From Pseudobdellovibrionaceae bacterium (GTDB taxonomy: Bacteria > Bdellovibrionota > Bdellovibrionia > Bdellovibrionales > Bdellovibrionaceae): DNA of 64,000 bases. How positions within the stretch are numbered: position 1 is the stretch's first letter; the number at the start of each line of letters is the position of its first letter. Positions 1-64,000 of the stretch are shown in pieces. The stretch covers positions 1 through 64,000 of the forward strand of contig JABWCN010000021.1 in assembly GCA_013359135.1 (NCBI GenBank). The letters are read 5' to 3'. A program made the position numbers and the translations under genes. The notes under the pieces were generated by a model, which did not search any database, had not been told where the DNA came from, and was given only the letters and a program-made list of their open reading frames with translations.

Positions 1-303
1 AATAATAAGCTTTAGTGAAATTATTAAACGCGACTCAATAATATCAATGACTTTGACTTGAGTGTTAATAAAAGAAAAACCAAAGTCAAAATGGTAAACT
101 CTATTAAAATAACTAACTAATTCAAAAAAAAAATCACCATAGCTTTTAGTTTTTTCTAAAACTATAAATTCGTCCTCTAAATAACTTCCTGGCAGAAGAT
201 AGGTAAATAGAAAAGTAAAAAAAATCAACACGTTAACAGATAAAATGTATCTGCAAAAAGATTTAATTACACTATAAAAAAAAGACGTTAAATAATGACT
301 CAT
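1..303 (-). CDS. OppB/DppB-type ABC transporter permease, N-terminal part (cut by window edge)
   Basis: The frame stays open for 101 codons from an ATG to the window edge. It shows a short cytoplasmic N-terminus, one hydrophobic segment (around residues 19-36), then the PG dipeptide followed by a periplasmic stretch. FDFGFSF and a downstream IIESRLIISLKLII stretch match the conserved beginning of DppB/OppB permeases, where D-[LF]-G-x-S precedes a hydrophobic helix. Such proteins form the membrane channel of peptide or nickel importers together with a DppC-type partner and two ATPases, none of which lies in this window. The start is 7 bases after the slt stop, and an AAGAAGA ribosome site lies in the end of slt, so the two genes are probably co-transcribed. 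Family assignment is fair; substrate unknown. Confidence 0.68.
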   Translation of the reverse strand, partial: MSHYLTSFFYSVIKSFCRYILSVNVLIFFTFLFTYLLPGSYLEDEFIVLEKTKSYGDFFFELVSYFNRVYHFDFGFSFINTQVKVIDIIESRLIISLKLII

Positions 304-310
304 TTCTTCT

Positions 311-2758
311 TTAGATCTCTTCCCAAGTTTCTTTAGTTGGAGCTCTTTCTTTTAATGTAAAAGGCATTTTATCTGATAAAAATGGCACTTGATCGGCCTT
401 TGCGCTATTATATAAAAGTGCATAGATATATGAATTAGCTATTACTTTTTTTACATAGTTTCGAGTTTCCAAAAATGGAATATGCTCAATAAACTCATCA
501 GTTTCTAAATGACCAAACAATTGGAGCCAATTTTTAACTCGATGAGGTCCAGCATTGTAACTTGCCGCAACCAAAGGCAAAGCTTGATTAAACTTTTTAT
601 TTAACCTTTGCAGATACTTAGTTCCAATTTTAATTGCAGGCTCAGCTTCTAACAACTGATTAGGAGTAAACTGCTTCTCACCTATAATTTCAGCAATTTT
701 ATTTCCTGTATATGGCATAACTTGCATTAAACCCAACGCCCCGACTGGCGAGATAGCTTCCTTTCGATACTGACTTTCGGCCCTCATAATACTCCAAACT
801 AACTCTTTATTAACTTCAAACTCTTTCGAGTATTTGTCTACGAATTGAGGATAAGCCTTAGGGAATGAATACTCCCAAAACTGTTTGCCCTGAATGATTC
901 CCAATTGTGCCTTGGTCTTCGAGAAATAGACTTGACTTATTTGGCTAGATCTATGGAATTGACCTACCAACAGATATTCATTCATCAAAGCTTTTAAATA
1001 ATCTTTATTTTTAGTTCTACGTTCAATTTCATATAGATCCCATTTTGCCCATTGATCAAGACCAATAATCATTAGTCCTCTTGCTCTTTCAAATCGACTA
1101 ATCAGCTCAGGAGTTTTGAAAGGAATATCTTCTGACTCTAAAGACTTCTCTTTATCAATTTCAGGCTTTTCAGTGGTGCTTTCAGCAACATTTCCTGGTT
1201 CAAAAGGATCCGCCTCTTCCTCAATATCCTGATTTTCAGCCATTGAATCGTCGTCAACTAAAACTTCTTCATTATTGGGAGTTAAAAAATCTTCCATCTG
1301 AAAACGCGATAATTTATGAGGGATCTTATAGGAGTTCATTCCTAGCTGAATAGAACTCTCTTTTGCATCTTGAATTTTAATTTCCTGATTGATTTTCTCT
1401 AGTCTCTTATAGGCCGCAATAGAGTAATATCCTTTACTTTTATCAAGAGAGAGCTTAGCAAAATAAGTCTTGGCCTTTTCAAGTTTGTTTTGACGGTATA
1501 AACTCATCCCCATCCAATAGTTAAGTCTTTCTTGACTCAATGATTTGTATTTCTTTTTATTTTTGACTCCAGAAAGGCGCTTAAATTCATTAAAAGAACT
1601 CACATAATCGCCTCTAAGATACTTCATCCATGCTAAATACCATTGGCTTTCTTTTTTTAACTTTTCATTTCTTGTTAACTTTTGAAATTCTTTAAACTTT
1701 CTTGTAGACCAATCATAGTCTTGCATTTGGTAACTCATAAAAGCCGATTGAAACAAGGCCTGTAAACCTTTATCACTAGCTTTTTTTAGTTTATAAGCTT
1801 TATAATAGACAGCTATAGAAGTAGCTAAATCGCCTGATCGTGCCGCAATAGGGGCAAATTGTGTCAAAAATTCAAAATCATTTTCATTTTGCTTTAAATA
1901 CTTTTTAAGTATTCCATAGGCTTCATCAAGGTTTCCTTCCTGAGCATGAAAACTAGCCAAAATTTTATCAGCTTCAAAATCATACTGACCTTTAAAATCA
2001 GCCTTAAACTTGTTAATTTCAAAAAAAGCTTTTTTCTCTTGACCTGCCCATAATAAGTTTCTGACCCTTTTTTTGAAATCATCAACCTCCCACGCACAAT
2101 CACTTTTCTTTTCATTAATCGAATTCAAGTTCAAATTATAGTCCCAATGACTAACTTTTTCAAATTGAGGGTACTGAATATAAATTTTCAATAGTTTTTC
2201 ACACTTGAAACTCTTTTTATTAAGATGATCAGCAGCACTTGCTAATTGATACAAAATTTCTGCATGCTGTTCGGTTCCACGTGTGGCTTTATCAAGCTTA
2301 GTAAGTAGATTAAAAGCTTCTTGATAATTTTTATGGGTAAGTGCAATTTGACTTAGATAAAAAGTAGCTTCATTTTTTAATTTTTGATTTGGTTTTTCCT
2401 TTAAAATTAATTCAAAACTAAGTTTAGATTTATCCAATTGATTTTGTTGAAACTGAATTAAACCTAAAAAATATAATGTGTATTCGTTGAAACTATTTTT
2501 AGTTTTGCTAAGTAAAGTAAATAATTCTTCGGCAGTGGAGAAATTTTTTAATTGAAAAACTGCGTACGCTTTTTGGAAAAGTAATAACTCTTTATCTGTA
2601 CTATTTGTTTTGATTTCATTATCAATTTCTTTAATGACCTCTTCCCACTTATTATTTTGCACAGCAACCCTAGTCTTAGCAAAAACATCAGACTGCGAAT
2701 TTACAAAATGAGGAATCAATAATGCTATAAATATAAAAAAATTGGTAAGTATTTTCAT
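311..2758 (-). CDS. slt: Soluble lytic murein transglycosylase (Slt70-like)
   Basis: An exported enzyme expected to cleave the MurNAc-GlcNAc bond of peptidoglycan with 1,6-anhydro ring formation. Residues 1-22 are a signal peptide. Residues about 25-450 are a helical TPR-like superhelix, as in the doughnut of Slt70. An acidic linker (about 485-545, rich in E and D) follows. The C-terminal SLT domain (about 645-780) carries the catalytic Glu in MRAESQY, then GALGLMQVMP and AASYNAGP, the family's three hallmark motifs. At 815 residues it is longer than E. coli Slt70 (about 645), mostly through the N-terminal repeats and the acidic insert. A GGAAG ribosome site lies just before the ATG. It is divergent from radA over a 55-base gap. 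In a predatory bacterium it could act on self or prey wall; that is inference. Confidence 0.93.
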   Translation of the reverse strand: MKILTNFFIFIALLIPHFVNSQSDVFAKTRVAVQNNKWEEVIKEIDNEIKTNSTDKELLLFQKAYAVFQLKNFSTAEELFTLLSKTKNSFNEYTLYFLGLIQFQQNQLDKSKLSFELILKEKPNQKLKNEATFYLSQIALTHKNYQEAFNLLTKLDKATRGTEQHAEILYQLASAADHLNKKSFKCEKLLKIYIQYPQFEKVSHWDYNLNLNSINEKKSDCAWEVDDFKKRVRNLLWAGQEKKAFFEINKFKADFKGQYDFEADKILASFHAQEGNLDEAYGILKKYLKQNENDFEFLTQFAPIAARSGDLATSIAVYYKAYKLKKASDKGLQALFQSAFMSYQMQDYDWSTRKFKEFQKLTRNEKLKKESQWYLAWMKYLRGDYVSSFNEFKRLSGVKNKKKYKSLSQERLNYWMGMSLYRQNKLEKAKTYFAKLSLDKSKGYYSIAAYKRLEKINQEIKIQDAKESSIQLGMNSYKIPHKLSRFQMEDFLTPNNEEVLVDDDSMAENQDIEEEADPFEPGNVAESTTEKPEIDKEKSLESEDIPFKTPELISRFERARGLMIIGLDQWAKWDLYEIERRTKNKDYLKALMNEYLLVGQFHRSSQISQVYFSKTKAQLGIIQGKQFWEYSFPKAYPQFVDKYSKEFEVNKELVWSIMRAESQYRKEAISPVGALGLMQVMPYTGNKIAEIIGEKQFTPNQLLEAEPAIKIGTKYLQRLNKKFNQALPLVAASYNAGPHRVKNWLQLFGHLETDEFIEHIPFLETRNYVKKVIANSYIYALLYNSAKADQVPFLSDKMPFTLKERAPTKETWEEI

Positions 2759-2780
2759 TAACTCTTCCTATCAGTGATTG

Positions 2781-2801
2781 TCATATACCTATTGTATATG
2801 A
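2781..2801. promoter_or_regulatory. Perfect 8+8 inverted repeat between divergent slt and radA
   Basis: TCATATAC, a 5-base spacer, then GTATATGA: a perfect dyad in the 55-base gap between slt and radA. It overlaps any promoter for either gene. TATGAT at 2798-2803 could be a -10 box for radA, which would place the transcription start at or next to the ATG. An operator is the likely reading; no regulator is identified. Confidence 0.45.
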
Positions 2802-2813
2802 TACCGAATAATA

Positions 2814-4187
2814 ATGGCAAAAACGAAGTCTAAAACTATATTTACCTGTCAAAATTGTGGAGCTCAACGACCAAGGTGGGAGGGAAAATGTAGTGAATGC
2901 AATGCGTGGAATTCTTATGTTGAGGAAACTCACACTGAAGTGAGCTCCACCCAGACTAGAGGCTGGTCTATTGATACCCAGAAACCAGTTAGACTTAATG
3001 AAAGTCCTAAAGAAGAAATTTTAAAAAGATACAACACAGGTATTGAGGAGTTCAATCGTGTAGTTGGTGGAGGAATCGCAGAAGGAAGCTTTCTCCTTCT
3101 AGGAGGATCTCCTGGTATTGGAAAAAGCACTCTACTCCTTCAAATTGCTGGTGGTTTAGCTATCAGAAATCAAAAAGTTTTATATATATCCGCAGAAGAA
3201 AGTACCAATCAAACTATGTCGCGAGCTCATCGCTTGGGTATTAAATCTGGTAATGTGGAAGTGGGTTCTGAAAGTGAGCTTAATAAAATCATTCAACTAG
3301 CTAAAGAAAGTAAGCCTCAGGTTCTTGTTATAGACTCGATACAAACGGTATTTCTTGCTCAGCTAGAGTCAGCGCCAGGAAGTGTTTCACAAGTCAGGGA
3401 ATGTGCAGCTCATTTAATGTCGCTGGCAAAACAGTTCGGTATCGCGGTTATTCTGGTTGGTCACATTACTAAAGATGGCAGTATCGCTGGACCAAAAGTT
3501 TTAGAACACATGGTGGACTGTGTACTTTCTTTTGAAGGCGATACTCAATCTCACTTTAGACTACTTAAAACTATCAAAAATAGATTTGGTGGAGCTCTAG
3601 AATTAGGAATTTTTCAAATGAATCACAAAGGACTTGAAGAAGTGAGCAATCCTTCCGAGCTTTTTTTACAAGAACGAGGGCAAAAACCCATCGGATCCGT
3701 TGTCTTCAGTTCTCTGGAAGGCCAAAGAACTTTACTATGCGAAATTCAAGCCCTATCTTTAAATAGCCATATGCCTATGCCAAGAAGAACAAGTGTTGGA
3801 ATTGAATTAAATCGTCTTCACCTTTTAACGGCAGTTTTAGAAAGACATGCCAGTATACACGTCAATCAGAGTGATATTTATATTAACGTTGTTGGTGGTT
3901 TAAAAATATTTGAACCCGCTGCTGATCTAGCTATCGCAGCTGCTATTATCTCTAGTGAAAAAGACAAACCAATTGATTTAAAGTCCTGCTTTTTTGGAGA
4001 AGTAGGTCTGACTGGGGAAATCAGAGGAGTCCTTTTACCAGAAATAAGAGTTAAAGAGGCTATCAAACTTGGTTTTAAAAATTTCTATTTGCCAGCAGCT
4101 CAAAAAAACCATCTTGATATACCTAAAAATAAAGAACTCCATTTTTACTTTTTAAATCATATAAAAGAATTAAATAACTTAATCTGA
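2814..4187 (+). CDS. radA: DNA repair protein RadA (Sms)
   Basis: A RecA-like ATPase that drives branch migration of recombination intermediates in the cytoplasm. Domains in order: a C4 zinc finger (C12, C15, C26, C29), a RecA-type core with Walker A GGSPGIGKST (97-106), the RadA-specific KNRFG motif, and a C-terminal Lon-protease-like domain (from about residue 300) that lacks protease activity in this family. Length (457) is normal for RadA. No Shine-Dalgarno sequence precedes the ATG, and a possible -10 box sits about 11 bases upstream, so a leaderless transcript is possible. It is divergent from slt and has no obvious operon partner downstream. Confidence 0.96.
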   Translation: MAKTKSKTIFTCQNCGAQRPRWEGKCSECNAWNSYVEETHTEVSSTQTRGWSIDTQKPVRLNESPKEEILKRYNTGIEEFNRVVGGGIAEGSFLLLGGSPGIGKSTLLLQIAGGLAIRNQKVLYISAEESTNQTMSRAHRLGIKSGNVEVGSESELNKIIQLAKESKPQVLVIDSIQTVFLAQLESAPGSVSQVRECAAHLMSLAKQFGIAVILVGHITKDGSIAGPKVLEHMVDCVLSFEGDTQSHFRLLKTIKNRFGGALELGIFQMNHKGLEEVSNPSELFLQERGQKPIGSVVFSSLEGQRTLLCEIQALSLNSHMPMPRRTSVGIELNRLHLLTAVLERHASIHVNQSDIYINVVGGLKIFEPAADLAIAAAIISSEKDKPIDLKSCFFGEVGLTGEIRGVLLPEIRVKEAIKLGFKNFYLPAAQKNHLDIPKNKELHFYFLNHIKELNNLI

Positions 4188-4327
4188 TAAACTTTAAGCT
4201 TTTCATAAGTAATGCTATGTAATACTTCCATCACTTGGTTGTCTAAAAACTAACAGTGGATTTATTCGGCTTTTTCCTACATAAAATACGTTCGCTAAAT
4301 TTGTTATAGATAATTTCAAGGAATTTT

Positions 4328-5377
4328 ATGACTAATGTTGTATTTTGTTTATGTCTAATATTCAGTTTAGGTTTAATGCCAGCAGCAAATGCCGATGATA
4401 TTGACGGAATCACACTCTTGCCCCAAGTGCAAGGATCTAATATTTCAGGGAAGTTTTACTACAATGGAATCGATATCACCACAGTGGTTGAAGCTATAAG
4501 ACCCCACGTGAAGACCCTTAAAAAACCAGTTTATCTCTTCAACTGGACCCGCACACCTTATAAATCATTTGACCCAATCACCACTAAAGATCCTCAAGAC
4601 CCTGAAGTGCTAAAAAGAGCCAAAGAAGAAATTGACAGTTATTGGTTCTATTTTGCAAATCCTAAATATCGTTCATACAGTTTTTATGGAGCTGGTGTTT
4701 ATACTTTTGTTGACCCATTTAGTCTTTATGAAAGTTTTGGCGCACCTTATTGGACTTTGACGACTTATCAACTGCCTAAGGGTGAAAATCTACTCCTTGA
4801 TCTTAATATTTCATTACCCAAAAATATTATGGATCAATTAGATTGTTCCCTACCAAGTGGTTATAGGTATCTAGCAAATTATTTTTCAACTGGAGGATCT
4901 AATACCAATTCTAAATGTGGTAATTTTCTTAAATTTCTTTTAGTGGATACAATGAATATCTCTGGATTTGCTTACACTTATCAATACTGGTCGACTAAGT
5001 ACTGTAAGCTTGACAGTCAAAAAAACTACAACGGCTTAATGACAAAGGCTATAGTTCTATTTTCTTCAAAGTGGGTAACTTCTGAAAATGTAAAATTTTT
5101 TAGTATTTATTCAAAACATAGCAAAGAACTACGCCTTATTATAGAAACTTATTTCATAAAAGCTATAAAAGATTTAACTCCTTCAATCCAGAGCTCAAAA
5201 GAGTCAGATACAATTTCTGAAGACGAGCTCTTATTTAAGACAGCTGGATTTCAAACAGAACGATTTAAAAATCTTTTCTGGTCTGATCTTGATGGAGAAA
5301 AAAAAGTATCTAATATTGACTTCTGGTCGGAAGAAAACCTTATGGAATGCCATAAGTCTAACCCCTTCAACGACTAA
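4328..5377 (+). CDS. Exported protein of unknown function with a possible ART-like pattern
   Basis: I do not recognise a named family. Residues 1-22 form a signal peptide ending in ANA. AAGGA six bases before the ATG supports the start. The mature protein has a strand containing R75 (NWTRTPY), a helix, then GAGVY (121-125) followed by SLY (132-134), then a strand TLTTYQLP. This order (R, G-x-G-[IV]-Y, later Y) resembles the NAD-binding core of ADP-ribosyltransferase folds, but I cannot place the catalytic Glu and the match may be chance. Four cysteines in the C-terminal half fit a periplasmic or secreted protein. It stands alone between radA and the convergent PilZ operon. Confidence 0.75.
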   Translation: MTNVVFCLCLIFSLGLMPAANADDIDGITLLPQVQGSNISGKFYYNGIDITTVVEAIRPHVKTLKKPVYLFNWTRTPYKSFDPITTKDPQDPEVLKRAKEEIDSYWFYFANPKYRSYSFYGAGVYTFVDPFSLYESFGAPYWTLTTYQLPKGENLLLDLNISLPKNIMDQLDCSLPSGYRYLANYFSTGGSNTNSKCGNFLKFLLVDTMNISGFAYTYQYWSTKYCKLDSQKNYNGLMTKAIVLFSSKWVTSENVKFFSIYSKHSKELRLIIETYFIKAIKDLTPSIQSSKESDTISEDELLFKTAGFQTERFKNLFWSDLDGEKKVSNIDFWSEENLMECHKSNPFND

Positions 5378-5403
5378 AGTTAGGGTTGTGCCTGATGATG
5401 GAG

Positions 5404-6120
5404 TTATTTTTTAAATTTTAAAAAAATTTCTCTTTGAACATCCATAAAAAGATTTAGCATTTTAGCTTCAAAAACTGAATCTTTAACTAAAAACTGAACT
5501 CCCATTACCTGACTGGGAGTATAACTTGCAATATAGTTTTCACTCATTTCCTTTGGCTTAATTTCCCTAGAATGCCTTACTTGAACATCCACATCGATGG
5601 AAGTTCGATTACCAAGATAGAGAATAATCTTGAACTTAGTATTAACTTTTAATGAAGGTTCCAATGCTGGGAAACTCATTTTACATCCTCCACTACTAAT
5701 ATCTAGAATTTTAAAATCAACCGGGATAATTTTTCCATTTGATTGAACAATATTAGCCTTAGCTTTATATTTTTCAGGAACTTCCATCCTCATGGATTTC
5801 CTTCTTTGTAAATAATAAAGTTCTGATTGAATATCTAAAATCACACGATTACCATCACTTGTAGCCATACCTGACATAAAAAAACGATCTTCTTCATAAC
5901 TTAAATTAACAACAACACTTTCAGCTTGAGGTAAAACAAAACGTTCATCTTCTCTGATTTCACATTCCAAGTACTTTTCATCAATAAGCTCTTTTGCTCT
6001 CAACTTTTTAACATCAATTTTTTCAAATTTTAAAAGTACCAATCCACCTTCTTCAGCAATTAGTCTTAAAATTCTTTTCTTTTCAGAAAGATGAACTTTT
6101 TTAAAAATTTCCATTTTCAT
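5404..6120 (-). CDS. PilZ-domain protein (second of a tandem pair)
   Basis: A probable c-di-GMP receptor. The C-terminal PilZ domain (about 105-235) begins with QRRKSMRMEVP, which supplies the RxxxR c-di-GMP clamp, and continues with DISSGGCKM, the D/NxSxxG motif. The N-terminal 100 residues resemble the YcgR-N type beta domain found before PilZ in flagellar brake proteins, though the similarity is only structural impression. It is a paralogue of the preceding gene: both open with an EIFKKV motif, have R-rich PilZ starts and end alike. The ATG overlaps the stop of that gene (ATGA), so the two are translationally coupled. Output partner unknown. Confidence 0.86.
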   Translation of the reverse strand: MKMEIFKKVHLSEKKRILRLIAEEGGLVLLKFEKIDVKKLRAKELIDEKYLECEIREDERFVLPQAESVVVNLSYEEDRFFMSGMATSDGNRVILDIQSELYYLQRRKSMRMEVPEKYKAKANIVQSNGKIIPVDFKILDISSGGCKMSFPALEPSLKVNTKFKIILYLGNRTSIDVDVQVRHSREIKPKEMSENYIASYTPSQVMGVQFLVKDSVFEAKMLNLFMDVQREIFLKFKK

Positions 6121-6800
6121 TTTTTTGCACTTTCATAAAAAATCTCTGCTTGTAAATCAACAAATAACTTTCTTAACTGGGTAGTTTGAGCCTCAGATAG
6201 TTGTTCAAAACTCAATCCAAAAATTTGCTTAAAGCGACCATTTTCATTCTTAAAATGATGTTTTAATTCGCCATGAATCTCCATACCCGTTTTATGTCCA
6301 AATTTTAAGTTACCAATGATTAGATCTCCCTTATGAAAGCTAGGTTTATCGGTATTTAAACCTATTTTACATCCTGAATCTGAAAAATCTAATATTTCTG
6401 CTCTTAGAAAAGTGAGATTTTCATTTTGTTTTTTTATCATTAACATAGCCGATAAATGATCTGGAATTTTAAGCCTTTTATTTTTCCTGCGAGGTAGGTA
6501 AAAAAGATCTACATTCTTTCTAAACAACAACGAATCTCCCTCGATATGAAATAAAGATTTAAAAAAATAGTTTTCGTTAGCAAACGTCAACACTGATGAT
6601 GCCTCCGACTTTGTTTTGAGGCTGGCATAATGCTTTGGACGACGACAAGCCACATAAGATTTTAAATAAAAACCTTCAATTCTAGATTTAATCATTGTTT
6701 TTTGATTCAGTTGAAAAATCACACCGGCCTTCTCTAAACAAGCTTGTTGCCATATGACTTCTCGCTCTTCTAAAGTGACTTTTTTAAAAATTTCATTCAT
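6117..6800 (-). CDS. PilZ-domain protein (first of a tandem pair)
   Basis: Paralogue of the downstream PilZ gene. PRRKNKRLKIP supplies the RxxxR motif and DFSDSGCKI the DxSxxG motif, so c-di-GMP binding is likely. I chose the internal ATG that begins MNEIFKKV, because it aligns with the start of the paralogue and forms an ATGA overlap with the glpK stop, the same arrangement as the next junction. A longer reading frame starting 13 codons earlier would overlap glpK by 43 bases. The N-terminal half has two cysteines and no known catalytic motif. It lies in one transcription unit with glpK. Confidence 0.84.
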   Translation of the reverse strand: MNEIFKKVTLEEREVIWQQACLEKAGVIFQLNQKTMIKSRIEGFYLKSYVACRRPKHYASLKTKSEASSVLTFANENYFFKSLFHIEGDSLLFRKNVDLFYLPRRKNKRLKIPDHLSAMLMIKKQNENLTFLRAEILDFSDSGCKIGLNTDKPSFHKGDLIIGNLKFGHKTGMEIHGELKHHFKNENGRFKQIFGLSFEQLSEAQTTQLRKLFVDLQAEIFYESAKK

Positions 6801-8290
6801 TTTGAATTTTTCACTGTCAATTTGATAGCCTTCAACCATGAACGATATCTTTCTGCGAATTCTTTTTTTTGCATTTGAGGTTTAAATTCTCTGTCTAAAT
6901 TCCAAATATTTTCTATTTCCTTTGTTCCCGTCCAAAAACCAGATCCAATACCTGCTAAATAAGCCACCCCAAGAGCTGTGGTTTCTATGATTTGTGACCT
7001 TGCTACCTTTGACTGCAAATAATCACTTTGTAATTGCATTAAAAGGTTATTTTTTGCAGCACCACCATCTGTTTTTAATATTTTCAACTTAGTTTTTGTT
7101 TCTGATTCCATCACTTTAATAATATCTACATTTTGTAAAGCTAATGACTCTAAAGCGGCCCTCATCAAATGAGCTTTACTTGTTTTTCTTGTTAACCCAA
7201 GAATAACTCCTGTTGCCTCTTCTTTCCAATACGGAGCCCCCAATCCAGTCAATGCGGGTACAAACTCAACACCCTCAGAGTGACTGACTGAGCTTGCCAA
7301 TTCTTCAATTTCCTGTGAAGTAGTTAATAACTGCATGTTGTCTTTTAACCATTGAACAACAGAACCACAGTTAAAGGCTCCCCCCTCTAGAGCATATACA
7401 GGTTTCATCCCCTCAAGTTCCCAAGCAACAGTTGTAAGCAATCCCTTTTTTGAATAAGAAACTTTATTACCATTATTGTACAAAATGAAACTCCCAGTTC
7501 CAAAAGTACATTTAGCTTCGCCAGCTTTAAAACAGGCTTGTCCAAACAAAGCCGCTTGTTGATCTCCTGCAATACCATGGATCGACAAAGGTTTAGAAAA
7601 AAAACCCTTCAACTCAGAACAGTGGATATGTCCAAAAAAAGCATTACTAGCTTTTATTTCTGGTAAAATTTCTAAAGGAATCTGAAGAATATGGGCACAT
7701 TCTTTACTCCACGTTCTAGTTCGTAAATCCATAAGCATTGTTCTAGATGCATTTGTAACATCAGTTGCATGTACCTTACCTGCTGTTAATTTCCATAAAA
7801 TATAGCTATCCACAGTTCCAGCTAAAACTCTTTTTTCTTTAAGACCCTTCTTAGCCTCTTTGACCTCATTTAAAATCCATTTAATTTTAGTACCTGAAAA
7901 ATAAGGATCAATTACAAGACCTGTGATTTTTTTAATTTTTCTAGAATCTCTTTTTAAACTATGACAGATTTCGGAAGTCCGTCGACACTGCCAAACAATA
8001 GCATTATAAACAGGAATTCCTGTATACTTGTCCCATACAACAACAGTCTCTCTTTGGTTAGTAATTCCAACTGAAAAAATATCGGCAGAGTCGTGACGTT
8101 TAAAAATTTCAGTAATACAATAAATCACTGAATTCCAAATTTCTTCAGGATTATGCTCTACCCAACCTGGCTTAGGAAAAATTTGAGTAAATTCTTTCTG
8201 CTCTTGATCAACAAGTTTTCCAGTTTTATCAAAAAGACAGACTCTAGATGATGTAGTTCCTTGATCTATAGATAAAATGTATTTCGACAT
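6797..8290 (-). CDS. glpK: Glycerol kinase
   Basis: Phosphorylates glycerol with ATP to sn-glycerol 3-phosphate in the cytoplasm. FGGY-family features are clear: the N-terminal phosphate-binding SIDQGTTSSR, GIAGDQQAALFGQ with the catalytic-base Asp, and the C-terminal TDGGAAKN region. About 497 residues is the normal length. I take the ATG that gives MSKYILSIDQGT as the start; an ATG five codons earlier is in frame, and neither has a clear ribosome site. No glpF, glpD or glpR lies nearby. Instead it leads a three-gene unit with two PilZ genes, an unusual link between glycerol use and c-di-GMP sensing. Confidence 0.95.
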   Translation of the reverse strand: MSKYILSIDQGTTSSRVCLFDKTGKLVDQEQKEFTQIFPKPGWVEHNPEEIWNSVIYCITEIFKRHDSADIFSVGITNQRETVVVWDKYTGIPVYNAIVWQCRRTSEICHSLKRDSRKIKKITGLVIDPYFSGTKIKWILNEVKEAKKGLKEKRVLAGTVDSYILWKLTAGKVHATDVTNASRTMLMDLRTRTWSKECAHILQIPLEILPEIKASNAFFGHIHCSELKGFFSKPLSIHGIAGDQQAALFGQACFKAGEAKCTFGTGSFILYNNGNKVSYSKKGLLTTVAWELEGMKPVYALEGGAFNCGSVVQWLKDNMQLLTTSQEIEELASSVSHSEGVEFVPALTGLGAPYWKEEATGVILGLTRKTSKAHLMRAALESLALQNVDIIKVMESETKTKLKILKTDGGAAKNNLLMQLQSDYLQSKVARSQIIETTALGVAYLAGIGSGFWTGTKEIENIWNLDREFKPQMQKKEFAERYRSWLKAIKLTVKNSK

Positions 8291-8340
8291 ATAAACTATG
8301 ATCATTTAAGAGATTTAAAAAAGCAATAGAACTAGATCTC

Positions 8341-8379
8341 AACCTTTGAAAAGTTTTTTTAACCCCTTTTTGAAAGGTT
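8341..8379. repeat. Imperfect inverted repeat between divergent glpK and the acyltransferase gene
   Basis: AACCTTT pairs with AAAGGTT, and the stem continues through AAAAG and CTTTT with one irregular position. It lies about 50 bases upstream of the glpK start and about 100 upstream of the acyltransferase start. It could be an operator for either gene or a hairpin in the glpK leader. Both genes concern glycerol-lipid metabolism, so shared control is possible but unproven. Confidence 0.35.
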
Positions 8380-8481
8380 TGCTGATAAACCTCCACCTAA
8401 TGTCCTGATTTTTGTTTTTTTAATTTATAAAACCAATTGCAACTTGATATCTTCTTTGAAACTCAATAGATCTATCTTAGG

Positions 8482-9225
8482 ATGAACAAGGATATTTTAA
8501 AAAAACTAAATCACGAATCATTTTACTTTAAAACAATTCCCATTTATTTTTTAACTCTACTCAAAAATTACTTTCGTTTACAAATTGAAGGTCTAGAAAA
8601 TATTCCCAAAAAAGGGTCAGTATTGATTACTCCTAATCATTCTGGGTTTTCTGGAATTGATGCTTTACTACTTAACTATGTCTTAGTTAACGAAGCCAAA
8701 CGACTTCCTCGTGTATTAACTCATAAATTTTGGTTTGGTACTAAGATTTCATCTGCAATTTTTCAAAAGCTCGGTTTTTTTGAAGCGACCTATGAAAATG
8801 GTAAAGTTTATTTAAATAGAAAAAATGCTGTCGTTCTTTTCCCTGAAGGTGAACAGGGAAACTTTAAACCTAGCCAAAAAATGTATCAGTTGCAGGAATT
8901 TAAAAGAGGATTTGTCCGACTTGCTATCGAAACTGACTCCCCTATAGTTCCCGCTCTTATTATTGGAGCTGAAGAATCAAACTTTACCTTATCTCAATTA
9001 CACTTAAATCATTTTTTAAAAGGAATCACGCTTCCACTACCAATTAATCTAATCCCTCTCCCTGCAAAATGGAAAATTAAATTTCTAGATCCTATTTATC
9101 TTCCCTATGACAAATCTGCCCTTGAAAATACGGAACTGATACATGAAATTACCAGCGATATTGAAGATTTAATGCAAAGAAAAATAAACGAAGAGCTTAA
9201 AAAGAGATCTTCTGTATATTTTTAA
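8482..9225 (+). CDS. PlsC-family lysophospholipid acyltransferase
   Basis: A membrane-associated acyltransferase of the 1-acylglycerol-3-phosphate O-acyltransferase superfamily. Motif I is NHSGFSGID (around residues 52-60), with H and D spaced more widely than the classic HX4D. Motif III is FPEGEQGNF (around 120), with the FPEG signature. VPALIIGAEES fits the VP.. motif IV. About 247 residues is normal. It is divergent from glpK, which makes glycerol 3-phosphate, so a role in phospholipid synthesis or remodelling is plausible. The wider HxxxxxxD spacing suggests a side branch rather than canonical PlsC, so the acyl acceptor is uncertain. Its stop overlaps that of the convergent pilin-like gene. 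Confidence 0.84.
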   Translation: MNKDILKKLNHESFYFKTIPIYFLTLLKNYFRLQIEGLENIPKKGSVLITPNHSGFSGIDALLLNYVLVNEAKRLPRVLTHKFWFGTKISSAIFQKLGFFEATYENGKVYLNRKNAVVLFPEGEQGNFKPSQKMYQLQEFKRGFVRLAIETDSPIVPALIIGAEESNFTLSQLHLNHFLKGITLPLPINLIPLPAKWKIKFLDPIYLPYDKSALENTELIHEITSDIEDLMQRKINEELKKRSSVYF

Positions 9226-9467
9226 CGGCAATTTGGGTTGAAACAGGAATCAGCCTTATCATCACCCACAGATTTAATAATTGCAGACCAGCCTTTAATA
9301 ATCGCACCAGGCTCATCTGGATTACGGCTACCTAGTTTACTCACTACAATTGCAGCAACAATCGCCGCCATTGAAAGCAGTAAAACATACTCAACCACCA
9401 GCTGTCCCCGTTGATTAAAGCTCAAGATGATTTTCTTCCAACGAGGAAGAAAGCATTTTATTTTCAT
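9222..9467 (-). CDS. Small type IV pilin-like / Flp-like protein
   Basis: An 81-residue protein with a short basic leader and then G followed by QLVVE and a hydrophobic stretch (LLLSMAAIVAAIVV). A Gly before the cleavage point, Glu at +5 and the hydrophobic helix are the hallmarks of a type IV prepilin substrate. The small size and lack of a pilin head suggest the Flp/TadE class or a minor pseudopilin. A GGAAAG ribosome site seven bases upstream supports this start; an earlier ATG in frame would overlap the preceding gene more deeply. No prepilin peptidase or Tad genes are nearby. It overlaps the upstream gene by 53 bases. Confidence 0.72.
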   Translation of the reverse strand: MKIKCFLPRWKKIILSFNQRGQLVVEYVLLLSMAAIVAAIVVSKLGSRNPDEPGAIIKGWSAIIKSVGDDKADSCFNPNCR

Positions 9468-9852
9468 TGATTTCTTTCCAATTTTTAACTGCATCTTCAA
9501 ATAATATAAAAAAATCTGAAATATCAGCTTCATTGTTTGGTTTTTCAATTCCTATAACTATATCTTGATTCCAAAATTCCATTTGCATCGTAGAATCACT
9601 AGCAAAACAATACTCATATTGTTCTCGTGTGGGATAGACCATGATTAAAATATTAGAATGGGAGTTTTTGGAGGTTTCCTTTAGAGCTAATAATTCTTTT
9701 TTAAATTTTTGTTGAAGTTCAAAGTAAATCTTCAACGCAAATGACTCATGAAACTGAGCAAAATAAATTCTGACTGGGCCGTCGAAAATAGCCGAATTAA
9801 AAGCCACATTAAAATACTTTGACTGCATCACATTAGCATATGAATTTCTCAT
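9415..9852 (-). CDS. Hypothetical protein, upstream partner of the pilin-like gene
   Basis: I do not recognise it. It has 145 residues, no signal peptide and no membrane segment, with mixed alpha/beta composition and an acidic C-terminus. It resembles the globular part of pilus-associated proteins only in context. A strong GGAGGGG ribosome site precedes the ATG. The next gene starts inside its 3' end, so the pair is translationally coupled and probably acts together, perhaps in a pilus or secretion process. Two inverted repeats lie in the region upstream. Confidence 0.7.
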   Translation of the reverse strand: MRNSYANVMQSKYFNVAFNSAIFDGPVRIYFAQFHESFALKIYFELQQKFKKELLALKETSKNSHSNILIMVYPTREQYEYCFASDSTMQMEFWNQDIVIGIEKPNNEADISDFFILFEDAVKNWKEINENKMLSSSLEENHLEL

Positions 9853-9875
9853 TTGGAACCCCTCCGTAGGCCAAT

Positions 9876-9895
9876 CTTTAGTTCAGTCACTAAAG
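9876..9895. repeat. 7+7 inverted repeat in the leader of the pilin-like pair
   Basis: CTTTAGT and ACTAAAG separated by six bases, a short way upstream of the ribosome site of the hypothetical gene. On the gene's strand it would form a hairpin in the leader; as DNA it could be a second operator half next to the 18-bp palindrome. Confidence 0.35.
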
Positions 9896-9934
9896 AAAAA
9901 TCACAACAAGCTCTTCATGAAATTGTTATGACCA

Positions 9935-9952
9935 CTACCTAAGCTTAGGTAG
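9935..9952. promoter_or_regulatory. Perfect 18-bp palindrome, candidate operator
   Basis: CTACCTAAGCTTAGGTAG is self-complementary with no spacer. It lies about 83 bases before the start of the pilin-like pair and 40 bases after the hutI stop. No T-run follows on either strand, which argues against a terminator. A dimeric regulator's operator is the simplest reading. Confidence 0.5.
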
Positions 9953-9991
9953 ATTCCATTTTAAGAATCAAATCATTTTTTACAGTTTTTG

Positions 9992-11236
9992 TCAGAATTC
10001 TGCACTGTTTAATTTTTGAACTTTATTTTGAAAAAACCTTTCACTGATTGGGTTCTGAGTTGAAGAGTAAAAAAGATCAGAAGCATCTCCCTCAAGAATG
10101 GCTATTAGCGCTTTTTTCCCAACCTCTATAGATCCTAATTGATCTTGTAAATTCAAGGCATAACTTGCTCCCAAAGTGTAAGCGACAATGACTTCAGTTA
10201 AAGTCATCTTCATTTCTAACCTAGCCAAAAGGCCAACCATCATCACATCTTGAGATGGACAAGTTCCTGGATTAAAGTCTGAAGCTAAGGCAACCCTAGC
10301 TCCAGAATCAATAAGCTTTCTTGCTGGAGGATAAGCACAGCGCATGTACAAATCAGCAAGCGGTAATAACACTGGGGTCACCTCGGATTGAGATATTTTT
10401 TTAATTTCTTTTTCAGAAAGTTGAATGACATGGTCCGCGGATAGCGCACCTAACTCACAAGCTAGCTCACTACCGCCAGATAAGCTTATTTGATCAGCAT
10501 GAATGGTTATTTCAAAACCCAAACTCTGACAATGCTTTAAGTACTCGCGAGCCACATCTTTAGAGAAAAAACCTTTTTCAATAAAAATATCTACTCTTTG
10601 ACTGAGCTTTTTTTTCTTAACTTCTGGTAAAACTTTTAATTTAAGAAAATTCAAATATTCTTGTTCTGAAGAAAAACTCTTAGGAACCGCATGAGCTCCC
10701 AAAAACGTAGGAATAACTAGAGCGTTTTCAATTTGTTTTAAAATCTCCAATGACTTGATTTCATTTTTTAAATCTAAACCATAGCCACTTTTGATTTCAA
10801 CAACAGAAACACCTTGTTTCACAAACTGATTGACTCTCTTTTGAGTCAAATTCAATAGCTGAGCTTTAGAAATTAAATCAATTGCTTTTTGAGTTGATAG
10901 AATACCACCACCATTAGCAGAGATCTCTTGATAACTAGCTCCTTGCAAACGCATTTCAAACTCAGCACTCCGACTACCAGCAAAAACCGTATGCGTATGA
11001 CATTCGATCAGAGTAGGCATCAAAACTTTATTTTTTAGTGAGATCTCTTTCTTGATTTTCTTTTTAAAGTCCGAGGGTAATTTTTTTAGCTCACCTATCC
11101 AGCAAATTTTTTCTTTATCCACAATTAGAGAATGATTTTTTAAAACAGATAGATCTTCGTTCTTTATGCCACGCCCTTTTTTTAGAGCAGCCCCTTGTAG
11201 ACTTAAAATTTCTTTAGCATCTTTAAGTAGTATCAT
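9992..11236 (-). CDS. hutI: Imidazolonepropionase
   Basis: A zinc or iron amidohydrolase that opens 4-imidazolone-5-propionate to N-formimino-L-glutamate, the third step of histidine breakdown. ECHTHTVFAGSR carries the HxH metal motif, GHAD-type IHADQI supplies a further metal histidine, and ASDFNPGTCPS is the characteristic C-terminal stretch with the metal Asp. About 414 residues is normal. No hutH, hutU or hutG is present in the window, so the pathway is scattered, or the gene serves a salvage role. It appears to be a single-gene unit. Confidence 0.95.
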   Translation of the reverse strand: MILLKDAKEILSLQGAALKKGRGIKNEDLSVLKNHSLIVDKEKICWIGELKKLPSDFKKKIKKEISLKNKVLMPTLIECHTHTVFAGSRSAEFEMRLQGASYQEISANGGGILSTQKAIDLISKAQLLNLTQKRVNQFVKQGVSVVEIKSGYGLDLKNEIKSLEILKQIENALVIPTFLGAHAVPKSFSSEQEYLNFLKLKVLPEVKKKKLSQRVDIFIEKGFFSKDVAREYLKHCQSLGFEITIHADQISLSGGSELACELGALSADHVIQLSEKEIKKISQSEVTPVLLPLADLYMRCAYPPARKLIDSGARVALASDFNPGTCPSQDVMMVGLLARLEMKMTLTEVIVAYTLGASYALNLQDQLGSIEVGKKALIAILEGDASDLFYSSTQNPISERFFQNKVQKLNSAEF

Positions 11237-11345
11237 AGGATTTGAATTATGGCCGTAAGGCTAGACCAAAGGCAATAAAAATTGTAGCAGAAATTTAAGC
11301 CTTAAATTTTCTCAAATATGGCCGATGCAATGACAAAGGAATTTT

Positions 11346-11993
11346 ATGATGAACTTGAAAAATACATTTTTTATATTGATTTTATCTATTTTAGCTTCAA
11401 TTTCTTCTTTGGCTCAAGTTGAGTTCAGCACAAACAATTGCGTTAAGTACGCAACTTTAATTTTACCTGATGGCAACCCCATGCGAATCTCTGCAACACA
11501 ATTAGAAAAGAAAGATATCAAAAATGACAGCCCACAAGTCTTAACTGATTACGAAATCCAACTTTTGAATCCTGAGGATAAGTTTACCAATAAACTAAAA
11601 GGTCAAATTTTTAAAGAATATTCAAATACTCAATTAGCATGTTTTACTATTAATAACGCTACTAAGTCTCTTGTTAAAACTGCAACAATGAATCCCAATA
11701 TACATGAAATGACTCAAAGTAGTGCCTTCCCAGATTGCATCTCAAAAGAGATCAAATTAGTCTTCAAAAATCCAAAAAAAACAATCACACTACGTATCGA
11801 GGCTGGTGTAGGACTAACTATCAAGGAAAAAGATGAATCCAAAGGAAGCACAACAGAGCAAGTTATAAAAAATTTTAAATACACTGACTTTGACATGTCA
11901 AAAGAGAATTGCGACAAAACCCTAGGTAATGGTACTACGAATATTATCCCTAAGCGTGTTGATAATGTAGATACAACTCTCTCTGGCAAATAA
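11346..11993 (+). CDS. Exported protein of unknown function
   Basis: I do not recognise this family. Residues 1-23 form a signal peptide ending in SLAQ. The mature part is beta-rich with four cysteines (around C32, C102, C129 and C188), compatible with two disulfides in the periplasm, and with repeated charged K/E/T stretches. AAAGGA five bases before the ATG supports the start; a second ATG follows directly. It converges on the HAMP-like gene with only four bases between the stops. Confidence 0.72.
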   Translation: MMNLKNTFFILILSILASISSLAQVEFSTNNCVKYATLILPDGNPMRISATQLEKKDIKNDSPQVLTDYEIQLLNPEDKFTNKLKGQIFKEYSNTQLACFTINNATKSLVKTATMNPNIHEMTQSSAFPDCISKEIKLVFKNPKKTITLRIEAGVGLTIKEKDESKGSTTEQVIKNFKYTDFDMSKENCDKTLGNGTTNIIPKRVDNVDTTLSGK

Positions 11994-11997
11994 AATC

Positions 11998-12426
11998 TTA
12001 TGATTTATCTTTGAGTTTTTGGCCAAGTATTTTTAATTTACCGGAAATTTCATGCATCTCATCAGAAGTTCTAAGATTTAATGGTTCGTCAAACTTATTG
12101 TTAATAAGTGCATCAACATAGCGATTTATCGAAACGAAAGGCCCAACAAAACGATGCGTAATGATTAAGCTAGAAAAAAAAGTGACTACAAAAGCCATTA
12201 AGAAGCTTATAATTCCCAACTGTACAGTGAACTCGATAATATTATTTAATAATAAATTATCCATTTCAACTTCTGATTGAAAAGTAAAAGAGCGAAGGCG
12301 ATATACCACAACTAAATTTGTCAGCAAAATTACACCAGCTACGAACAAAGAGTTAAGAAAAGCATACTTAAACTGAATTCTAGGGTTTGTTACAAAACCA
12401 AAACGACTTCTTTTATCTGCGGACAT
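11998..12426 (-). CDS. Two-helix membrane protein with a HAMP-like tail, no output domain
   Basis: Residues about 17-36 and 66-88 are transmembrane helices, with a short periplasmic loop between them. The following 50 residues (RFVGPFVSINRYVDAL ... SDEMHEISGKLKIL) have the P and DE-[ILM] positions of a HAMP linker. The protein then stops, with no kinase, cyclase or MCP domain. A GGAGG ribosome site five bases before this ATG fixes the start; an ATG four codons earlier lies inside or before that site. Such stand-alone HAMP proteins may modulate partner receptors; the partner is unknown. Confidence 0.75.
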   Translation of the reverse strand: MSADKRSRFGFVTNPRIQFKYAFLNSLFVAGVILLTNLVVVYRLRSFTFQSEVEMDNLLLNNIIEFTVQLGIISFLMAFVVTFFSSLIITHRFVGPFVSINRYVDALINNKFDEPLNLRTSDEMHEISGKLKILGQKLKDKS

Positions 12427-12534
12427 CAGATCCTCCACTCTATCAAGTTAAGAAACCCCCATCGTAAAATCAAAGTATTTCGTGAAAATTTATCTAGGGG
12501 TTCTGGACCAAAGTTATATCAAAAAACTATGAAC

Positions 12535-13281
12535 CTAGTGCTTTTTTCCCTGATTTGCTACCGCTTGGATTGCTTTGGCAACATCTTCTGGATCACCTAA
12601 AAACTTTTTATTTATAATTTTTAATTGATCATCTAGCTCGTAGCTCAATGGGATTCCAGTTGGCATATTGACTTGCATAATTTCATCTGAACTTAAATTT
12701 TCTAGATTCATCATCAACGCTCGCAAAGAATTTCCATGGGCGACAATTAAGACTTTACGATCCATCTTCAAATCAGTGACTATTTTATCGTTCCACAAGG
12801 GAATAAATCTGGCTACAGTATCCTTTAATGATTCTGAACTCGGTAAATCGCGAAGAGGAACGTGACGATAACGTGGATCATTTTTAGGATGTCTTGGATC
12901 ATCCATACTCATCTCTGGCGGGGGAACATCATAACTACGGCGCCAAATTTTAACTTGTTCTTCTCCATGTTGCTCTGCCATTTCAGTCTTGTTTAAACCT
13001 TGAAGGTTCCCATAGTGTCTTTCATTTAAGCGCCAGTCTTTATAAACTGGTAACCACACCTGGTCCAACTCTTCTAATACATAGTCCAAAGTTTTAATAG
13101 CTCGCTTCAACAACGAAGTATAGGCCACATCGAATTGTAAATGCTCTTTAAAAAGGGCTTTCCCTCCTTTTTTGGCTTCTGCAATTCCTTTTTCTGACAA
13201 TCCAACATCTTGCCATCCTGTAAAACGGTTTTCTTGGTTCCAAACGCTTTCTCCATGACGGATAATAACAAGTTTTTTCAT
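12535..13281 (-). CDS. gpmA: 2,3-bisphosphoglycerate-dependent phosphoglycerate mutase
   Basis: Interconverts 3- and 2-phosphoglycerate in glycolysis and gluconeogenesis through a phosphohistidine. IRHGESVWNQ holds the nucleophile H9, the second His is in VAHGNSLRAL, and ENRFTGWQDVGLS and NERHYGNLQGLNK are family-specific stretches. 248 residues is the standard length of the dPGM form. It stands alone, about 400 bases from the divergent sucA. Confidence 0.97.
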   Translation of the reverse strand: MKKLVIIRHGESVWNQENRFTGWQDVGLSEKGIAEAKKGGKALFKEHLQFDVAYTSLLKRAIKTLDYVLEELDQVWLPVYKDWRLNERHYGNLQGLNKTEMAEQHGEEQVKIWRRSYDVPPPEMSMDDPRHPKNDPRYRHVPLRDLPSSESLKDTVARFIPLWNDKIVTDLKMDRKVLIVAHGNSLRALMMNLENLSSDEIMQVNMPTGIPLSYELDDQLKIINKKFLGDPEDVAKAIQAVANQGKKH

Positions 13282-13688
13282 AATAGAGTTCCTACTTTAT
13301 TTTTTTAGTTGTTTCTTGTAATAATTAAATTATTTATATTTTTACTTTAATCAACTTCCAGTGAGAATAATTATTTTTTTTTCTTAACTTTAAATCGCTT
13401 AACTTTGATCTCCTACCTATCAAATAAACCCAATTTGAAAATTTATCTAGATTTAAGTCAATGGTTCTTAGTCTTGAGTTGTTGTTTTAAAGCTGCAATG
13501 TTCAATTAAGCATCAAAAACCCAGCCCTTAACAAGCCTCATCCTAAGACTTAATAAGCTACAATATTTCTAAAAATCGTATTACAGTTGCGCTATATTTA
13601 TTAAAGTCATAGAGCATTAAATAGTGACGAAGACTTCCGTTTTTGAAAAATTGCCATTTCTAATGGAAAAGAAAGGAACCACCTTTTT
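13282..13688. other. 407-base intergenic region between gpmA and sucA
   Basis: The longest gap in the window. It is AT-rich, lies between divergent gpmA and sucA, and must carry both promoters. I see no RNA gene and no convincing small reading frame. A small CCATT-TCT-AATGG hairpin at 13654-13666 lies just before the AAAGGA ribosome site of sucA and could affect its translation. No clear -35/-10 pair is readable by eye. Confidence 0.6.
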
Positions 13689-16427
13689 ATGAGTAGTTCA
13701 ATTAGCAGTTCAATCAATCATGCAAACTTGCAGTACATCGAGTCGTTGTACCAAGACTATCAATCTAATCCTGACTCTGTTTCTTTTGAGTGGAAACGTT
13801 TTTTTGAAGGTGTCGATTTTGCACAAAATGGCTCCCTCGGACTTTCCGAAAAAGAACTTGATGTATACCATCTAATTCAAGCTTACAGAAACTACGGACA
13901 CTTTGAAGCCTCACTAGATCCTTTATCTAACACTCCACCTTCTAGTGAACAGCTTTCATTAAAGAAATTTAACCTCACTGAAAAAGATCTAGAAAGTCAT
14001 TTTCAGATTGGTAACATTGTTGGTAAACCTAATGCTTCTTTAAAAGATATCATTGCTCATCTACGCTCCGTATACTGCGGACGCTTGACAGTACAATGTG
14101 CAGAGGCACTTCCTGAAGTTAGAAATTGGTTTATAAAAGAATTTGAAATTGAAAATCCTAAATTCAAACTTTCAATTCAAGAGAAAAAAGAAATTTATCA
14201 TTCCATTGCAAAAACTGAAGCCTTAGAAAAATTTATTCACACACGTTACGTCGGAACAAAAAGATTTTCAGTCGAAGGTGGAGATGCACTTTTACCCATG
14301 TTAGAAACGCTAGTGCAAAAAGCGACGAAACTCAAAGCCGAAGAAGTGATGATCGGTATGGCTCACCGTGGTCGCGTCAACGTACTTGCTAATTTCATGG
14401 GTAAAGGGCTTGAATATATTTTTGCAGATTTCAATGGGCCAACAGAGCTGACTGAGCCTGTGGATGATTTCGATGGTGATGTTAAATACCACTTGGGTTA
14501 CGTTGCACAAAAAGAAACTGCTGACGGTAATTGCCAAGTGACTTTGGCTTATAATCCCTCTCACTTAGAGGCCGTAAACCCTGTTGTTTTAGGAATGAGT
14601 CGTGCTGCACAAAGACGACGCAAAGACACCAAAGAAAGAAAAAAAGTAATTCCTCTTTTAATTCATGGGGACGCCGCTTTTGCTGGCCAAGGAGTTGTTC
14701 TTGAAACATTCCAAATGGCTCACGTTAAAGGTTACACCGTAGGTGGAACTCTTCACATTGTTATCGACAATCAGGTAGGGTTTACTACTAATCCAGAAAA
14801 TCATCGTTCCTCTCACTACTCATCTGACGTCGCAAAAGTTTTAGCAACACCTGTTCTTCATGTTAATGGTGACGATGCTGAAGCCTGCGTTAGAGCTATG
14901 GAAATAGCTGTACGTTTCCGTCAAGAATGGGGTCGAGACATTGTTATTAATATGATTTGTTACCGCCGTTTTGGACACAACGAAGGGGATGAACCTGCCT
15001 ACACTCAACCATTGATGTACGAAATCATCAAAACTCACCCCACTCTAAGAGATATCTATAGCAAACAGCTAATTCGTGAAAATGTTTTAGATAGCAAATA
15101 TGTTGAAGGTTTTTATCAAGAAAAATGGGATAACTTACAAAAGATATTTGAAGAAACTAAAAAAACTCCTCCTAAGATTAAACCCTTCAAGTTTGAAGGC
15201 TTCTGGAAAGGACTAAGAAAAGGTTTTCTTGCTGATCTTGAAAAAGAAGTGAACACCAAGTTTGATTTACAAACTCTGAAAGATATTTGTAAAAAACTTT
15301 CAGAAGTTCCTGGCTCGTTCACCCCACACCCTAAACTAGTAAAAGGTCTTCTAGAAACTAGAAAAGCTATGGCCGAAGGGAAACAACTTCTAGATTGGGG
15401 AACTGCAGAATTACTTTCATACGGAAGTTTACTACATGAAGGAACTTCAATTCGACTTACAGGTCAGGATTGTGTCCGTGGAACATTCACACATCGACAC
15501 TCTGGTTTGTATGACTTCAAAACAGGAGAACCCTATTCTGCTCTTGATCAACTTAATAGTGATAAAGTGGAGTTCTGCGTCTATGATTCGGTTTTATCTG
15601 AATATGCAGTACTTGGATTTGAATACGGCAATGCCACTTGCGATCCTACATTTCTAACTATCTGGGAGGCTCAATTCGGAGATTTTTCTAACGGGGCCCA
15701 AATCATTATCGATCAATTTCTGACTGCCGGTGAAGCTAAGTGGATGCAAATGACTGGGCTTGTATTACTACTACCTCACGGTTATGAAGGCCAAGGGCCA
15801 GAACATTCAAGTGCTCGGCTAGAACGTTGGTTGCAGCTTTGTGCAAATGGCAATATGCAAGTTATGAACTTGACCACGCCTGCCCAAATATATCATGCCA
15901 TGAGAAGACAAATCAAACGCGACTTCCGTAAACCTATGATAGTGATGTCACCCAAGTCTTTACTTCGTCATCCTAAAGCAGTTTCTTCTTTAGAAGAATT
16001 AGCTAATGGTAAATTTCAGGAAGTGATTAACGATGCAACGGTTAAAGAGGCAAAGAAAGTAAAAACAGCCGTTTTTGTTTCAGGTAAACTTTACTATGAA
16101 TTACTTGAGGAAAAAGAAAAATTGAAAAAAGAAGATATCGCATTGATTCGTCTTGAACAAATTTATCCTTTCCCTGAAAAGCAAATTAATGAGATTTTGA
16201 AATCTTATCCTCAATTAAAAACCATTGTATGGAGTCAAGAAGAACCAAAAAATATGGGCGCTTATCAGCATGTTTACTTTAAATTTGCTGAACTCATACA
16301 AAAAGAAAAATGGAAACTAGATTTTAAATACGTTGGAAGACCTGAGCGTTCAAGCCCAGCCACAGGTTCCGTTTACAGACATAAAAACGAACAAAATGAA
16401 ATCATTCAAGGTGTAATGAAGGAGTAG
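13689..16427 (+). CDS. sucA: 2-oxoglutarate dehydrogenase E1 component
   Basis: Thiamine diphosphate-dependent E1, which decarboxylates 2-oxoglutarate and reductively succinylates the lipoyl group of E2 in the TCA cycle. The start has the short E1o N-terminal region ([24 protein letters not shown] in fragments). [11 protein letters not shown], the TPP-binding [10 protein letters not shown] region, and [13 protein letters not shown] are typical of OGDH E1. 912 residues is normal. AAAGGA lies upstream of the ATG. sucB starts two bases after the stop, so the genes are co-transcribed and coupled. Confidence 0.97.
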
Positions 16428-16429
16428 TT

Positions 16430-17698
16430 ATGAAAATAGATGTTAAAGTTCCTGCTGTTGGAGAGTCCGTCACGGAAGCTACAATTGGAAGCTGGAATAA
16501 AAAAAATGGTGAATTTGTAAAACGTAACGAAGTCCTTTTACTTCTTGAAACTGATAAAGCTAGCGTAGAAGTTGTTGCTGAAAATGATGGAGTTTTAGCG
16601 ATTCAAGTAGAAGCAGGCCAAGTAGTTAAAATCGGTGCTACTGTCGGAATTCTTGATACAGAAGGTAAAGCTTCAGCTGTATCATCTGAGGCTCCTAAAA
16701 CAGCTCCTGTTACGGCATCTCAGCCTACTCAGGCCCCTGTAACGAGTTCTCCTGCATCAGCACACCTTTCACCTGCTGTGCAAAGAATAGTAACCGAAAA
16801 TAATTTAAACCCTTCGCAAATTGCAGGAACTGGTAAAGACGGCCGGCTTACAAAAGGTGATGTGTTAGCCGCCTCGACAGCTGCAGTAGCACCTACTCCT
16901 GCAGCTGCTCCTGCTAAAACCGAAGCTAAATCTAAGGCTGCACCTGCCCCAGCTATTTTTGCAGCTAGTGGTAAACTTTCAAAACAAGGTGAGAAGAAAA
17001 TAGTCCCAATGACTACTATCAGAAAGAAAATTGCAGAGCGTTTAGTAGAAGCGCAAAACACAGCTGCTATTCTGACAACATTTAACGAAATTGACATGAC
17101 GAAGGTCAATGAAATCAGAAATAAATATAAAGATAAATTTAAAGAAAAGTACGGTATTTCTCTTGGTATGATGGGTATCTTCACGAAAGCAGCTGTTGAA
17201 GCACTTAAAGCTTTTCCCGCAGTTAATGCCTACATCTCTGGAGCTGGTGCAGGAACTGAGATTGAATATCACAACTATTACAATATAGGTATCGCTGTCA
17301 GTACTGAAAAAGGTTTGATGGTTCCAGTTATTAAAGATGCAGATCAAATGTCCTTAGCTGAAATTGAGATGGCTATTCGCGATTACGCTTTGAAAGCTAG
17401 AGACGGAAAAATTGGTGTTGATGATCTAACTGGTGGAACTTTTTCAATCACTAACGGTGGAGTTTTTGGTTCTTTAATGAGCACACCCATTTTAAATCCT
17501 CCGCAAAGTGCTATCCTTGGAATGCACAAAGTTGAGGATCGTGCCGTAGTGATTAATGGCAAAATTGAAGTCAGACCTATGATGTATGTAGCTCTTTCTT
17601 ATGATCATCGTATTATTGATGGCAAAGAAAGCGTAAGCTTCCTTGTTAAAATCAAAGAAGGTGTTGAAGATCCTGAGCGTCTGTTATTTGGAGTTTAA
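16430..17698 (+). CDS. sucB: Dihydrolipoamide succinyltransferase (E2 of 2-oxoglutarate dehydrogenase)
   Basis: The core subunit that passes the succinyl group from lipoyl to CoA. Domains in order: one lipoyl domain (residues 1-77) with the lipoylated K43 in ETDKASVE; an Ala/Pro/Thr-rich linker; the peripheral-subunit-binding domain (SPAVQRIV ... GRLTKGDVL); a second Ala/Pro linker; and the catalytic domain (about 190-422) with the HxxxDG motif in [11 protein letters not shown]. Length is normal. It lies in the sucA-sucB-lpdA operon. Confidence 0.97.
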
Positions 17699-17730
17699 TT
17701 CTTAGAATGGTAATTTAAGGGAGTTTGAAA

Positions 17731-19140
17731 ATGAGTGAAGTGCAATTTGATTTAGTCGTTATTGGGAGTGGACCTGGAGGATACGTTGGAGCTATTAGAG
17801 CAGCTCAACTAGGGTTAAAAACAGCTGTAGTTGAAAAAGACAAAAACTATGGTGGCACTTGCCTAAATGTCGGTTGTATTCCTTCAAAAGCTTTACTTGA
17901 ATCCAGCGAGCATTATCAAGCAGCACTTCATGACTTTAAAACTCATGGCCTTGAGGTTTCTAAAATTGATATCAATCTTAAGCAAATGTTATCAAGAAAA
18001 GACAAAGTCGTTCAGCAAAATACTGAGGGAATTGCCTTTTTGTTTAAGAAAAACAAGATCACTCCTTTTAAAGGTTTTGGAAAAATTCTAAAGCCTGGAG
18101 TTGTAGAAGTCACAGCTGAGGATGGTTCTAAAACTTTACTTCAATCAAAAAGTATTATGATTGCCACTGGCAGTGTCCCTTCGGAACTCCCCTTCTTAAA
18201 GTATGATGAAGAAAAAATTGTTTCTAACACCGGTGCCTTATGCTTAAAAGAAATTCCCAAATCTCTAGTTGTTGTTGGCGGTGGAGTGATTGGTTTAGAG
18301 CTTGGATCCGTATGGTCAAGATTAGGTTCTAAAGTTACGGTCATTGAATATTCTGACCGTCTTGGTGGAGGAATGGACCAAGAATGTATGCAAGTTCTGA
18401 AAAAAGGAATGCAAAAAGAAGGTATCGAATTTCTAATGAGCACCAAAGTTTTTGCAGCTCAAAAAAACTCCAAAGTAGTGGAGATCGAATACGAATCTCT
18501 ATCCGATGGAAAAAAAGCTAAAATACAAACTGATGTGGTTTTAGTGGCTACGGGCAGAAGACCATTTACTCAAGGACTTGGGTGTGAAGAGCTAGGGATT
18601 AAAAAAGACCAACTTGGTCGCATCGAAGTAGACTCGCATTATCAATCCTCGATTCCTGGAATTTATGCTATTGGCGATGTCATCACAGGACCAATGCTTG
18701 CTCACAAAGCAGAAGAAGAAGGTGTGGCTCTTGCTGAAATGCTAGCTGGAAAAGCTGGTCATGTTAACTACAACACTGTCCCAGGTGTTATTTACACGCA
18801 CCCTGAAATTGCTTCTGTTGGACTTTCAGAAGAACAAGCAAAAAAAGATGGCCTTGCCATAAATGTTGGAAAATTTCCTTTTCTAGCCAATGGCCGCGCT
18901 CGTGCGAAAGGGTTCACTGAAGGTTTTGTAAAAATCATTGCTGATCAAAAAACAGATAGAATTCTTGGGGCTGCTATTGTTGGTCCTGGAGCTTCAGAGA
19001 TTATTCATGAAATTGTTGTGTGTATGGAGTTTGGTGGTAGTAGTGAGGACTTAGCTAGAAGTTTTCATGCACATCCAACACTCAGTGAAACTATTAGAGA
19101 AGCTGCACTTGCCGTTGAAAAACGTCAGCGCCAAATGTAA
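17731..19140 (+). CDS. lpdA: Dihydrolipoamide dehydrogenase (E3)
   Basis: An FAD disulfide oxidoreductase that reoxidises the lipoyl group of SucB with NAD+. It shows the N-terminal FAD motif GSGPGGYVGAIRAAQLG, the redox pair in GGTCLNVGCIPSK, the NAD motif VGGGVIGLELGSVWSRLG, the second FAD motif IYAIGDV, and the C-terminal HAHPTLSE with the active-site His. I take the ATG preceded by AAGGGAG at seven bases; a TTG two codons earlier is in frame. It may also serve other lipoyl complexes such as pyruvate dehydrogenase or GcvH, none of which is here. Confidence 0.97.
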   Translation: MSEVQFDLVVIGSGPGGYVGAIRAAQLGLKTAVVEKDKNYGGTCLNVGCIPSKALLESSEHYQAALHDFKTHGLEVSKIDINLKQMLSRKDKVVQQNTEGIAFLFKKNKITPFKGFGKILKPGVVEVTAEDGSKTLLQSKSIMIATGSVPSELPFLKYDEEKIVSNTGALCLKEIPKSLVVVGGGVIGLELGSVWSRLGSKVTVIEYSDRLGGGMDQECMQVLKKGMQKEGIEFLMSTKVFAAQKNSKVVEIEYESLSDGKKAKIQTDVVLVATGRRPFTQGLGCEELGIKKDQLGRIEVDSHYQSSIPGIYAIGDVITGPMLAHKAEEEGVALAEMLAGKAGHVNYNTVPGVIYTHPEIASVGLSEEQAKKDGLAINVGKFPFLANGRARAKGFTEGFVKIIADQKTDRILGAAIVGPGASEIIHEIVVCMEFGGSSEDLARSFHAHPTLSETIREAALAVEKRQRQM

Positions 19141-19171
19141 TTTTACGGATATAATGTGTAATTAAATAACT

Positions 19172-19711
19172 ATGAGACAACCAAAAAGACTTTTTCTTCT
19201 TATATTTTTATCAGGAATTCTCGCTGGTTCTTTTGGAACGTTGGTGTGGAACTACTTTCGTCCATTCAATACTAAATATGGTAACATAGTAGAGTTAAAG
19301 AAAAATAAAGGACCAAGAAGTCTTTTTGATTTATTTATGGGTTCTACTTCGCCCTTTGAGAGCCCTTTCCACGAACAAGAAACTATTGAAGAAGATCCAA
19401 CAAAAAATGCTTTTTCTTTTTCCATGAGTCTAGGTGGAAATGAAGATCTTGTTCCTAGTGAGGACGAAAAGTTCTATTACTACACTTTAAACCTTGACCA
19501 AATGAAAGCTAAAACGCTGAATGTAAATATTGAAAACCATCAAATCATTGTACAAGCTCAAATGGAGAGTAAAGAAACAGAAGAAAACTCTATACACTCT
19601 TTTTCTCAAAGTTTTACTAAATCTATTCCAGCTCCCCCTAATGCAAATCTTGATAAAATTGAAGTTGAAAATAAAGAAAACAAAGTTGTTATCAAAGTTC
19701 CTAAAAATTAG
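19172..19711 (+). CDS. Membrane-anchored Hsp20 / alpha-crystallin-like protein
   Basis: Residues about 7-25 form a single N-terminal membrane segment. A linker of about 75 residues follows, then a beta-rich domain (about 105-179): LNVNIENHQIIVQAQ, SFSQSFTKSIPAP and KIEVENKENKVVIKVP. The pattern (hydrophobic strand with N-x-x-I-I-V, S-F-x-x-S-F strand, closing I-x-V-P) matches the alpha-crystallin domain of small heat-shock proteins. The usual C-terminal I-x-I tail is missing. It follows lpdA by 31 bases and may share its transcript. A chaperone at the inner membrane or in the periplasm is plausible. Confidence 0.7.
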   Translation: MRQPKRLFLLIFLSGILAGSFGTLVWNYFRPFNTKYGNIVELKKNKGPRSLFDLFMGSTSPFESPFHEQETIEEDPTKNAFSFSMSLGGNEDLVPSEDEKFYYYTLNLDQMKAKTLNVNIENHQIIVQAQMESKETEENSIHSFSQSFTKSIPAPPNANLDKIEVENKENKVVIKVPKN

Positions 19712-19752
19712 ATAGTTTTACCCCATAAAAGTGCCACTTATTGTCTCTAGTG

Positions 19753-19777
19753 TTCATTTCTCTACAGGTGAAATGAA
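19753..19777. repeat. Perfect 8+8 inverted repeat upstream of the metalloprotease gene
   Basis: TTCATTTC and GAAATGAA flank a 9-base loop, between the Hsp20-like gene and the metalloprotease gene. There is no T-run after the stem, so it is a weak terminator at best; it may be an operator or a leader hairpin for the metalloprotease. Confidence 0.4.
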
Positions 19778-19820
19778 GCGCCTCTTTAAGTTATATTGTT
19801 CCTTCTAAGGAGCGTTCTTT

Positions 19821-21035
19821 TTGGTAAAAATAAATATCATTGTCATTTTACTTTTATTACAAGTATTTAAAGCCCGTGCAATGAATGGCTTTTGTAGTAT
19901 TTATTACAAAAGTAACTCCCTTTTTATTTCTCCTGAAGCATTACACCAAAAAACTGAAAATCAGCTACAAGTTAAACTCGAAAACAATAAATCTCCTGAA
20001 GTAGTTATTGTTCTACCAGAGGAGTTTTCCTCATCTCTTCAAATTGAACTCCATGGAGAAAACTCTCGACGGTATCTTATTTCTTCACTGATCACTGAGA
20101 CTGGGCAGAGGCTTATAAATGACAGTATTCCAAAAAGTCAAAATCTAGAACTAGCCCTCCAAAAAATTGATAACTTTATGCCAGGCACTGATGGTTTTAG
20201 AACCTCTGTAGCTACTTACAGTTCAAAAATTAGAAGCGTACCAAGTACTGAGGCAGGATATACAAGCATACTGATCCCAGCAAAATACTTAAAAACAAAA
20301 AAAGGAAGGAAACTACTAATTCTTAAAGCTATAACAGATGGAAATGAAAAACCTCATTCTATTGAAATTAGAGCAATAAGCTCTGGCAGCCATTCTAACT
20401 TAAAACAAAAACAGGTTTTGAATCTTAATTTATTCATTCCTGAGGGACTAAAAGAAAGTTTATCCAATGAGCTTTTAGAAGCTCTCATTGATAAAGTTAA
20501 CCTGATCTATTCAGCGGCAAATATTCATATCGTTGTTAATAGTTTAAATAAAGTTTCTTCCCTATGGGATGTTATTAATGTTGATAAACTTTCTGTAAAA
20601 GATTTTTATGACTTCTCCAAAGACTCTCCCTACGGACTAAATATAGTCTTGACGAAATCTCTGATGAGCTCCCAAATGGGTACAATCGGAGGCTATTCAT
20701 ATGCACTAACAGGTCCCTCATCTGTTCAAGGAGTCAAAAAATCAGGAATTTTACTAGGAGTTCCAATAGTTCCAAAAAAAAATAGCCCTAATGAAATTGA
20801 AAATTGGAGTATTGAATTAGCCAATTATTTGGGGCACGAGATAGGACATTATTTAAGTCTATACCATACCTATGAACTAAGGTCCTATGATCTTGTTGAT
20901 CACTTCAAGGATACTCCCGAAACAGCTTCAGATAATCTAATGAATCCAGAAACACATCGTGGAGAACTTCAGTCTCTAAGCCCCGAACAAGTTATGGGAA
21001 TACGACAACACCCTCTGCTTGAATTCGTCAAATAA
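19821..21035 (+). CDS. Exported metzincin-like zinc metalloprotease
   Basis: A probable secreted or periplasmic endopeptidase. The start is a TTG, supported by AAGGAG eight bases upstream, and residues 1-20 are a signal peptide ending in ARA. The zinc site is HEIGHYLSLYH (H339, E340, H343, H349), the extended HExxHxxxxxH motif of metzincins. NLMNP about 25 residues later provides the Met-turn (M374). The combination of HEIGHxLxLxHT and N-[IL]-M-N resembles pappalysins (M43), but the N-terminal 330 residues do not look like that family. Its stop overlaps the convergent DUF2721 gene by eight bases. Substrate unknown. Confidence 0.8.
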   Translation: MVKINIIVILLLLQVFKARAMNGFCSIYYKSNSLFISPEALHQKTENQLQVKLENNKSPEVVIVLPEEFSSSLQIELHGENSRRYLISSLITETGQRLINDSIPKSQNLELALQKIDNFMPGTDGFRTSVATYSSKIRSVPSTEAGYTSILIPAKYLKTKKGRKLLILKAITDGNEKPHSIEIRAISSGSHSNLKQKQVLNLNLFIPEGLKESLSNELLEALIDKVNLIYSAANIHIVVNSLNKVSSLWDVINVDKLSVKDFYDFSKDSPYGLNIVLTKSLMSSQMGTIGGYSYALTGPSSVQGVKKSGILLGVPIVPKKNSPNEIENWSIELANYLGHEIGHYLSLYHTYELRSYDLVDHFKDTPETASDNLMNPETHRGELQSLSPEQVMGIRQHPLLEFVK

Positions 21036-21537
21036 TCGCATCATTATTGAACTTAGTCAGAGAGTAGTTTTTTTCCATAATACGTACTGTAATTTGAGAG
21101 GCCAAAAATAGCTCAAAACTTGACCAAACTAAACCAAGAACTCCTGCTCCCCCCACAAATAAACTAATCACTGCCAATGGTTCAATGATATTTACAGTCA
21201 CAACAAGTAACAAAGCTGAACCCAAAAGTGCTAAAAAACATGAAAAAGCAAACGCACCCAGCGAGACATAACTGGATCTTAGAGCTCTTAAAAAATGTCG
21301 CGATTGTTTATGTGATAAAGCTAGTTGCTGTTCAAAAACTTTGATATTTTGTTCATGGTGCTTTTCCCCTATTTTTCTTTCTAAAGTAGAAATGGTGTCT
21401 AGACATTTCATCAATCGGTTACCCGTGCTTAAACCAAGGATGCTTGAAGCATTTGTTAAAATTGCAGGAGCTGCAATAATGGTAATAATAGCGAAAGGGT
21501 TTTGTGACATTGAAGTAATAGCTGGGTCTATATGCAT
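21028..21537 (-). CDS. DUF2721 family membrane protein
   Basis: A three-helix inner-membrane protein. The first segment contains APAILTNASSILGLSTGNRL, the signature stretch of DUF2721. A charged middle part (about 45-85, rich in E, K, H and Q) follows, then two helices (about 90-117 and 120-145). The function of the family is unknown. It is a single gene converging on the metalloprotease gene. Confidence 0.78.
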   Translation of the reverse strand: MHIDPAITSMSQNPFAIITIIAAPAILTNASSILGLSTGNRLMKCLDTISTLERKIGEKHHEQNIKVFEQQLALSHKQSRHFLRALRSSYVSLGAFAFSCFLALLGSALLLVVTVNIIEPLAVISLFVGGAGVLGLVWSSFELFLASQITVRIMEKNYSLTKFNNDAII

Positions 21538-21650
21538 AAAAATCCTATTTTTTACTATTCTAAAATTGATTTATACATAAACGCAAGGAAGTTTAGAACT
21601 ACCTAACAACAACTCGTAATTTGAGAATTTAGTGGTTTAAATACTGCAAA

Positions 21651-22682
21651 TTAAAATGTAGCTTTGCCAGTCAAACCAGCGGAATATATGTCTTTAGTGT
21701 CTGACTCTTTCCCAAGACCTTCACCGAAACGTCCTAAAGTGATGCTAGGAATAAGTGAAAAATTATTATTTAAGCTAAATTTCAGAAATCCTGTTACTGT
21801 CACATAAGATAATCCAAAGCTGGTAGAAGTTGATGTTTCATATTTCGTTTCCGAAGGTTCTAATTTTACGTAAGTGAGTGCTCCACCATACACAAATGAC
21901 GACTCCGGGCTTTCAGCAAAAACGGAAATATTTTGAATATTTCCGCCAGTGCCTTTCCCTGTAGATGTTTTCCCATTATATCTGTCAATTGAGCTGTGTT
22001 CCTGCATGAAAGTATAAGAAGCAGAAAAACCAAGTAAAGTAGATGATTTTGAGTTGGTAAATACAGCTACGCTAGGAATAATGGCCGATGCTCCATTTTT
22101 CAAATTAGCTTCACGGTTGGTTCCAGAATTTGTCGAAGTATACTCTGAATCACCAGTTTTAATACTAGTACCTAAGTTTAAAATAGTTGAAATTTGGGAA
22201 GCATCGATACGTCCTCCTATTGACAACAGAGGATCCATCAATCCATTAGACTTGGAATGTGAAGTAGTGGTTTCACCTACTGGTGAATAAGTGTATTCAC
22301 TACTACCATTGCTCTGACCCATTCCAACACTAGCCCCTATAAACAATTGTGGAGAAATGGCGTAGGCAATAGCTAAATTTTCCATATTGTAATTCAAAGT
22401 ATTCGAACTTTTTGAATAATCACCACTAAATGTGAATTTGATTTGTGATTGGCTCAGCGATAGGGCTAAATCGGTACCATGCTGAGGAGCTAGAATTGTA
22501 GTCCTATACAAACCAACCAATGGACCCGCTCCTATAAACAGAGTATTTGGAGTGGCAAGTGAATTTTCTGCTTTTTCTGCAGCGTTCGAAAGACTTGATT
22601 GCGAAGAGCTTGATTTTGATACCGCAAGGGTTAAATTAGAAACTAAAAGTCCAGTAATAAATAAACACGATGAAATTTTCAT
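21651..22682 (-). CDS. Probable outer-membrane beta-barrel protein
   Basis: Residues 1-20 form a signal peptide ending in TLA, followed by a Ser-rich stretch. The rest alternates hydrophobic and polar residues in strands of about ten with Ser/Thr/Gly-rich turns and ends with an aromatic (LTGKATF), as expected of an outer-membrane barrel. The ATG is preceded by AGGAG at suitable distance; a GTG two codons earlier would overlap the ribosome site. I recognise no specific family. It is followed by the exported flavoprotein gene on the same strand, 132 bases upstream in coding order. Confidence 0.74.
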   Translation of the reverse strand: MKISSCLFITGLLVSNLTLAVSKSSSSQSSLSNAAEKAENSLATPNTLFIGAGPLVGLYRTTILAPQHGTDLALSLSQSQIKFTFSGDYSKSSNTLNYNMENLAIAYAISPQLFIGASVGMGQSNGSSEYTYSPVGETTTSHSKSNGLMDPLLSIGGRIDASQISTILNLGTSIKTGDSEYTSTNSGTNREANLKNGASAIIPSVAVFTNSKSSTLLGFSASYTFMQEHSSIDRYNGKTSTGKGTGGNIQNISVFAESPESSFVYGGALTYVKLEPSETKYETSTSTSFGLSYVTVTGFLKFSLNNNFSLIPSITLGRFGEGLGKESDTKDIYSAGLTGKATF

Positions 22683-22790
22683 TTTCACTCCTAGAATTTA
22701 ATTCCATAAACTAAAGTTCAATAAAATAGGTTACAGTTAACGTTGTTAATATAAAATAGCAATTTGGTCTATGTCTTTTTTTTTGTCATG

Positions 22791-22815
22791 AAAAAATACA
22801 TGTTAACTAAACATG
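22791..22815 (-). terminator. Candidate terminator of the flavoprotein gene
   Basis: CATGTT and AACATG around a 5-base loop, followed on the minus strand by TATTTTTT. It starts six bases after the stop of the flavoprotein gene. The stem is short and AT-rich, so strength is doubtful. Confidence 0.4.
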
Positions 22816-22820
22816 AGGAT

Positions 22821-24386
22821 CTAATTAACTTCAGCAAGCTTCAGTTTAATTCTCTCAATCATCTCATAACTAGATATTACCTTTTGTCTCGAAGATTTTT
22901 TACCTCTATAACTTGGAAATTTCGAAGTCTGAGTTAAGTATGATAAAAAACTAGAAGTTCTTGGTACAGTGTTAAAAATTGAGACTGGATTTTTATTCGG
23001 AGAGTTCATCAATTCAGCACGACTAGCTAAATTACCAGCGCTAGCACCAAGTAGATAAACATTTAATTCTTTAGACGTTACACTATCAACCATTCTCCGG
23101 GCTAAAACAGTAGATTTAAGATCCAGTTCATTAAGCTCTCCAACTTCATCTTTTAATGTCTGACTTGCGCCAATCCATTGTTTCAACGTAGGTACAAAAG
23201 AGACATAGCCCGTCGAATCTATAATCATATCACTTGTAAAATCTGATACCTTTTTGGTTACAACGTCTTCAGCAGTCATAGAAAAAGAACCGTCACTATT
23301 TTTTTTCCAGCTTTGAATATATCCCTTAACTCCGGTGATCATTCGCTTTTCATAAAAAGGAAAAATTCCTTGTAAGTAACGGGTAAATCCTTTGGTGCTT
23401 CGATAAAAATCAGAGAAATCTTTATACTCATTTCCAACCCATATAATTTCAGTTTCCGGATGTAAAACTACACTTTTAGTTAACAAAGACTCCAATACTA
23501 TTTTAGATCCATCGCCATCGCCAATAACAGCAATTCTTCTTGGTAAAGTCATCACACGACTTTCACAATCCATCAACTTTTTTGTCACTAAAAAAGTATC
23601 TGTAGTCATTACTAATTGCAGCTGCTTAGGTTGTTTTATATGTAGTTCGTACTGTGATGAAAAAAAATCTCTATAATTAGGATCACTAACTTTAGTTGCA
23701 ATATCACCTAGCCCAGAGCCAACAAGTATATTTTTAACTCTGAATCTAAGTCCATTTTTAGTTTTAAATAAAAATTTAATTGCTTCTCTATCTTCAACTT
23801 TTTTAATTTCTACAACTTCAGTATTAAATAGTACTGGTACCTTTGATATTAATTGTTGAACTTGTATGTGCGTCGCAAGTTGTTGCGAATGGGCAAATTC
23901 AAAAGAAGTATAATCCGCAAGATCTCCAAGGCCACCAGGAAACTGATGCATACTTAATTGATCTAACTCTGAACTATTAATATAAAAATCTTTTTCAGCA
24001 AAAGTTTTTGCAACATAGTCTGATCTCTCAACAACCAAAGACGAAAACTTGCTATGTCCCAAAACTAAAGAGGCCGCTGCACACTGCGGTCCAGCCCCAA
24101 GACATAAAAAATCTAAATCTATTATTTCTTTTTTTGAGTTTTCATTTAAAAAATCAAATGACTTTTTTCTTAACTCTGTCATTACCCAATCTGAAACCTT
24201 CATACTTTCTGAGACTTCAAAAGCTTGTTTTTTTATTACTCTGGAATCACTAGAAAATGGTAAATTTTTAATATGATAAATTAACTGATTACGACCAACA
24301 TAATGAGATAAACATGAAATATCAGAATTTGCGTAAAGCGCTGATGAAGAGTTAAAAAAAATAAATAAAAACTGAATATACTTCAT
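22821..24386 (-). CDS. Exported FAD/NAD(P)-binding oxidoreductase
   Basis: A flavoprotein with two dinucleotide-binding folds. LCLGAGPQCAAASLVLG (about residue 95) is the FAD motif, and RRIAVIGDGDGSKIV (about 290) the NAD(P) motif. DSTGYVSFVP (about 395) resembles the ATG-type motif near the end of these enzymes. The layout is like that of flavin monooxygenases, ornithine/lysine N-hydroxylases and thioredoxin reductases. It starts with a Sec-type signal peptide (residues 1-20, ending in LYANS), with no twin-arginine motif; exported flavoproteins of this type are uncommon, so flavin would have to be loaded outside the cytoplasm, or the segment is a membrane anchor. Substrate unknown. Confidence 0.75.
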   Translation of the reverse strand: MKYIQFLFIFFNSSSALYANSDISCLSHYVGRNQLIYHIKNLPFSSDSRVIKKQAFEVSESMKVSDWVMTELRKKSFDFLNENSKKEIIDLDFLCLGAGPQCAAASLVLGHSKFSSLVVERSDYVAKTFAEKDFYINSSELDQLSMHQFPGGLGDLADYTSFEFAHSQQLATHIQVQQLISKVPVLFNTEVVEIKKVEDREAIKFLFKTKNGLRFRVKNILVGSGLGDIATKVSDPNYRDFFSSQYELHIKQPKQLQLVMTTDTFLVTKKLMDCESRVMTLPRRIAVIGDGDGSKIVLESLLTKSVVLHPETEIIWVGNEYKDFSDFYRSTKGFTRYLQGIFPFYEKRMITGVKGYIQSWKKNSDGSFSMTAEDVVTKKVSDFTSDMIIDSTGYVSFVPTLKQWIGASQTLKDEVGELNELDLKSTVLARRMVDSVTSKELNVYLLGASAGNLASRAELMNSPNKNPVSIFNTVPRTSSFLSYLTQTSKFPSYRGKKSSRQKVISSYEMIERIKLKLAEVN

Positions 24387-24527
24387 TTCAAATCCTTGGA
24401 CCTAATTTCGATTTTGTTATAGCCAGATCAATATATGACACCGCCTGGCCCAAGGAAACTACCACTTAATTTATTGAGATCAACTGTAGAATTTTAGACA
24501 ACTATAAAAAAATGAACTGTCTTTTTT

Positions 24528-25001
24528 TTAAACACCAAGAATAAATTTAAAATATTTCTTAGTATAGACATCACACTCCATTAAATTCCCTTCGGAATCA
24601 AATACATCAGGAATCTTTGGTGGTTTTCCCATTTGAAACTCTTTATAAAGAGTACATAAAACTAGCTTTTCTTCTCCGGTACTATTGCTATAGAAAGGAA
24701 GAAAAAAAGACTCAACGACAGCTTCTTTAGGTAAAAAACCTTTTACATTATTAATTTGTTCAACGATACATACTGGACAGTTTATGAAAATAAACTTAAC
24801 TCCAACATGATTTTCGAGCCAAAGTATCCAGTTACGGATACCTACAGAATTTATACTGGATACTTTCTTGAAATCAATTCTAGTGGTTTTATTTTGATGT
24901 AACTTTAAATTAATACTTCCAAATGACTCATCAATAGTTCCTTCAAAAATAAGATTCACAGCATTTAACTCTTCAATTTTCTTAAACGAAAACTTACTCA
25001 T
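24528..25001 (-). CDS. STAS-like domain protein
   Basis: Residues 1-100 follow the STAS fold pattern: a strand NLIFEGTID, then TRIDFKKVSSINSVGIRNWILWL, where a strand, an S-S-I-N-S-x-G turn and a helix match anti-sigma-factor antagonists. The Ser of the turn could be the phosphorylation site. A C-terminal extension (about 100-157) has two further cysteines and no known motif. It is the last gene of a four-gene unit, 11 bases after the NamZ-type gene. A regulatory or membrane-recruiting role is possible. Confidence 0.68.
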   Translation of the reverse strand: MSKFSFKKIEELNAVNLIFEGTIDESFGSINLKLHQNKTTRIDFKKVSSINSVGIRNWILWLENHVGVKFIFINCPVCIVEQINNVKGFLPKEAVVESFFLPFYSNSTGEEKLVLCTLYKEFQMGKPPKIPDVFDSEGNLMECDVYTKKYFKFILGV

Positions 25002-25012
25002 AGCTCTTGTCC

Positions 25013-26215
25013 CTATCTATAAACTATAAAATTTTTCTGTTCTTGCATCCATGCTATTTCATCGTAGCGACATTTTTCTTCAAACTGATTGATTGTGCTT
25101 GATGAAGAATCAACCCATTCACGAAGCCAAGGACCACCATTAATTACATCAATAGCCAATTTATCAAAAACATATTCATAAGCAAACTCTCTCCAAATCA
25201 AATAGTTAGGATAGATTTGTCTTAAAGCTTTAAAAAATAGTGCCATTAGCCGAAATGGTTTAAACTCTTCTGCTTGATAAAAAGAACCATCCGTATGAAT
25301 TTGAAGTCCTTGGCAAAGCTTTTTTGCGTGCTTATTAAAAGTAGGTTCAAAGTAACACACTCTGATTTTACATCCACTCATCCATTGTGGTGCTAAATCT
25401 TGCATTTTTTTTAAAATTAAAGTGGAGTCAATATCTGGAGCTCCAAATAATTCAAGAGCCCTAGTTGTCCCCCTTCCCTCTGACAAAGTTGTTCCTTCTA
25501 GCAAAACGGTGCCTGGAAAGCATCGGCTCATATTTTCATTAGAAGCATTCGGGCTTGGATTTACCCATGGAAGTCCCACTGGCCATGGATTACTTTGAAT
25601 ACTATAATTTTCCATAGCAATTAGTTTTAAAGTCACCGACAACTGAAACTTTTCTTTAAACCAAAAAGCAATTTCCCCCAAAGTCATACCATAACGCATA
25701 GGTATTTCTGCTGCCCCAACAAAACTTTCCCAACCCTTTTGTAAAGTTAAACCTTCAACACATCGACCTGCTGGATTAGGTCGATCTAATATCCAAAGTT
25801 CCTTCCCATATTCACTGCATGCTTCCATCATGTACAATAAGGTTGTTAAAAAAGTATAAATTCTTGTGCCCAAATCTTGTAGGTCAAACAGACAAATATC
25901 AAAACTTTCCATTGCTTCTTTAGTTGGTCGTCTGACTTTGCCATACAAACTATAAACTGGAATATGGTGAACAGGATCTAAATAATCATCGCTTTCTATC
26001 ATATTATCTTGTTTTTCCCCCCTCATACCATGCTGTGGCCCAAAGCAAGATTTAATAGGAAAACCATTAGTTATTAAAGCATCCAAAGAATGCTCAAGAT
26101 TTTTTGTTACAGAAGCCGGATGAGCTACCAAAGCTAACTTTTTATTTTTAAGATTCTTACGTGTCTGTTCATCTGCAAGAAGAACATCAATACCAAAATT
26201 AAATTTATTTTGCAT
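25013..26215 (-). CDS. namZ: Exo-beta-N-acetylmuramidase, NamZ type (DUF1343, GH171)
   Basis: The DUF1343 family is established as exo-lytic N-acetylmuramidases that remove MurNAc from the non-reducing ends of peptidoglycan fragments. The protein shows the hallmarks LALVAHPASVT, CFGPQHGMRGE, IPVYSLYG, FDLQDLGTRIYTF, LDRPNPAGR and SEGRGTTRALE, in the family order. About 400 residues is normal. Unlike secreted NamZ of Bacillus, no signal peptide is visible, so it may act in the cytoplasm on imported muropeptides. It lies between the DOMON-like gene and the STAS-like gene with 11-12 base gaps, in a unit headed by an LtaS-like enzyme. Confidence 0.92.
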   Translation of the reverse strand: MQNKFNFGIDVLLADEQTRKNLKNKKLALVAHPASVTKNLEHSLDALITNGFPIKSCFGPQHGMRGEKQDNMIESDDYLDPVHHIPVYSLYGKVRRPTKEAMESFDICLFDLQDLGTRIYTFLTTLLYMMEACSEYGKELWILDRPNPAGRCVEGLTLQKGWESFVGAAEIPMRYGMTLGEIAFWFKEKFQLSVTLKLIAMENYSIQSNPWPVGLPWVNPSPNASNENMSRCFPGTVLLEGTTLSEGRGTTRALELFGAPDIDSTLILKKMQDLAPQWMSGCKIRVCYFEPTFNKHAKKLCQGLQIHTDGSFYQAEEFKPFRLMALFFKALRQIYPNYLIWREFAYEYVFDKLAIDVINGGPWLREWVDSSSSTINQFEEKCRYDEIAWMQEQKNFIVYR

Positions 26216-26227
26216 TTTTCCTCACCA

Positions 26228-26809
26228 TTATATTCTTATTTTCATAGCTTGCTGATAATGAAAATCAGGTTTTATGGGATTATGATTAACAGCCCAATAA
26301 GACATCTTTTGCTGTATCAGCAACACACTACAAATATTAAATTTCAAATTTTTAAAATCTGAAAATATTTTTTTGAGATCTATTAAATATTCGACCTTAA
26401 TCTGTTCTTCTGATTGAATACTCTTAAAAAGAACTTGAGAAATTAGGTTTTCTCTCTGTAAGTTTCCTCTATAAAAAGGTAGTTTATAGAAGTTCCATTC
26501 TCCATTCAAAGAACCATTAAACTCAAAATAAGCTTCAGAATTATCTTGTTTTACAAAAAACTCAAAACAGTTTCCCTTCCAAATCTCATCTCTTCTATAA
26601 CTAGCATCTAGAACTTGGAAATCAGAAGGTTTTAAGCTCCCCTTCGGGGAATCTCTTTGTACAGATAACAACTCAGACAAATGTTTTTTGTCAGTCACTA
26701 AATACGTTATATTTAACTCACCTTCAATGAGTTTTAGCTCAGCCTCAACTGTAAAGTCTTTATAACTTTCTGATGTTACTTCCTCAAAAGGAACTAGTTT
26801 CACTCTCAT
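26228..26809 (-). CDS. DOMON-like / type 9 carbohydrate-binding-like protein
   Basis: A 193-residue beta-rich protein. DEIWKGNCFEFFVK, AYFEFNGSLNGEWNFYKLPFYR and YWAVNHNPIKPDFHY match the pattern of DOMON-like (CBM9-type) proteins: W-x-x-[DN]-x-[FV]-E-x-F-x, E-F-N-x-S-x-x-G-x-W, and Y-W-A-x-x-H-x-x-x-K-P-D-F-H. No signal peptide is visible. Its place between an LtaS-like transferase and NamZ suggests it binds a cell-wall sugar or supports those enzymes. Catalytic activity is not expected. Confidence 0.7.
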   Translation of the reverse strand: MRVKLVPFEEVTSESYKDFTVEAELKLIEGELNITYLVTDKKHLSELLSVQRDSPKGSLKPSDFQVLDASYRRDEIWKGNCFEFFVKQDNSEAYFEFNGSLNGEWNFYKLPFYRGNLQRENLISQVLFKSIQSEEQIKVEYLIDLKKIFSDFKNLKFNICSVLLIQQKMSYWAVNHNPIKPDFHYQQAMKIRI

Positions 26810-26824
26810 GAATTCTATTACAAA

Positions 26825-28822
26825 TTATTTACTTGGAAAATACAACCTATTATCCCATAGACCTTTATTGAAATATTGAATTGAGGCTTTTAATCGTTTT
26901 TCAAGTTCTGACTTCATTTCTTGATGGGACAAATCTATAATTTCATTTTTCAAAGCCACATCTGAAGAAATAAAAAGCTTACTCGAATTTTTGCGAGACT
27001 CGTTCCAAGATAAAATCCATTTTTTTGTCACAAAATAATAGTTCCCATCTGAATAAAGGGTAACACTCTTATCATTTGAAGACTTAAAAACACTCTCACT
27101 CAATAAAATTTTTTGTTTCTGTGGCAGGTCCAGAAAATCCATTATAGAAGGAACTATGTCTATATGCTGGACGGGTTGCTCGGTATCCACCTTTGGCCAG
27201 TTGTACTGAGGGTGGTAAAATAAAATAGGGACTCTGAACCTACCTAGCTCATTATTAAACTCAGGTAATAAATTCTTTTGCGTATGATCTGCTGTAAAAA
27301 TAAAAAGGGTATCTTTAAACCAAGATTCATGACTGTAAGTTTCAAAAAACTTTCTTAAGGCATAATCAGTGTACTGAATAGACTCTAAAATTTCTAATGG
27401 CCCTTTTTTAAAATGAGCTTTAAACTCTACAGGCAAAGTATAGGGGTGATGGGAGCTTAAAGAGAAAATTCCCGCGACAAAAGGTTTTTTTTCATAACCC
27501 AATTGCTGTCCAAAATATTTAAAAAAGGGCTCATCAAAAATTCCCCAAACTTTGTCATGATCTTTTTTATTTGGGTACTCACTAGCTCCAACATATTTTG
27601 GAATACCAGCACTTTTAATAAAACTATCAAAGTACATAGTGCCATTATTCCCCCCGTGATAAAAACTAGTTGAATACCCTTGAGGCTCCAACAAACTTCC
27701 CAATCCTAAAAAATAATTTGAAGAAAATTCTGAAGAAATAAAAGGTTCGCTCATCATAGCTGGGATTCCTGCCATAACAGAACAAACACCTTCAATCGAA
27801 CGTCTTCCATTGGCAAAAGCGTTTTTAAAAAATAAACTTTTATCTATCAGCTCATCCAAAAAAGGTGTGTAGCCCACTTGTTTATTAGGTTTACCCATAA
27901 ACTCTAAAGCAAAACTCTCTAATATAAAAATAACTACATTTTGCTTTTTCTTTAATCGTGTTCCATCCAATAAAGATTTTTTTTCTTGATAGCCGTTAAG
28001 TAAAGAAAAATACTCTTCTTCTTTACTAAAAAACTGAACATGAGAAACTCTATCTTTGTCAGAGCTTTTTAAAATCGAAAAAGTAGAATTTAAAACTAAG
28101 TTATTAAGAACTGGATTATTAAAAACATTCGCATAAACAAAATCAATTGGTTTCTCTTGAATTCCACCTCTTGCCATTAATACTAAAGGAATAAGCAGAA
28201 GCAAGTGAGACAATAAAAAAATTTTCTTTGAAAATACAGGTCCTATTGTTGAAAAAAATAGTTTTTTTAATAAAAAAATAAATATGAATAAAAATAGAAT
28301 AATTAATGAAATTCCAAGCCAATATGTTTCAAAAAAACCAGCAACTTTCCCTTGAGCCTCTTTTAGAATAAATAAACCAGAAAAAGTCATTCTACGCCCT
28401 ACAAAATTAAAAAATTCTAGGTCAATAAAATTAATCACCCACAAAGGCACCTGTAACAATAATGAAAAGCCAAATAAAACTCTCCGATAGTTCAATGGAC
28501 TTAACATAGAACCTAAAAGAGAAACCAAAAAAAGTGGAACCAATACAAAACCTATTGCGCTTAAATCAAACCGCAGACCAATCAAGAAAGCCAAAAGAAT
28601 ATCAGCTAATGAGCTATTTTTAAAGAGCCCCCAATTCCATAATAAAAAACTCCCTCGAATTAAGATATAACTGGATAAAAACAATAAACACGTCATTGAA
28701 AAAAGCGCCAAAACTCCAGATGAGCCTAATAATTCCTTAACCCATTGCCATTTAACATTTGTCTTTGATAATTTTTTCCCATTTTTTTCATCCCATTTCT
28801 TATCTAAGGTGAAATTTGCCAT
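26825..28822 (-). CDS. LtaS/OpgB-type phosphoglycerol transferase (sulfatase superfamily)
   Basis: An inner-membrane enzyme with five transmembrane helices (within residues about 35-215) and a large periplasmic sulfatase-like domain (about 290-610). FILESFALEF holds the metal Glu (E302), NGRRSIEG holds the likely nucleophile Ser (S342) where LtaS has Thr, and FTADHT supplies the metal D and H. Relatives transfer phosphoglycerol from phosphatidylglycerol to lipoteichoic acid (Gram-positives) or to periplasmic glucans and other acceptors (Gram-negatives). This is the first gene of the NamZ unit. The acceptor here is unknown. The start follows AGGAG on the minus strand. Confidence 0.88.
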   Translation of the reverse strand: MANFTLDKKWDEKNGKKLSKTNVKWQWVKELLGSSGVLALFSMTCLLFLSSYILIRGSFLLWNWGLFKNSSLADILLAFLIGLRFDLSAIGFVLVPLFLVSLLGSMLSPLNYRRVLFGFSLLLQVPLWVINFIDLEFFNFVGRRMTFSGLFILKEAQGKVAGFFETYWLGISLIILFLFIFIFLLKKLFFSTIGPVFSKKIFLLSHLLLLIPLVLMARGGIQEKPIDFVYANVFNNPVLNNLVLNSTFSILKSSDKDRVSHVQFFSKEEEYFSLLNGYQEKKSLLDGTRLKKKQNVVIFILESFALEFMGKPNKQVGYTPFLDELIDKSLFFKNAFANGRRSIEGVCSVMAGIPAMMSEPFISSEFSSNYFLGLGSLLEPQGYSTSFYHGGNNGTMYFDSFIKSAGIPKYVGASEYPNKKDHDKVWGIFDEPFFKYFGQQLGYEKKPFVAGIFSLSSHHPYTLPVEFKAHFKKGPLEILESIQYTDYALRKFFETYSHESWFKDTLFIFTADHTQKNLLPEFNNELGRFRVPILFYHPQYNWPKVDTEQPVQHIDIVPSIMDFLDLPQKQKILLSESVFKSSNDKSVTLYSDGNYYFVTKKWILSWNESRKNSSKLFISSDVALKNEIIDLSHQEMKSELEKRLKASIQYFNKGLWDNRLYFPSK

Positions 28823-28886
28823 TTCTACTCCTAAGTCGGCCCTTAATTCTTGCTATTAAATAAAACCTCATGTTATAGCATGGTCT

Positions 28887-29111
28887 ATGACAGCTAAAGA
28901 CTTATTAACTAAACTTGAAAAAGAATACCCTCAAAGTATTATTAATGTCCATTCTGAAGATGACGTTCACTTTGAAGTGTATATCGAAAGTATTTCTTTT
29001 AAAGGGCTTACTCGCGTCGAACAGCACCAACAGGTTATGAAAGTCTTTTCTGAAGAACTTAAAACCGGTGAGTTACATGCCCTCGCTCTTAAAACAAAGG
29101 AAAAAAAATGA
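28887..29111 (+). CDS. bolA: BolA family protein
   Basis: A 74-residue BolA-like protein. HSEDDVHFEVYIESISFKG and R-V-x-x-H-Q-x-V match the class II fold with the conserved His and the R-x-x-x-H-x-x-V helix. BolA proteins pair with CGFS glutaredoxins through a shared [2Fe-2S] cluster. The next gene encodes exactly such a glutaredoxin, and its ATG overlaps the bolA stop (ATGA), so they are made together. The IbaG-like short form is closer than full-length E. coli BolA. Confidence 0.88.
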   Translation: MTAKDLLTKLEKEYPQSIINVHSEDDVHFEVYIESISFKGLTRVEQHQQVMKVFSEELKTGELHALALKTKEKK

Positions 29112-29413
29112 ACCCAGTTAATGAAAGAATCAATAAATTACTCGATGATAACAAAGTAGTTCTTTTCATGAAAGGAACTCAAAACTTCCCTATGTGTGGA
29201 TTCTCAGCCAGAGCTTGCTCTATTTTGCAAGATATTGGAGTTAATTTTCAAGATGTGAATGTTCTTGAAGATGAAGAAATTCGAAGTGGAATCAAAGAAT
29301 ACGGAAACTGGCCTACAATACCTCAACTCTACATTAACAAAAAGCTAGTTGGTGGCTCTGACATAATGATGGAAATGTATGAATCGGGTGAACTACAAGA
29401 ATTACTAAAATAG
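29108..29413 (+). CDS. grxD: Monothiol glutaredoxin (Grx4 / GrxD type)
   Basis: Carries the CGFS active site (FPMCGFSARA), the KGTQNFPMC entry strand and WPTIPQLYI, with GGSDIMMEM at the glutathione-binding turn. 101 residues is normal. It is expected to carry and deliver [2Fe-2S] clusters together with BolA, and to link iron status to Fe-S assembly. Overlap with bolA by four bases shows translational coupling. Confidence 0.95.
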   Translation: MNPVNERINKLLDDNKVVLFMKGTQNFPMCGFSARACSILQDIGVNFQDVNVLEDEEIRSGIKEYGNWPTIPQLYINKKLVGGSDIMMEMYESGELQELLK

Positions 29414-29440
29414 CTCCCGTTTGAATAAAAGTTGTTTATT

Positions 29441-29653
29441 ATGAAATGTAACTTAGCTTATTGGGACAGAGTTTTACGATTCATCTTAGGGGTATTAACT
29501 TTATCTTACGCAATTGCTGGAGGACCTCCTTGGTTTTATCTAGGCGGTTATCTAATCTTTTCATCTGCTTGGGGGTTTTGTGGAATTTACGCTTTTTTCA
29601 GAATCAAAACCCTTTATGACAGAAGTAGTTCTCGTTTTTTTTCAAAAAAATAA
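29441..29653 (+). CDS. Small DUF2892 (YgaP-like) membrane protein
   Basis: A 70-residue protein that begins CNLAYWDRVLRFILG, the family hallmark of DUF2892, and contains two transmembrane segments (about 15-33 and 36-53). In other proteins this domain is fused to rhodanese (YgaP). I take the ATG; a TTG three codons earlier is in frame. No good ribosome site is seen. It is 27 bases after grxD and could share its transcript. Function unknown. Confidence 0.8.
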   Translation: MKCNLAYWDRVLRFILGVLTLSYAIAGGPPWFYLGGYLIFSSAWGFCGIYAFFRIKTLYDRSSSRFFSKK

Positions 29654-29692
29654 ATTCTAGCCCTTTAAAAAAATTAAGTGTAGCTTTTATAC

Positions 29693-31078
29693 ATGAAAGC
29701 AATCAAAGATGTTATCAAAAACTTGCCTCTAAACGCCAACCAGATTTCTACTGATCCCGAAATTATTAAAGTTTATGGCAAAGACTGGACAACCTATTTT
29801 GATATCCATGCCTCGGCTGTTATTTTTCCTGAATCCACTAACGATGTTTCCAAAATTGTAAAATGGGCGGTACTCGAAAAGGTCAGTTTAGTTCCCTCAG
29901 GAGGAAGAACTGGACTATCTGGTGGAGCTTGTGCTTTGAATTATGAGGTGGTTGTTTCTTTTGATAAAATGAATCAGCTTACTGACTTCAATTCCATTGA
30001 AAATTCAGTACGATGTCAGGCTGGTGTTATCACTGAACAACTCCAAAACTATGCTAAAAGTAAAAATTTATTTTATCCCGTAGATTTTGCAGCTCGTGGA
30101 TCGTCCCAAATTGGAGGTAACATTGCAACTAATGCCGGTGGTATTAAAGTTCTGAGATATGGTTTAACTCGTGATTGGATTACCTCTTTGACTGTAGTGA
30201 CTGGTACTGGGGAAATTCTGGAGCTAAATAAGTCTCTGATTAAAAATGCTACAGGCTACGATCTACGCCATTTATTTATTGGAAGTGAGGGCACACTTGG
30301 TTTTATAACTGAAGCTACAATTCAATTAACAACTCCTCCACCCACATTAGAAGTTTTACTTTTGAGTTGTGAAAATTTATCTCAAGTAATCGAAACTTTT
30401 AAACTTTTTAATTCTAAAACAAAAATCTGTGCCTTTGAAATGATTTCAGATAAAGCCATGTTAAAAGTTTTAGACTCAACTCAACTACCCAATCCTTTTA
30501 CTGCAATCCATCCATTTTACATTGTTGTAGAAATTGAAAAAGCATCAGAAGAAGAATCTTTAAAGAATCAACAAACTTTAGAGGAGGCTTTTTCACTGGG
30601 ATTTGTGACAGATGGGTTAATAGCTCAATCAGATCAACAGGCAAAAAATTTCTGGCGTTACCGTGAAGATATTAGCGAGTCATTGGCTAAACATTCTCCA
30701 TACAAAAATGATATCTCTGTAAGAATTTCTTTCATCACAGAATTCATAGCTGAATTAGAAAAAATTATTCACAATCACTATCCTGATTGGACTGTAGTTT
30801 GGTTTGGACATGTTGGTGACGGTAACTTACACTTAAATATTTTAAGACCTCCAGGCCTAAGTAAAGAAGAATTCGTGAAAGAATGTCAAAAAGTCGATGT
30901 TGAAATTTTCACAGTAATAAAAAAGTTCCAAGGTAGCATCTCAGCTGAACATGGTGTTGGACTAACAAAGAGGAACTTCCTAAACTTCACAAGAAGTCCT
31001 GAAGAAATTCAAATTCTAAAACAGATTAAGAATATTTTTGATCCTCATGGAATTATCAATCCAGGTAAGCTTATTTAA
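29693..31078 (+). CDS. FAD-linked oxidase, GlcD / D-2-hydroxyacid dehydrogenase type
   Basis: VPSGGRTGLSGGA and GNIATNAGGIKVLRYG are the FAD-binding hallmarks of the VAO/PCMH family. TGYDLRHLFIGSEGTLGFITEA is shortened here to its parts: TGYDLRHL and GSEGTLG. The C-terminal WFGHVGDGNLHLNI and ISAEHGVGL identify the GlcD, D-lactate and D-2-hydroxyglutarate dehydrogenase group. 461 residues is normal. It would oxidise a D-2-hydroxyacid in the cytoplasm or at the membrane. The substrate cannot be read from the sequence. No GlcE/GlcF partners are nearby. Its stop overlaps that of the convergent exported gene. Confidence 0.9.
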   Translation: MKAIKDVIKNLPLNANQISTDPEIIKVYGKDWTTYFDIHASAVIFPESTNDVSKIVKWAVLEKVSLVPSGGRTGLSGGACALNYEVVVSFDKMNQLTDFNSIENSVRCQAGVITEQLQNYAKSKNLFYPVDFAARGSSQIGGNIATNAGGIKVLRYGLTRDWITSLTVVTGTGEILELNKSLIKNATGYDLRHLFIGSEGTLGFITEATIQLTTPPPTLEVLLLSCENLSQVIETFKLFNSKTKICAFEMISDKAMLKVLDSTQLPNPFTAIHPFYIVVEIEKASEEESLKNQQTLEEAFSLGFVTDGLIAQSDQQAKNFWRYREDISESLAKHSPYKNDISVRISFITEFIAELEKIIHNHYPDWTVVWFGHVGDGNLHLNILRPPGLSKEEFVKECQKVDVEIFTVIKKFQGSISAEHGVGLTKRNFLNFTRSPEEIQILKQIKNIFDPHGIINPGKLI

Positions 31079-31647
31079 TGTTTTATAAAAATGGAGTCTT
31101 TTTTATCTTTAAAAGTAGATACTATCTGTAAACTTTCAAGATCATAGCCAGCTCTAATTATGGGGTCTTCTGAAATAGTATTCCAACAAGCTCCATAAAT
31201 ACTTGCCTGTTTTAACTCTTGAGTTCTAGTTTCAAGCCAAGGCTTGTCAGTTAATGCTAATCTACAATGTTTCTTTGAATCCATAGCTATTTGATTAAGT
31301 GCTTGTTTGACTGACAAAAGATCATTTAAAAAATTTACTTGCTGTTTTAGGGCTTGAATATTTTTTTGATTTTTACTTGATGTTTTTAGTATTTCAACAC
31401 TCGCCTCTTTATCTAAGTCATCTTTCAAAGAATACAAATCAACCAAAGAAATTTTATTAACATGAATAATACGAATAGCAGCTTGGTAATCAGACTGACT
31501 CATGGGTTGTTGTTTTTGAGTTACTTGATTTAAATATGATTGTAATAAGATCATAGAGTCAAAAGCCTTCGAATGACTTAAAAAGCTCATAAAAGAAATC
31601 AAAAAAATAAATAATAAATTTAATTTGAATTTATTTAGTAGTTTCAT
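31075..31647 (-). CDS. Exported protein of unknown function
   Basis: I do not recognise it. Residues about 1-28 of the chosen start form a signal peptide (KFKLNLLFIFLISFMSFLSHSKA in fragments). The mature part is helical and rich in Q, K and L with two cysteines near the C-terminus, suggesting a small coiled-coil periplasmic protein. I take the internal ATG; a GTG six codons earlier is in frame. It converges on the GlcD-like gene with overlapping stops. Confidence 0.62.
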   Translation of the reverse strand: MKLLNKFKLNLLFIFLISFMSFLSHSKAFDSMILLQSYLNQVTQKQQPMSQSDYQAAIRIIHVNKISLVDLYSLKDDLDKEASVEILKTSSKNQKNIQALKQQVNFLNDLLSVKQALNQIAMDSKKHCRLALTDKPWLETRTQELKQASIYGACWNTISEDPIIRAGYDLESLQIVSTFKDKKDSIFIKH

Positions 31648-31790
31648 AGGTTGAGACTCTAACACAATTCATAAAGTTATGACTTGTTTTAGATGAATAA
31701 TATCTAGAATATAAAATTCTAGGCTTAATTTGTAAAAAAATAATACATTTTAGATGTTAACTAAACTAACACTCATGAAATAGTTCTAAA

Positions 31791-31826
31791 AAAAATCCCA
31801 GACAACTTATAAGTCATCTGGGATTT
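31791..31826 (-). terminator. Rho-independent terminator of the aconitase gene
   Basis: AAATCCCAGA and TCTGGGATTT form a 10-bp stem, with the inner ACTTATAAGT able to extend it. On the minus strand the stem is followed by a run of T (the A-run at 31788-31795). It lies 35 bases after the acn stop. Confidence 0.85.
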
Positions 31827-31860
31827 ATCCTGAATTAATAAAAAATTATAATTACAGAAA

Positions 31861-34125
31861 CTACTTTGCTTTTCTGATAAGATTCAATGCACTTCCAGCC
31901 TTGAACCATTTGATCTGTTCAGCATTATAGGTATGTTTAAGTTCAATAGTTTCTTCTTTACCATCTTTATGATGAATAACCATTTTCACTAACTTCCCAG
32001 GAGCAATCTCATTCAACCCAACTAAATCAATAGCATCATCATCTTTGATTTTTTCATAATCTAATGGATTATTGAAATGCAAAGCTAACACGCCTTGTTT
32101 TTTCAAATTGGTTTCGTGAATACGCGCAAAAGACTTCACAACAACCGCAGTACAACCCAAAAATCTTGGCGACATAGCTGCATGCTCACGAGAAGATCCT
32201 TCACCATAGTTTTCATCACCAACTATGATCCAACCACGACCTTGCTTTTGATATTGTCGAGCAATCTGCGCAAACTCAACTCCGGTTTCACCAGTCAACT
32301 GATTCTTACCTTTTCCAATTTCAGCAGTATAAGCATTATCAGCACCCAACAACATATTGTTTGAGATATTATCTAAATGCCCACGATAGTTTAACCACTT
32401 TCCACCGGGAGAAATATGATCTGTCGTACATTTACCTTTAGCTTTAGCCAAAACTAATTGATTGGTAAAATCTTTTCCATTCCACTCAGTGAATGGATTT
32501 AACAATTGAAGACGATCAGATGTTGAAGCTACCTTAACTTCAGCGTTTTTACCCTGAGGTTTTTGGTAACCCTCAGTATCGGCCACAAAACCTTTAGCTG
32601 GAAGTTCTGGGGCTTCTGGAGCTTTCAGTTTGATTTTTCCTTTAGGGCCAACCAATTCGTCAGTTAAAGGGTTAAAATCAATTCTACCTGCCAGTCCCAA
32701 AGCCATGACCACTTCAGGGGAAGCAATGAAAGCTAAAGTTTCAGAGTTGGCATCGTTTCTACCACGAAAATTTCTATTAAATGAAGTCACTATAGTATTT
32801 TTTTCGCCAGACTTCACATCATCTCGTTTCCACTGTCCAATACACGGCCCACAAGCATTGGCAAGAACGGTTGCACCTACTTCATTGAAAGTTTTCATTT
32901 GTCCATCACGCTCGATGGTATTTTGAATTTGAGTTGATCCCGGAGAAACTAAAAATGGCTGTTGCATCTTGATGCCAATTTCCATTGCCTGCTGAGCTAA
33001 AAAGGCAGATCTACCAATGTCTTCATAAGAAGAATTAGTACAAGAACCAATGAGTGCAGAAGATAATTTAGTAGGCCATCCTTTTTCTTTTGCTTCTTTA
33101 GCTAAAGCAGAAATAGGACGTGCTAAGTCAGGAGTGTGAGGACCAACTAAATGTGGCTCAAGAGAAGATAAATCAATTTCATAAACTTCATCGAAGAAGT
33201 TTTTTGGATTAGCAAAAACTTCTTTATCTGCTGATAAAACATCTTTGTTTTGATCAGCTACAGAAGCTAACTCAGCTCTATTTGTTGATCTCAAATAAGC
33301 AGCCATTCTATCATCATAAGGAAATACTGAACATGTAGCACCTAACTCGGCTCCCATGTTGGCAATAGTTGCCTTCCCTGTACAAGAAATTGAAGTTGTA
33401 CCTTCACCAAAGTATTCCACAATTTTATCGGTTCCACCTTTGACTGTCAGCATTCCGCAAAGTTTTAAAATCACATCCTTGGCCGAAGTCCAACCATTCA
33501 TTTTACCTTTTAAATGTACACCGATAAGTTTTGGATTCTTAACTTCCCAAGCTAGTCCAGCCATCACATCAGAGGCATCAGAACCACCTACACCAACGGC
33601 ACACATTCCAAGTCCACCAGCATTTGGAGTATGAGAGTCTGTTCCGATCATCAATCCACCAGGGAAAGCATAATTTTCAAGAATAACTTGATGAATGATC
33701 CCAGCACCTGGTTTCCAAAAACCAATATTATAGCGAGATGATGAAGACGCCAAAAAATTATAAACTTCTTCGTTCACCTTCATTGCTGAATTCATATCTT
33801 TTTCTTTACCTTGATAGGCTTGAATTAAGTGGTCACAGTGAACCGTCGTCGGAACTGCAGCTTCCTCTTTTCCAGCAAGCATAAACTGTAAAATAGCCAT
33901 CTGAGCAGTAGCGTCCTGCATGGCTACACGGTCAGGTCTTAGCAATAAAAAGCTTGAGCCCCTGTTTAACTCTTGATTTTGTGGATCATCTAAGTGACCA
34001 AAAAGAATTTTCTCTGCCAAAGTTAATGGACGATTTAAGCGCTTGCGAATGACTTGAAGTCTTTCATTGGTTTTAGCATAGACATTTTTCACCATTTGAG
34101 GTGTTGTTTCGATTTGCGAAGACAT
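31861..34125 (-). CDS. acn: Aconitate hydratase, mitochondrial type
   Basis: A [4Fe-4S] enzyme that isomerises citrate to isocitrate in the TCA cycle. The cluster cysteines are in SALIGSCTNSSYED and ANACGPCIGQW. GTDSHTPNAGGLGMCAVGVGG and the C-terminal swivel domain's GEGSSREHAAM are typical of aconitases. At 754 residues with this domain order, and with RPDRVAMQDATAQMA near the start, it matches the eukaryotic mitochondrial (ACO2-like) type rather than bacterial AcnA (about 890) or AcnB (about 860). A ribosome site AAAGG precedes the ATG. It is a single-gene unit with its own terminator. Confidence 0.95.
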   Translation of the reverse strand: MSSQIETTPQMVKNVYAKTNERLQVIRKRLNRPLTLAEKILFGHLDDPQNQELNRGSSFLLLRPDRVAMQDATAQMAILQFMLAGKEEAAVPTTVHCDHLIQAYQGKEKDMNSAMKVNEEVYNFLASSSSRYNIGFWKPGAGIIHQVILENYAFPGGLMIGTDSHTPNAGGLGMCAVGVGGSDASDVMAGLAWEVKNPKLIGVHLKGKMNGWTSAKDVILKLCGMLTVKGGTDKIVEYFGEGTTSISCTGKATIANMGAELGATCSVFPYDDRMAAYLRSTNRAELASVADQNKDVLSADKEVFANPKNFFDEVYEIDLSSLEPHLVGPHTPDLARPISALAKEAKEKGWPTKLSSALIGSCTNSSYEDIGRSAFLAQQAMEIGIKMQQPFLVSPGSTQIQNTIERDGQMKTFNEVGATVLANACGPCIGQWKRDDVKSGEKNTIVTSFNRNFRGRNDANSETLAFIASPEVVMALGLAGRIDFNPLTDELVGPKGKIKLKAPEAPELPAKGFVADTEGYQKPQGKNAEVKVASTSDRLQLLNPFTEWNGKDFTNQLVLAKAKGKCTTDHISPGGKWLNYRGHLDNISNNMLLGADNAYTAEIGKGKNQLTGETGVEFAQIARQYQKQGRGWIIVGDENYGEGSSREHAAMSPRFLGCTAVVVKSFARIHETNLKKQGVLALHFNNPLDYEKIKDDDAIDLVGLNEIAPGKLVKMVIHHKDGKEETIELKHTYNAEQIKWFKAGSALNLIRKAK

Positions 34126-34341
34126 GGATTGACCTTTCTGTTCGTTTAAAAAATTAACTTCAATTAGATAACTCTTTATACTTACATCATTCTCTAGAAA
34201 CTACCAAGTAAATGACTCCTTCTTACCCATGGAGTCAGAAGCCTTTTGAAACCTTTATGTCAGAAGTGACAGCTAATAATTTTAAGTTTAAATTCTAATC
34301 TAATAGCTCTAGTTTTCAAATCCACTCACCAAGGAGAACCC

Positions 34342-34965
34342 TTGAAACAGATAAGTCTTTTTGCATTTTCCGTCATTTTGTCTCTGTTGCTAATCAATAG
34401 TGGATGCCAGTCTCCTAATCAAAAAAATAAAACAGAGCCACAGCTAAGTATTCAGGCAGAATATTCCACAGCTTGGTTTCAAGCAGCTAGAACAGGAAAC
34501 GTTGAATTACTTAAAAAACTGCATTCGGAACAAAAAATTCCATGGGACTTTCAAGGACATAACGGAATCACCGGTTTAATGCAAGCTAGTCGCTATGGCC
34601 AATGGATAGTGATTAAATTATTTTTGGACCAAAAGGTAAACGTCAATCAGCTTGATAGCTATAAATACAATGCCATTTCCTATGCCCTCCATGGCCCTCT
34701 ACCAAAACCTTCTAAAGAGCAAATTTCAATTTATTTACTTTCCCAAGGGGCCGATCCATTTCAAGAAGACCACCTGCAGTCAAGACCTGTCTTCTACCTA
34801 ATTCAATTTGGTATGCTTTCAGTCTTAGATAAAATACCTTGGGGCGAAAAAAATGATTGCCAAGCTATAAAAAAATTTCCTGATAAATTTTCTTTAATAG
34901 ATTTCTCTAAAGAACTAAAACAGGATCAAGTTGTCGACTTTTTTAAAGGCAAGAACTGTCCCTAA
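34342..34965 (+). CDS. Ankyrin-repeat lipoprotein
   Basis: The start is a TTG with AAGGAG five bases upstream. Residues 1-21 are a lipoprotein signal with the lipobox LINSGC, so the mature protein is lipid-anchored at Cys22. The rest contains about three ankyrin-like units: AARTGNVELLKKL, NGITGLMQASRYGQWIVIKLFL and NAISYAL ... LLSQGADPF. No enzyme motif is seen. A protein-binding role in the periplasm is inferred. The pseudouridine synthase gene follows at once and may be co-transcribed. Confidence 0.84.
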   Translation: MKQISLFAFSVILSLLLINSGCQSPNQKNKTEPQLSIQAEYSTAWFQAARTGNVELLKKLHSEQKIPWDFQGHNGITGLMQASRYGQWIVIKLFLDQKVNVNQLDSYKYNAISYALHGPLPKPSKEQISIYLLSQGADPFQEDHLQSRPVFYLIQFGMLSVLDKIPWGEKNDCQAIKKFPDKFSLIDFSKELKQDQVVDFFKGKNCP

Positions 34966-34977
34966 TTGGGAGAATTT

Positions 34978-35715
34978 ATGTTAAAAAAACTAGACATTCT
35001 TTTTGAAGATGATTTTTTATTGGCAGTTAACAAACCGGCAGGGACTCTATCTCAAAAATCTCTCGACCCAAAACGCCACACCGTTGAGGATCTTCTACTG
35101 AAACAACGGCCTGAACTTAAAGTATTTCTTCATCACCGTTTAGATAAAGAGACAACAGGAGTTTTTCTATTCAGTAAAAGTAAAGATATTAACAGTAACC
35201 TCACAAATATGTTTCGCAATCATCACTTTACAAAAATCTATTGGTGCTTGTCCTCGCCACACAAACTCATGATCAACAATAAAGTCAAATCCATAAAAGC
35301 TGGCCCCCTTGTTCACAATGAAGATCATTGGATTATTAGAAACTATATGGCTCCTTCCAAAGGACTATCTAATTCAAATAGCAAATCAAAAATCACCCGA
35401 ATGATTTCAGTTAATTCAGGCGGACTTCCTGCTGAAACAGAGTTTCGTACTCTAAAGAAATTTTCCTCCTATTATTTAATAGAAGCTAAACCAAAAACAG
35501 GTAGAACACATCAGATCAGACAACATCTTCAAGAAAGCGATCGCTCCCTTATCGGGGATGAACTCTACGGAGGACTTCCTGACTCACTATTTCCACGCTT
35601 CATGCTCCATGCTTATGAATTGGAATTTGAACACCCCAAAAAAAAAGAGCCCTTAATAATCAGGGCTCCTTTACCGGAAGATTTTAAAAAATTAATTTCT
35701 CCTCAAGGCGATTAA
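34978..35715 (+). CDS. RluA-family RNA pseudouridine synthase
   Basis: Isomerises uridine to pseudouridine in rRNA or tRNA. HHRLDKETTG holds the catalytic Asp of the RluA family. NKPAGTLSQ (motif I) lies before it and KTGRTHQIRQHL after it. 245 residues places it with the short RluA/RluE-like or TruC-like forms, without the S4 domain. The ATG preceded by GGGAG is chosen; a TTG four codons upstream is in frame. Target site cannot be read. Its 3' end contains a terminator for the convergent gene. Confidence 0.93.
   Translation: MLKKLDILFEDDFLLAVNKPAGTLSQKSLDPKRHTVEDLLLKQRPELKVFLHHRLDKETTGVFLFSKSKDINSNLTNMFRNHHFTKIYWCLSSPHKLMINNKVKSIKAGPLVHNEDHWIIRNYMAPSKGLSNSNSKSKITRMISVNSGGLPAETEFRTLKKFSSYYLIEAKPKTGRTHQIRQHLQESDRSLIGDELYGGLPDSLFPRFMLHAYELEFEHPKKKEPLIIRAPLPEDFKKLISPQGD
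35638..35668 (-). terminator. Minus-strand terminator embedded in the pseudouridine synthase gene
   Basis: GAGCCCT and AGGGCTC form a 7-bp GC-rich stem with an 8-base loop. On the minus strand a run of nine T (A-run at 35638-35646) follows. It serves the exported protein/topo VI unit and lies inside the coding region of the convergent gene. Confidence 0.75.
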
Positions 35716-35742
35716 ACAGAGCCCCAAGAATTCTGCGTGAAA

Positions 35743-36291
35743 CTAAAAATAACCAACAAACCCAGCAGAAGTTAATGCCTCGGCCTTTGTGTTAATTTTT
35801 GAATCCACTTCAAAACCTATCAAATTATCATAATTATAAGAAATAGAAGCTCCATAAATGGCATCAAAACCCTCTTGCATTTTTTGAATGTGTGACACAC
35901 CACCAAGAGCACTTACTTGAATTTGATTCCATCTGTTTAATGGATAGTTGATGAATGCATATTTAGCATAAGCCATAGAAGAAACGATAGCTTCTCTATA
36001 ATTAGTTTGAACCTCACCCTGGTAATAATATTCTGTTGTATTAGATTTCAGAACACCAAATTGCGCCCCCAAAGATAGATTATCCCAAACTTTTCTTTGT
36101 GCAGCTAAACTTAATCCCGTAGCACTCATTGAAAGGTTTGATTGGTCAACAGCAATACTCGACTGACTCACTGATAATTGCCATTGAGCTGATTTCATTG
36201 GCCCAAAATCTTCAGTTGGAACATTAACAACAATCTGCTCAGCAAAAACTACTGAACCTATAAACACAGACGCTAATAACCATTTTTTCAT
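35743..36291 (-). CDS. Small exported beta-rich protein, probably outer membrane
   Basis: Residues 1-17 are a signal peptide (LLASVFIGSVVFA). The mature part of 165 residues alternates strands such as AAQRKVWDNLSLGAQFGVL and AIVSSMAYAKYAFI and ends in an aromatic (AGFVGYF), as expected of a small outer-membrane barrel. No known family is recognised. It follows the topo VI A gene by 19 bases and appears to be the last gene of that unit, an unexpected partner for a DNA enzyme. Confidence 0.72.
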   Translation of the reverse strand: MKKWLLASVFIGSVVFAEQIVVNVPTEDFGPMKSAQWQLSVSQSSIAVDQSNLSMSATGLSLAAQRKVWDNLSLGAQFGVLKSNTTEYYYQGEVQTNYREAIVSSMAYAKYAFINYPLNRWNQIQVSALGGVSHIQKMQEGFDAIYGASISYNYDNLIGFEVDSKINTKAEALTSAGFVGYF

Positions 36292-36310
36292 AATTTTCTC
36301 CTTTTTATTT

Positions 36311-37483
36311 TTATACGTAAGAACGATTTTTAATTTTTTCTAGAATGATTTTCTCTGTTTTAATAGGATCTTTAGGATCCACAGAGAAAAAACTTTGCTG
36401 TTCACAACGAATTTTCTCTTTCATCAACCAACGGAGGATGTCTGATAAACCTTTATTCTTTCTATCTGTGAAAAAAGGATCATTATCCAAAGCATCTTTA
36501 GCTTTTTTCAAAGCCCTTGCCTCTGCAGGATCAGACTCTTTAACGTTGTAACAGAACAAATCATATTTTTTAACATCTTCTGGCAACACTCCCAAAAACT
36601 TCACTTCCGGAGCTGAAAAGTCAGCATTTCTAATCAATGAAGCCGCAGATCCTGCTTTCAAAGTTCTAAAAATATTTTGTAATGTGTAGGCATCCAAATC
36701 ACCGAAAAAGTACATTGGTACTTCTAATTCATCTTGAATCAACTTACACCAACCTCTAACTCCATTAGAAGGAACCCCTTGAGCACCTATTAAAATACAA
36801 TTATTTCTCTTGGTAAAACCCATGGTGTGTAAGGTATTGGCAGTACCTTCAGATTCAACAATCAGTGCAAAATCAATTTTCTTTCTAGCTCTTAACTTTA
36901 AAGATTGAGGCTTATTTTTAGGCATAAATGGAGATGTCCCCAACGAGGAAAGATCAATTGTTGCTTTTGTGCCATCTGGAAGAGTTTCATCAACAATCAA
37001 TTGATTTGAATAAGTTTGACCTCCACGATCATTGGCAAAACAATTTAGCTCTTCACGGTAAATCTGCATCATATCACCAATAAAATCGATAATAGAATCT
37101 GATTCATTTTGATCTTCAAAATCTAATGGTTTGTATTTTTTCTCACCTTTAATTAAACCTTTACAGATATAATAAAGTTCCCTTTTCGTATTCACAGCTC
37201 CAATATCTAAATTGCGTAGCAGAATTTCTAACATAAAAACAACACGAGCCAATTTTTGCACTGAAGAAACGTTTAATTCCGTTCGCACTCTTTTATCGCC
37301 AGCTGTTAAATAACCAACCTTTGAGTTATAAAAAGAGTTATCTAATGAAGTTTTAACTGCTTCTAAATAGGGTCGTTTAGAATTCTCAAGGTCTCTTAAC
37401 ATTTTATCAGCAAGATTTTTCGCTTCCTTAGGAATATCAATTTTTAATTCTCTAACTTTTATTAAACCGCCAGTTGCCATCAT
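36311..37483 (-). CDS. top6A: DNA topoisomerase VI-like subunit A (Spo11 family)
   Basis: The DNA-cleaving subunit of a type IIB topoisomerase. RELYY (101-105) near the N-terminus is the conserved Spo11/Top6A winged-helix motif; one of the paired tyrosines 104-105 is the expected DNA-linking residue. A TOPRIM domain follows, with the Glu in ALIVESEGT (about E210) and the D-x-D in GDLDAYT (D262, D264). Full length is 390 residues, close to archaeal Top6A. It lies 12 bases after the B subunit, so both are made from one transcript. Together they should relax DNA supercoils by ATP-driven double-strand passage. Such genes are standard in archaea and plants and sporadic in bacteria. Confidence 0.92.
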   Translation of the reverse strand: MMATGGLIKVRELKIDIPKEAKNLADKMLRDLENSKRPYLEAVKTSLDNSFYNSKVGYLTAGDKRVRTELNVSSVQKLARVVFMLEILLRNLDIGAVNTKRELYYICKGLIKGEKKYKPLDFEDQNESDSIIDFIGDMMQIYREELNCFANDRGGQTYSNQLIVDETLPDGTKATIDLSSLGTSPFMPKNKPQSLKLRARKKIDFALIVESEGTANTLHTMGFTKRNNCILIGAQGVPSNGVRGWCKLIQDELEVPMYFFGDLDAYTLQNIFRTLKAGSAASLIRNADFSAPEVKFLGVLPEDVKKYDLFCYNVKESDPAEARALKKAKDALDNDPFFTDRKNKGLSDILRWLMKEKIRCEQQSFFSVDPKDPIKTEKIILEKIKNRSYV

Positions 37484-37495
37484 ATCTTCTTATCC

Positions 37496-39346
37496 TTAAC
37501 CCTTAGCTGTCGTTTTGGTTGTCGTTGTTGCTACTGTAGTAGCTGTTGTTCCTGTAGTTGTGGAAATTCCAGTCGTAGTTGCTTTTGTGGTCGACTTATC
37601 CTCGGCAACTACTTTGGTAGCTGTTGTCGTTGTTGCCTGAGTAGATGTGGTTTCTGATTCACTTGCAAAATCTTCTTCAGAAAACTGCAAACCTTCTGTT
37701 TCACCATCAAGAGCAATACCAGAGCGCTTTGCTTCTTTTTGTTTTTGAGCGTTTAGTTTGGTTTCCGCGACTTCAAGCTCAGCCATGGCATCCTGGGAAT
37801 CTCGTCCAAGAATTTTTCTTAATCCCTCTTCTGCTTTTTTTCTCCTTGATTCAGGAGCTCCTGTAATTTGAGCTAGTTTCTCTACCAGAATAGGACCGAA
37901 CTGCTCAATGTGAGCCAATTTTCTTTCAAGATCTGCTTCTTTGAATTCTTTCTTAATATGTCTAGATAATTTTTGCCCTGCTTGCTGAGCCGCTTTTCTG
38001 ATTTCATCAACTAGCTCTTCCGAGGCATCAATTGTCTCTTTAGATGCGTTTTTGAATTTAATAAATGGTGACACCACACTTACTGCGAAAACGTAAGGGC
38101 CCAAAGGAAGTGAATCCTTTGGCTGATGCAAGCCATATGACTTCCAGTTAACAGACTCAATGGCTCCAGTAATAGCACAACCAGATTTATCAAACTGTAA
38201 AGGGACTCTGTTGGCAAAGCGTAGTAACTGAACTGGAGTGTCCGACTCTCCGCCACGATCTTCAAATCTTGCGAGAGCTACCTCAACAACAACTGGTTTA
38301 AAATCACAAATTTGAGGTTTTCTTGTCACAACAGAAAAAAAATCAACTTTTCCAAGTCTTAAAATACTCTTAGATAAAGCATCTTCACCTACAGTTAGAA
38401 CTGATTTTGTAGAAGGAGCCATCAATTCTGTATTTTGAATAGATGAAAAAACCTTTTTAAAATCTTCTTCAGATAATGAAGACACTGCCTTTTCTAGCAA
38501 ATTCTTTGGTAAGCCTTTGGCTATAAAGTCATTAATACTCTGATCTGAAATTCTAGAAAATGCTGTCTTTAAAAATTTAGACAAAGTCATTTTCCCGAAC
38601 AGAGTCGAATGGGTTATAAATTCTCCCAGTTTAAAAGTATGAGGATGAGGTAAGGTGGCCTCTGGGACTTGAGGCACCTCAGACGAGACACGCTCTACTG
38701 TGATCCAATCACCATCTAACAACTTATGTTTCAACGTTAAATGCGGATTAACAAGCACTGTTCCTTCGATGTAGGTAAGTAACCCACCATCACCATTCAA
38801 CTGTACCCGTCCATCCATGACGAATTCCACTTTGGTTCCATTAGTTTTAGTCCACTCAAAAGTTTCTTTATTTTTAATTAAACCAGAATTTGTTTTAATA
38901 TCCACATCAACTTGGGCTTTAACAGCCTTACGCATATTTTTAGTTTTTGAAGTGACAATAACTCCACGAGCATTGGTCATTTGAGCCCATGTGGTTGCAG
39001 CAGAAATACCGATCCCTTGCTGACCACGAGAACATTGTCCTTTACCAAATTTAGAAGAAGCTAAGTACTCTCCAAAAACTTTTGCTAAATCATCCGACTC
39101 GATACCTGGTCCGTTATCTTCAACTACAATTTTAATTAAATCTGTATTTTTTGTAGAACCGGTTCCCACTTTAGCAATTTCAATGGAGACTTCAGGTAAA
39201 ATACCCTCGTTTTCACAGGCATCAAGAGAGTTATCGACCGCCTCTTTAAGGGTCGTCAACACGGCTTTTAATGGAGATGAAAAACCAACTTGTTGTAAGT
39301 TTTTAGCAAAATATTCGGCAGTACTACTTTTAGTAATTTTACTCAC
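37496..39346 (-). CDS. top6B: DNA topoisomerase VI-like subunit B (GHKL ATPase)
   Basis: The ATPase and transducer subunit of topo VI. Bergerat-fold motifs are clear: TLKEAVDNSLDAC (N-box, E and N), EDNGPGI (G1) and RGQQGIGISAATTW (G2). FGEYLASSKFG is a Top6B signature. A helix-rich transducer domain follows to about residue 500. The last 60 residues are an unusual Thr/Ala-rich low-complexity tail, absent from archaeal relatives as I know them. I take a GTG start eight bases after AAAGGA; a TTG two codons earlier is in frame. It is the first gene of the unit. Confidence 0.93.
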   Translation of the reverse strand: MSKITKSSTAEYFAKNLQQVGFSSPLKAVLTTLKEAVDNSLDACENEGILPEVSIEIAKVGTGSTKNTDLIKIVVEDNGPGIESDDLAKVFGEYLASSKFGKGQCSRGQQGIGISAATTWAQMTNARGVIVTSKTKNMRKAVKAQVDVDIKTNSGLIKNKETFEWTKTNGTKVEFVMDGRVQLNGDGGLLTYIEGTVLVNPHLTLKHKLLDGDWITVERVSSEVPQVPEATLPHPHTFKLGEFITHSTLFGKMTLSKFLKTAFSRISDQSINDFIAKGLPKNLLEKAVSSLSEEDFKKVFSSIQNTELMAPSTKSVLTVGEDALSKSILRLGKVDFFSVVTRKPQICDFKPVVVEVALARFEDRGGESDTPVQLLRFANRVPLQFDKSGCAITGAIESVNWKSYGLHQPKDSLPLGPYVFAVSVVSPFIKFKNASKETIDASEELVDEIRKAAQQAGQKLSRHIKKEFKEADLERKLAHIEQFGPILVEKLAQITGAPESRRKKAEEGLRKILGRDSQDAMAELEVAETKLNAQKQKEAKRSGIALDGETEGLQFSEEDFASESETTSTQATTTTATKVVAEDKSTTKATTTGISTTTGTTATTVATTTTKTTAKG

Positions 39347-39544
39347 TATCAAAATCCTTTTCTAATTTATAGACACCCTATAATAAACAAGGAAATTTGA
39401 TAGGAAAGCAAGTTTAAATTTATGTTTTTAGTATTTTGAAGTTATAAAAATGGCTTAATAATTCAACAAACATAAGGGACTTGCTCAGATAATTAGCTGA
39501 CTCAAACAGTAAAAATACGCACTATGTTAGGGAATATTTCCATA

Positions 39545-41002
39545 CTAGCTAGCTTTTTTTTCACCATTAATTACTATATTCAGGGACTCTGTAAGTTCAT
39601 AGGTTTTTTCAACCAATATAGAAATGTCATGCGTACTTTCATTCACACTCAAAGCTCCACTAGCATTACTTTGAGTCGATTGATCTAATTCATTCATAGC
39701 CTTTGCAATTTGCTCGATCCCCATGGATTGCTCGCTACTGGCCATGGAAATCTCACTATTCAAAGTTGAAACATTGTTTACAGACTGAGCTATTTGAGTC
39801 AGCATGACATTACTTTCTTCAGCAATTTTAAAACTTTTTTCAATAGCTAAAACAGAATCTCTAATCAGTGAAGTAATGTCCTTTGCAGATACTGAAGTTC
39901 TTTGAGCTAAGCCACGAACGGCATCTGCAACTACAGCAAATCCTCTTCCCTGCTCTCCAGCTCGAGCAGCTTCCACGGCTGCATTTAGTGATAACAAGTT
40001 AGTCTGAAAAGCAATATCATCAATAACTCCAGATATATCGGCAATTTTTTTTGAATACGCTTGGATTTCTGACATAGAAGTTAGTAGTTGTCGCATCTGC
40101 TTTTCTCCATCCTGCGCATGTTTCAAAGCACTCGAAGAAAGCTCCGCTGCTTTTGAGGCGTTCTCTGAATTAGATTTTACCATTGAAGTTATTTCGTCCA
40201 ATGAAGCAACAGTTTCCTCTAGAAAAGCCGCATTTCTACTTGATGAGTCCGAAAGATTACCACCAACATTTTTTAAGTTATCCACAGAGGAATGGATGTT
40301 TTTTCCCGTTTGATTAAGATTTTCAGAAATAGTCGAAATCGTTTTACTAGTTTTATCAGCAAACATAAAGGAAGCTATTAAAACAACTAACAAAAGAAGT
40401 CCAAAAGATCCCCAAATTTTCAAGCGTAACTGAAAAATCTCGTTACGAATATCATCTATATAGACACCTGTACCAATCACCAAACCCCAAGGTTTATATA
40501 AATAAACATAGGACAATTTTTCAATAGGTTTTTCTTCACCAGCTCTGGGCCACATATAGTATACGAAGCCTTTTTCTTGAGCTGAGATCACCTTATTCAT
40601 TTCCTGAAATATAAGTGTTCCATGAGGATCTTTTAGCTGTGATAAATCTGTTCCGTTAAGTTCTGGCTTTATAGGATGTAAAATCATTTTAAAATCAAGA
40701 CCATGTATCCAAAAATATTCTTTCTGGCTATATCTAAGTTTTTCTACTGCCGCTAATGCTTGAGTTCTTGCAGTTATGTCATCTATTTTTTTGTCATCAA
40801 CCAAGGCTTTAAAATTTTTAAAAATACCTTCAACGATCTCTACAGCTAAAATAAGAGAGTCCTTCCGACTGGTTTCAATTTTATTTTCAATTAATGGCAA
40901 AAAATACAACTGTAATAGCAAAATTAAGGGTAAAAAAAACAAAAACATCAATAGAAAAATCTTTTTTCTTAGGGAGCTAAATACAAATAAACGACTAAAC
41001 AT
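39545..41002 (-). CDS. Methyl-accepting chemotaxis protein with a Cache sensor
   Basis: An inner-membrane chemoreceptor. Helix one (about 12-32), a periplasmic single-Cache domain (about 35-185) with [20 protein letters not shown] and [17 protein letters not shown], helix two (about 190-210), and a cytoplasmic signalling coiled coil. The hairpin tip reads [25 protein letters not shown] in pieces, the canonical MCP signature. The signalling part follows helix two with little room for a HAMP domain. No C-terminal pentapeptide tether is seen. sCache_2 domains often bind small carboxylates; the ligand here is unknown. Confidence 0.94.
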
Positions 41003-41152
41003 ATTCGACCTCGTCTAGTTCACCTATCGTAAAAACTACAGAAAAAGTAAGATATTAAGGGATAATTTTTCTTCACACGACAAAAGCTCATTTTTCTCAA
41101 TTTGAAACAGGGCCGATCACGAGCTCCAAACAACAAAAATCAATAAATTTAA

Positions 41153-41440
41153 TTAAGTTTTTTCTAGCCCCTCAAGAGCAACTTCAAACGTGGTTTTATA
41201 ACTTTTTTTTGTATTACATTCCTTACAACTGGGTACACAGTTTTTTTTGTTAGAAAATCCCCCCCTTGAAATAGGGATTAAATGATCCATCGTCATTGCT
41301 TCTTTCGGAAACTTTTGCCCACAATGGTAACAAACACCTGGACCCACCTGTTGCCTCCACCACTGAGATTTCCTCAGATCGTAAGCCTTGGCCTTTTCTT
41401 TACGTTGATGTTCCTCTGATGCTTTTATAAAAAAATCCAC
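41153..41440 (-). CDS. HNH endonuclease family protein
   Basis: A 95-residue protein with one HNH/Zn module: CYHCG, MTMDHLIPISRGG, then NCVPSCKECNTKKS. The two CxxC pairs bind structural zinc, and the D-H and N residues form the active site. A basic N-terminus (KEKAKAYDLRKSQWWRQQ) would help DNA or RNA binding. It is like the small HNH proteins found singly in many bacteria, without a restriction or toxin partner here. It is divergent from the regulator gene, with the G11 tract between them. Confidence 0.87.
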   Translation of the reverse strand: MDFFIKASEEHQRKEKAKAYDLRKSQWWRQQVGPGVCYHCGQKFPKEAMTMDHLIPISRGGFSNKKNCVPSCKECNTKKSYKTTFEVALEGLEKT

Positions 41441-41498
41441 GGCATGATAATACCTTTTTTTCTAACAAAAAGAAAGCCTTTCCAATGTTTACTTCTAT

Positions 41499-41509
41499 GG
41501 GGGGGGGGG
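41499..41509 (+). repeat. Homopolymeric tract of 11 G
   Basis: Eleven consecutive G in an AT-rich genome, between the divergent HNH and zinc-ribbon regulator genes. It is about 29 bases upstream of a TTGACA -35 box of the regulator and about 60 bases upstream of the HNH start. Such tracts slip during replication and can switch promoters; a sequencing error is also possible. Confidence 0.9.
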
Positions 41510-41537
41510 TTATGCCCACTGGTAAATGTCTATTTAA

Positions 41538-41566
41538 TTGACACTAAAATTAAGAAAAAATAGCGT
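41538..41566 (+). promoter_or_regulatory. Candidate promoter of the zinc-ribbon regulator gene
   Basis: A consensus -35 TTGACA (41538-41543), a 17-base spacer and a weak -10 TAGCGT (41561-41566). The start codon is 50 bases further on, and the G11 tract lies upstream. Confidence 0.45.
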
Positions 41567-41616
41567 AAATCCTTTAGCCTCGGCCTCAGATTTCCGAACT
41601 ACAACCTGAGGAATAT

Positions 41617-42762
41617 ATGAATCAAAAAGTATATAAAAAAGGTGATATTCTTTTCAAAGAGTCTGATAAAATAACCCACGTTATTTTTGTTCAATCTGGG
41701 GGCGTGAACGTTTGTTTGCAACGAGGTAAAAAGAATTTAGATCTCTACCAAGTTAGTACACAATCAATTCTTGGCGAGTCTTTTTTTAATGGACAAGCGA
41801 CCCATCCCTACACGGCAATCGCTACCACAGAAACAAAAACTTTGGAAGTCCCCCTTGAAGCTCTAAAAGCCCAATTCGAAGCCGGGCCTCAATTATTCAA
41901 AATGGCTATCAAAAGCTTAACCGATAGACTCAAAATATCTCTAATGGAAATGAAATCTTCCCGCCTAGAAAAAGACTCTTCTCCCTGCCCTGAAGATCTA
42001 GTAGCAAAGGTTTTTGGATCTATCTTTCATACCATAAAACACAAAGGCTCTAAAAGAAAAGACGGTTATATGGAAATTGATTGGCTGATGCTTAGACAAT
42101 ACAGCCAAAGAATATTTTCCGAATCCTTTAAGCGTCTAGAACAGGCCTGCAATATTTTAGTTAAACTTAAACTTGCTAACTATGAAGTTGGAAAGGCTCC
42201 TGACAATCCCGATGGCCCCGATGAAATTCAGAAATTCATTGTTTATGACTTACTACCTATTGAGAGCTTTTTTGAGTTCTATCAATATTACTATTTTAAG
42301 TATGGCAAGAATGAGATTTTAAAACCCGATGATTTTACAATTTCAATTGTGGACGCACTTCTTAAATTTGCCGCGGGCAAAGAAATAGATCGATTCGGAA
42401 TTGTAAGTCTTGATTTCACAGAATTACTTGATTTCGTAAAAAATGAAGTTGGCATTCAACTTAATAATGATCATTTTTCTCGTTTAGAGCAAAAAGGCTG
42501 CATGACTAAACGAAGGACAATTGCTGATGTCGTTAAGTTGGAATTCGAGATCAAAGAACTAAAAAACATCTTATTCACTTGGAAAGTTCTCAAAGAAATT
42601 GAAAAATGGAACGAACGAGGCAGTGTCGATATCAATGAAAAAGAAGAAAAAAAGGCCAAAAAATCAGAAAATCAATGCCCTCAATGTGCAGCTCCAGTAA
42701 CCCTACAACAAAAATTTTGCGCCGAATGTGGACACGCACTGGTTCAAAACAAAGCATCATAA
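41617..42762 (+). CDS. Cyclic-nucleotide-binding-domain regulator with C-terminal zinc ribbon
   Basis: Residues about 1-105 are a CRP-type cNMP-binding domain: KKGDILFKESDKITHVIFVQSGGV and LGESFF mark its beta roll, and the pocket lacks the classic R-S pair of cAMP receptors, so the ligand is uncertain. The middle (about 120-330) is helical and contains a possible winged helix (MLRQYSQRIFSESFKRLEQA). The last 30 residues form a zinc ribbon, CPQC and CAEC separated by 12 residues. This order is unlike normal CRP/FNR proteins (about 220 residues). It starts alone and has a bidirectional terminator shared with lysR. Confidence 0.82.
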   Translation: MNQKVYKKGDILFKESDKITHVIFVQSGGVNVCLQRGKKNLDLYQVSTQSILGESFFNGQATHPYTAIATTETKTLEVPLEALKAQFEAGPQLFKMAIKSLTDRLKISLMEMKSSRLEKDSSPCPEDLVAKVFGSIFHTIKHKGSKRKDGYMEIDWLMLRQYSQRIFSESFKRLEQACNILVKLKLANYEVGKAPDNPDGPDEIQKFIVYDLLPIESFFEFYQYYYFKYGKNEILKPDDFTISIVDALLKFAAGKEIDRFGIVSLDFTELLDFVKNEVGIQLNNDHFSRLEQKGCMTKRRTIADVVKLEFEIKELKNILFTWKVLKEIEKWNERGSVDINEKEEKKAKKSENQCPQCAAPVTLQQKFCAECGHALVQNKAS

Positions 42763-42772
42763 GTCATTAAAA

Positions 42773-42801
42773 AAAAGGGATTGTTGAAAACTATCCCTTT
42801 T
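42773..42801. terminator. Bidirectional terminator between the regulator and lysR genes
   Basis: AAAAGGGAT pairs with ATCCCTTTT, and the inner GTT-GAA-AAC extends the stem. A T-run follows on the plus strand and an A-run precedes it (T-run on the minus strand). The hairpin overlaps the LysR stop codon. Confidence 0.8.
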
Positions 42802-43699
42802 CTTGCTGCGAAAGAGCTTGATAAAAAGTCTCAACTAAAACTTTCGATTGAGAATTACGTTTATAATAGTAAACTAGGTCCATTTCATAGCTCAAATCCT
42901 TAACGTGTATTCTATTCATTCGCCCTGATCTGACCTGTTTTTTCACACTGTGAGCCGGTAAAAAGCCAAGACCAATACCAGTTTCAACCACTCGCTTCAA
43001 AGTTCCAACATTAGAGGATTCAAAAATAACATTAAGTTTTTTTCCAGAGGATTTTATCTTTTGATTAAGAATATTATCAAATGCAGGATACTCACCAGTA
43101 AAGTGAACGATCGGATATTCACAAAGTTCCGAGATAGATATTTGTTGAGGGATATTGGAGTCCTTACCAGAACTAACTAACCACATCTCTTCTTTATTCA
43201 AAAATTTGGATTCTACGCCGTCACCCATTGTAATTTTAAATTCTTTTGTAACTTCAGGAAGAATCACCACATCCACTAGACCATTATTAAATTGGGTCAA
43301 CAGCTCTTCACCCTTGTTATACTCGACTTTCACCATCAGGTCAGGATTGTGCCTCAACAGTCGTCCAATAATAGGACTCATCATATGTAATCCCAAAGAG
43401 TTTAAAGTGCCTATGACTACGTTTCCTTTTAGCTCTGCACCCATTGATTTAATGGCTATCTCTGCCTGCTGAACATGGTTTAATATTTTTCTTGCATGTT
43501 CATATAGGATTTCCCCCTGAGGCGTAGCCTTAATTTGCCTAACACCTCGCACAAGCAACTCGACCCCCAGTTCCTCCTCCAAATTTCTTATCTGCTGACT
43601 AACTGCTGGTTGGGTGAGAAATAATTTGTCAGCTGCTGCCGTCATACTGCCTTCACTAATGACAGTTACAAAGGTTGTAAGTTGGTATAAATTCATCAT
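42791..43699 (-). CDS. LysR-family transcriptional regulator
   Basis: A 302-residue LTTR. The N-terminal winged HTH (1-60) reads MNLYQLTTFV, GSMTAAADKLFLTQPAVSQQIRNLE, LLVRG, as in the family; the effector domain follows to the end. A perfect AAGGAGG nine bases before this ATG fixes the start. A reading frame from 26 codons earlier is open but lacks a ribosome site. It is divergent from the tail-anchored protein gene by 95 bases, the usual LTTR arrangement, so it may control that gene. The effector and true targets are unknown. Confidence 0.92.
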   Translation of the reverse strand: MMNLYQLTTFVTVISEGSMTAAADKLFLTQPAVSQQIRNLEEELGVELLVRGVRQIKATPQGEILYEHARKILNHVQQAEIAIKSMGAELKGNVVIGTLNSLGLHMMSPIIGRLLRHNPDLMVKVEYNKGEELLTQFNNGLVDVVILPEVTKEFKITMGDGVESKFLNKEEMWLVSSGKDSNIPQQISISELCEYPIVHFTGEYPAFDNILNQKIKSSGKKLNVIFESSNVGTLKRVVETGIGLGFLPAHSVKKQVRSGRMNRIHVKDLSYEMDLVYYYKRNSQSKVLVETFYQALSQQEKG

Positions 43700-43794
43700 T
43701 TTGAGATTCCTCCTTGAGCTGGGAAGAAAAAAGTAATTATAATAATCTAACATACCTATTTTGAAAAAAGAGAACAATAAAATAAGGGGATATA

Positions 43795-44517
43795 ATGAGA
43801 GGCAACATTTTTTTTCTATTCTTCATTCTGCTAATGACAATCTCGCAAAGTAATGCCAAGCAATTTAAAAATGCTTATATCTCTTTCGAAATTCCGGAAC
43901 GATGGGACTGTCAACTAGAAGCTACAGAGTGGATTTGCCGCAGCCAAGATACTAACGAGTCCAAAGAAGCTATTATCATACTCACTGCTAAAGAAGTAGG
44001 CCCTTCAGATAGCTTGGCTATCTATGAAAACCACCTAAAGAACCCGATTCAGGCCACCATTAAAACAGGTGGCACCATTCAAAGCCAGGTGGTAACAAGC
44101 CCACAGCAAAAGCAAATCAATAACCTTACCTGGATAGATGGATTTCATTTAAGCAGTGAAATTCAAAACTATTACACTCGTTATTTGGCAACTATTAAGG
44201 AAAGAATCGCAGTTCTTGTTACATTTAGTGCTCATAAAGATTTTTACTCAAAATATGCCACAGATCTTTTCCGTGCTATAAACTCTCTTAACGTGATTGC
44301 TACAAAAAATTCTCTATCTGACCCCAGTATGCAAGGACCAGGAGGCTCACTTGGCCCTATCAGCACTGGACAAGGTGGTGGTGGTGCTTATGCAGAGTTT
44401 GAACCAATTAATCCTAACAAAGATACTAGCAAGAAAAATAAATTAATCTTTTTAGTTATTGCCATAGCCTTAGCTGGTCTAGGATTAGTTCTTCTTTTAA
44501 AAAAGAAAAAGAAATAA
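43795..44517 (+). CDS. Exported protein with a Gly-rich linker and C-terminal membrane anchor
   Basis: I do not recognise it by function. Residues 1-21 are a signal peptide (ending in SNA). The globular part (about 22-165) includes the strand FEIPERWDCQLE and two cysteines close together, and resembles small periplasmic lipid- or protein-binding domains only in size. A Pro/Gly-rich linker (SMQGPGGSLGPISTGQGGGG) follows. The last 27 residues are a membrane segment and a run of Lys, like a stop-transfer or sortase-like anchor but without LPXTG. It is divergent from lysR and may be its target. Confidence 0.75.
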   Translation: MRGNIFFLFFILLMTISQSNAKQFKNAYISFEIPERWDCQLEATEWICRSQDTNESKEAIIILTAKEVGPSDSLAIYENHLKNPIQATIKTGGTIQSQVVTSPQQKQINNLTWIDGFHLSSEIQNYYTRYLATIKERIAVLVTFSAHKDFYSKYATDLFRAINSLNVIATKNSLSDPSMQGPGGSLGPISTGQGGGGAYAEFEPINPNKDTSKKNKLIFLVIAIALAGLGLVLLLKKKKK

Positions 44518-44623
44518 AATATTCCTAAATTTTTAAAACACTGTCCAGTAAGTCTTTAGGCTAAAAAATTAAGTTTATATCAGTTAATGTTAAATAAAGC
44601 TTTGTTCTACCGATACTTTTACA

Positions 44624-46102
44624 ATGAATCAGAAAGTATCAGTAGTTTTAAAGGTGTCATTTCTCCTGGGCTCCATTTTCCTAACCTCCTGTTCTCCCCA
44701 CAGATTTTCAACAGAACAAGCAAGTCAGCATATATCTGAAGCTCTTGGTTGCGATGACTTTCAAAGCCAAGTTTTTGATGCTATCTACGAAGTAATTGAT
44801 CAAGACCGAAAACCTCTAAAGTTCCAGGAAATTGAAAACAAAATAGACAAAAATATTTCTAAATTATTAGCTGAAAAAAACTTTAACTCACGACAAGTAA
44901 ATCTTAGTTATAGTTTAAATCTGAAAATGAAAGAGCTTATTAAAACCCTACTTCAGCAAATGGAACTTCATCCTGAATTAAATTGGAAAGCACAAATCCA
45001 AAGCTTAATCGAATATGAAATGCAGGATATGTCTTCGGAAAATATCATTGAAACTCATAAAAAAATAAATAAATTAACAGCTGAAATCACTCAACTGAGT
45101 TCTGATCTTAATATTTCTTGTGGAAGAACAACCACCACAACTCCCTCTCTGACTCCCATTCCCAACGAACAACCCATTGAAGTTAACAGTCAACCAGCAA
45201 ATGGGCTATTCCACGGGATGAACCGTATTTTTGCAACTGCTTATCAAAGTTGTGATGTTTTAAATCTACCTGATTTAGACAGTAAAACACCTGCAGTTCA
45301 AGGAATTACTATTCTCTCTGAAATGCATTCGGATAATATCGGCCGTAAAAGAGTCATTTCTAGTCTTCCCGCAGTTATCAAAACTCACTATTATCTGAAA
45401 GACTCTAAATTTACTGATAACCATTGTCTTTCTATAAAAAACAATCCTCTTATTTATGATTATGGTGGAGAACCAGCTATCACTCAAGGAGCTCTTAATT
45501 TGTTTCTAAATGCAGGTTCTGGAACTAAAGTATTAGGTATAGATTGCTCGGCATATGTTATGGCCGGAATATTAGCCGGTGGAATTAAATACAAAGCCAA
45601 AGTCCCAAACAAAGCCATTTTTGTCAGACAAAACTCATCAAAATTCATCAACGCACAAACCTCTGGTTTTGATTGCTTTGAAAACATCAGCGTCTGGCCG
45701 GAAAACTCTATCAATGTTGGTGATATTGTTGCTGTTAAGGGTCATACATTAACAATTGATAAAGTAGGTAAAGATCCTTTTGGATTAAGTGAAGTAACAA
45801 CTATCAGCGACTGTTCTCAATTAAACTTTAAGAAATTTGATATCACCATAGCTCAAAGTAGCCCTTCAAAAAATGGTATTGGAATTAATAAATATAAAGT
45901 AAACGACTATCTTACTGAATCAGTAAAAATGAGAACTGCTTTTTTACAAATGGGTTACTACTCTTGCATTGCAAAATTTAAAAATCAAAAGATTACCCCT
46001 ATTAATACAGAATGGGGATTTATTAGACACAAAAAAACTCAAGAATGTCTAGCTAACACTATTCCTATTGTAGGACAAGAGTGTGTTAAATCTTGTTGGT
46101 AA
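44624..46102 (+). CDS. Lipoprotein with a divergent NlpC/P60-like domain
   Basis: A lipid-anchored protein with lipobox FLTSC (Cys23). Residues about 30-165 are helical and charged. A Thr/Pro-rich linker (TTTTPSLTPIPNEQ) comes next, then a domain in which LGIDCSAYV (C308) resembles the catalytic DCSG[FY]V of NlpC/P60 cysteine peptidases and GDIVAVKGHTLTIDKVG (H374) the GDLVxxxGHVxI motif with the catalytic His. A peptidoglycan endopeptidase or amidase is plausible but the match is weak elsewhere. Eight or more cysteines suggest disulfides. The gene is single and converges on the M16 pair. Confidence 0.7.
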   Translation: MNQKVSVVLKVSFLLGSIFLTSCSPHRFSTEQASQHISEALGCDDFQSQVFDAIYEVIDQDRKPLKFQEIENKIDKNISKLLAEKNFNSRQVNLSYSLNLKMKELIKTLLQQMELHPELNWKAQIQSLIEYEMQDMSSENIIETHKKINKLTAEITQLSSDLNISCGRTTTTTPSLTPIPNEQPIEVNSQPANGLFHGMNRIFATAYQSCDVLNLPDLDSKTPAVQGITILSEMHSDNIGRKRVISSLPAVIKTHYYLKDSKFTDNHCLSIKNNPLIYDYGGEPAITQGALNLFLNAGSGTKVLGIDCSAYVMAGILAGGIKYKAKVPNKAIFVRQNSSKFINAQTSGFDCFENISVWPENSINVGDIVAVKGHTLTIDKVGKDPFGLSEVTTISDCSQLNFKKFDITIAQSSPSKNGIGINKYKVNDYLTESVKMRTAFLQMGYYSCIAKFKNQKITPINTEWGFIRHKKTQECLANTIPIVGQECVKSCW

Positions 46103-46104
46103 GT

Positions 46105-47556
46105 TTAGAGTTGATTGACTAACTCTTTATCTCCAAATTGCGTTTTCGCCTTTGGATCAGTGTATATAAAAAACTTAACCTTATCTAAAGATAAGTTATT
46201 TTTAATCGCTAAGTTAACTTCTTCCAAAGTAATTTTTTCAATGTTCTTATAATAATCACTTAAGTATGAGTAACTGATTTCATTAAAATCAAGATACATT
46301 AGATTAAAGGCAAATGCATTTACTGTCTCTAAAACTCTTGGAAACTGAGCCATCAAAAGATTTTTTACAGAAGCCATCTCTTTTGCACTTATGCCGCTAG
46401 TTATAAATGCACTTAACTCGCCTTCAATTTGATCAATTACTTTCCTTGTTGAATCTACTTTTGTAAAAGTTGAAATATCTAAAGTTCCCAGATCTTTACG
46501 ATGATCAACCTGAGAACTGATAGAGTATGTCAACCCCAATTGATCTCTAATCTTAGAATTCAATCTAGAAACAAAACTACCACCAAGAACTTCATTGGCA
46601 ATCCTCATTTTTAGAAAGTCTGGATGATTTCTTGGAAATAATGGTTGAGTCATTCTAATCTCGGATTGAACCAATCCTTTTTTGTAGCTCACAAAGTACT
46701 TTTTTAGCGGTGGTTGAAAAGTAATGTTTTCAGTAGATGCTTCTACTTGTCTTGATGGCCATACCTTAAAAACTTCAACTATTTTTGACTCTAGCTCTTC
46801 ACTAATTGCTCCTGTCACTGCAAGAGTTGAATTGTTTGGTCTATAAAACTTCAAAAAGTGTTTTATCAATTCAGATCTTTTAATACTTTTAATTGATTTT
46901 TCATTTCCAAAAACAGGAAAAGCAAAAACAGAATCCTGAAAATAAATTTGATTCATTTTCATATTAGCAACTCCAGATGGAGAATCTTGAATTTTTTTTA
47001 GTTGAGCTAATACTTGGTTCTTTTTTTTCTGCAGTTCAGCTTCTTTAAATGCTGGTTTAAATAAAATCTCGGTATAAAGATCAATAATTTTCTCAGCTGA
47101 AAGAGTTAAACCATCAATCGAAATTGTAGTAAAATCTATGCCTGTCGAAATATCAAGCTCTGTTCCCAGGCTTGCTAGCTCATCAGCTAACTGATTAGCA
47201 TCTAAAGCACTTGTTCCTTGCTCTAAAAGATTGGCAGCAAAATAATTAATGCCTAAATTACTTTTCGTCTCATTTCTTTGTCCCACTTTCACTAACAAAG
47301 ATAATTCCATAGTAGGGAGCGAAAAATCTTCCACAAAAATAATTTTGAGACCATTTTCTAAAGTCATTTCTTTGTATGGTTTAAGTCGAATACTAGGCGT
47401 ATTTACTTGCTTTAAAACTGCTTGTGAAATTCCTTTGGAGTTCTTTTTCTGATTACTAACGTTAGAGTTAACACAAGCGGAGGTAAAAAAAATAGCACCA
47501 GCAACAAGGCTAGACTTTAATATTTTGATTATTTTTTTATTGTTATTTATTCTCAT
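46105..47556 (-). CDS. M16-family peptidase, catalytically inactive partner
   Basis: An exported M16 (pitrilysin-type) protein. It begins with a signal peptide with a possible lipobox (FFTSAC, about residue 28). It keeps the M16 fold (NGLKIIFVED, LPTMELSLLVKVGQRNE and the R-Y/F region later) but the zinc motif HxxEH is replaced by NYFAANLLEQG, so it cannot bind zinc. Such inactive halves pair with an active M16 to form the working heterodimer. The preceding gene is active and its stop overlaps this start (ATGA), so the two are made together. Confidence 0.9.
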   Translation of the reverse strand: MRINNNKKIIKILKSSLVAGAIFFTSACVNSNVSNQKKNSKGISQAVLKQVNTPSIRLKPYKEMTLENGLKIIFVEDFSLPTMELSLLVKVGQRNETKSNLGINYFAANLLEQGTSALDANQLADELASLGTELDISTGIDFTTISIDGLTLSAEKIIDLYTEILFKPAFKEAELQKKKNQVLAQLKKIQDSPSGVANMKMNQIYFQDSVFAFPVFGNEKSIKSIKRSELIKHFLKFYRPNNSTLAVTGAISEELESKIVEVFKVWPSRQVEASTENITFQPPLKKYFVSYKKGLVQSEIRMTQPLFPRNHPDFLKMRIANEVLGGSFVSRLNSKIRDQLGLTYSISSQVDHRKDLGTLDISTFTKVDSTRKVIDQIEGELSAFITSGISAKEMASVKNLLMAQFPRVLETVNAFAFNLMYLDFNEISYSYLSDYYKNIEKITLEEVNLAIKNNLSLDKVKFFIYTDPKAKTQFGDKELVNQL

Positions 47557-48908
47557 TGTTTTGGCTCCAAAACTACCACTGAGCGTTGATTTTGATTTAA
47601 ATATTTAGAAGCCACACTTTTTAACTCTTCCGGTGTTACAGCTAAATATTTATTAAAATCATTCAATATATTTTCATAATTTCCTGTAGTAATCTCTGAC
47701 GTTGCCAAGGCTCTTGCTTTCCCATCAATTGTTTTTAAAGAATCAACTATAGCCTTAATTGACAAAATTTTTGCTCGTTCTAATTCTTTTTCACTAACTG
47801 GATTATTTCTTAAAATATAAATATCGTTATAAACAAGATTTAAAGCTTCATCAATAGGCAAACTAGGCTTCATCGAAACATAGACATTAAGCATTCCATG
47901 ATCCTGCATATTAAAGTGACTGCAATTAGTACTAGTTGCAATCTGCTTCTTATCTACTAATCTCTTATGTAACCGACTAGAATTTCCGCCTCCTAAAATT
48001 TGACATATCAAATCCATAGCGTACATATCAGGATGATTCTGAGGAACACTTTGAAAAGACAAATTGAAACTTGAGTTTTGTACAGTTTTTTTTAGTTTAG
48101 CATTATATTGAACAGTCTGTGTTGGCTCCTTAATTACCTTTCTTACTGGTAAATCTTTGAAGGGTAAACTTCCATAATATTTTTCTATTAATCTTTTGGT
48201 TTCATTTATTTTGATATCGCCGGCTAAAACGACAACGGCGTTATTAGGCACATAGTAAGTCTGATAAAAACTGCGAAGAGTTTCGACGTTATAATTTGAA
48301 ATATCTTTCATGGTACCTATCACAGGATTTTTATAGGTATGAACTTTGAAGACAGTAGCCATGGTCAGCTCTAACAAAGACATGATAGGATTATTATCCA
48401 CCCGCCATCGGCGCTCTTCTTTAACGACTTCACGTTCAGATGTTAAGTCCTCTTCTCTTAATAACAACTGACTCATTCTATCAACCTCTAACTGCATCAT
48501 AAGTTCTAGTTTTGAGCTCGGCAAATTTTGATAAAATCCTGTATAATCATAAGTTGTAAAAGCATTGTTAATAATACCATTTTCGTGAAGAATTCGGTCA
48601 AACTCATTGCCAGAATATTTCTTTGAACCCTTGAACATCATATGTTCTAACATATGAGCAGCCCCAGTAACACCTTGGTACTCATCTCTTGATCCTACTT
48701 TGTACCATGTATGGTAGCTAATAAGAGGCGTAGTATTATCTTGATGAAGTAATACTGTTAAGCCATTTTTCAGAGAGTATTTTTGTACAGGAAAATTAAT
48801 TTTAATATTCTCTTTGGTTTGAGTAAAACTCAGTCTCGAGAAAAAAATAATTAGAATAAAAATAAAAGAAACAAATTGTTGTGTTTTTTTAAAAAAAAGA
48901 CTCTTCAT
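47553..48908 (-). CDS. M16-family zinc peptidase, active partner
   Basis: A periplasmic insulinase-like zinc protease. Residues 1-30 form a signal peptide. The inverted zinc motif is HMLEH (H85, E88, H89), followed by the third ligand Glu in the SEREVVKEERRWR region. The rest has the two-lobed M16 core. About 451 residues is one M16 unit; the inactive partner supplies the other. Its start lies 68 bases after the fliL stop, so it may be in the fliL transcript. Confidence 0.93.
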   Translation of the reverse strand: MKSLFFKKTQQFVSFIFILIIFFSRLSFTQTKENIKINFPVQKYSLKNGLTVLLHQDNTTPLISYHTWYKVGSRDEYQGVTGAAHMLEHMMFKGSKKYSGNEFDRILHENGIINNAFTTYDYTGFYQNLPSSKLELMMQLEVDRMSQLLLREEDLTSEREVVKEERRWRVDNNPIMSLLELTMATVFKVHTYKNPVIGTMKDISNYNVETLRSFYQTYYVPNNAVVVLAGDIKINETKRLIEKYYGSLPFKDLPVRKVIKEPTQTVQYNAKLKKTVQNSSFNLSFQSVPQNHPDMYAMDLICQILGGGNSSRLHKRLVDKKQIATSTNCSHFNMQDHGMLNVYVSMKPSLPIDEALNLVYNDIYILRNNPVSEKELERAKILSIKAIVDSLKTIDGKARALATSEITTGNYENILNDFNKYLAVTPEELKSVASKYLNQNQRSVVVLEPKQ

Positions 48909-48976
48909 TGGCTCAGGTTATTTTCATAACCAACTAGCGTCAACATATTGAATTTTTTGAAAACTAAGGTCTGGTT

Positions 48977-49489
48977 TTACTGAACTACAAAGTCGCTAAA
49001 GTAGATATCTTTAACGACGCCCCTAGGGATGATTTTATTAATTTCAAGAGCTATTTTTTCTTTTAAAAAGAGTTTTCCTTGCATAGTCTCCAGATCTGAA
49101 AATGTTTTTTCATTTAAAATTTCAACTATTTTGTCTCTAGTTCTGGCTCTATTTTCTGTATTAATAACATCTTCAAACCCTTCCTGATCAAGCATTTCTA
49201 GATTTACTTCAAGTCGAATCGTTCTTTTTGGTTCTCCGCCTAAATTCACGGTAAATTTATCCATAGTATAGATAAATGGCCCCACTAAATCTGTAGGCAC
49301 TTCAGAAGCTATTTGCCTCTCTAAATCACCTTCGGTGATTTTTGGATTTTCATAACCAATAGTCCCTTTATATGTCAAAAACAAGCCACCACCACCTACG
49401 GCTATATTCACAACTAATAAAACCAGACCCATTATTTTCTTTAAATCGATTTTTTTTGTCTGTTGTTCTGCTTTTTTTTCTTCAGCCAT
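48977..49489 (-). CDS. fliL: Flagellar basal-body protein FliL
   Basis: A single-pass inner-membrane protein near the stator. Basic and charged N-terminus, a transmembrane helix (about 20-40) with LLVVNIAVGGGGLFL, and a periplasmic domain (about 65-170) with YTMDKFTVNLGG and RTIRLEVNLEM and the closing IYFSDFVVQ, matching FliL. 170 residues is normal. FliL helps MotAB bind or remain at the motor. No other flagellar gene lies in the window, so it is not in a classic flagellar operon. Confidence 0.9.
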   Translation of the reverse strand: MAEEKKAEQQTKKIDLKKIMGLVLLVVNIAVGGGGLFLTYKGTIGYENPKITEGDLERQIASEVPTDLVGPFIYTMDKFTVNLGGEPKRTIRLEVNLEMLDQEGFEDVINTENRARTRDKIVEILNEKTFSDLETMQGKLFLKEKIALEINKIIPRGVVKDIYFSDFVVQ

Positions 49490-49630
49490 TAGTTCCTCTC
49501 ATAAAACTCTTCGGTTCTTTAGTCCTGAGACCTTAGATAACTAGGAAAAAAGAACTTATATACAATAATAATCTAGACTTTTGTCCTCATAAAGATGATT
49601 CATTTTGAGATGGTAACCTATTGATTAATC

Positions 49631-50749
49631 ATGAAAAAAATAGTTCAATTAGATTATATGCAAAGCTCTTATTCAAAACTTAATAGACTGAAAAATAATT
49701 ATAAGAATTTATTAATTTTTTTTATAACTCTGTTTACAATTGGTTTTTCTATCTCCGTAAAATCAGAATCATCGAACAAAAATGAAAAAGCTCCAGCCTC
49801 TCTAGAGGAAGACAAAAAAAATAATTTGATTGACTCAAAGATATTAAATTCTGAAATATTACCTGAACAATTGCTACAAATCGCAGATACCCAAGCCTTT
49901 GCAAAATATGTATTTATTGCTGATAAATTTCAACGGCGCCTTTTCCTCTATGAAAGATCTGGAACTTCAATTAAACTTGTTGAAGCTGTTCCCGCAGATA
50001 TAGGAAAGAATGGTGGAAATAAAACCAAAGCTAATGATAAGAAGACCCCAGAAGGAATTTATTTTTTTCAAAAAAATTTAAAACCTCCAGAAATTCCATT
50101 CGACCAATATGGCAAAATGGCTTTCACTCTTGATTACCCTAATATTTTTGATGAAAGAGAAAAAAAGACAGGCAACGGTATTTGGCTTCATTCTGTTCCG
50201 GACTCTGTTCCTCTAACTAGAGGGTCTAGAGGTTGCGTTGTTGTTAGAAATGAAGTGATTGAAAAATTATTCAGTTTTATTCAGCTTAAAGAAACTCCCA
50301 TTCTGATTTTTGATAAAGTTAACTTTGTTCCTCCTTCTGAACACACCAAGAAAAGAGATGAAATTTCAAGTTTTTTAAATTCCTGGAAAGATGCTTGGCA
50401 AAGCAAAGACATAGATAAATACTTAAGTTTTTATGATAGTGAGTTCAAATCCATGGGTTTTAACTTCAAAAGATGGAAAAGATATAAGCAAGGACTGGTA
50501 GATAAATACGGATATATCAAAGTAGATTTCGACCAGCCTTTTATTCTCATTCATAACAATCAACTTATTGTAAAAACTTTACAAAAATACGAAAGTGATA
50601 AGCATAAAGACTTTGGTATCAAGATGATTCATGCTTTGAAAGTAAACGGCCAGTATAAAATCATCTCTGAAGATTGGAAAGAAGCTGATCCAAAAGGATT
50701 TGAGCTAGCTACGCAACAAACTCAAAGTTCACAGATTATAAAACAGTAA
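49631..50749 (+). CDS. L,D-transpeptidase (YkuD) with an NTF2-like C-terminal domain
   Basis: An exported peptidoglycan enzyme. A signal peptide or anchor lies around residues 25-45 (a second ATG at residue 10 would shorten the leader). The YkuD domain (about 90-225) has H187 in GIWLHSV and the catalytic C202 in SRGCVVVRN. A C-terminal domain (about 240-365, SFLNSWKDAWQSKDIDKYLSFYD) looks like the NTF2/SnoaL fold and is found in Proteobacterial YafK-type relatives. The family makes meso-DAP cross-links, anchors lipoproteins or exchanges D-amino acids. A predator could use it on prey wall. Confidence 0.9.
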   Translation: MKKIVQLDYMQSSYSKLNRLKNNYKNLLIFFITLFTIGFSISVKSESSNKNEKAPASLEEDKKNNLIDSKILNSEILPEQLLQIADTQAFAKYVFIADKFQRRLFLYERSGTSIKLVEAVPADIGKNGGNKTKANDKKTPEGIYFFQKNLKPPEIPFDQYGKMAFTLDYPNIFDEREKKTGNGIWLHSVPDSVPLTRGSRGCVVVRNEVIEKLFSFIQLKETPILIFDKVNFVPPSEHTKKRDEISSFLNSWKDAWQSKDIDKYLSFYDSEFKSMGFNFKRWKRYKQGLVDKYGYIKVDFDQPFILIHNNQLIVKTLQKYESDKHKDFGIKMIHALKVNGQYKIISEDWKEADPKGFELATQQTQSSQIIKQ

Positions 50750-50759
50750 GAATCCAATG

Positions 50760-50782
50760 AAAGATTTACCTCCATCTTTTTT
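50760..50782 (+). terminator. Weak candidate terminator of the L,D-transpeptidase gene
   Basis: AAAGAT and ATCTTT around an 8-base loop, then three more T. It starts ten bases after the stop. The stem is AT-rich and short. Confidence 0.4.
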
Positions 50783-50846
50783 CATATGTTTTTATTTATT
50801 ATACAGGCGTATAGACTTTTAAAGACAATTCAAGGAGGTATTACAG

Positions 50847-51263
50847 ATGAAATTTTTTTTAATCTTAATCAATTTGCTGTGCTTGAATTTATATACAGCT
50901 AAAGCACAATATCTAAAGCCAACAGAAGATCAAATTGCTGAGGTAGATGAATTAAATGATCGAATTTATATCTCTATTGAGGGCAATAAGGTCAGTAACA
51001 CTGAACAGATTTTCGATTGTATTTCAAAATCTTTACACTTTGAAAATACCGCAGATAAGAGCTTAGAAAGTCTAAAAGAACAATTATCAAATTCCAAATA
51101 TACCAGTAAAGAAACTCATATTACAATCCATCATGGCAATTCTATTTATCAAAGGTTAGGACAGGCTAAATGGCAGAAGTTATTAAACGTTCTTAATTCA
51201 GCTGAAGAAGAAAATGTTAATTCGATGGGACTAAAAAATATTTTTATTATGTACTGGGACTAG
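50847..51263 (+). CDS. Small exported protein of unknown function
   Basis: Unrecognised. Residues 1-20 form a signal peptide (LINLLCLNLYTAKA). The mature 118 residues have one cysteine, a helical middle (EQIFDCISKSLHFENTADKSLESLKEQL) and no motif I know. An AAGGAGG site eight bases before the ATG gives a strong start. It stands alone, with its stop close to the convergent small acidic gene. Confidence 0.7.
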   Translation: MKFFLILINLLCLNLYTAKAQYLKPTEDQIAEVDELNDRIYISIEGNKVSNTEQIFDCISKSLHFENTADKSLESLKEQLSNSKYTSKETHITIHHGNSIYQRLGQAKWQKLLNVLNSAEEENVNSMGLKNIFIMYWD

Positions 51264-51269
51264 CTCACA

Positions 51270-51464
51270 CTAGTGAGCTTCGTCACCGATCTCTTCTACC
51301 ATTTCTTCATCGTCATCAGAAGAAATATCAACATTGTTTGCAACATCAGGAAGTTCTGAAAGGTGTTTTTGAAGCTCTTCTTGAGTTAAAAGATTATTTT
51401 TTAAGTACCATTCAGTTAATCTTGAATCAAACTTAAGTTTTTTTAAAGCCTCATTTAAAGCCAT
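51270..51464 (-). CDS. Small acidic protein of unknown function
   Basis: A 64-residue cytoplasmic protein with a helical basic N-terminal half (LNEALKKLKFDSRLTEWYL) and a very acidic tail (SSDDDEEMVEEIGDE). GGGAG five bases before this ATG supports it; a codon five positions earlier is open but lacks spacing. It may be an adaptor or a small regulator. No family recognised. Confidence 0.7.
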   Translation of the reverse strand: MALNEALKKLKFDSRLTEWYLKNNLLTQEELQKHLSELPDVANNVDISSDDDEEMVEEIGDEAH

Positions 51465-51587
51465 CGTATCTCCCGACAATTCACCCTTGGTGTATAATTA
51501 TTTATAATCTACATAACTTAACTTCGACCTGGTTGTCCATAATTTTATTTCAGAACAATCAGCTAAACCACCACCCAAAAAAATCTA

Positions 51588-52358
51588 TTAGTTCCAATAC
51601 CTTGGATCTTTTTTTGAAGCTGGCTCCTCTTTTTCATTATCAACTACTAAGCGTAGATTTCTAGACTTCTTTTTTGCTCTCTTATCAAGCTCTAGTTTCA
51701 CCAAAAAAGACCATACTAACATATAAATAACCCCAGAAATTAATCCACCCAGGTGGGCCAAGTAAGCCACCTCGCCTCCAACAACGCCAGAACTCATGAG
51801 TGAAGCAAACTGAATAAATGCCAAAATCATCACAAAGTAACGCGCCTTCATGGGAAACATCATGAAAAAATAGATAACGCGATCTCCAAATAACCAACCA
51901 TAGGCAAGCATTAGGGCAAACAAAGACCCACTGGCCCCAACAACAGGTACTAACAAACCCTTTTGAGAACCAGTAAAATAGGCATAAAGCCCAACTCCAA
52001 GGCAATAAACTATAGCTGCCCCTATGCCATTGACTATGTAAAATAGTAAAAACTTTTTACCTCCCCAACGCTGTTCCAACTCGCCTCCCATAAACCAAAG
52101 CATCAGCATATTAAACAAAATATGGGTGATTTGTGATTGGGAATGAAGAAAAATATAGGTTAATGGTTGCCAAATTTGAAAATCAAAAATCACTCTTCCT
52201 GGCTGCAGACTAAAATACTCTGATAAAGGAAAGCCAAAGAAACCTTCCAATAAAACTTGGCCAATAAACCAAACTGAAACACTAACGATCATTAACCATT
52301 TCACAACGGGAGGAAATGGAGGCATAGCCATTTGCACTTGTGGCGGTCGGTAATTCAT
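51588..52358 (-). CDS. Rhomboid-family intramembrane serine protease
   Basis: A six-helix inner-membrane protease. The catalytic pair is S143 in GASGS and H202 in AHLGGL; HILFNM (H79, N83) supplies the oxyanion residues, as in GlpG. 256 residues with a basic C-terminal tail. It follows the HIT gene by 24 bases, in a unit with the signal peptide peptidase SppA. It should cleave transmembrane substrates near the outer face of the membrane. Confidence 0.94.
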   Translation of the reverse strand: MNYRPPQVQMAMPPFPPVVKWLMIVSVSVWFIGQVLLEGFFGFPLSEYFSLQPGRVIFDFQIWQPLTYIFLHSQSQITHILFNMLMLWFMGGELEQRWGGKKFLLFYIVNGIGAAIVYCLGVGLYAYFTGSQKGLLVPVVGASGSLFALMLAYGWLFGDRVIYFFMMFPMKARYFVMILAFIQFASLMSSGVVGGEVAYLAHLGGLISGVIYMLVWSFLVKLELDKRAKKKSRNLRLVVDNEKEEPASKKDPRYWN

Positions 52359-52382
52359 AAAATGAAAACTCCTATAATGAGA

Positions 52383-52958
52383 TCACTTACTAAAATACCT
52401 CATAAAGTTATCAAATGTCTGCTCTAGAGTTTCAATAACGACTTTAGTCTCAGCAATTAAGGGAAAAAAATTCAAGTCTCCAGACCATCTCGGCACAATA
52501 TGAAAATGTAAATGATCTGGAATTCCTGCTCCCGCAGCGGCACCATGATTCATACCTAAATTCATCGCCGCTGGATGATAAATATTTTCAATTGCCATCA
52601 TCGCTTTTCTGACTGTTGCCATTAAATCTTCATACTGGACTGGACTTAGCTCCAATAAGTTTCCTATGTGGTTCAATGGTAAAATTAAAATATGTCCATT
52701 ATTATATGGAAACTTATTCAAAAGAATCATGGAATACTCGGAGCGATAGACACATAATGAAGCTTTACCGACACCCATAGAAGCTGCATCACAGAACACA
52801 CAAGTTTTAGGTTGATCAATTTTTTTGATATATTGATACCTTTCAGGCCTATACAAAACACGACGTTTAATAGGCCAATCGACTATAGCTTCTTGTTTTT
52901 TTAAGGTCCTTTGAGTTTTCTTTTTTCCTAGAACCTTTTTGTTTTTTTTAGTTTTCAT
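52383..52958 (-). CDS. HIT-family (histidine triad) nucleotide phosphorylase/hydrolase
   Basis: HLHFHIVPRW is the HxHxHxx triad. CVFC and H in NLGMNHG are typical of the Ap4A-phosphorylase/Hit side of the family, and a Cys pair near the N-terminus (CVFC) suggests a zinc site. A 40-residue basic extension precedes the domain. The reading frame starts 11 bases before the sppA stop. Likely substrates are dinucleoside polyphosphates or nucleotide monophosphate conjugates. Confidence 0.91.
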   Translation of the reverse strand: MKTKKNKKVLGKKKTQRTLKKQEAIVDWPIKRRVLYRPERYQYIKKIDQPKTCVFCDAASMGVGKASLCVYRSEYSMILLNKFPYNNGHILILPLNHIGNLLELSPVQYEDLMATVRKAMMAIENIYHPAAMNLGMNHGAAAGAGIPDHLHFHIVPRWSGDLNFFPLIAETKVVIETLEQTFDNFMRYFSK

Positions 52959-53940
52959 CTGCCTTCCAGAAACCAGGCATAATCAGCATTGGCTGATTGA
53001 TATATTCTGTTTTTAGTATAACATTCATAGCCGATTTAAGAGCTTCCCCTTGTAATGAGGCCAATCCTGCTAAGTTTTTGCCTAAAGAATTTACAGGATC
53101 ATCTTCATTTGCTTCACCAAAATCAAAGATACTTCTTTTCTTCTTTGGCAGCTCGATCACCTCGAAATCACTTCCTAAATTAGCTTCTTTTGCTGCCAAC
53201 TGTACTGCATCCTCAAAGGTTCCCTCTTGGTCAGCAAACCCCATTTTTACAGCAGTAGTTCCTGTAAAAACTCTTCCATCAGCATACTGATCCAGAACTT
53301 CATCTTTAAGTTTACGCGACTCCTTAACTGTGGATCTAAACTGTTGATAAACCTCTTTAATCATGTCTTGGAACAGTGATTTTTCATCTTCTCGCATTTC
53401 TCTAAATTCGTTTCCAGAATCTTTGTATTTTCCTGACGTTATCGTAAATCTTGAAACTTTAGCCCAGTCGTAAAGTTTACTTAAATTAGCAAATTCCATA
53501 ATAACTCCTATAGAGCCTACCAAGGCCCCTGGAGCCACAACAATTTTATCGCAGGCCACAGCTGAATAATAGGCTCCGCTTGCCATAATTCCAGTTGTCA
53601 CACAAATAATTGGTTTCTTTGTTTCCTCTCGAGCGCGTTTAATTTCAGCATAAACTTCCTGAGATGGTCCAACAGCTCCTCCCGGAGAATTCACATTAAT
53701 AACTATCGCTTTGACATGAGAATCTTTTTTATATTTTTTTAGATTCTTAATAAACTTTTTGCCATTCATAATCACACCAGAAAGTTCCATATGAAGGATT
53801 GAGTTTTTCTCAACTTTAATTGAAGCTTCTTCATCATTAGAAGAACTAAAAAAGGATCCGCCTTTTTTTAGCAACAAAAATAATCCTACAAAAATCACCA
53901 ACACCAAAATAATTTTAAAAGTATAACTTTTCTTCTGCAT
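52948..53940 (-). CDS. sppA: Signal peptide peptidase SppA (36K type)
   Basis: A membrane-bound serine protease that degrades leftover signal peptides. A single N-terminal helix (about 8-24) and a Ser/Lys ClpP-like domain. GGAVGPSQ, TGIMASGAYYSAVA (catalytic Ser) and LVGSIGV are hallmark stretches, and SGKYKDSG supplies the general-base Lys. 330 residues is the short bacterial form. AGGAGA lies nine bases before this ATG; an earlier TTG is in frame but lacks a ribosome site. It leads a unit with HIT and rhomboid genes, so two membrane-peptidase activities are co-made. Confidence 0.93.
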   Translation of the reverse strand: MQKKSYTFKIILVLVIFVGLFLLLKKGGSFFSSSNDEEASIKVEKNSILHMELSGVIMNGKKFIKNLKKYKKDSHVKAIVINVNSPGGAVGPSQEVYAEIKRAREETKKPIICVTTGIMASGAYYSAVACDKIVVAPGALVGSIGVIMEFANLSKLYDWAKVSRFTITSGKYKDSGNEFREMREDEKSLFQDMIKEVYQQFRSTVKESRKLKDEVLDQYADGRVFTGTTAVKMGFADQEGTFEDAVQLAAKEANLGSDFEVIELPKKKRSIFDFGEANEDDPVNSLGKNLAGLASLQGEALKSAMNVILKTEYINQPMLIMPGFWKADEN

Positions 53941-54163
53941 AAACTTTATCTCCTGAAGTAAACTTCTAAGTTCAAATTCTATACAGAAAGTAAGACATTG
54001 AGTAGAGCTCTTTTCAACGGATTGCATTAATTTATTCTATCAAATTTATTCATGTACTTTCTTTAGTCATAGCTTCTGATTTTTCAGGTCCTTAACATTA
54101 AGTTGACCTGTGATTTTATTTTGATTAAACACCTTCACATTGTTGCTTTAGGAGTCTTAGTTC

Positions 54164-55984
54164 ATGTCTATGAATCTCAAAAAAATTCTCATCGGAACTC
54201 CGCTAAGTGAAGAGCATTTGGAACATCAAAAAATTGGTAAAGCAAAGGCTCTTGCAGTTCTATCCTCGGATGCTCTTTCTTCTGTCGCCTACGCCACAGA
54301 GGAAATTCTTATTCCATTGATGGCTTTTTCTGTGGCAGCCATAAGTTGGTCGCTTCCTATTGCTTTAGCTATTGTCTTGTTAATTATCATGATCACTTTA
54401 TCTTACCGGCAAACAATTTCAGCCTATCCCAATGGAGGAGGAGCATACACGGTCGCAAAAGAAAATTTAGGCACAAAAGCAGGCCTAGTTGCTGGAGCAG
54501 CTCTTCTAATCGATTACGTCCTTACAGTAGCTGTGTCAGTCGCCGCCGGAATTGAAAATATTGGTTCAGCATTTCCTTTTATTTATGCTCATAGAGAAAT
54601 ATTTTGTATTTTGATAATTTTTATTCTTACTATTGTTAATCTACGTGGAATAAAAGATTCTTCTACCATCTTTGCATTTCCAACTTATTTTTTTATATTT
54701 TCATTCATTCTAATGATAGCTTTTGGGCTTTATAAAGTGGCTCTAGGAGAATCTCCGACTCCTCCAGATCTTATTATTCATGAGGCCTATCCTGTGATTC
54801 CCTACTTTCTTTTAATGAAAGCTTTTGCCTCAGGTTGCTCGGCCTTAACCGGGATCGAAGCTATCTCTAATGGAGTTCAGCTCTTCAAAAAACCCCATGC
54901 AAAAAATGCAAAAAAGACCATGCTTTGGATGTCTGCCATTTTGGGGTTTTTGTTTTTAGGACTATCTGTTTTAGCACACTACTATCAAATCACTCCCAAA
55001 GAAGATGAAACTGTTGTTTCAACCATAGCTAGCTCGGTATTTGGCAAATCAACTGTTTTTTATTTTTTAGTTCAATCTTCAACTGCACTCATTTTAATTC
55101 TCGCCGCCAACACTAGCTATGCCGATTTCCCCAGATTAAGCTCCTTGATGGCCAAAGACGGTTACCTTCCAAGACAACTGGCATCCTTAGGAGACAGATT
55201 GGTTTTTTCTAATGGAATTCTAGGACTGGGCCTCTGTGCTTCGTTATTAATTTTTTTATTTGGAGGAGAAACTCACCACTTAATCCCTCTCTACGCAGTA
55301 GGAGTTTTCCTTTCATTTACACTTTCGCAACTAGGCATGGTGATTCACCATTTTAAAATTAAAGAACCTGGATGGATTCAGTCTGGAACTATTAATGCCA
55401 TTGGTGCCATAGTAACTGGCGTGGTCTTAGTTATTATAGCTTCGACAAAGTTTACAAGTGGAGCATGGATGGCTATCTTGTTAATTCCCTATATGGCATT
55501 TGCGTTTAGTCGCATAAGAAGTCATTACAATATTACGGCAAAACAATTAGGAAAACAAAGTAGTACTTTCGTTCCAGGTGAAATTGACCACATCACAGTA
55601 ATTCCTATCTCAGGACTTCACCCAGGAGCAATGGATGCAATTGCTTATGCAAAAACCATCTCAACAAATATTACCTTGTGTTACGTTGATGTAAACAAAA
55701 CAGCCACCGAAGAAATGATTCTAAAATGTAAAAATGTTGTTCCCTCTATAAAGCTCGAGATCTTACCATCTCCCTACCGTTCAATTATCTCTCCTATGAT
55801 TGAATACATAGATAAATTGAGGAATGAATCCCCTCATCGTCTTATCACAGTGATTATTCCTGAATTTATTACATCAAAATGGTACCACAATTTTCTGCAC
55901 AATCAAACAGCCCTGTGGCTAATGGCTTTCCTTAGAAATAAAAAAAGAGTTATCGTAACTAGCATTAGATATCATTTAGAGTGA
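54164..55984 (+). CDS. kimA: KimA-type potassium/proton symporter (APC superfamily)
   Basis: A 12-helix inner-membrane transporter with a cytoplasmic C-terminal domain. KIGKAKALAVLSSDALSSVAYATEEIL near the start (shown in parts), AYPNGGGAYTVAKENLG, KAFASGCSALTGIEAISN and NLRGIKDS align well with KimA (YdaO) of Bacillus, which has about 607 residues. The C-terminal domain (about 465-606) matches the one that carries c-di-AMP regulation in KimA. A high-affinity potassium importer is the best call; amino-acid transport is the alternative. Single gene. Confidence 0.86.
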   Translation: MSMNLKKILIGTPLSEEHLEHQKIGKAKALAVLSSDALSSVAYATEEILIPLMAFSVAAISWSLPIALAIVLLIIMITLSYRQTISAYPNGGGAYTVAKENLGTKAGLVAGAALLIDYVLTVAVSVAAGIENIGSAFPFIYAHREIFCILIIFILTIVNLRGIKDSSTIFAFPTYFFIFSFILMIAFGLYKVALGESPTPPDLIIHEAYPVIPYFLLMKAFASGCSALTGIEAISNGVQLFKKPHAKNAKKTMLWMSAILGFLFLGLSVLAHYYQITPKEDETVVSTIASSVFGKSTVFYFLVQSSTALILILAANTSYADFPRLSSLMAKDGYLPRQLASLGDRLVFSNGILGLGLCASLLIFLFGGETHHLIPLYAVGVFLSFTLSQLGMVIHHFKIKEPGWIQSGTINAIGAIVTGVVLVIIASTKFTSGAWMAILLIPYMAFAFSRIRSHYNITAKQLGKQSSTFVPGEIDHITVIPISGLHPGAMDAIAYAKTISTNITLCYVDVNKTATEEMILKCKNVVPSIKLEILPSPYRSIISPMIEYIDKLRNESPHRLITVIIPEFITSKWYHNFLHNQTALWLMAFLRNKKRVIVTSIRYHLE

Positions 55985-56088
55985 CAGCTATTCAATCATT
56001 AATTTTTTCGATAGAACTATTTTTTTTACTCATTTTACAAGAGTTGGCATTTAGCGTATTTCGTATAAACCAAGATTAAAGAAATGAG

Positions 56089-57615
56089 ATGTTCATGAAA
56101 AAAATTAACCAAACTTTATGTCAATTAGTGCTAATAACTATGTTGTCGCTTTTTACTATAAAAGCTAAAGCTGCTTGCTTAATAGTTAATTCTCAAAATA
56201 GAAAAGTCTCGAGTCAAAACGACCTTATTTACAAAGTCTTGATTTCTTCTTCTACAAATTGTCCACTGAATGTGATTGACTTAAAAAAAAGAATTTTACT
56301 TTTAGGATTAAAAACTGACGTCTATATGGTAGCAAATAGAGGTAGAAACAATTCAAAACTAGGTAGTTTTAGTTTTTTTGAAACCATTGAAGGTCCTAAT
56401 TCCCAGACTCAACAAGCCTACATCGGACATTTTACTTCACTTCATGGACAAACATTAGAACTCTCACAAAATCCAGCAGATCAAGGGCTGATGATAGAAG
56501 CCATCGCTTGGGACTTAACCAAAAGAGTTTATAATTTTTATGAATTGATTGGCCAAGGAACGACGGCACAATGGTTCTACAGAGGAGACTCCTCTGATAT
56601 TATTTATGACAATCAAATGTTACATCTACAACCTCAAGGAATGCCTCCTCAATTTGGACAAAGATTAAGATGTTCTGGATGCCACAGTTCTGGAGGCCCC
56701 ATTATGAAAGAGCTACAAGCACCTCATAACGATTGGTGGACAATCAAAAGAAATCTATCACTAAATCAATTTAAATTATCACCTGAGGTTCAGAGTCAAT
56801 TAGTTAATTTAAAAAGTGCAGAAGAGCTCAGTGCTAAGGTCAATATAGGAATAGAAACTTTAGAACAAAGTCCAACCATTCAAAATACACTAAGAAAGAA
56901 TCTTAAACTTTTACTAAAACCTTTATTTTGCGAGTCAGAAATAAATCTTGAGTCAGCCTCTATGCCTCTAGATGTCTCCAACAAGATTAAAGTACCTACT
57001 ACTTCAATGCTAAACCCTTTATTAGGAAAAATTGATTTTACTTTAACAAAGCAAAACTACCTAAACTTACTGAACCAATATCATATCAGATTTCCAGAAA
57101 GTAATGATAGAGATGCAGATCATCCTTGGTTGACCCCAGTTAAATCGAGAAGAGAACTTATCGCTATCAAAAACCTAATTCAACAGGGAGTTATTAATCA
57201 ATATTTTGCAGTCTCTGTGCTCAGTATTGATTTTAAAACTCCATTATTTTCAGAGAAAAGATGTTCACTTCTTAAATTAATTCCTTCAAAACCAGCTGGC
57301 TTGTTTGAAACATGGAAAGATGAATTTATTAATGAACTACAACGATCTAAGACAGAAACCTCCCTAGAACTAATGAGCAAGTTAAGCGTTTCAAATGAAC
57401 CAAATTCATTAACCTTCATAAATATTCAATCTTATATACAAAGTCTGCAAAAAAACTCAAATCAAATAAATACAGCTGACAATTTATTTAGAAATCTTCT
57501 TGTTAAAAGAAAGGAAGTATTTACTTCGGATATCTCAAAAAACCCGAAAGGTCAAATTCTTGAACCTGGATTTAGAGTTATTTTTCCAGTTTTTTTTAGC
57601 TTGTTAAATAATTAA
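56089..57615 (+). CDS. Exported protein with one CXXCH motif, possibly cytochrome c-like
   Basis: Residues 1-28 form a signal peptide; a second ATG at codon 3 is also possible. RCSGCHSSGGP (C195, C198, H199) is a c-type heme-binding motif, and it sits after an extended N-terminal region with QWFYRGDSSDI. No second CXXCH is seen. The rest (about 215-508) is helical and unlike any family I know. If the heme is real, this is a periplasmic redox or sensor protein. It is 49 bases before the bicupin gene on the same strand. Confidence 0.72.
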   Translation: MFMKKINQTLCQLVLITMLSLFTIKAKAACLIVNSQNRKVSSQNDLIYKVLISSSTNCPLNVIDLKKRILLLGLKTDVYMVANRGRNNSKLGSFSFFETIEGPNSQTQQAYIGHFTSLHGQTLELSQNPADQGLMIEAIAWDLTKRVYNFYELIGQGTTAQWFYRGDSSDIIYDNQMLHLQPQGMPPQFGQRLRCSGCHSSGGPIMKELQAPHNDWWTIKRNLSLNQFKLSPEVQSQLVNLKSAEELSAKVNIGIETLEQSPTIQNTLRKNLKLLLKPLFCESEINLESASMPLDVSNKIKVPTTSMLNPLLGKIDFTLTKQNYLNLLNQYHIRFPESNDRDADHPWLTPVKSRRELIAIKNLIQQGVINQYFAVSVLSIDFKTPLFSEKRCSLLKLIPSKPAGLFETWKDEFINELQRSKTETSLELMSKLSVSNEPNSLTFINIQSYIQSLQKNSNQINTADNLFRNLLVKRKEVFTSDISKNPKGQILEPGFRVIFPVFFSLLNN

Positions 57616-57664
57616 GATTTTCGTAACAATTGCTAATAGACTACTTAAAAGGTAAAAAAAGAGA

Positions 57665-59545
57665 ATGAATAAAACTAACATTAGTGATTTTTTATCTTCC
57701 ATAAAAAAAAATAAAAATCAAATTTCTAAAGATACTTCAGCTTATATAGACGCTGATTTCTCTCGTTTCTTAACTTCCTCAAGACTTGCTTTGCATTGGA
57801 TCACCCTGAAGCCTCATTCAAAAACATCTTACCCTCATGCTGAAAGTCATGAGGAAGAATTTGTTTATGTTCACAAGGGCTATCCACACGCCTGGATAAA
57901 TGGATTCTTATATTCTTTACAGCCTGGTGACGCTCTCGGATTTCCTGCAGGAACAGGTATTGCTCATTGCTTGATAAACAACAGCCACGAAGAAATCGAA
58001 TTGATAGTCTTAGGAGAACTCTCAAAAAAAGAAAACAAATGCTCATTCCCTATTAATCCTGAATTAAAGTCAAAATATGAAAAGATTTGGTGGGGTGATT
58101 TTCCAGTTCAAAACTTTGGACCTCACAACGCAGAAATAGGAAATATTTCACACCAAAAAGATCGCTCTGAATGTCCTTTTCTATTAAATGTTTATCAAAT
58201 AAAAAGAAAAGCCAGTTATACATACCCTGGAGATAAAGAAAAATTCACCGAAGGACTTCGTCTATCTAACCTAATATCTTTAAAAACATTAGGGATTTGG
58301 CATGAGAAATTAATGCCAGGAAAAAGAACATCTTGGCCCCATGCTCATTTGAAAGAAGAAGAAGCTGCTATTATTCTGAAAGGATATCCCAAAGCCTGGA
58401 TAAATGGATATTTGATATCGCTCCAACCAGGAGATGGAATAGTTTTTAAAGCTGGCACAGGAATAGCTCATACTCTTATTAATGATTCTCAAGAAGAAAT
58501 AGAATTCATCGGAGTTGGAGAAATTAACGCTACCGATGATAAAGTATTCTATCCAATAAATGACAGTCGAAATGAACAATGCCAAGAAAGTGGCTTATTT
58601 TGGAAACCTAACTCAATTGCTTTTCCTCTTGGAAAGCAATCAGCCATTCCTAATGATCCAAATCTTGTAATTGAATCCGTAGATGAAGCAAAGACCTTTC
58701 TTTACTTAGCATCTTCTTATTTATATACAGAAGAAGCGACAAATAGTTTACTTATTGGACTTACTGAAATAAAGTTAAATCAAGCAAAAGATACTTATCA
58801 ATATTGGATTATTTACCTGAATTCAGTAGTTGTTGGAGCTGCAGTGATGACAGAGAAAAGCCTGCTCTTAACATCAATTCCAGCAACTTATTTGAAATCC
58901 TTGACAACAAAAGTTATAGAAAAAATTAAATTATTTAATAACTCTGATAAACTAAAGTTAGATGTTGTAGGCCCCAGTTTCACGGCAGAAGCTTTTTCAA
59001 GAGTTTGGTGTGAACTAAACCCAGATTATCAGTTTAACTTACTTATGGGACAAAAAATCTACAAGTTAACAACAGTGAAAAAACCTTCTTTAAAATTAGA
59101 AAAAAATTTCACTTTTAAAATTGCTGAGTCTAAAAATCAACAAATAGTTAGTGAGTTTCTATACAATTTTTGCAAAGAATCTTTACCAACAGAAGATAAT
59201 CGTATAGAAGATATTCAAAAAGTAGTTACAAAAAAAATAGAAAAAAAAGAAATTTTTATCTTAACAGATGAAAATGATTCTCCTGTTTCAATGAATTATG
59301 TTGGAAGAGCAACAAAAAATGGGATTAGCGTGAGTGGTGTTTACACGCCAAAAAAATGGAGAAAAAAAGGATTTGCATCTCACCTTGTCAGCCTGACTAG
59401 CCAATACATGCTAGACCAAGGGAAAAAATTTTGCGTTCTTTACACAGATATAGAAAACAAAACATCAAATAAAATATATCAAAATATAGGATATGAGCTG
59501 ATAGACACTTCAAAACATTTTAAAATTAAATTGATAGACACTTAA
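57665..59545 (+). CDS. Bicupin fused to a two-part GNAT acetyltransferase
   Basis: A 626-residue cytoplasmic fusion. Cupin one (about 30-130) has PHAESHEEEFVYVHKG, LQPGDALGFPAGTGIAHCL; cupin two (about 195-290) repeats the pattern with PHAHLKEEEAAIILKG and LQPGDGIVFKAGTGIAHTL. Cupin one has metal-ligand-like H, H and E and the closing H; cupin two is similar. After a degenerate GNAT-like part (about 320-460), a C-terminal GNAT (about 470-626) has GVYTPKKWRKKGFASHLV, the acetyl-CoA-binding R/Q-x-x-G-x-[GA] motif. Acetylation of a sugar or small molecule is possible; the substrate is unknown. Confidence 0.8.
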   Translation: MNKTNISDFLSSIKKNKNQISKDTSAYIDADFSRFLTSSRLALHWITLKPHSKTSYPHAESHEEEFVYVHKGYPHAWINGFLYSLQPGDALGFPAGTGIAHCLINNSHEEIELIVLGELSKKENKCSFPINPELKSKYEKIWWGDFPVQNFGPHNAEIGNISHQKDRSECPFLLNVYQIKRKASYTYPGDKEKFTEGLRLSNLISLKTLGIWHEKLMPGKRTSWPHAHLKEEEAAIILKGYPKAWINGYLISLQPGDGIVFKAGTGIAHTLINDSQEEIEFIGVGEINATDDKVFYPINDSRNEQCQESGLFWKPNSIAFPLGKQSAIPNDPNLVIESVDEAKTFLYLASSYLYTEEATNSLLIGLTEIKLNQAKDTYQYWIIYLNSVVVGAAVMTEKSLLLTSIPATYLKSLTTKVIEKIKLFNNSDKLKLDVVGPSFTAEAFSRVWCELNPDYQFNLLMGQKIYKLTTVKKPSLKLEKNFTFKIAESKNQQIVSEFLYNFCKESLPTEDNRIEDIQKVVTKKIEKKEIFILTDENDSPVSMNYVGRATKNGISVSGVYTPKKWRKKGFASHLVSLTSQYMLDQGKKFCVLYTDIENKTSNKIYQNIGYELIDTSKHFKIKLIDT

Positions 59546-59613
59546 ATATTTCTTATTTTTCAAAATTAATATATGAATACAACGAACAAAAGTTAATTAT
59601 CACCAAGTTATTA

Positions 59614-59650
59614 GCTATTAAAACAGCATCAACAATGTTGTTTTAATAGC
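59614..59650. terminator. 15-bp hairpin between convergent bicupin-GNAT and DUF4336 genes
   Basis: GCTATTAAAACAGCA pairs with TGTTGTTTTAATAGC (one G-T pair) around a 7-base loop. It lies directly after the DUF4336 stop and 68 bases after the bicupin stop. No long T-run follows, but the length and position fit a bidirectional transcription end. Confidence 0.65.
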
Positions 59651-60295
59651 CTATAACTTCCTTTCCAACAGGGCTTTATTTAAAAACTCTGGTCCATTTT
59701 CAAGAACATTATCACCATGACTTACAATAATTTTTTCAAAATTCCATAAAAATATTTTTTTAATGGATTGATTAAAAGCTAATCTATCACTAATAAATTT
59801 AACATAAAAGCGGCTGATAGCAAACTTATTGTATGTCCCAAAAATTTTTAAAATTAACCAACTTCCTATTCCTTTTGGATTTTTAATATTAAAACATAAA
59901 TCTGTAACTATCAAAGATCGACTTGATTTATCATAAAAGACTACTTCATTCACTTTGGGCATACCTTCGATTAACAAAATAGGAAGTTGTTCATTAAACT
60001 CCCAGGGATCTTCTCCTAAGATTTTGTCCCAAAATATATCTGGCTTAACCTCTTTGACTCCTTTTATACCCCAAACTCTAGCATTTGGAAAAAATCTCTT
60101 CGCTTTTGCAATTCCACCGCAGTGAAATAAATTAGGAGCAACTAAGTCAGTAACTTCACCCATTTTTTGATAATTTTCTGCAGTTAGTTGTGATCCCGGA
60201 GAAATAAGGATTTTTTTTGACATAACTTCAAGCAAAATTGATCTTACCGGCAAAACCATAAAAGGCATTTTTAATTGCGTTTCAAAGAACATCAT
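59651..60295 (-). CDS. DUF4336 / metallo-beta-lactamase-like protein
   Basis: A 214-residue protein. PNLFHCGGIAKAKRFFPNARVWGI and the later IIVSHGDNVLENG resemble the two metal-binding regions of the metallo-beta-lactamase fold (H-x-x and H-G-D), and the layout matches DUF4336. GAGGTG five bases before the ATG supports this start; a GTG 30 codons earlier is in frame without a ribosome site. No nuclease or lactamase signature is complete, so catalytic activity is uncertain. Confidence 0.75.
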   Translation of the reverse strand: MMFFETQLKMPFMVLPVRSILLEVMSKKILISPGSQLTAENYQKMGEVTDLVAPNLFHCGGIAKAKRFFPNARVWGIKGVKEVKPDIFWDKILGEDPWEFNEQLPILLIEGMPKVNEVVFYDKSSRSLIVTDLCFNIKNPKGIGSWLILKIFGTYNKFAISRFYVKFISDRLAFNQSIKKIFLWNFEKIIVSHGDNVLENGPEFLNKALLERKL

Positions 60296-60461
60296 TATTT
60301 CACCTCTAAAAAAATAATAAGTAAAAATAGTTTTAGTGTCATTTGCTAAATTAATAAAATTTTTTATCGGGTAATTATTAATCACAAGCTTCTGAAAAGA
60401 TCTCTATTTACTGAAAATAAAAATTAAGAAACATTAATAATAGTTTCTAAATTTATAACCC

Positions 60462-60478
60462 TCTGTAATCGCTACAGA
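60462..60478. repeat. 6+6 inverted repeat upstream of the CheA-like gene
   Basis: TCTGTA and TACAGA around a 5-base spacer, about 64 bases before the start of the CheA-like gene. A possible operator half-site; weak alone. Confidence 0.3.
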
Positions 60479-60501
60479 AAAACTACAGCATGCCAAAAAG
60501 A

Positions 60502-60528
60502 GACAGTTTAATTAAAAATTAAACTGTC
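60502..60528. repeat. Perfect 12+12 inverted repeat just before the CheA-like gene
   Basis: GACAGTTTAATT and AATTAAACTGTC around a 3-base loop, ending 13 bases before the ATG. In RNA it would form a strong hairpin close to the ribosome site and could block translation; as DNA it is a perfect operator-like dyad. Confidence 0.7.
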
Positions 60529-60541
60529 GATAAAGATACTA

Positions 60542-62212
60542 ATGATAAAAAGAAAAATCATTCATATAGACGACTCAATGATCGTAAGGAAAACCGTTAA
60601 AAATCAACTTTCGTCTCTTGATTATGTTGAACTTATCTCTTGTGATTCTTTCTTTCAATTACAAGAAATTCTTAGTATTGAAGAAACTATAGATCTGATT
60701 ATTACAGATCTAAATATGCCTAATAACTCCGGTTACGAAATTCTAGAGTGGATTAAAACCAATCCTGACTATCATTTTATACCAACTATTGTATTAACTG
60801 CTGAAAGTAGCACTGAAAAACAAAATTTAGCAAAAAAAAGAGGGGCTTCCCAAGTTCTTATAAAGCCCTATCTAGCTCAAGACTTAATAACAGCTATTCA
60901 AAGGCACTTTGCTGAGATTAATAAAAAACAATTAAAAGAAATAGACAATTCTTTTATACAAAACTCTCTAATACTAATTGAAGAAATATTAGATATTTTT
61001 GAAAATAAAAATGACCACTTAGCAGAAGTTGTTTTACAAAAATTGCATCAATTAAAGGGTGACGCTCTATCTAGTCAATGGCCTATTATTGCATACTTTA
61101 TTCATGATTTCGAAGACGTATGGAAGTTTTGTTTAAAAAATCAAAGTATCAACAACAAACAACTTTTTGATGTCACAATTGATGGTATAGTTACTGTTCA
61201 CCGTATGTTGCTTGACTTAAAAATAAAAAAATCTCACCGTTTACCACAAAATGATTTTTACAACGAATTTATACAAATTAAAAAAAATGTTGAAAAAGGT
61301 TGGATAAATAACTTATCGTTAAAAAAAACTATTTCCTCATCCCATGAATCTACATCTAATAAGGAAAATACTGAAATTGATTCTAATCAAAAAGTTAAAT
61401 CTATTTTAGAAAATAGTGACTTCATTAGAATGCAAAGAAATAAGCTGGATGAACTCTATAGCCAAGTAAAAAAAATTTCTCAAATTAAAACACGTATGAA
61501 TATATTTATAAGCAGACTAAAAAATGAAATGAGTGACGAACCATTTATTGAAGAACTAGCACAAATGAACCAAGAACTTGCTCGCGAATCACAGTCTTTG
61601 ACTGAGTTCTTCTTATTGATGAGGACTAAGGAACTTCGATATCTACTTGAAACCTTCAAAGCAACAACAAAAAAAACCGCCGAACTACTTGGAAAAACAG
61701 TTGAAACCATCATTTCTGCTGATGAAAATATACCAATTGACACTATTGTTTTGTCTAAAATGGAAGCTATTCTTGGACACCTAATAAGGAATTCTCTTGA
61801 TCATGGTATTGAAACTGATTCTGTAAGAAGCGAAAAAGGAAAAGTTCGCAATGGAACAATTTCTTTAGACGTTTCCTTAAAAAAGCAGATGATACAAACT
61901 GATGATATGCTTCAATTTAAATTAAAAGATGATGGCTCTGGTATTGATATAGAAAAAATTAAAAATAAAGTCAAAAAACTTGGACTAATGTCAGAAGAAC
62001 AACTTAAAGATTTACCCGATAAAAGCGTCATTATGATGATTTTCTTAGATTCAATAAGCACAAAGGAAGAAGTCTCAATAGTATCGGGAAGAGGCGTCGG
62101 TATGTCGTTCATAAAAAAAGAAGTTGAGAACCTTCAAGGTACAGTATCTGTCGAAACAGGCCCATGGGGAACTTGTTTCGAAATCTTAGTTCCCAGATAT
62201 TATAAACTTTAA
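60542..62212 (+). CDS. REC-Hpt-CheA-like histidine kinase without a CheW domain
   Basis: A cytoplasmic two-component protein. REC domain (1-122) with acidic pocket DD (10-11), phospho-Asp D56 in ITDLNMP, and KPY. An Hpt part (about 135-220) has H169 in KLHQLKGDA, like CheA P1. A helical dimerisation part follows, then a CheA-type HATPase (about 390-556): HLIRNSLDHGIE (N-box), DDGSGID (G1), GRGVGMSFIKKEVENLQG (G2). It ends after the kinase, with no CheW-like P5 domain, so it does not couple to chemoreceptors by the usual route. It heads an operon with a CheY-like and a STAS-CheX protein. Confidence 0.88.
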   Translation: MIKRKIIHIDDSMIVRKTVKNQLSSLDYVELISCDSFFQLQEILSIEETIDLIITDLNMPNNSGYEILEWIKTNPDYHFIPTIVLTAESSTEKQNLAKKRGASQVLIKPYLAQDLITAIQRHFAEINKKQLKEIDNSFIQNSLILIEEILDIFENKNDHLAEVVLQKLHQLKGDALSSQWPIIAYFIHDFEDVWKFCLKNQSINNKQLFDVTIDGIVTVHRMLLDLKIKKSHRLPQNDFYNEFIQIKKNVEKGWINNLSLKKTISSSHESTSNKENTEIDSNQKVKSILENSDFIRMQRNKLDELYSQVKKISQIKTRMNIFISRLKNEMSDEPFIEELAQMNQELARESQSLTEFFLLMRTKELRYLLETFKATTKKTAELLGKTVETIISADENIPIDTIVLSKMEAILGHLIRNSLDHGIETDSVRSEKGKVRNGTISLDVSLKKQMIQTDDMLQFKLKDDGSGIDIEKIKNKVKKLGLMSEEQLKDLPDKSVIMMIFLDSISTKEEVSIVSGRGVGMSFIKKEVENLQGTVSVETGPWGTCFEILVPRYYKL

Positions 62213-62225
62213 AACAGGGATTGTA

Positions 62226-62639
62226 ATGCGCGTTTTAATTGTAGACGATTCAGCACAAATACGTTTAGTTATTCAAAGATATATTTCTACCCTTAATAGT
62301 ATGAGTTTCGATTTTTTTCACGCAGAAAATGGTAACAAAGCAAAACAAGTACTACAAGAAAATGAATTATTCTCAAAACCTATTGATTTAATATTCCTTG
62401 ATTGGCACATGCCAGAAATGAACGGATTGAGTTTTTTATCAGATATCAGAAGTGTGGATAAGTTTAAAACCTATCCACCCATCATTATGCTAAGTGCTGA
62501 GACCTATCCACAGCAAATTGAAGCATGTCTGAAATACGGTGTTTCTTCATATCTAACAAAACCTTTTACTGAGGAACAGATACATGAGGCTCTAAAAAAA
62601 GTAATTCATCAATTAAATGGAGTTGGACATGCCATTTGA
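62226..62639 (+). CDS. CheY-like response regulator
   Basis: A single receiver domain of 137 residues. VDDS holds the metal-binding Asp pair (D7, D8), FLDWHMPEMNG the phospho-Asp D59, LSAE the Thr/Ser switch position and LTKPF the Lys. No output domain. It starts 13 bases after the CheA-like gene and is the likely phosphate acceptor. The next gene overlaps its end and carries a CheX-type phosphatase domain that should remove the phosphate. Confidence 0.93.
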   Translation: MRVLIVDDSAQIRLVIQRYISTLNSMSFDFFHAENGNKAKQVLQENELFSKPIDLIFLDWHMPEMNGLSFLSDIRSVDKFKTYPPIIMLSAETYPQQIEACLKYGVSSYLTKPFTEEQIHEALKKVIHQLNGVGHAI

Positions 62640-63486
62640 ATTTCTACCTCAAAATGATTATTTAATAATTAATTTAACAGCAGAGTGTTCAGGTGATGAG
62701 GTTCCCTCGTTGACTGAAACATTTCAAAAGAAAAATTCAGAGAAGCAAATTAAGTATATTATTTTTCAATCTGCACAATGTTCTCATATGTCTGTAGGGT
62801 TTATGAGAGAAATTTCTCAGATTTACAAAGCTCTAAAAACTACTAACGGTGGTTTAAGACTTGTCGGATCGACAGAAAAAGTTTTAGCTTTAATAAAAGC
62901 TCAAGGTTTAGATCAAATTTTGGTTAATAAAATGAGCTTACGTGGTGCACTTGTAGAGTTTGGATTAGCCAAAGAAAAACAAATTGATGTTAACTTTATA
63001 AATCCATTTTTAATGGCAACTCAAAAAGTTTTTAAAATTCAATGTTTTCTAGAAACTACATCACAAAAACCTTTTTTGAAAAAAAGCTCTGATCCACTTC
63101 TTTTTGGCGATATCAGTGGCATTATTTCTATCTCTTCTGAGTCATTTAATGGAACTTTAGCTATTAGCCTAACAGAAAAGATATTTTGTAAAATTGGATC
63201 TAATATGCTGGGAGAGTCCATAACAAGTATTAATGAAGGAAATATTGATCTCGTTGGAGAACTTGCAAATATGATTTTGGGACAAGCTAAGCTAGAATTA
63301 AGAAAGGTTGGTTATGCTATGCAAATGGCTATTCCCTCATGCATTTGGGGCAAAGACCATAAAATCAAACATTATGGTGGAGGCGCTTGTGTTGTTATCC
63401 CATTTGAAACTTCCGAAGGAATTTTTTACACAGAGATAATGACAGAACCCATATCCCAATTACAAAATACAGCTAAATCCTCCTAA
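62629..63486 (+). CDS. STAS domain fused to a CheX-like phosphatase
   Basis: A 285-residue fusion. Residues about 1-110 follow the STAS fold (YIIFQSAQCSHMSVGFMREISQIYKAL as a strand, turn and helix), though the phosphorylatable Ser/Thr position is weak. Residues about 120-280 match CheX/CheC: a first strand region, then LVGELANMILGQAKLEL, where E-x-x-N is the phosphatase motif, and AIPSC. TGGAG before this ATG at normal spacing supports it; the ATG four codons earlier is possible. It overlaps the CheY-like gene by 11 bases and is its likely phosphatase. Confidence 0.85.
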   Translation: MPFEFLPQNDYLIINLTAECSGDEVPSLTETFQKKNSEKQIKYIIFQSAQCSHMSVGFMREISQIYKALKTTNGGLRLVGSTEKVLALIKAQGLDQILVNKMSLRGALVEFGLAKEKQIDVNFINPFLMATQKVFKIQCFLETTSQKPFLKKSSDPLLFGDISGIISISSESFNGTLAISLTEKIFCKIGSNMLGESITSINEGNIDLVGELANMILGQAKLELRKVGYAMQMAIPSCIWGKDHKIKHYGGGACVVIPFETSEGIFYTEIMTEPISQLQNTAKSS

Positions 63487-63521
63487 TTAAAATGATTTGT
63501 CTATTTCCATAACTCTCTTGG

Positions 63522-63542
63522 GTGCTCCAAACTTTGGAACAC
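63522..63542. promoter_or_regulatory. 21-bp near-perfect palindrome upstream of the last gene
   Basis: GTG-C-TCCAAA-C-TTTGGA-A-CAC: the arms pair apart from one position, around a single central base. It is 36 bases after the STAS-CheX stop and 73 before the next ATG. An operator is more likely than a terminator, as no T-run follows. Confidence 0.4.
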
Positions 63543-63614
63543 TTTGTATCTCAAATTGTAGAAATCATCTTTACTATCATTTAAAATTAACAAACAAACA
63601 AGATTGGAGAAAAT

Positions 63615-64000
63615 ATGATTTCTTTTAAACAAATAATTTTTAGTCTAACGGCATTACTCTTTATTGAACCACTTTTCGCTGGTCCTCATCCCTACTTAAG
63701 CTGTGATTTAAAAAATCATTATGGGCGTAGCACTTATATTTACTTATACAGCGACTATCGAAACCCACAAATTCAAGTCATAGGTGAACAAAGTTTTTTT
63801 CTAAATTGGAATCGTAAATACATCGAGCAAGGAAAATTTGTAAATTTCGTCAAAATGGATGCGACTCAAAGTTATGAATTTAGTTTTCAACTAGATCCGA
63901 AAACAAGAGTCGCTAGATTCAGAGATTTAAGAAATAAAACCATTGGATATGAAAGTTTAGAGGCTAATTACTTCTATAATGGAACTTGCCAATATTTGAA
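63615..64000 (+). CDS. Exported protein of unknown function (3' end outside the window)
   Basis: The frame is open for 128 codons to the window edge. Residues 1-23 are a signal peptide (QIIFSLTALLFIEPLFAG). The mature part is rich in Tyr and Arg, with NHYGRSTYIYLYSDYRNPQI and two cysteines (about C34 and C125). TTGGAGAAA upstream gives a good ribosome site. I recognise no family. A periplasmic or secreted beta-rich protein is likely. Confidence 0.65.
   Translation, partial: MISFKQIIFSLTALLFIEPLFAGPHPYLSCDLKNHYGRSTYIYLYSDYRNPQIQVIGEQSFFLNWNRKYIEQGKFVNFVKMDATQSYEFSFQLDPKTRVARFRDLRNKTIGYESLEANYFYNGTCQYL

Follow-up and report, generated by a model that had tools for sequence, protein, structure and literature searches.

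Three adjacent genes of a Pseudobdellovibrionaceae bacterium, encoding a CheA-type kinase, a CheY-like target, and a CheY-P phosphatase, probably constitute a self-contained, array-independent phospho-signaling module, a reading that we hold with moderate confidence. The parts of this trio are known and their combination is apparently unreported, since no publications on STAS-CheX or P5-less CheA were found in the literature search. Such a trio would represent a compact three-protein system for CheA-core control without receptor arrays, suggesting that the chemotaxis kinase core is able to run as a small stand-alone loop, and it also bears on the role of STAS when fused to a phosphatase. The host belongs to the Bdellovibrionota, a phylum that includes predatory bacteria. 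Hereafter, the window refers to the whole stretch of DNA analyzed (64,000 nucleotides).

Gene organization and conservation

The module comprises the following genes:

60542..62212, + strand: CheA-type kinase gene without P5, 556 aa (ORF, Pfam, alignment, and model)
62226..62639, + strand: CheY-like single-domain response regulator gene, 137 aa (ORF, Pfam, and alignment)
62617..63486, + strand: STAS-CheX gene, 289 aa (ORF, Pfam, alignment, and model)

The genes and coordinates proposed by the initial annotation proved exact to the base in the ORF check, with the three genes co-directional, a 13-base gap between kinase and response regulator, and a 23-base overlap between response regulator and STAS-CheX. 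The upstream neighbor of the kinase (59651-60385) is divergent, and the gene located 3' of STAS-CheX begins after 128 bases. At 57665-59545, the translation of a 626-aa protein, as judged by eye, reads as a pair of cupin-like repeats with an acetyltransferase-like half behind them.

A search of 369 Bdellovibrionota genomes identified kinase orthologues of the same length in ten further genomes, and at all ten loci the order, strand, and tight spacing were those of the window, with flanking genes varying by locus. Because order, strand, and near-contact are equal in ten other genomes, the trio is more than a chance association, and its earlier description as one unit was borne out. Divergence was uneven, identity being 53-60% for STAS-CheX, 41-51% for the response regulator, and 22-30% for the kinase (22-32% in the search of the 369 genomes). 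Moreover, in a scan of 84,980 species, at least five module contigs, from Bdellovibrionales, Oligoflexia, and Bacteriovoracaceae MAGs, were among the matches listed, and it is on these listed matches that a confinement of the module to Bdellovibrionota is based.

The module-type STAS-CheX clade was restricted to 13 of the 369 genomes, being delimited in the profile search by a score gap from 449 to 252 bits below the clade. These carriers were distributed among the family of the window (one genome) and families f12 (one), f22 (six), and f26 (five), a patchy spread that suggests loss or transfer. The full kinase was present in 11/13 carriers. In G348 (L266, 5834-7255) the P4 is kept and REC, Hpt, and the H-x-x-K-G motif are not recognizable, and in G355 the response regulator and STAS-CheX are present with no adjacent kinase; on account of these two genomes, the kinase is the part of the trio that varies most. 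A fourth gene, encoding a single-domain receiver, follows STAS-CheX in two modules (L222, 9028-9405; L223, 4684-5082).

Among 100 near relatives, STAS-CheX-like fusions (~30% identity) were common and often located beside a CheY-like gene, mostly without the module kinase. STAS-CheX proteins of the same genus (32% identity) were rejected as orthologues, falling outside the module clade with no kinase alongside. In L048, L051, and L052, CheX lies behind a receiver-like N-terminus, not STAS, with REC detected in L048 and the other two recognized by sequence.

Domain architecture of the kinase

The kinase of the window was divided as follows:

aa 1-125: REC, with D10, D11, D56, T86, and K108
aa 128-227: Hpt, with H169
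aa 228-298: low-confidence linker without P2 (AlphaFold model)
aa 299-361: P3-like helical hairpin (AlphaFold model)
aa 362-551: CheA-type HATPase/P4

Pfam recognized Response_reg (5.4e-18) and HATPase_c (2.3e-11) in this protein, confirming that the kinase carries its own receiver, and gave Hpt a value of 0.1, below cut-off. The Hpt domain is real despite this sub-threshold score, because Hpt exceeded the Pfam cut-off in 10/10 orthologues scanned and His169, within the H-x-x-K-G motif, was unchanged across the 11 kinases aligned. The REC active-site residues are intact in 10/11 kinases and partly lost in L232, where the site is degenerate. As for P3 (H-kinase_dim), there was no Pfam detection in the window kinase, where the hairpin is visible in the AlphaFold model; among orthologues, it was above the Pfam cut-off in L147 and L230 (23.2 and 24.9 bits vs 23) and sub-threshold in L142. 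The P4 of the aligned kinases keeps the N and G boxes (N417, D463-x-G-x-G, and GRGxG). In addition, the AlphaFold model (mean pLDDT 77) has as its top structural matches the CheA P3-P4 structures 3ja6 and 4xiv, and its last element is the P4 strand ending at 551.

No CheW/P5 was found in the window kinase at Pfam E<=1, only 5 residues separate the end of the HATPase from the C-terminus in this protein and its orthologues, and P5 was missing from all 11 module kinases by Pfam and alignment. Pfam, the AlphaFold model, and the orthologue alignment thus agree with the earlier proposal of a kinase without a CheW-like domain, and a hidden CheW was not found. Furthermore, no CheW gene was found on the contig of the window (C42), CheW matches in the same genome being confined to contigs C50, C55, C68, and C78; on the last of these (~8869-10173; L004, L006, and L008), a 513-aa open frame has three CheW matches in a row.

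The misfit with a chemoreceptor array that had been suggested for this kinase is in keeping with its having neither P5 nor a CheW gene on its contig. An unlikely reading would still place the kinase in a chemosensory array, with CheW/P5 supplied in trans, the trio serving as an accessory branch and CheX damping the CheY-P of the main CheA. The genome encodes ordinary CheW and CheA on other contigs, plus flagella, and in the relatives L090-L092 and L104 the response regulator and STAS-CheX lie beside a CheA cluster, as this reading would expect; however, it has to face the 11/11 module kinases lacking P5, the contig devoid of CheW, and flanking genes that change between loci.

The response regulator and the STAS-CheX protein

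The response regulator (Response_reg, 1.3e-23) has an intact receiver site in the window copy, formed by D7, D8, D59, S90, Y109, and K112. In the alignment, its orthologues keep D7, D8, D59, T/S90, and K112, and Y109 is likewise invariant. FliM is encoded in the same genome.

The third protein, in which Pfam identified CheX (4.2e-20) and STAS (1.5e-6), consists of two halves:

aa 1-118: STAS half (Pfam and structure match)
aa 122-278: CheX half, with catalytic E215-x-x-N218

In the model of this protein (mean pLDDT 90.5), the CheX half matches 3iic, 3h2d, and 6vpw, with TM of 0.92-0.95 over the domain, and E215 and N218 are invariant in 13 module STAS-CheX proteins. CheX is known to insert an Asn and an acidic residue into the response regulator active site; in CheX/CheC, the corresponding Asn serves to orient the attacking water, and contact with the receiver lysine is made by the acidic residue (PMC3035606).

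The STAS half matches SpoIIAA (1tid/1th8; E 2e-8, TM 0.87). At the SpoIIAA phospho-serine position, the residues in 11 module proteins are V, G, T, S, S, S, G, G, P, G, and T, so that the canonical phospho-serine (the Ser that follows an Asp where helix 2 begins) is not conserved among them, and a classical STAS switch is unlikely as judged from these sequences. Of the coupling between phosphatase and STAS switch proposed in the initial annotation, the phosphatase part is in keeping with the intact CheX catalytic residues, whereas the switch part loses ground with the unconserved serine.

Sigma-factor control involves the binding of STAS domains to GHKL kinases, and together with the SpoIIAA-like fold this would fit STAS as the output, an RsbV/SpoIIAA-like partner-switch having an anti-sigma factor as its target and CheX as a docking module. 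We consider this very unlikely, given that a conserved acceptor is lacking at the phospho-serine position in the 11 module proteins, that neighboring genes are not constant, and that the CheX catalytic motif is invariant.

C55, C143, C242, C258, W244, H248, and H252 are invariant in the module STAS-CheX clade (13 orthologues). The cysteines may have redox, metal, or packing roles; for a Cys/His metal site composed of C242, H248, H252, and C258, the strand register in the model suggests that C242 would lie far from C258.

Upstream region and link to motility

Two features precede the kinase gene:

60502..60528, no strand assigned: perfect 27-base inverted repeat GACAGTTTAATT-AAA-AATTAAACTGTC, separated from the kinase start by 13 bases
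60508..60533, + strand: putative sigma-28-like promoter TTAATTAA-N10-GTCGATAA, at a place that matches stronger sites in orthologous operons

The palindrome, overlapped by the sigma-28-like site, was unique in the whole genome, even allowing up to 3 mismatches, and had no counterpart in front of the orthologous kinase genes; it is possibly an operator or a 5' leader hairpin.

The sigma-28 (FliA) consensus is TAAAGTTT-N11-GCCGATAA, and GCCGATAA-like motifs are present before module kinases. The 11 module upstream regions scored 24, 22, 21, 21, 20, 20, 19, 19, 18, 18, and 15, higher than 149 further genes located on these contigs (mean 15.6), with a Mann-Whitney p of about 1e-6 that is optimistic, because the GCCGATAA-like motif had been noticed in the module upstream regions before the test and some of the operons are closely related to one another. 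Of 300 scrambled consensuses, none reached the module mean score, and 8/11 operons have a strong putative FliA-like promoter. In the window itself the site is weak (score 18, shuffle p=0.147). Regarding flagellin genes, 7/30 in the carrier genomes had a sigma-28 score of at least 19, and no strong site was found at the two scanned flagellin genes of the window genome, where the count of the exact sigma-28 pattern was also not above control (8 vs 20). Since the site of the window is weak and its own flagellin genes are without a strong one, the link to motility rests on the relatives.

FliA and flagellins are encoded in 13/13 carriers. Based on the FliA-type promoters, the CheY-like residues, and the flagellated carriers, we infer that the phosphorylated response regulator most likely acts on motility. 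A further possibility, to which we give a small chance, is that the module would feed c-di-GMP turnover, not the flagellar motor directly. In this regard, a ~450-aa gene with a C-terminal HD-GYP-type (HD_5/HD) domain was found beside the response regulator and/or STAS-CheX genes in L053, L058, L146, L150, L153, and L279, an arrangement akin to the module that occurs more often in the phylum, and in many relatives (L053, L058, L150, L153, and L279) both genes flank it. By contrast, neither the window nor the ten orthologous modules have a constant neighbor of that size pattern, as judged by gene size.

Proposed mechanism

In the working that we infer for the module, every catalytic step and the motility output are predictions, whereas the architecture of the trio, its recurrence in relatives, and the enrichment of sigma-28-like sites are observations. 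The P4 of a P3-dimerized kinase would phosphorylate its own Hpt at His169, and the phosphoryl group would pass to Asp59 of the response regulator, as operon linkage and intact residues suggest. The CheX half, as predicted by its motif and fold, would insert E215/N218 into the site of the response regulator, removing the phosphate and setting the lifetime of the signal. The STAS half would serve for docking or ligand binding, positioning or tuning the phosphatase, with no serine-phosphorylated switch. Lastly, the N-terminal REC would be either an input filled by another kinase, as in CheS3, or a drain for Hpt phosphate. The Che3 system of Rhodospirillum centenum offers a working precedent, where REC1 of the hybrid kinase CheS3 receives its phosphate from a different kinase and not from CheS3 itself, and the hybrid kinase phosphorylates a lone CheY (PMC3868531). 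The closed loop initially proposed is unproven, since the N-terminal REC offers an entry point for another kinase.

A purely internal role of this REC, as a phosphate sink or autoregulator, would instead turn the trio into a closed loop, timer-like and independent of any outside kinase. We regard this as doubtful, even considering that the REC residues are intact in 10/11 kinases and that RECs attached to CheA commonly serve as sinks (PMC10542144). Indeed, 93% of genomes with a single REC-bearing CheA are without a dedicated phosphatase (PMC10542144), whereas the module has one; moreover, L232 keeps the module though its REC active site is lost, and CheS3 gives an example of a REC filled from outside (PMC3868531).

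Origin of the kinase

In a P3-P4 tree, with midpoint root only and long branches, the module kinases formed a single clade (97/91) that lay outside the sampled CheAs with P5, the phylum's REC-first CheAs among them. Tree tests rejected neither grouping with REC-first CheAs (p-AU 0.18) nor a single origin for all CheW-less kinases (p-AU 0.585), and a scenario in which REC-first CheAs gave rise to the module kinase by losing P5 was neither shown nor rejected. It is improbable, in our judgment, that the CheW-less Hpt-P3-P4 kinases of Bdellovibrionota, module included, form a separate lineage that diverged before CheA gained CheW; if true, the module would be a living relative of the pre-array chemotaxis-kinase ancestor, rather than a CheA with P5 lost.

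Comparison with known systems

CheW-less Hpt-HATPase kinases with PAS or cNMP-binding domains are present elsewhere in the phylum, and therefore the absence of CheW is not unique to the module. Close parallels are L093, L054, and L096, which likewise have no CheW, a CheA-like HATPase, and clustered REC and CheX genes, but whose kinases begin with PAS (over cut-off in L093) or an unrecognized N-terminus, not REC. In addition, the L054 operon has a FIST gene, and the L093 and L096 kinases fall on a separate tree branch from the module kinases. In light of these kinases, of the STAS-CheX/CheY-like pairs common in relatives, and of the standard parts involved, the term novel regulatory system used in the initial annotation is too strong.

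The module shares the CheX fold and E-x2-N motif with CheX of Borrelia/Thermotoga and the CheX-like proteins of Shewanella/Vibrio (3h2d, 3iic, and 6vpw), but its CheX sits behind STAS and has the clade-specific invariants C55, C143, C242, C258, W244, and H252. Similarly, the N-terminal 118 residues have the STAS fold of SpoIIAA/RsbV-type proteins, from which they differ in the unconserved canonical phospho-serine and in the fusion to a phosphatase. Che3 of R. centenum (CheS3, CheA3, and CheY3) resembles the module in combining a REC-bearing hybrid kinase with a single-domain CheY; unlike the module, CheS3 is built on a kinase core of the HWE type along with PAS and REC domains and works next to a full Che cluster, and the available portion of the source describes no STAS-CheX (PMC3868531).

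With CheA, the module kinase shares the Hpt with H-x-x-K-G, the P3-like hairpin, and the CheA-type HATPase (4xiv/3ja6), and REC is sometimes attached in CheA as well; it differs in the absence of CheW/P5, in its N-terminal REC, and in having no CheW gene nearby. Thus, it is not CheA by definition, yet it is of the CheA kind. According to Berry, Andrianova and Zhulin (PMC10542144), 100% of the CheAs surveyed carry CheW, and P3 always occurs with CheW; that set was gathered with a CheA classifier and hence may have left out CheW-less proteins. Conserved CheA-type kinases with P3 minus CheW, each accompanied by a CheY-like target and a CheX phosphatase, depart from this description of CheW as ever-present.
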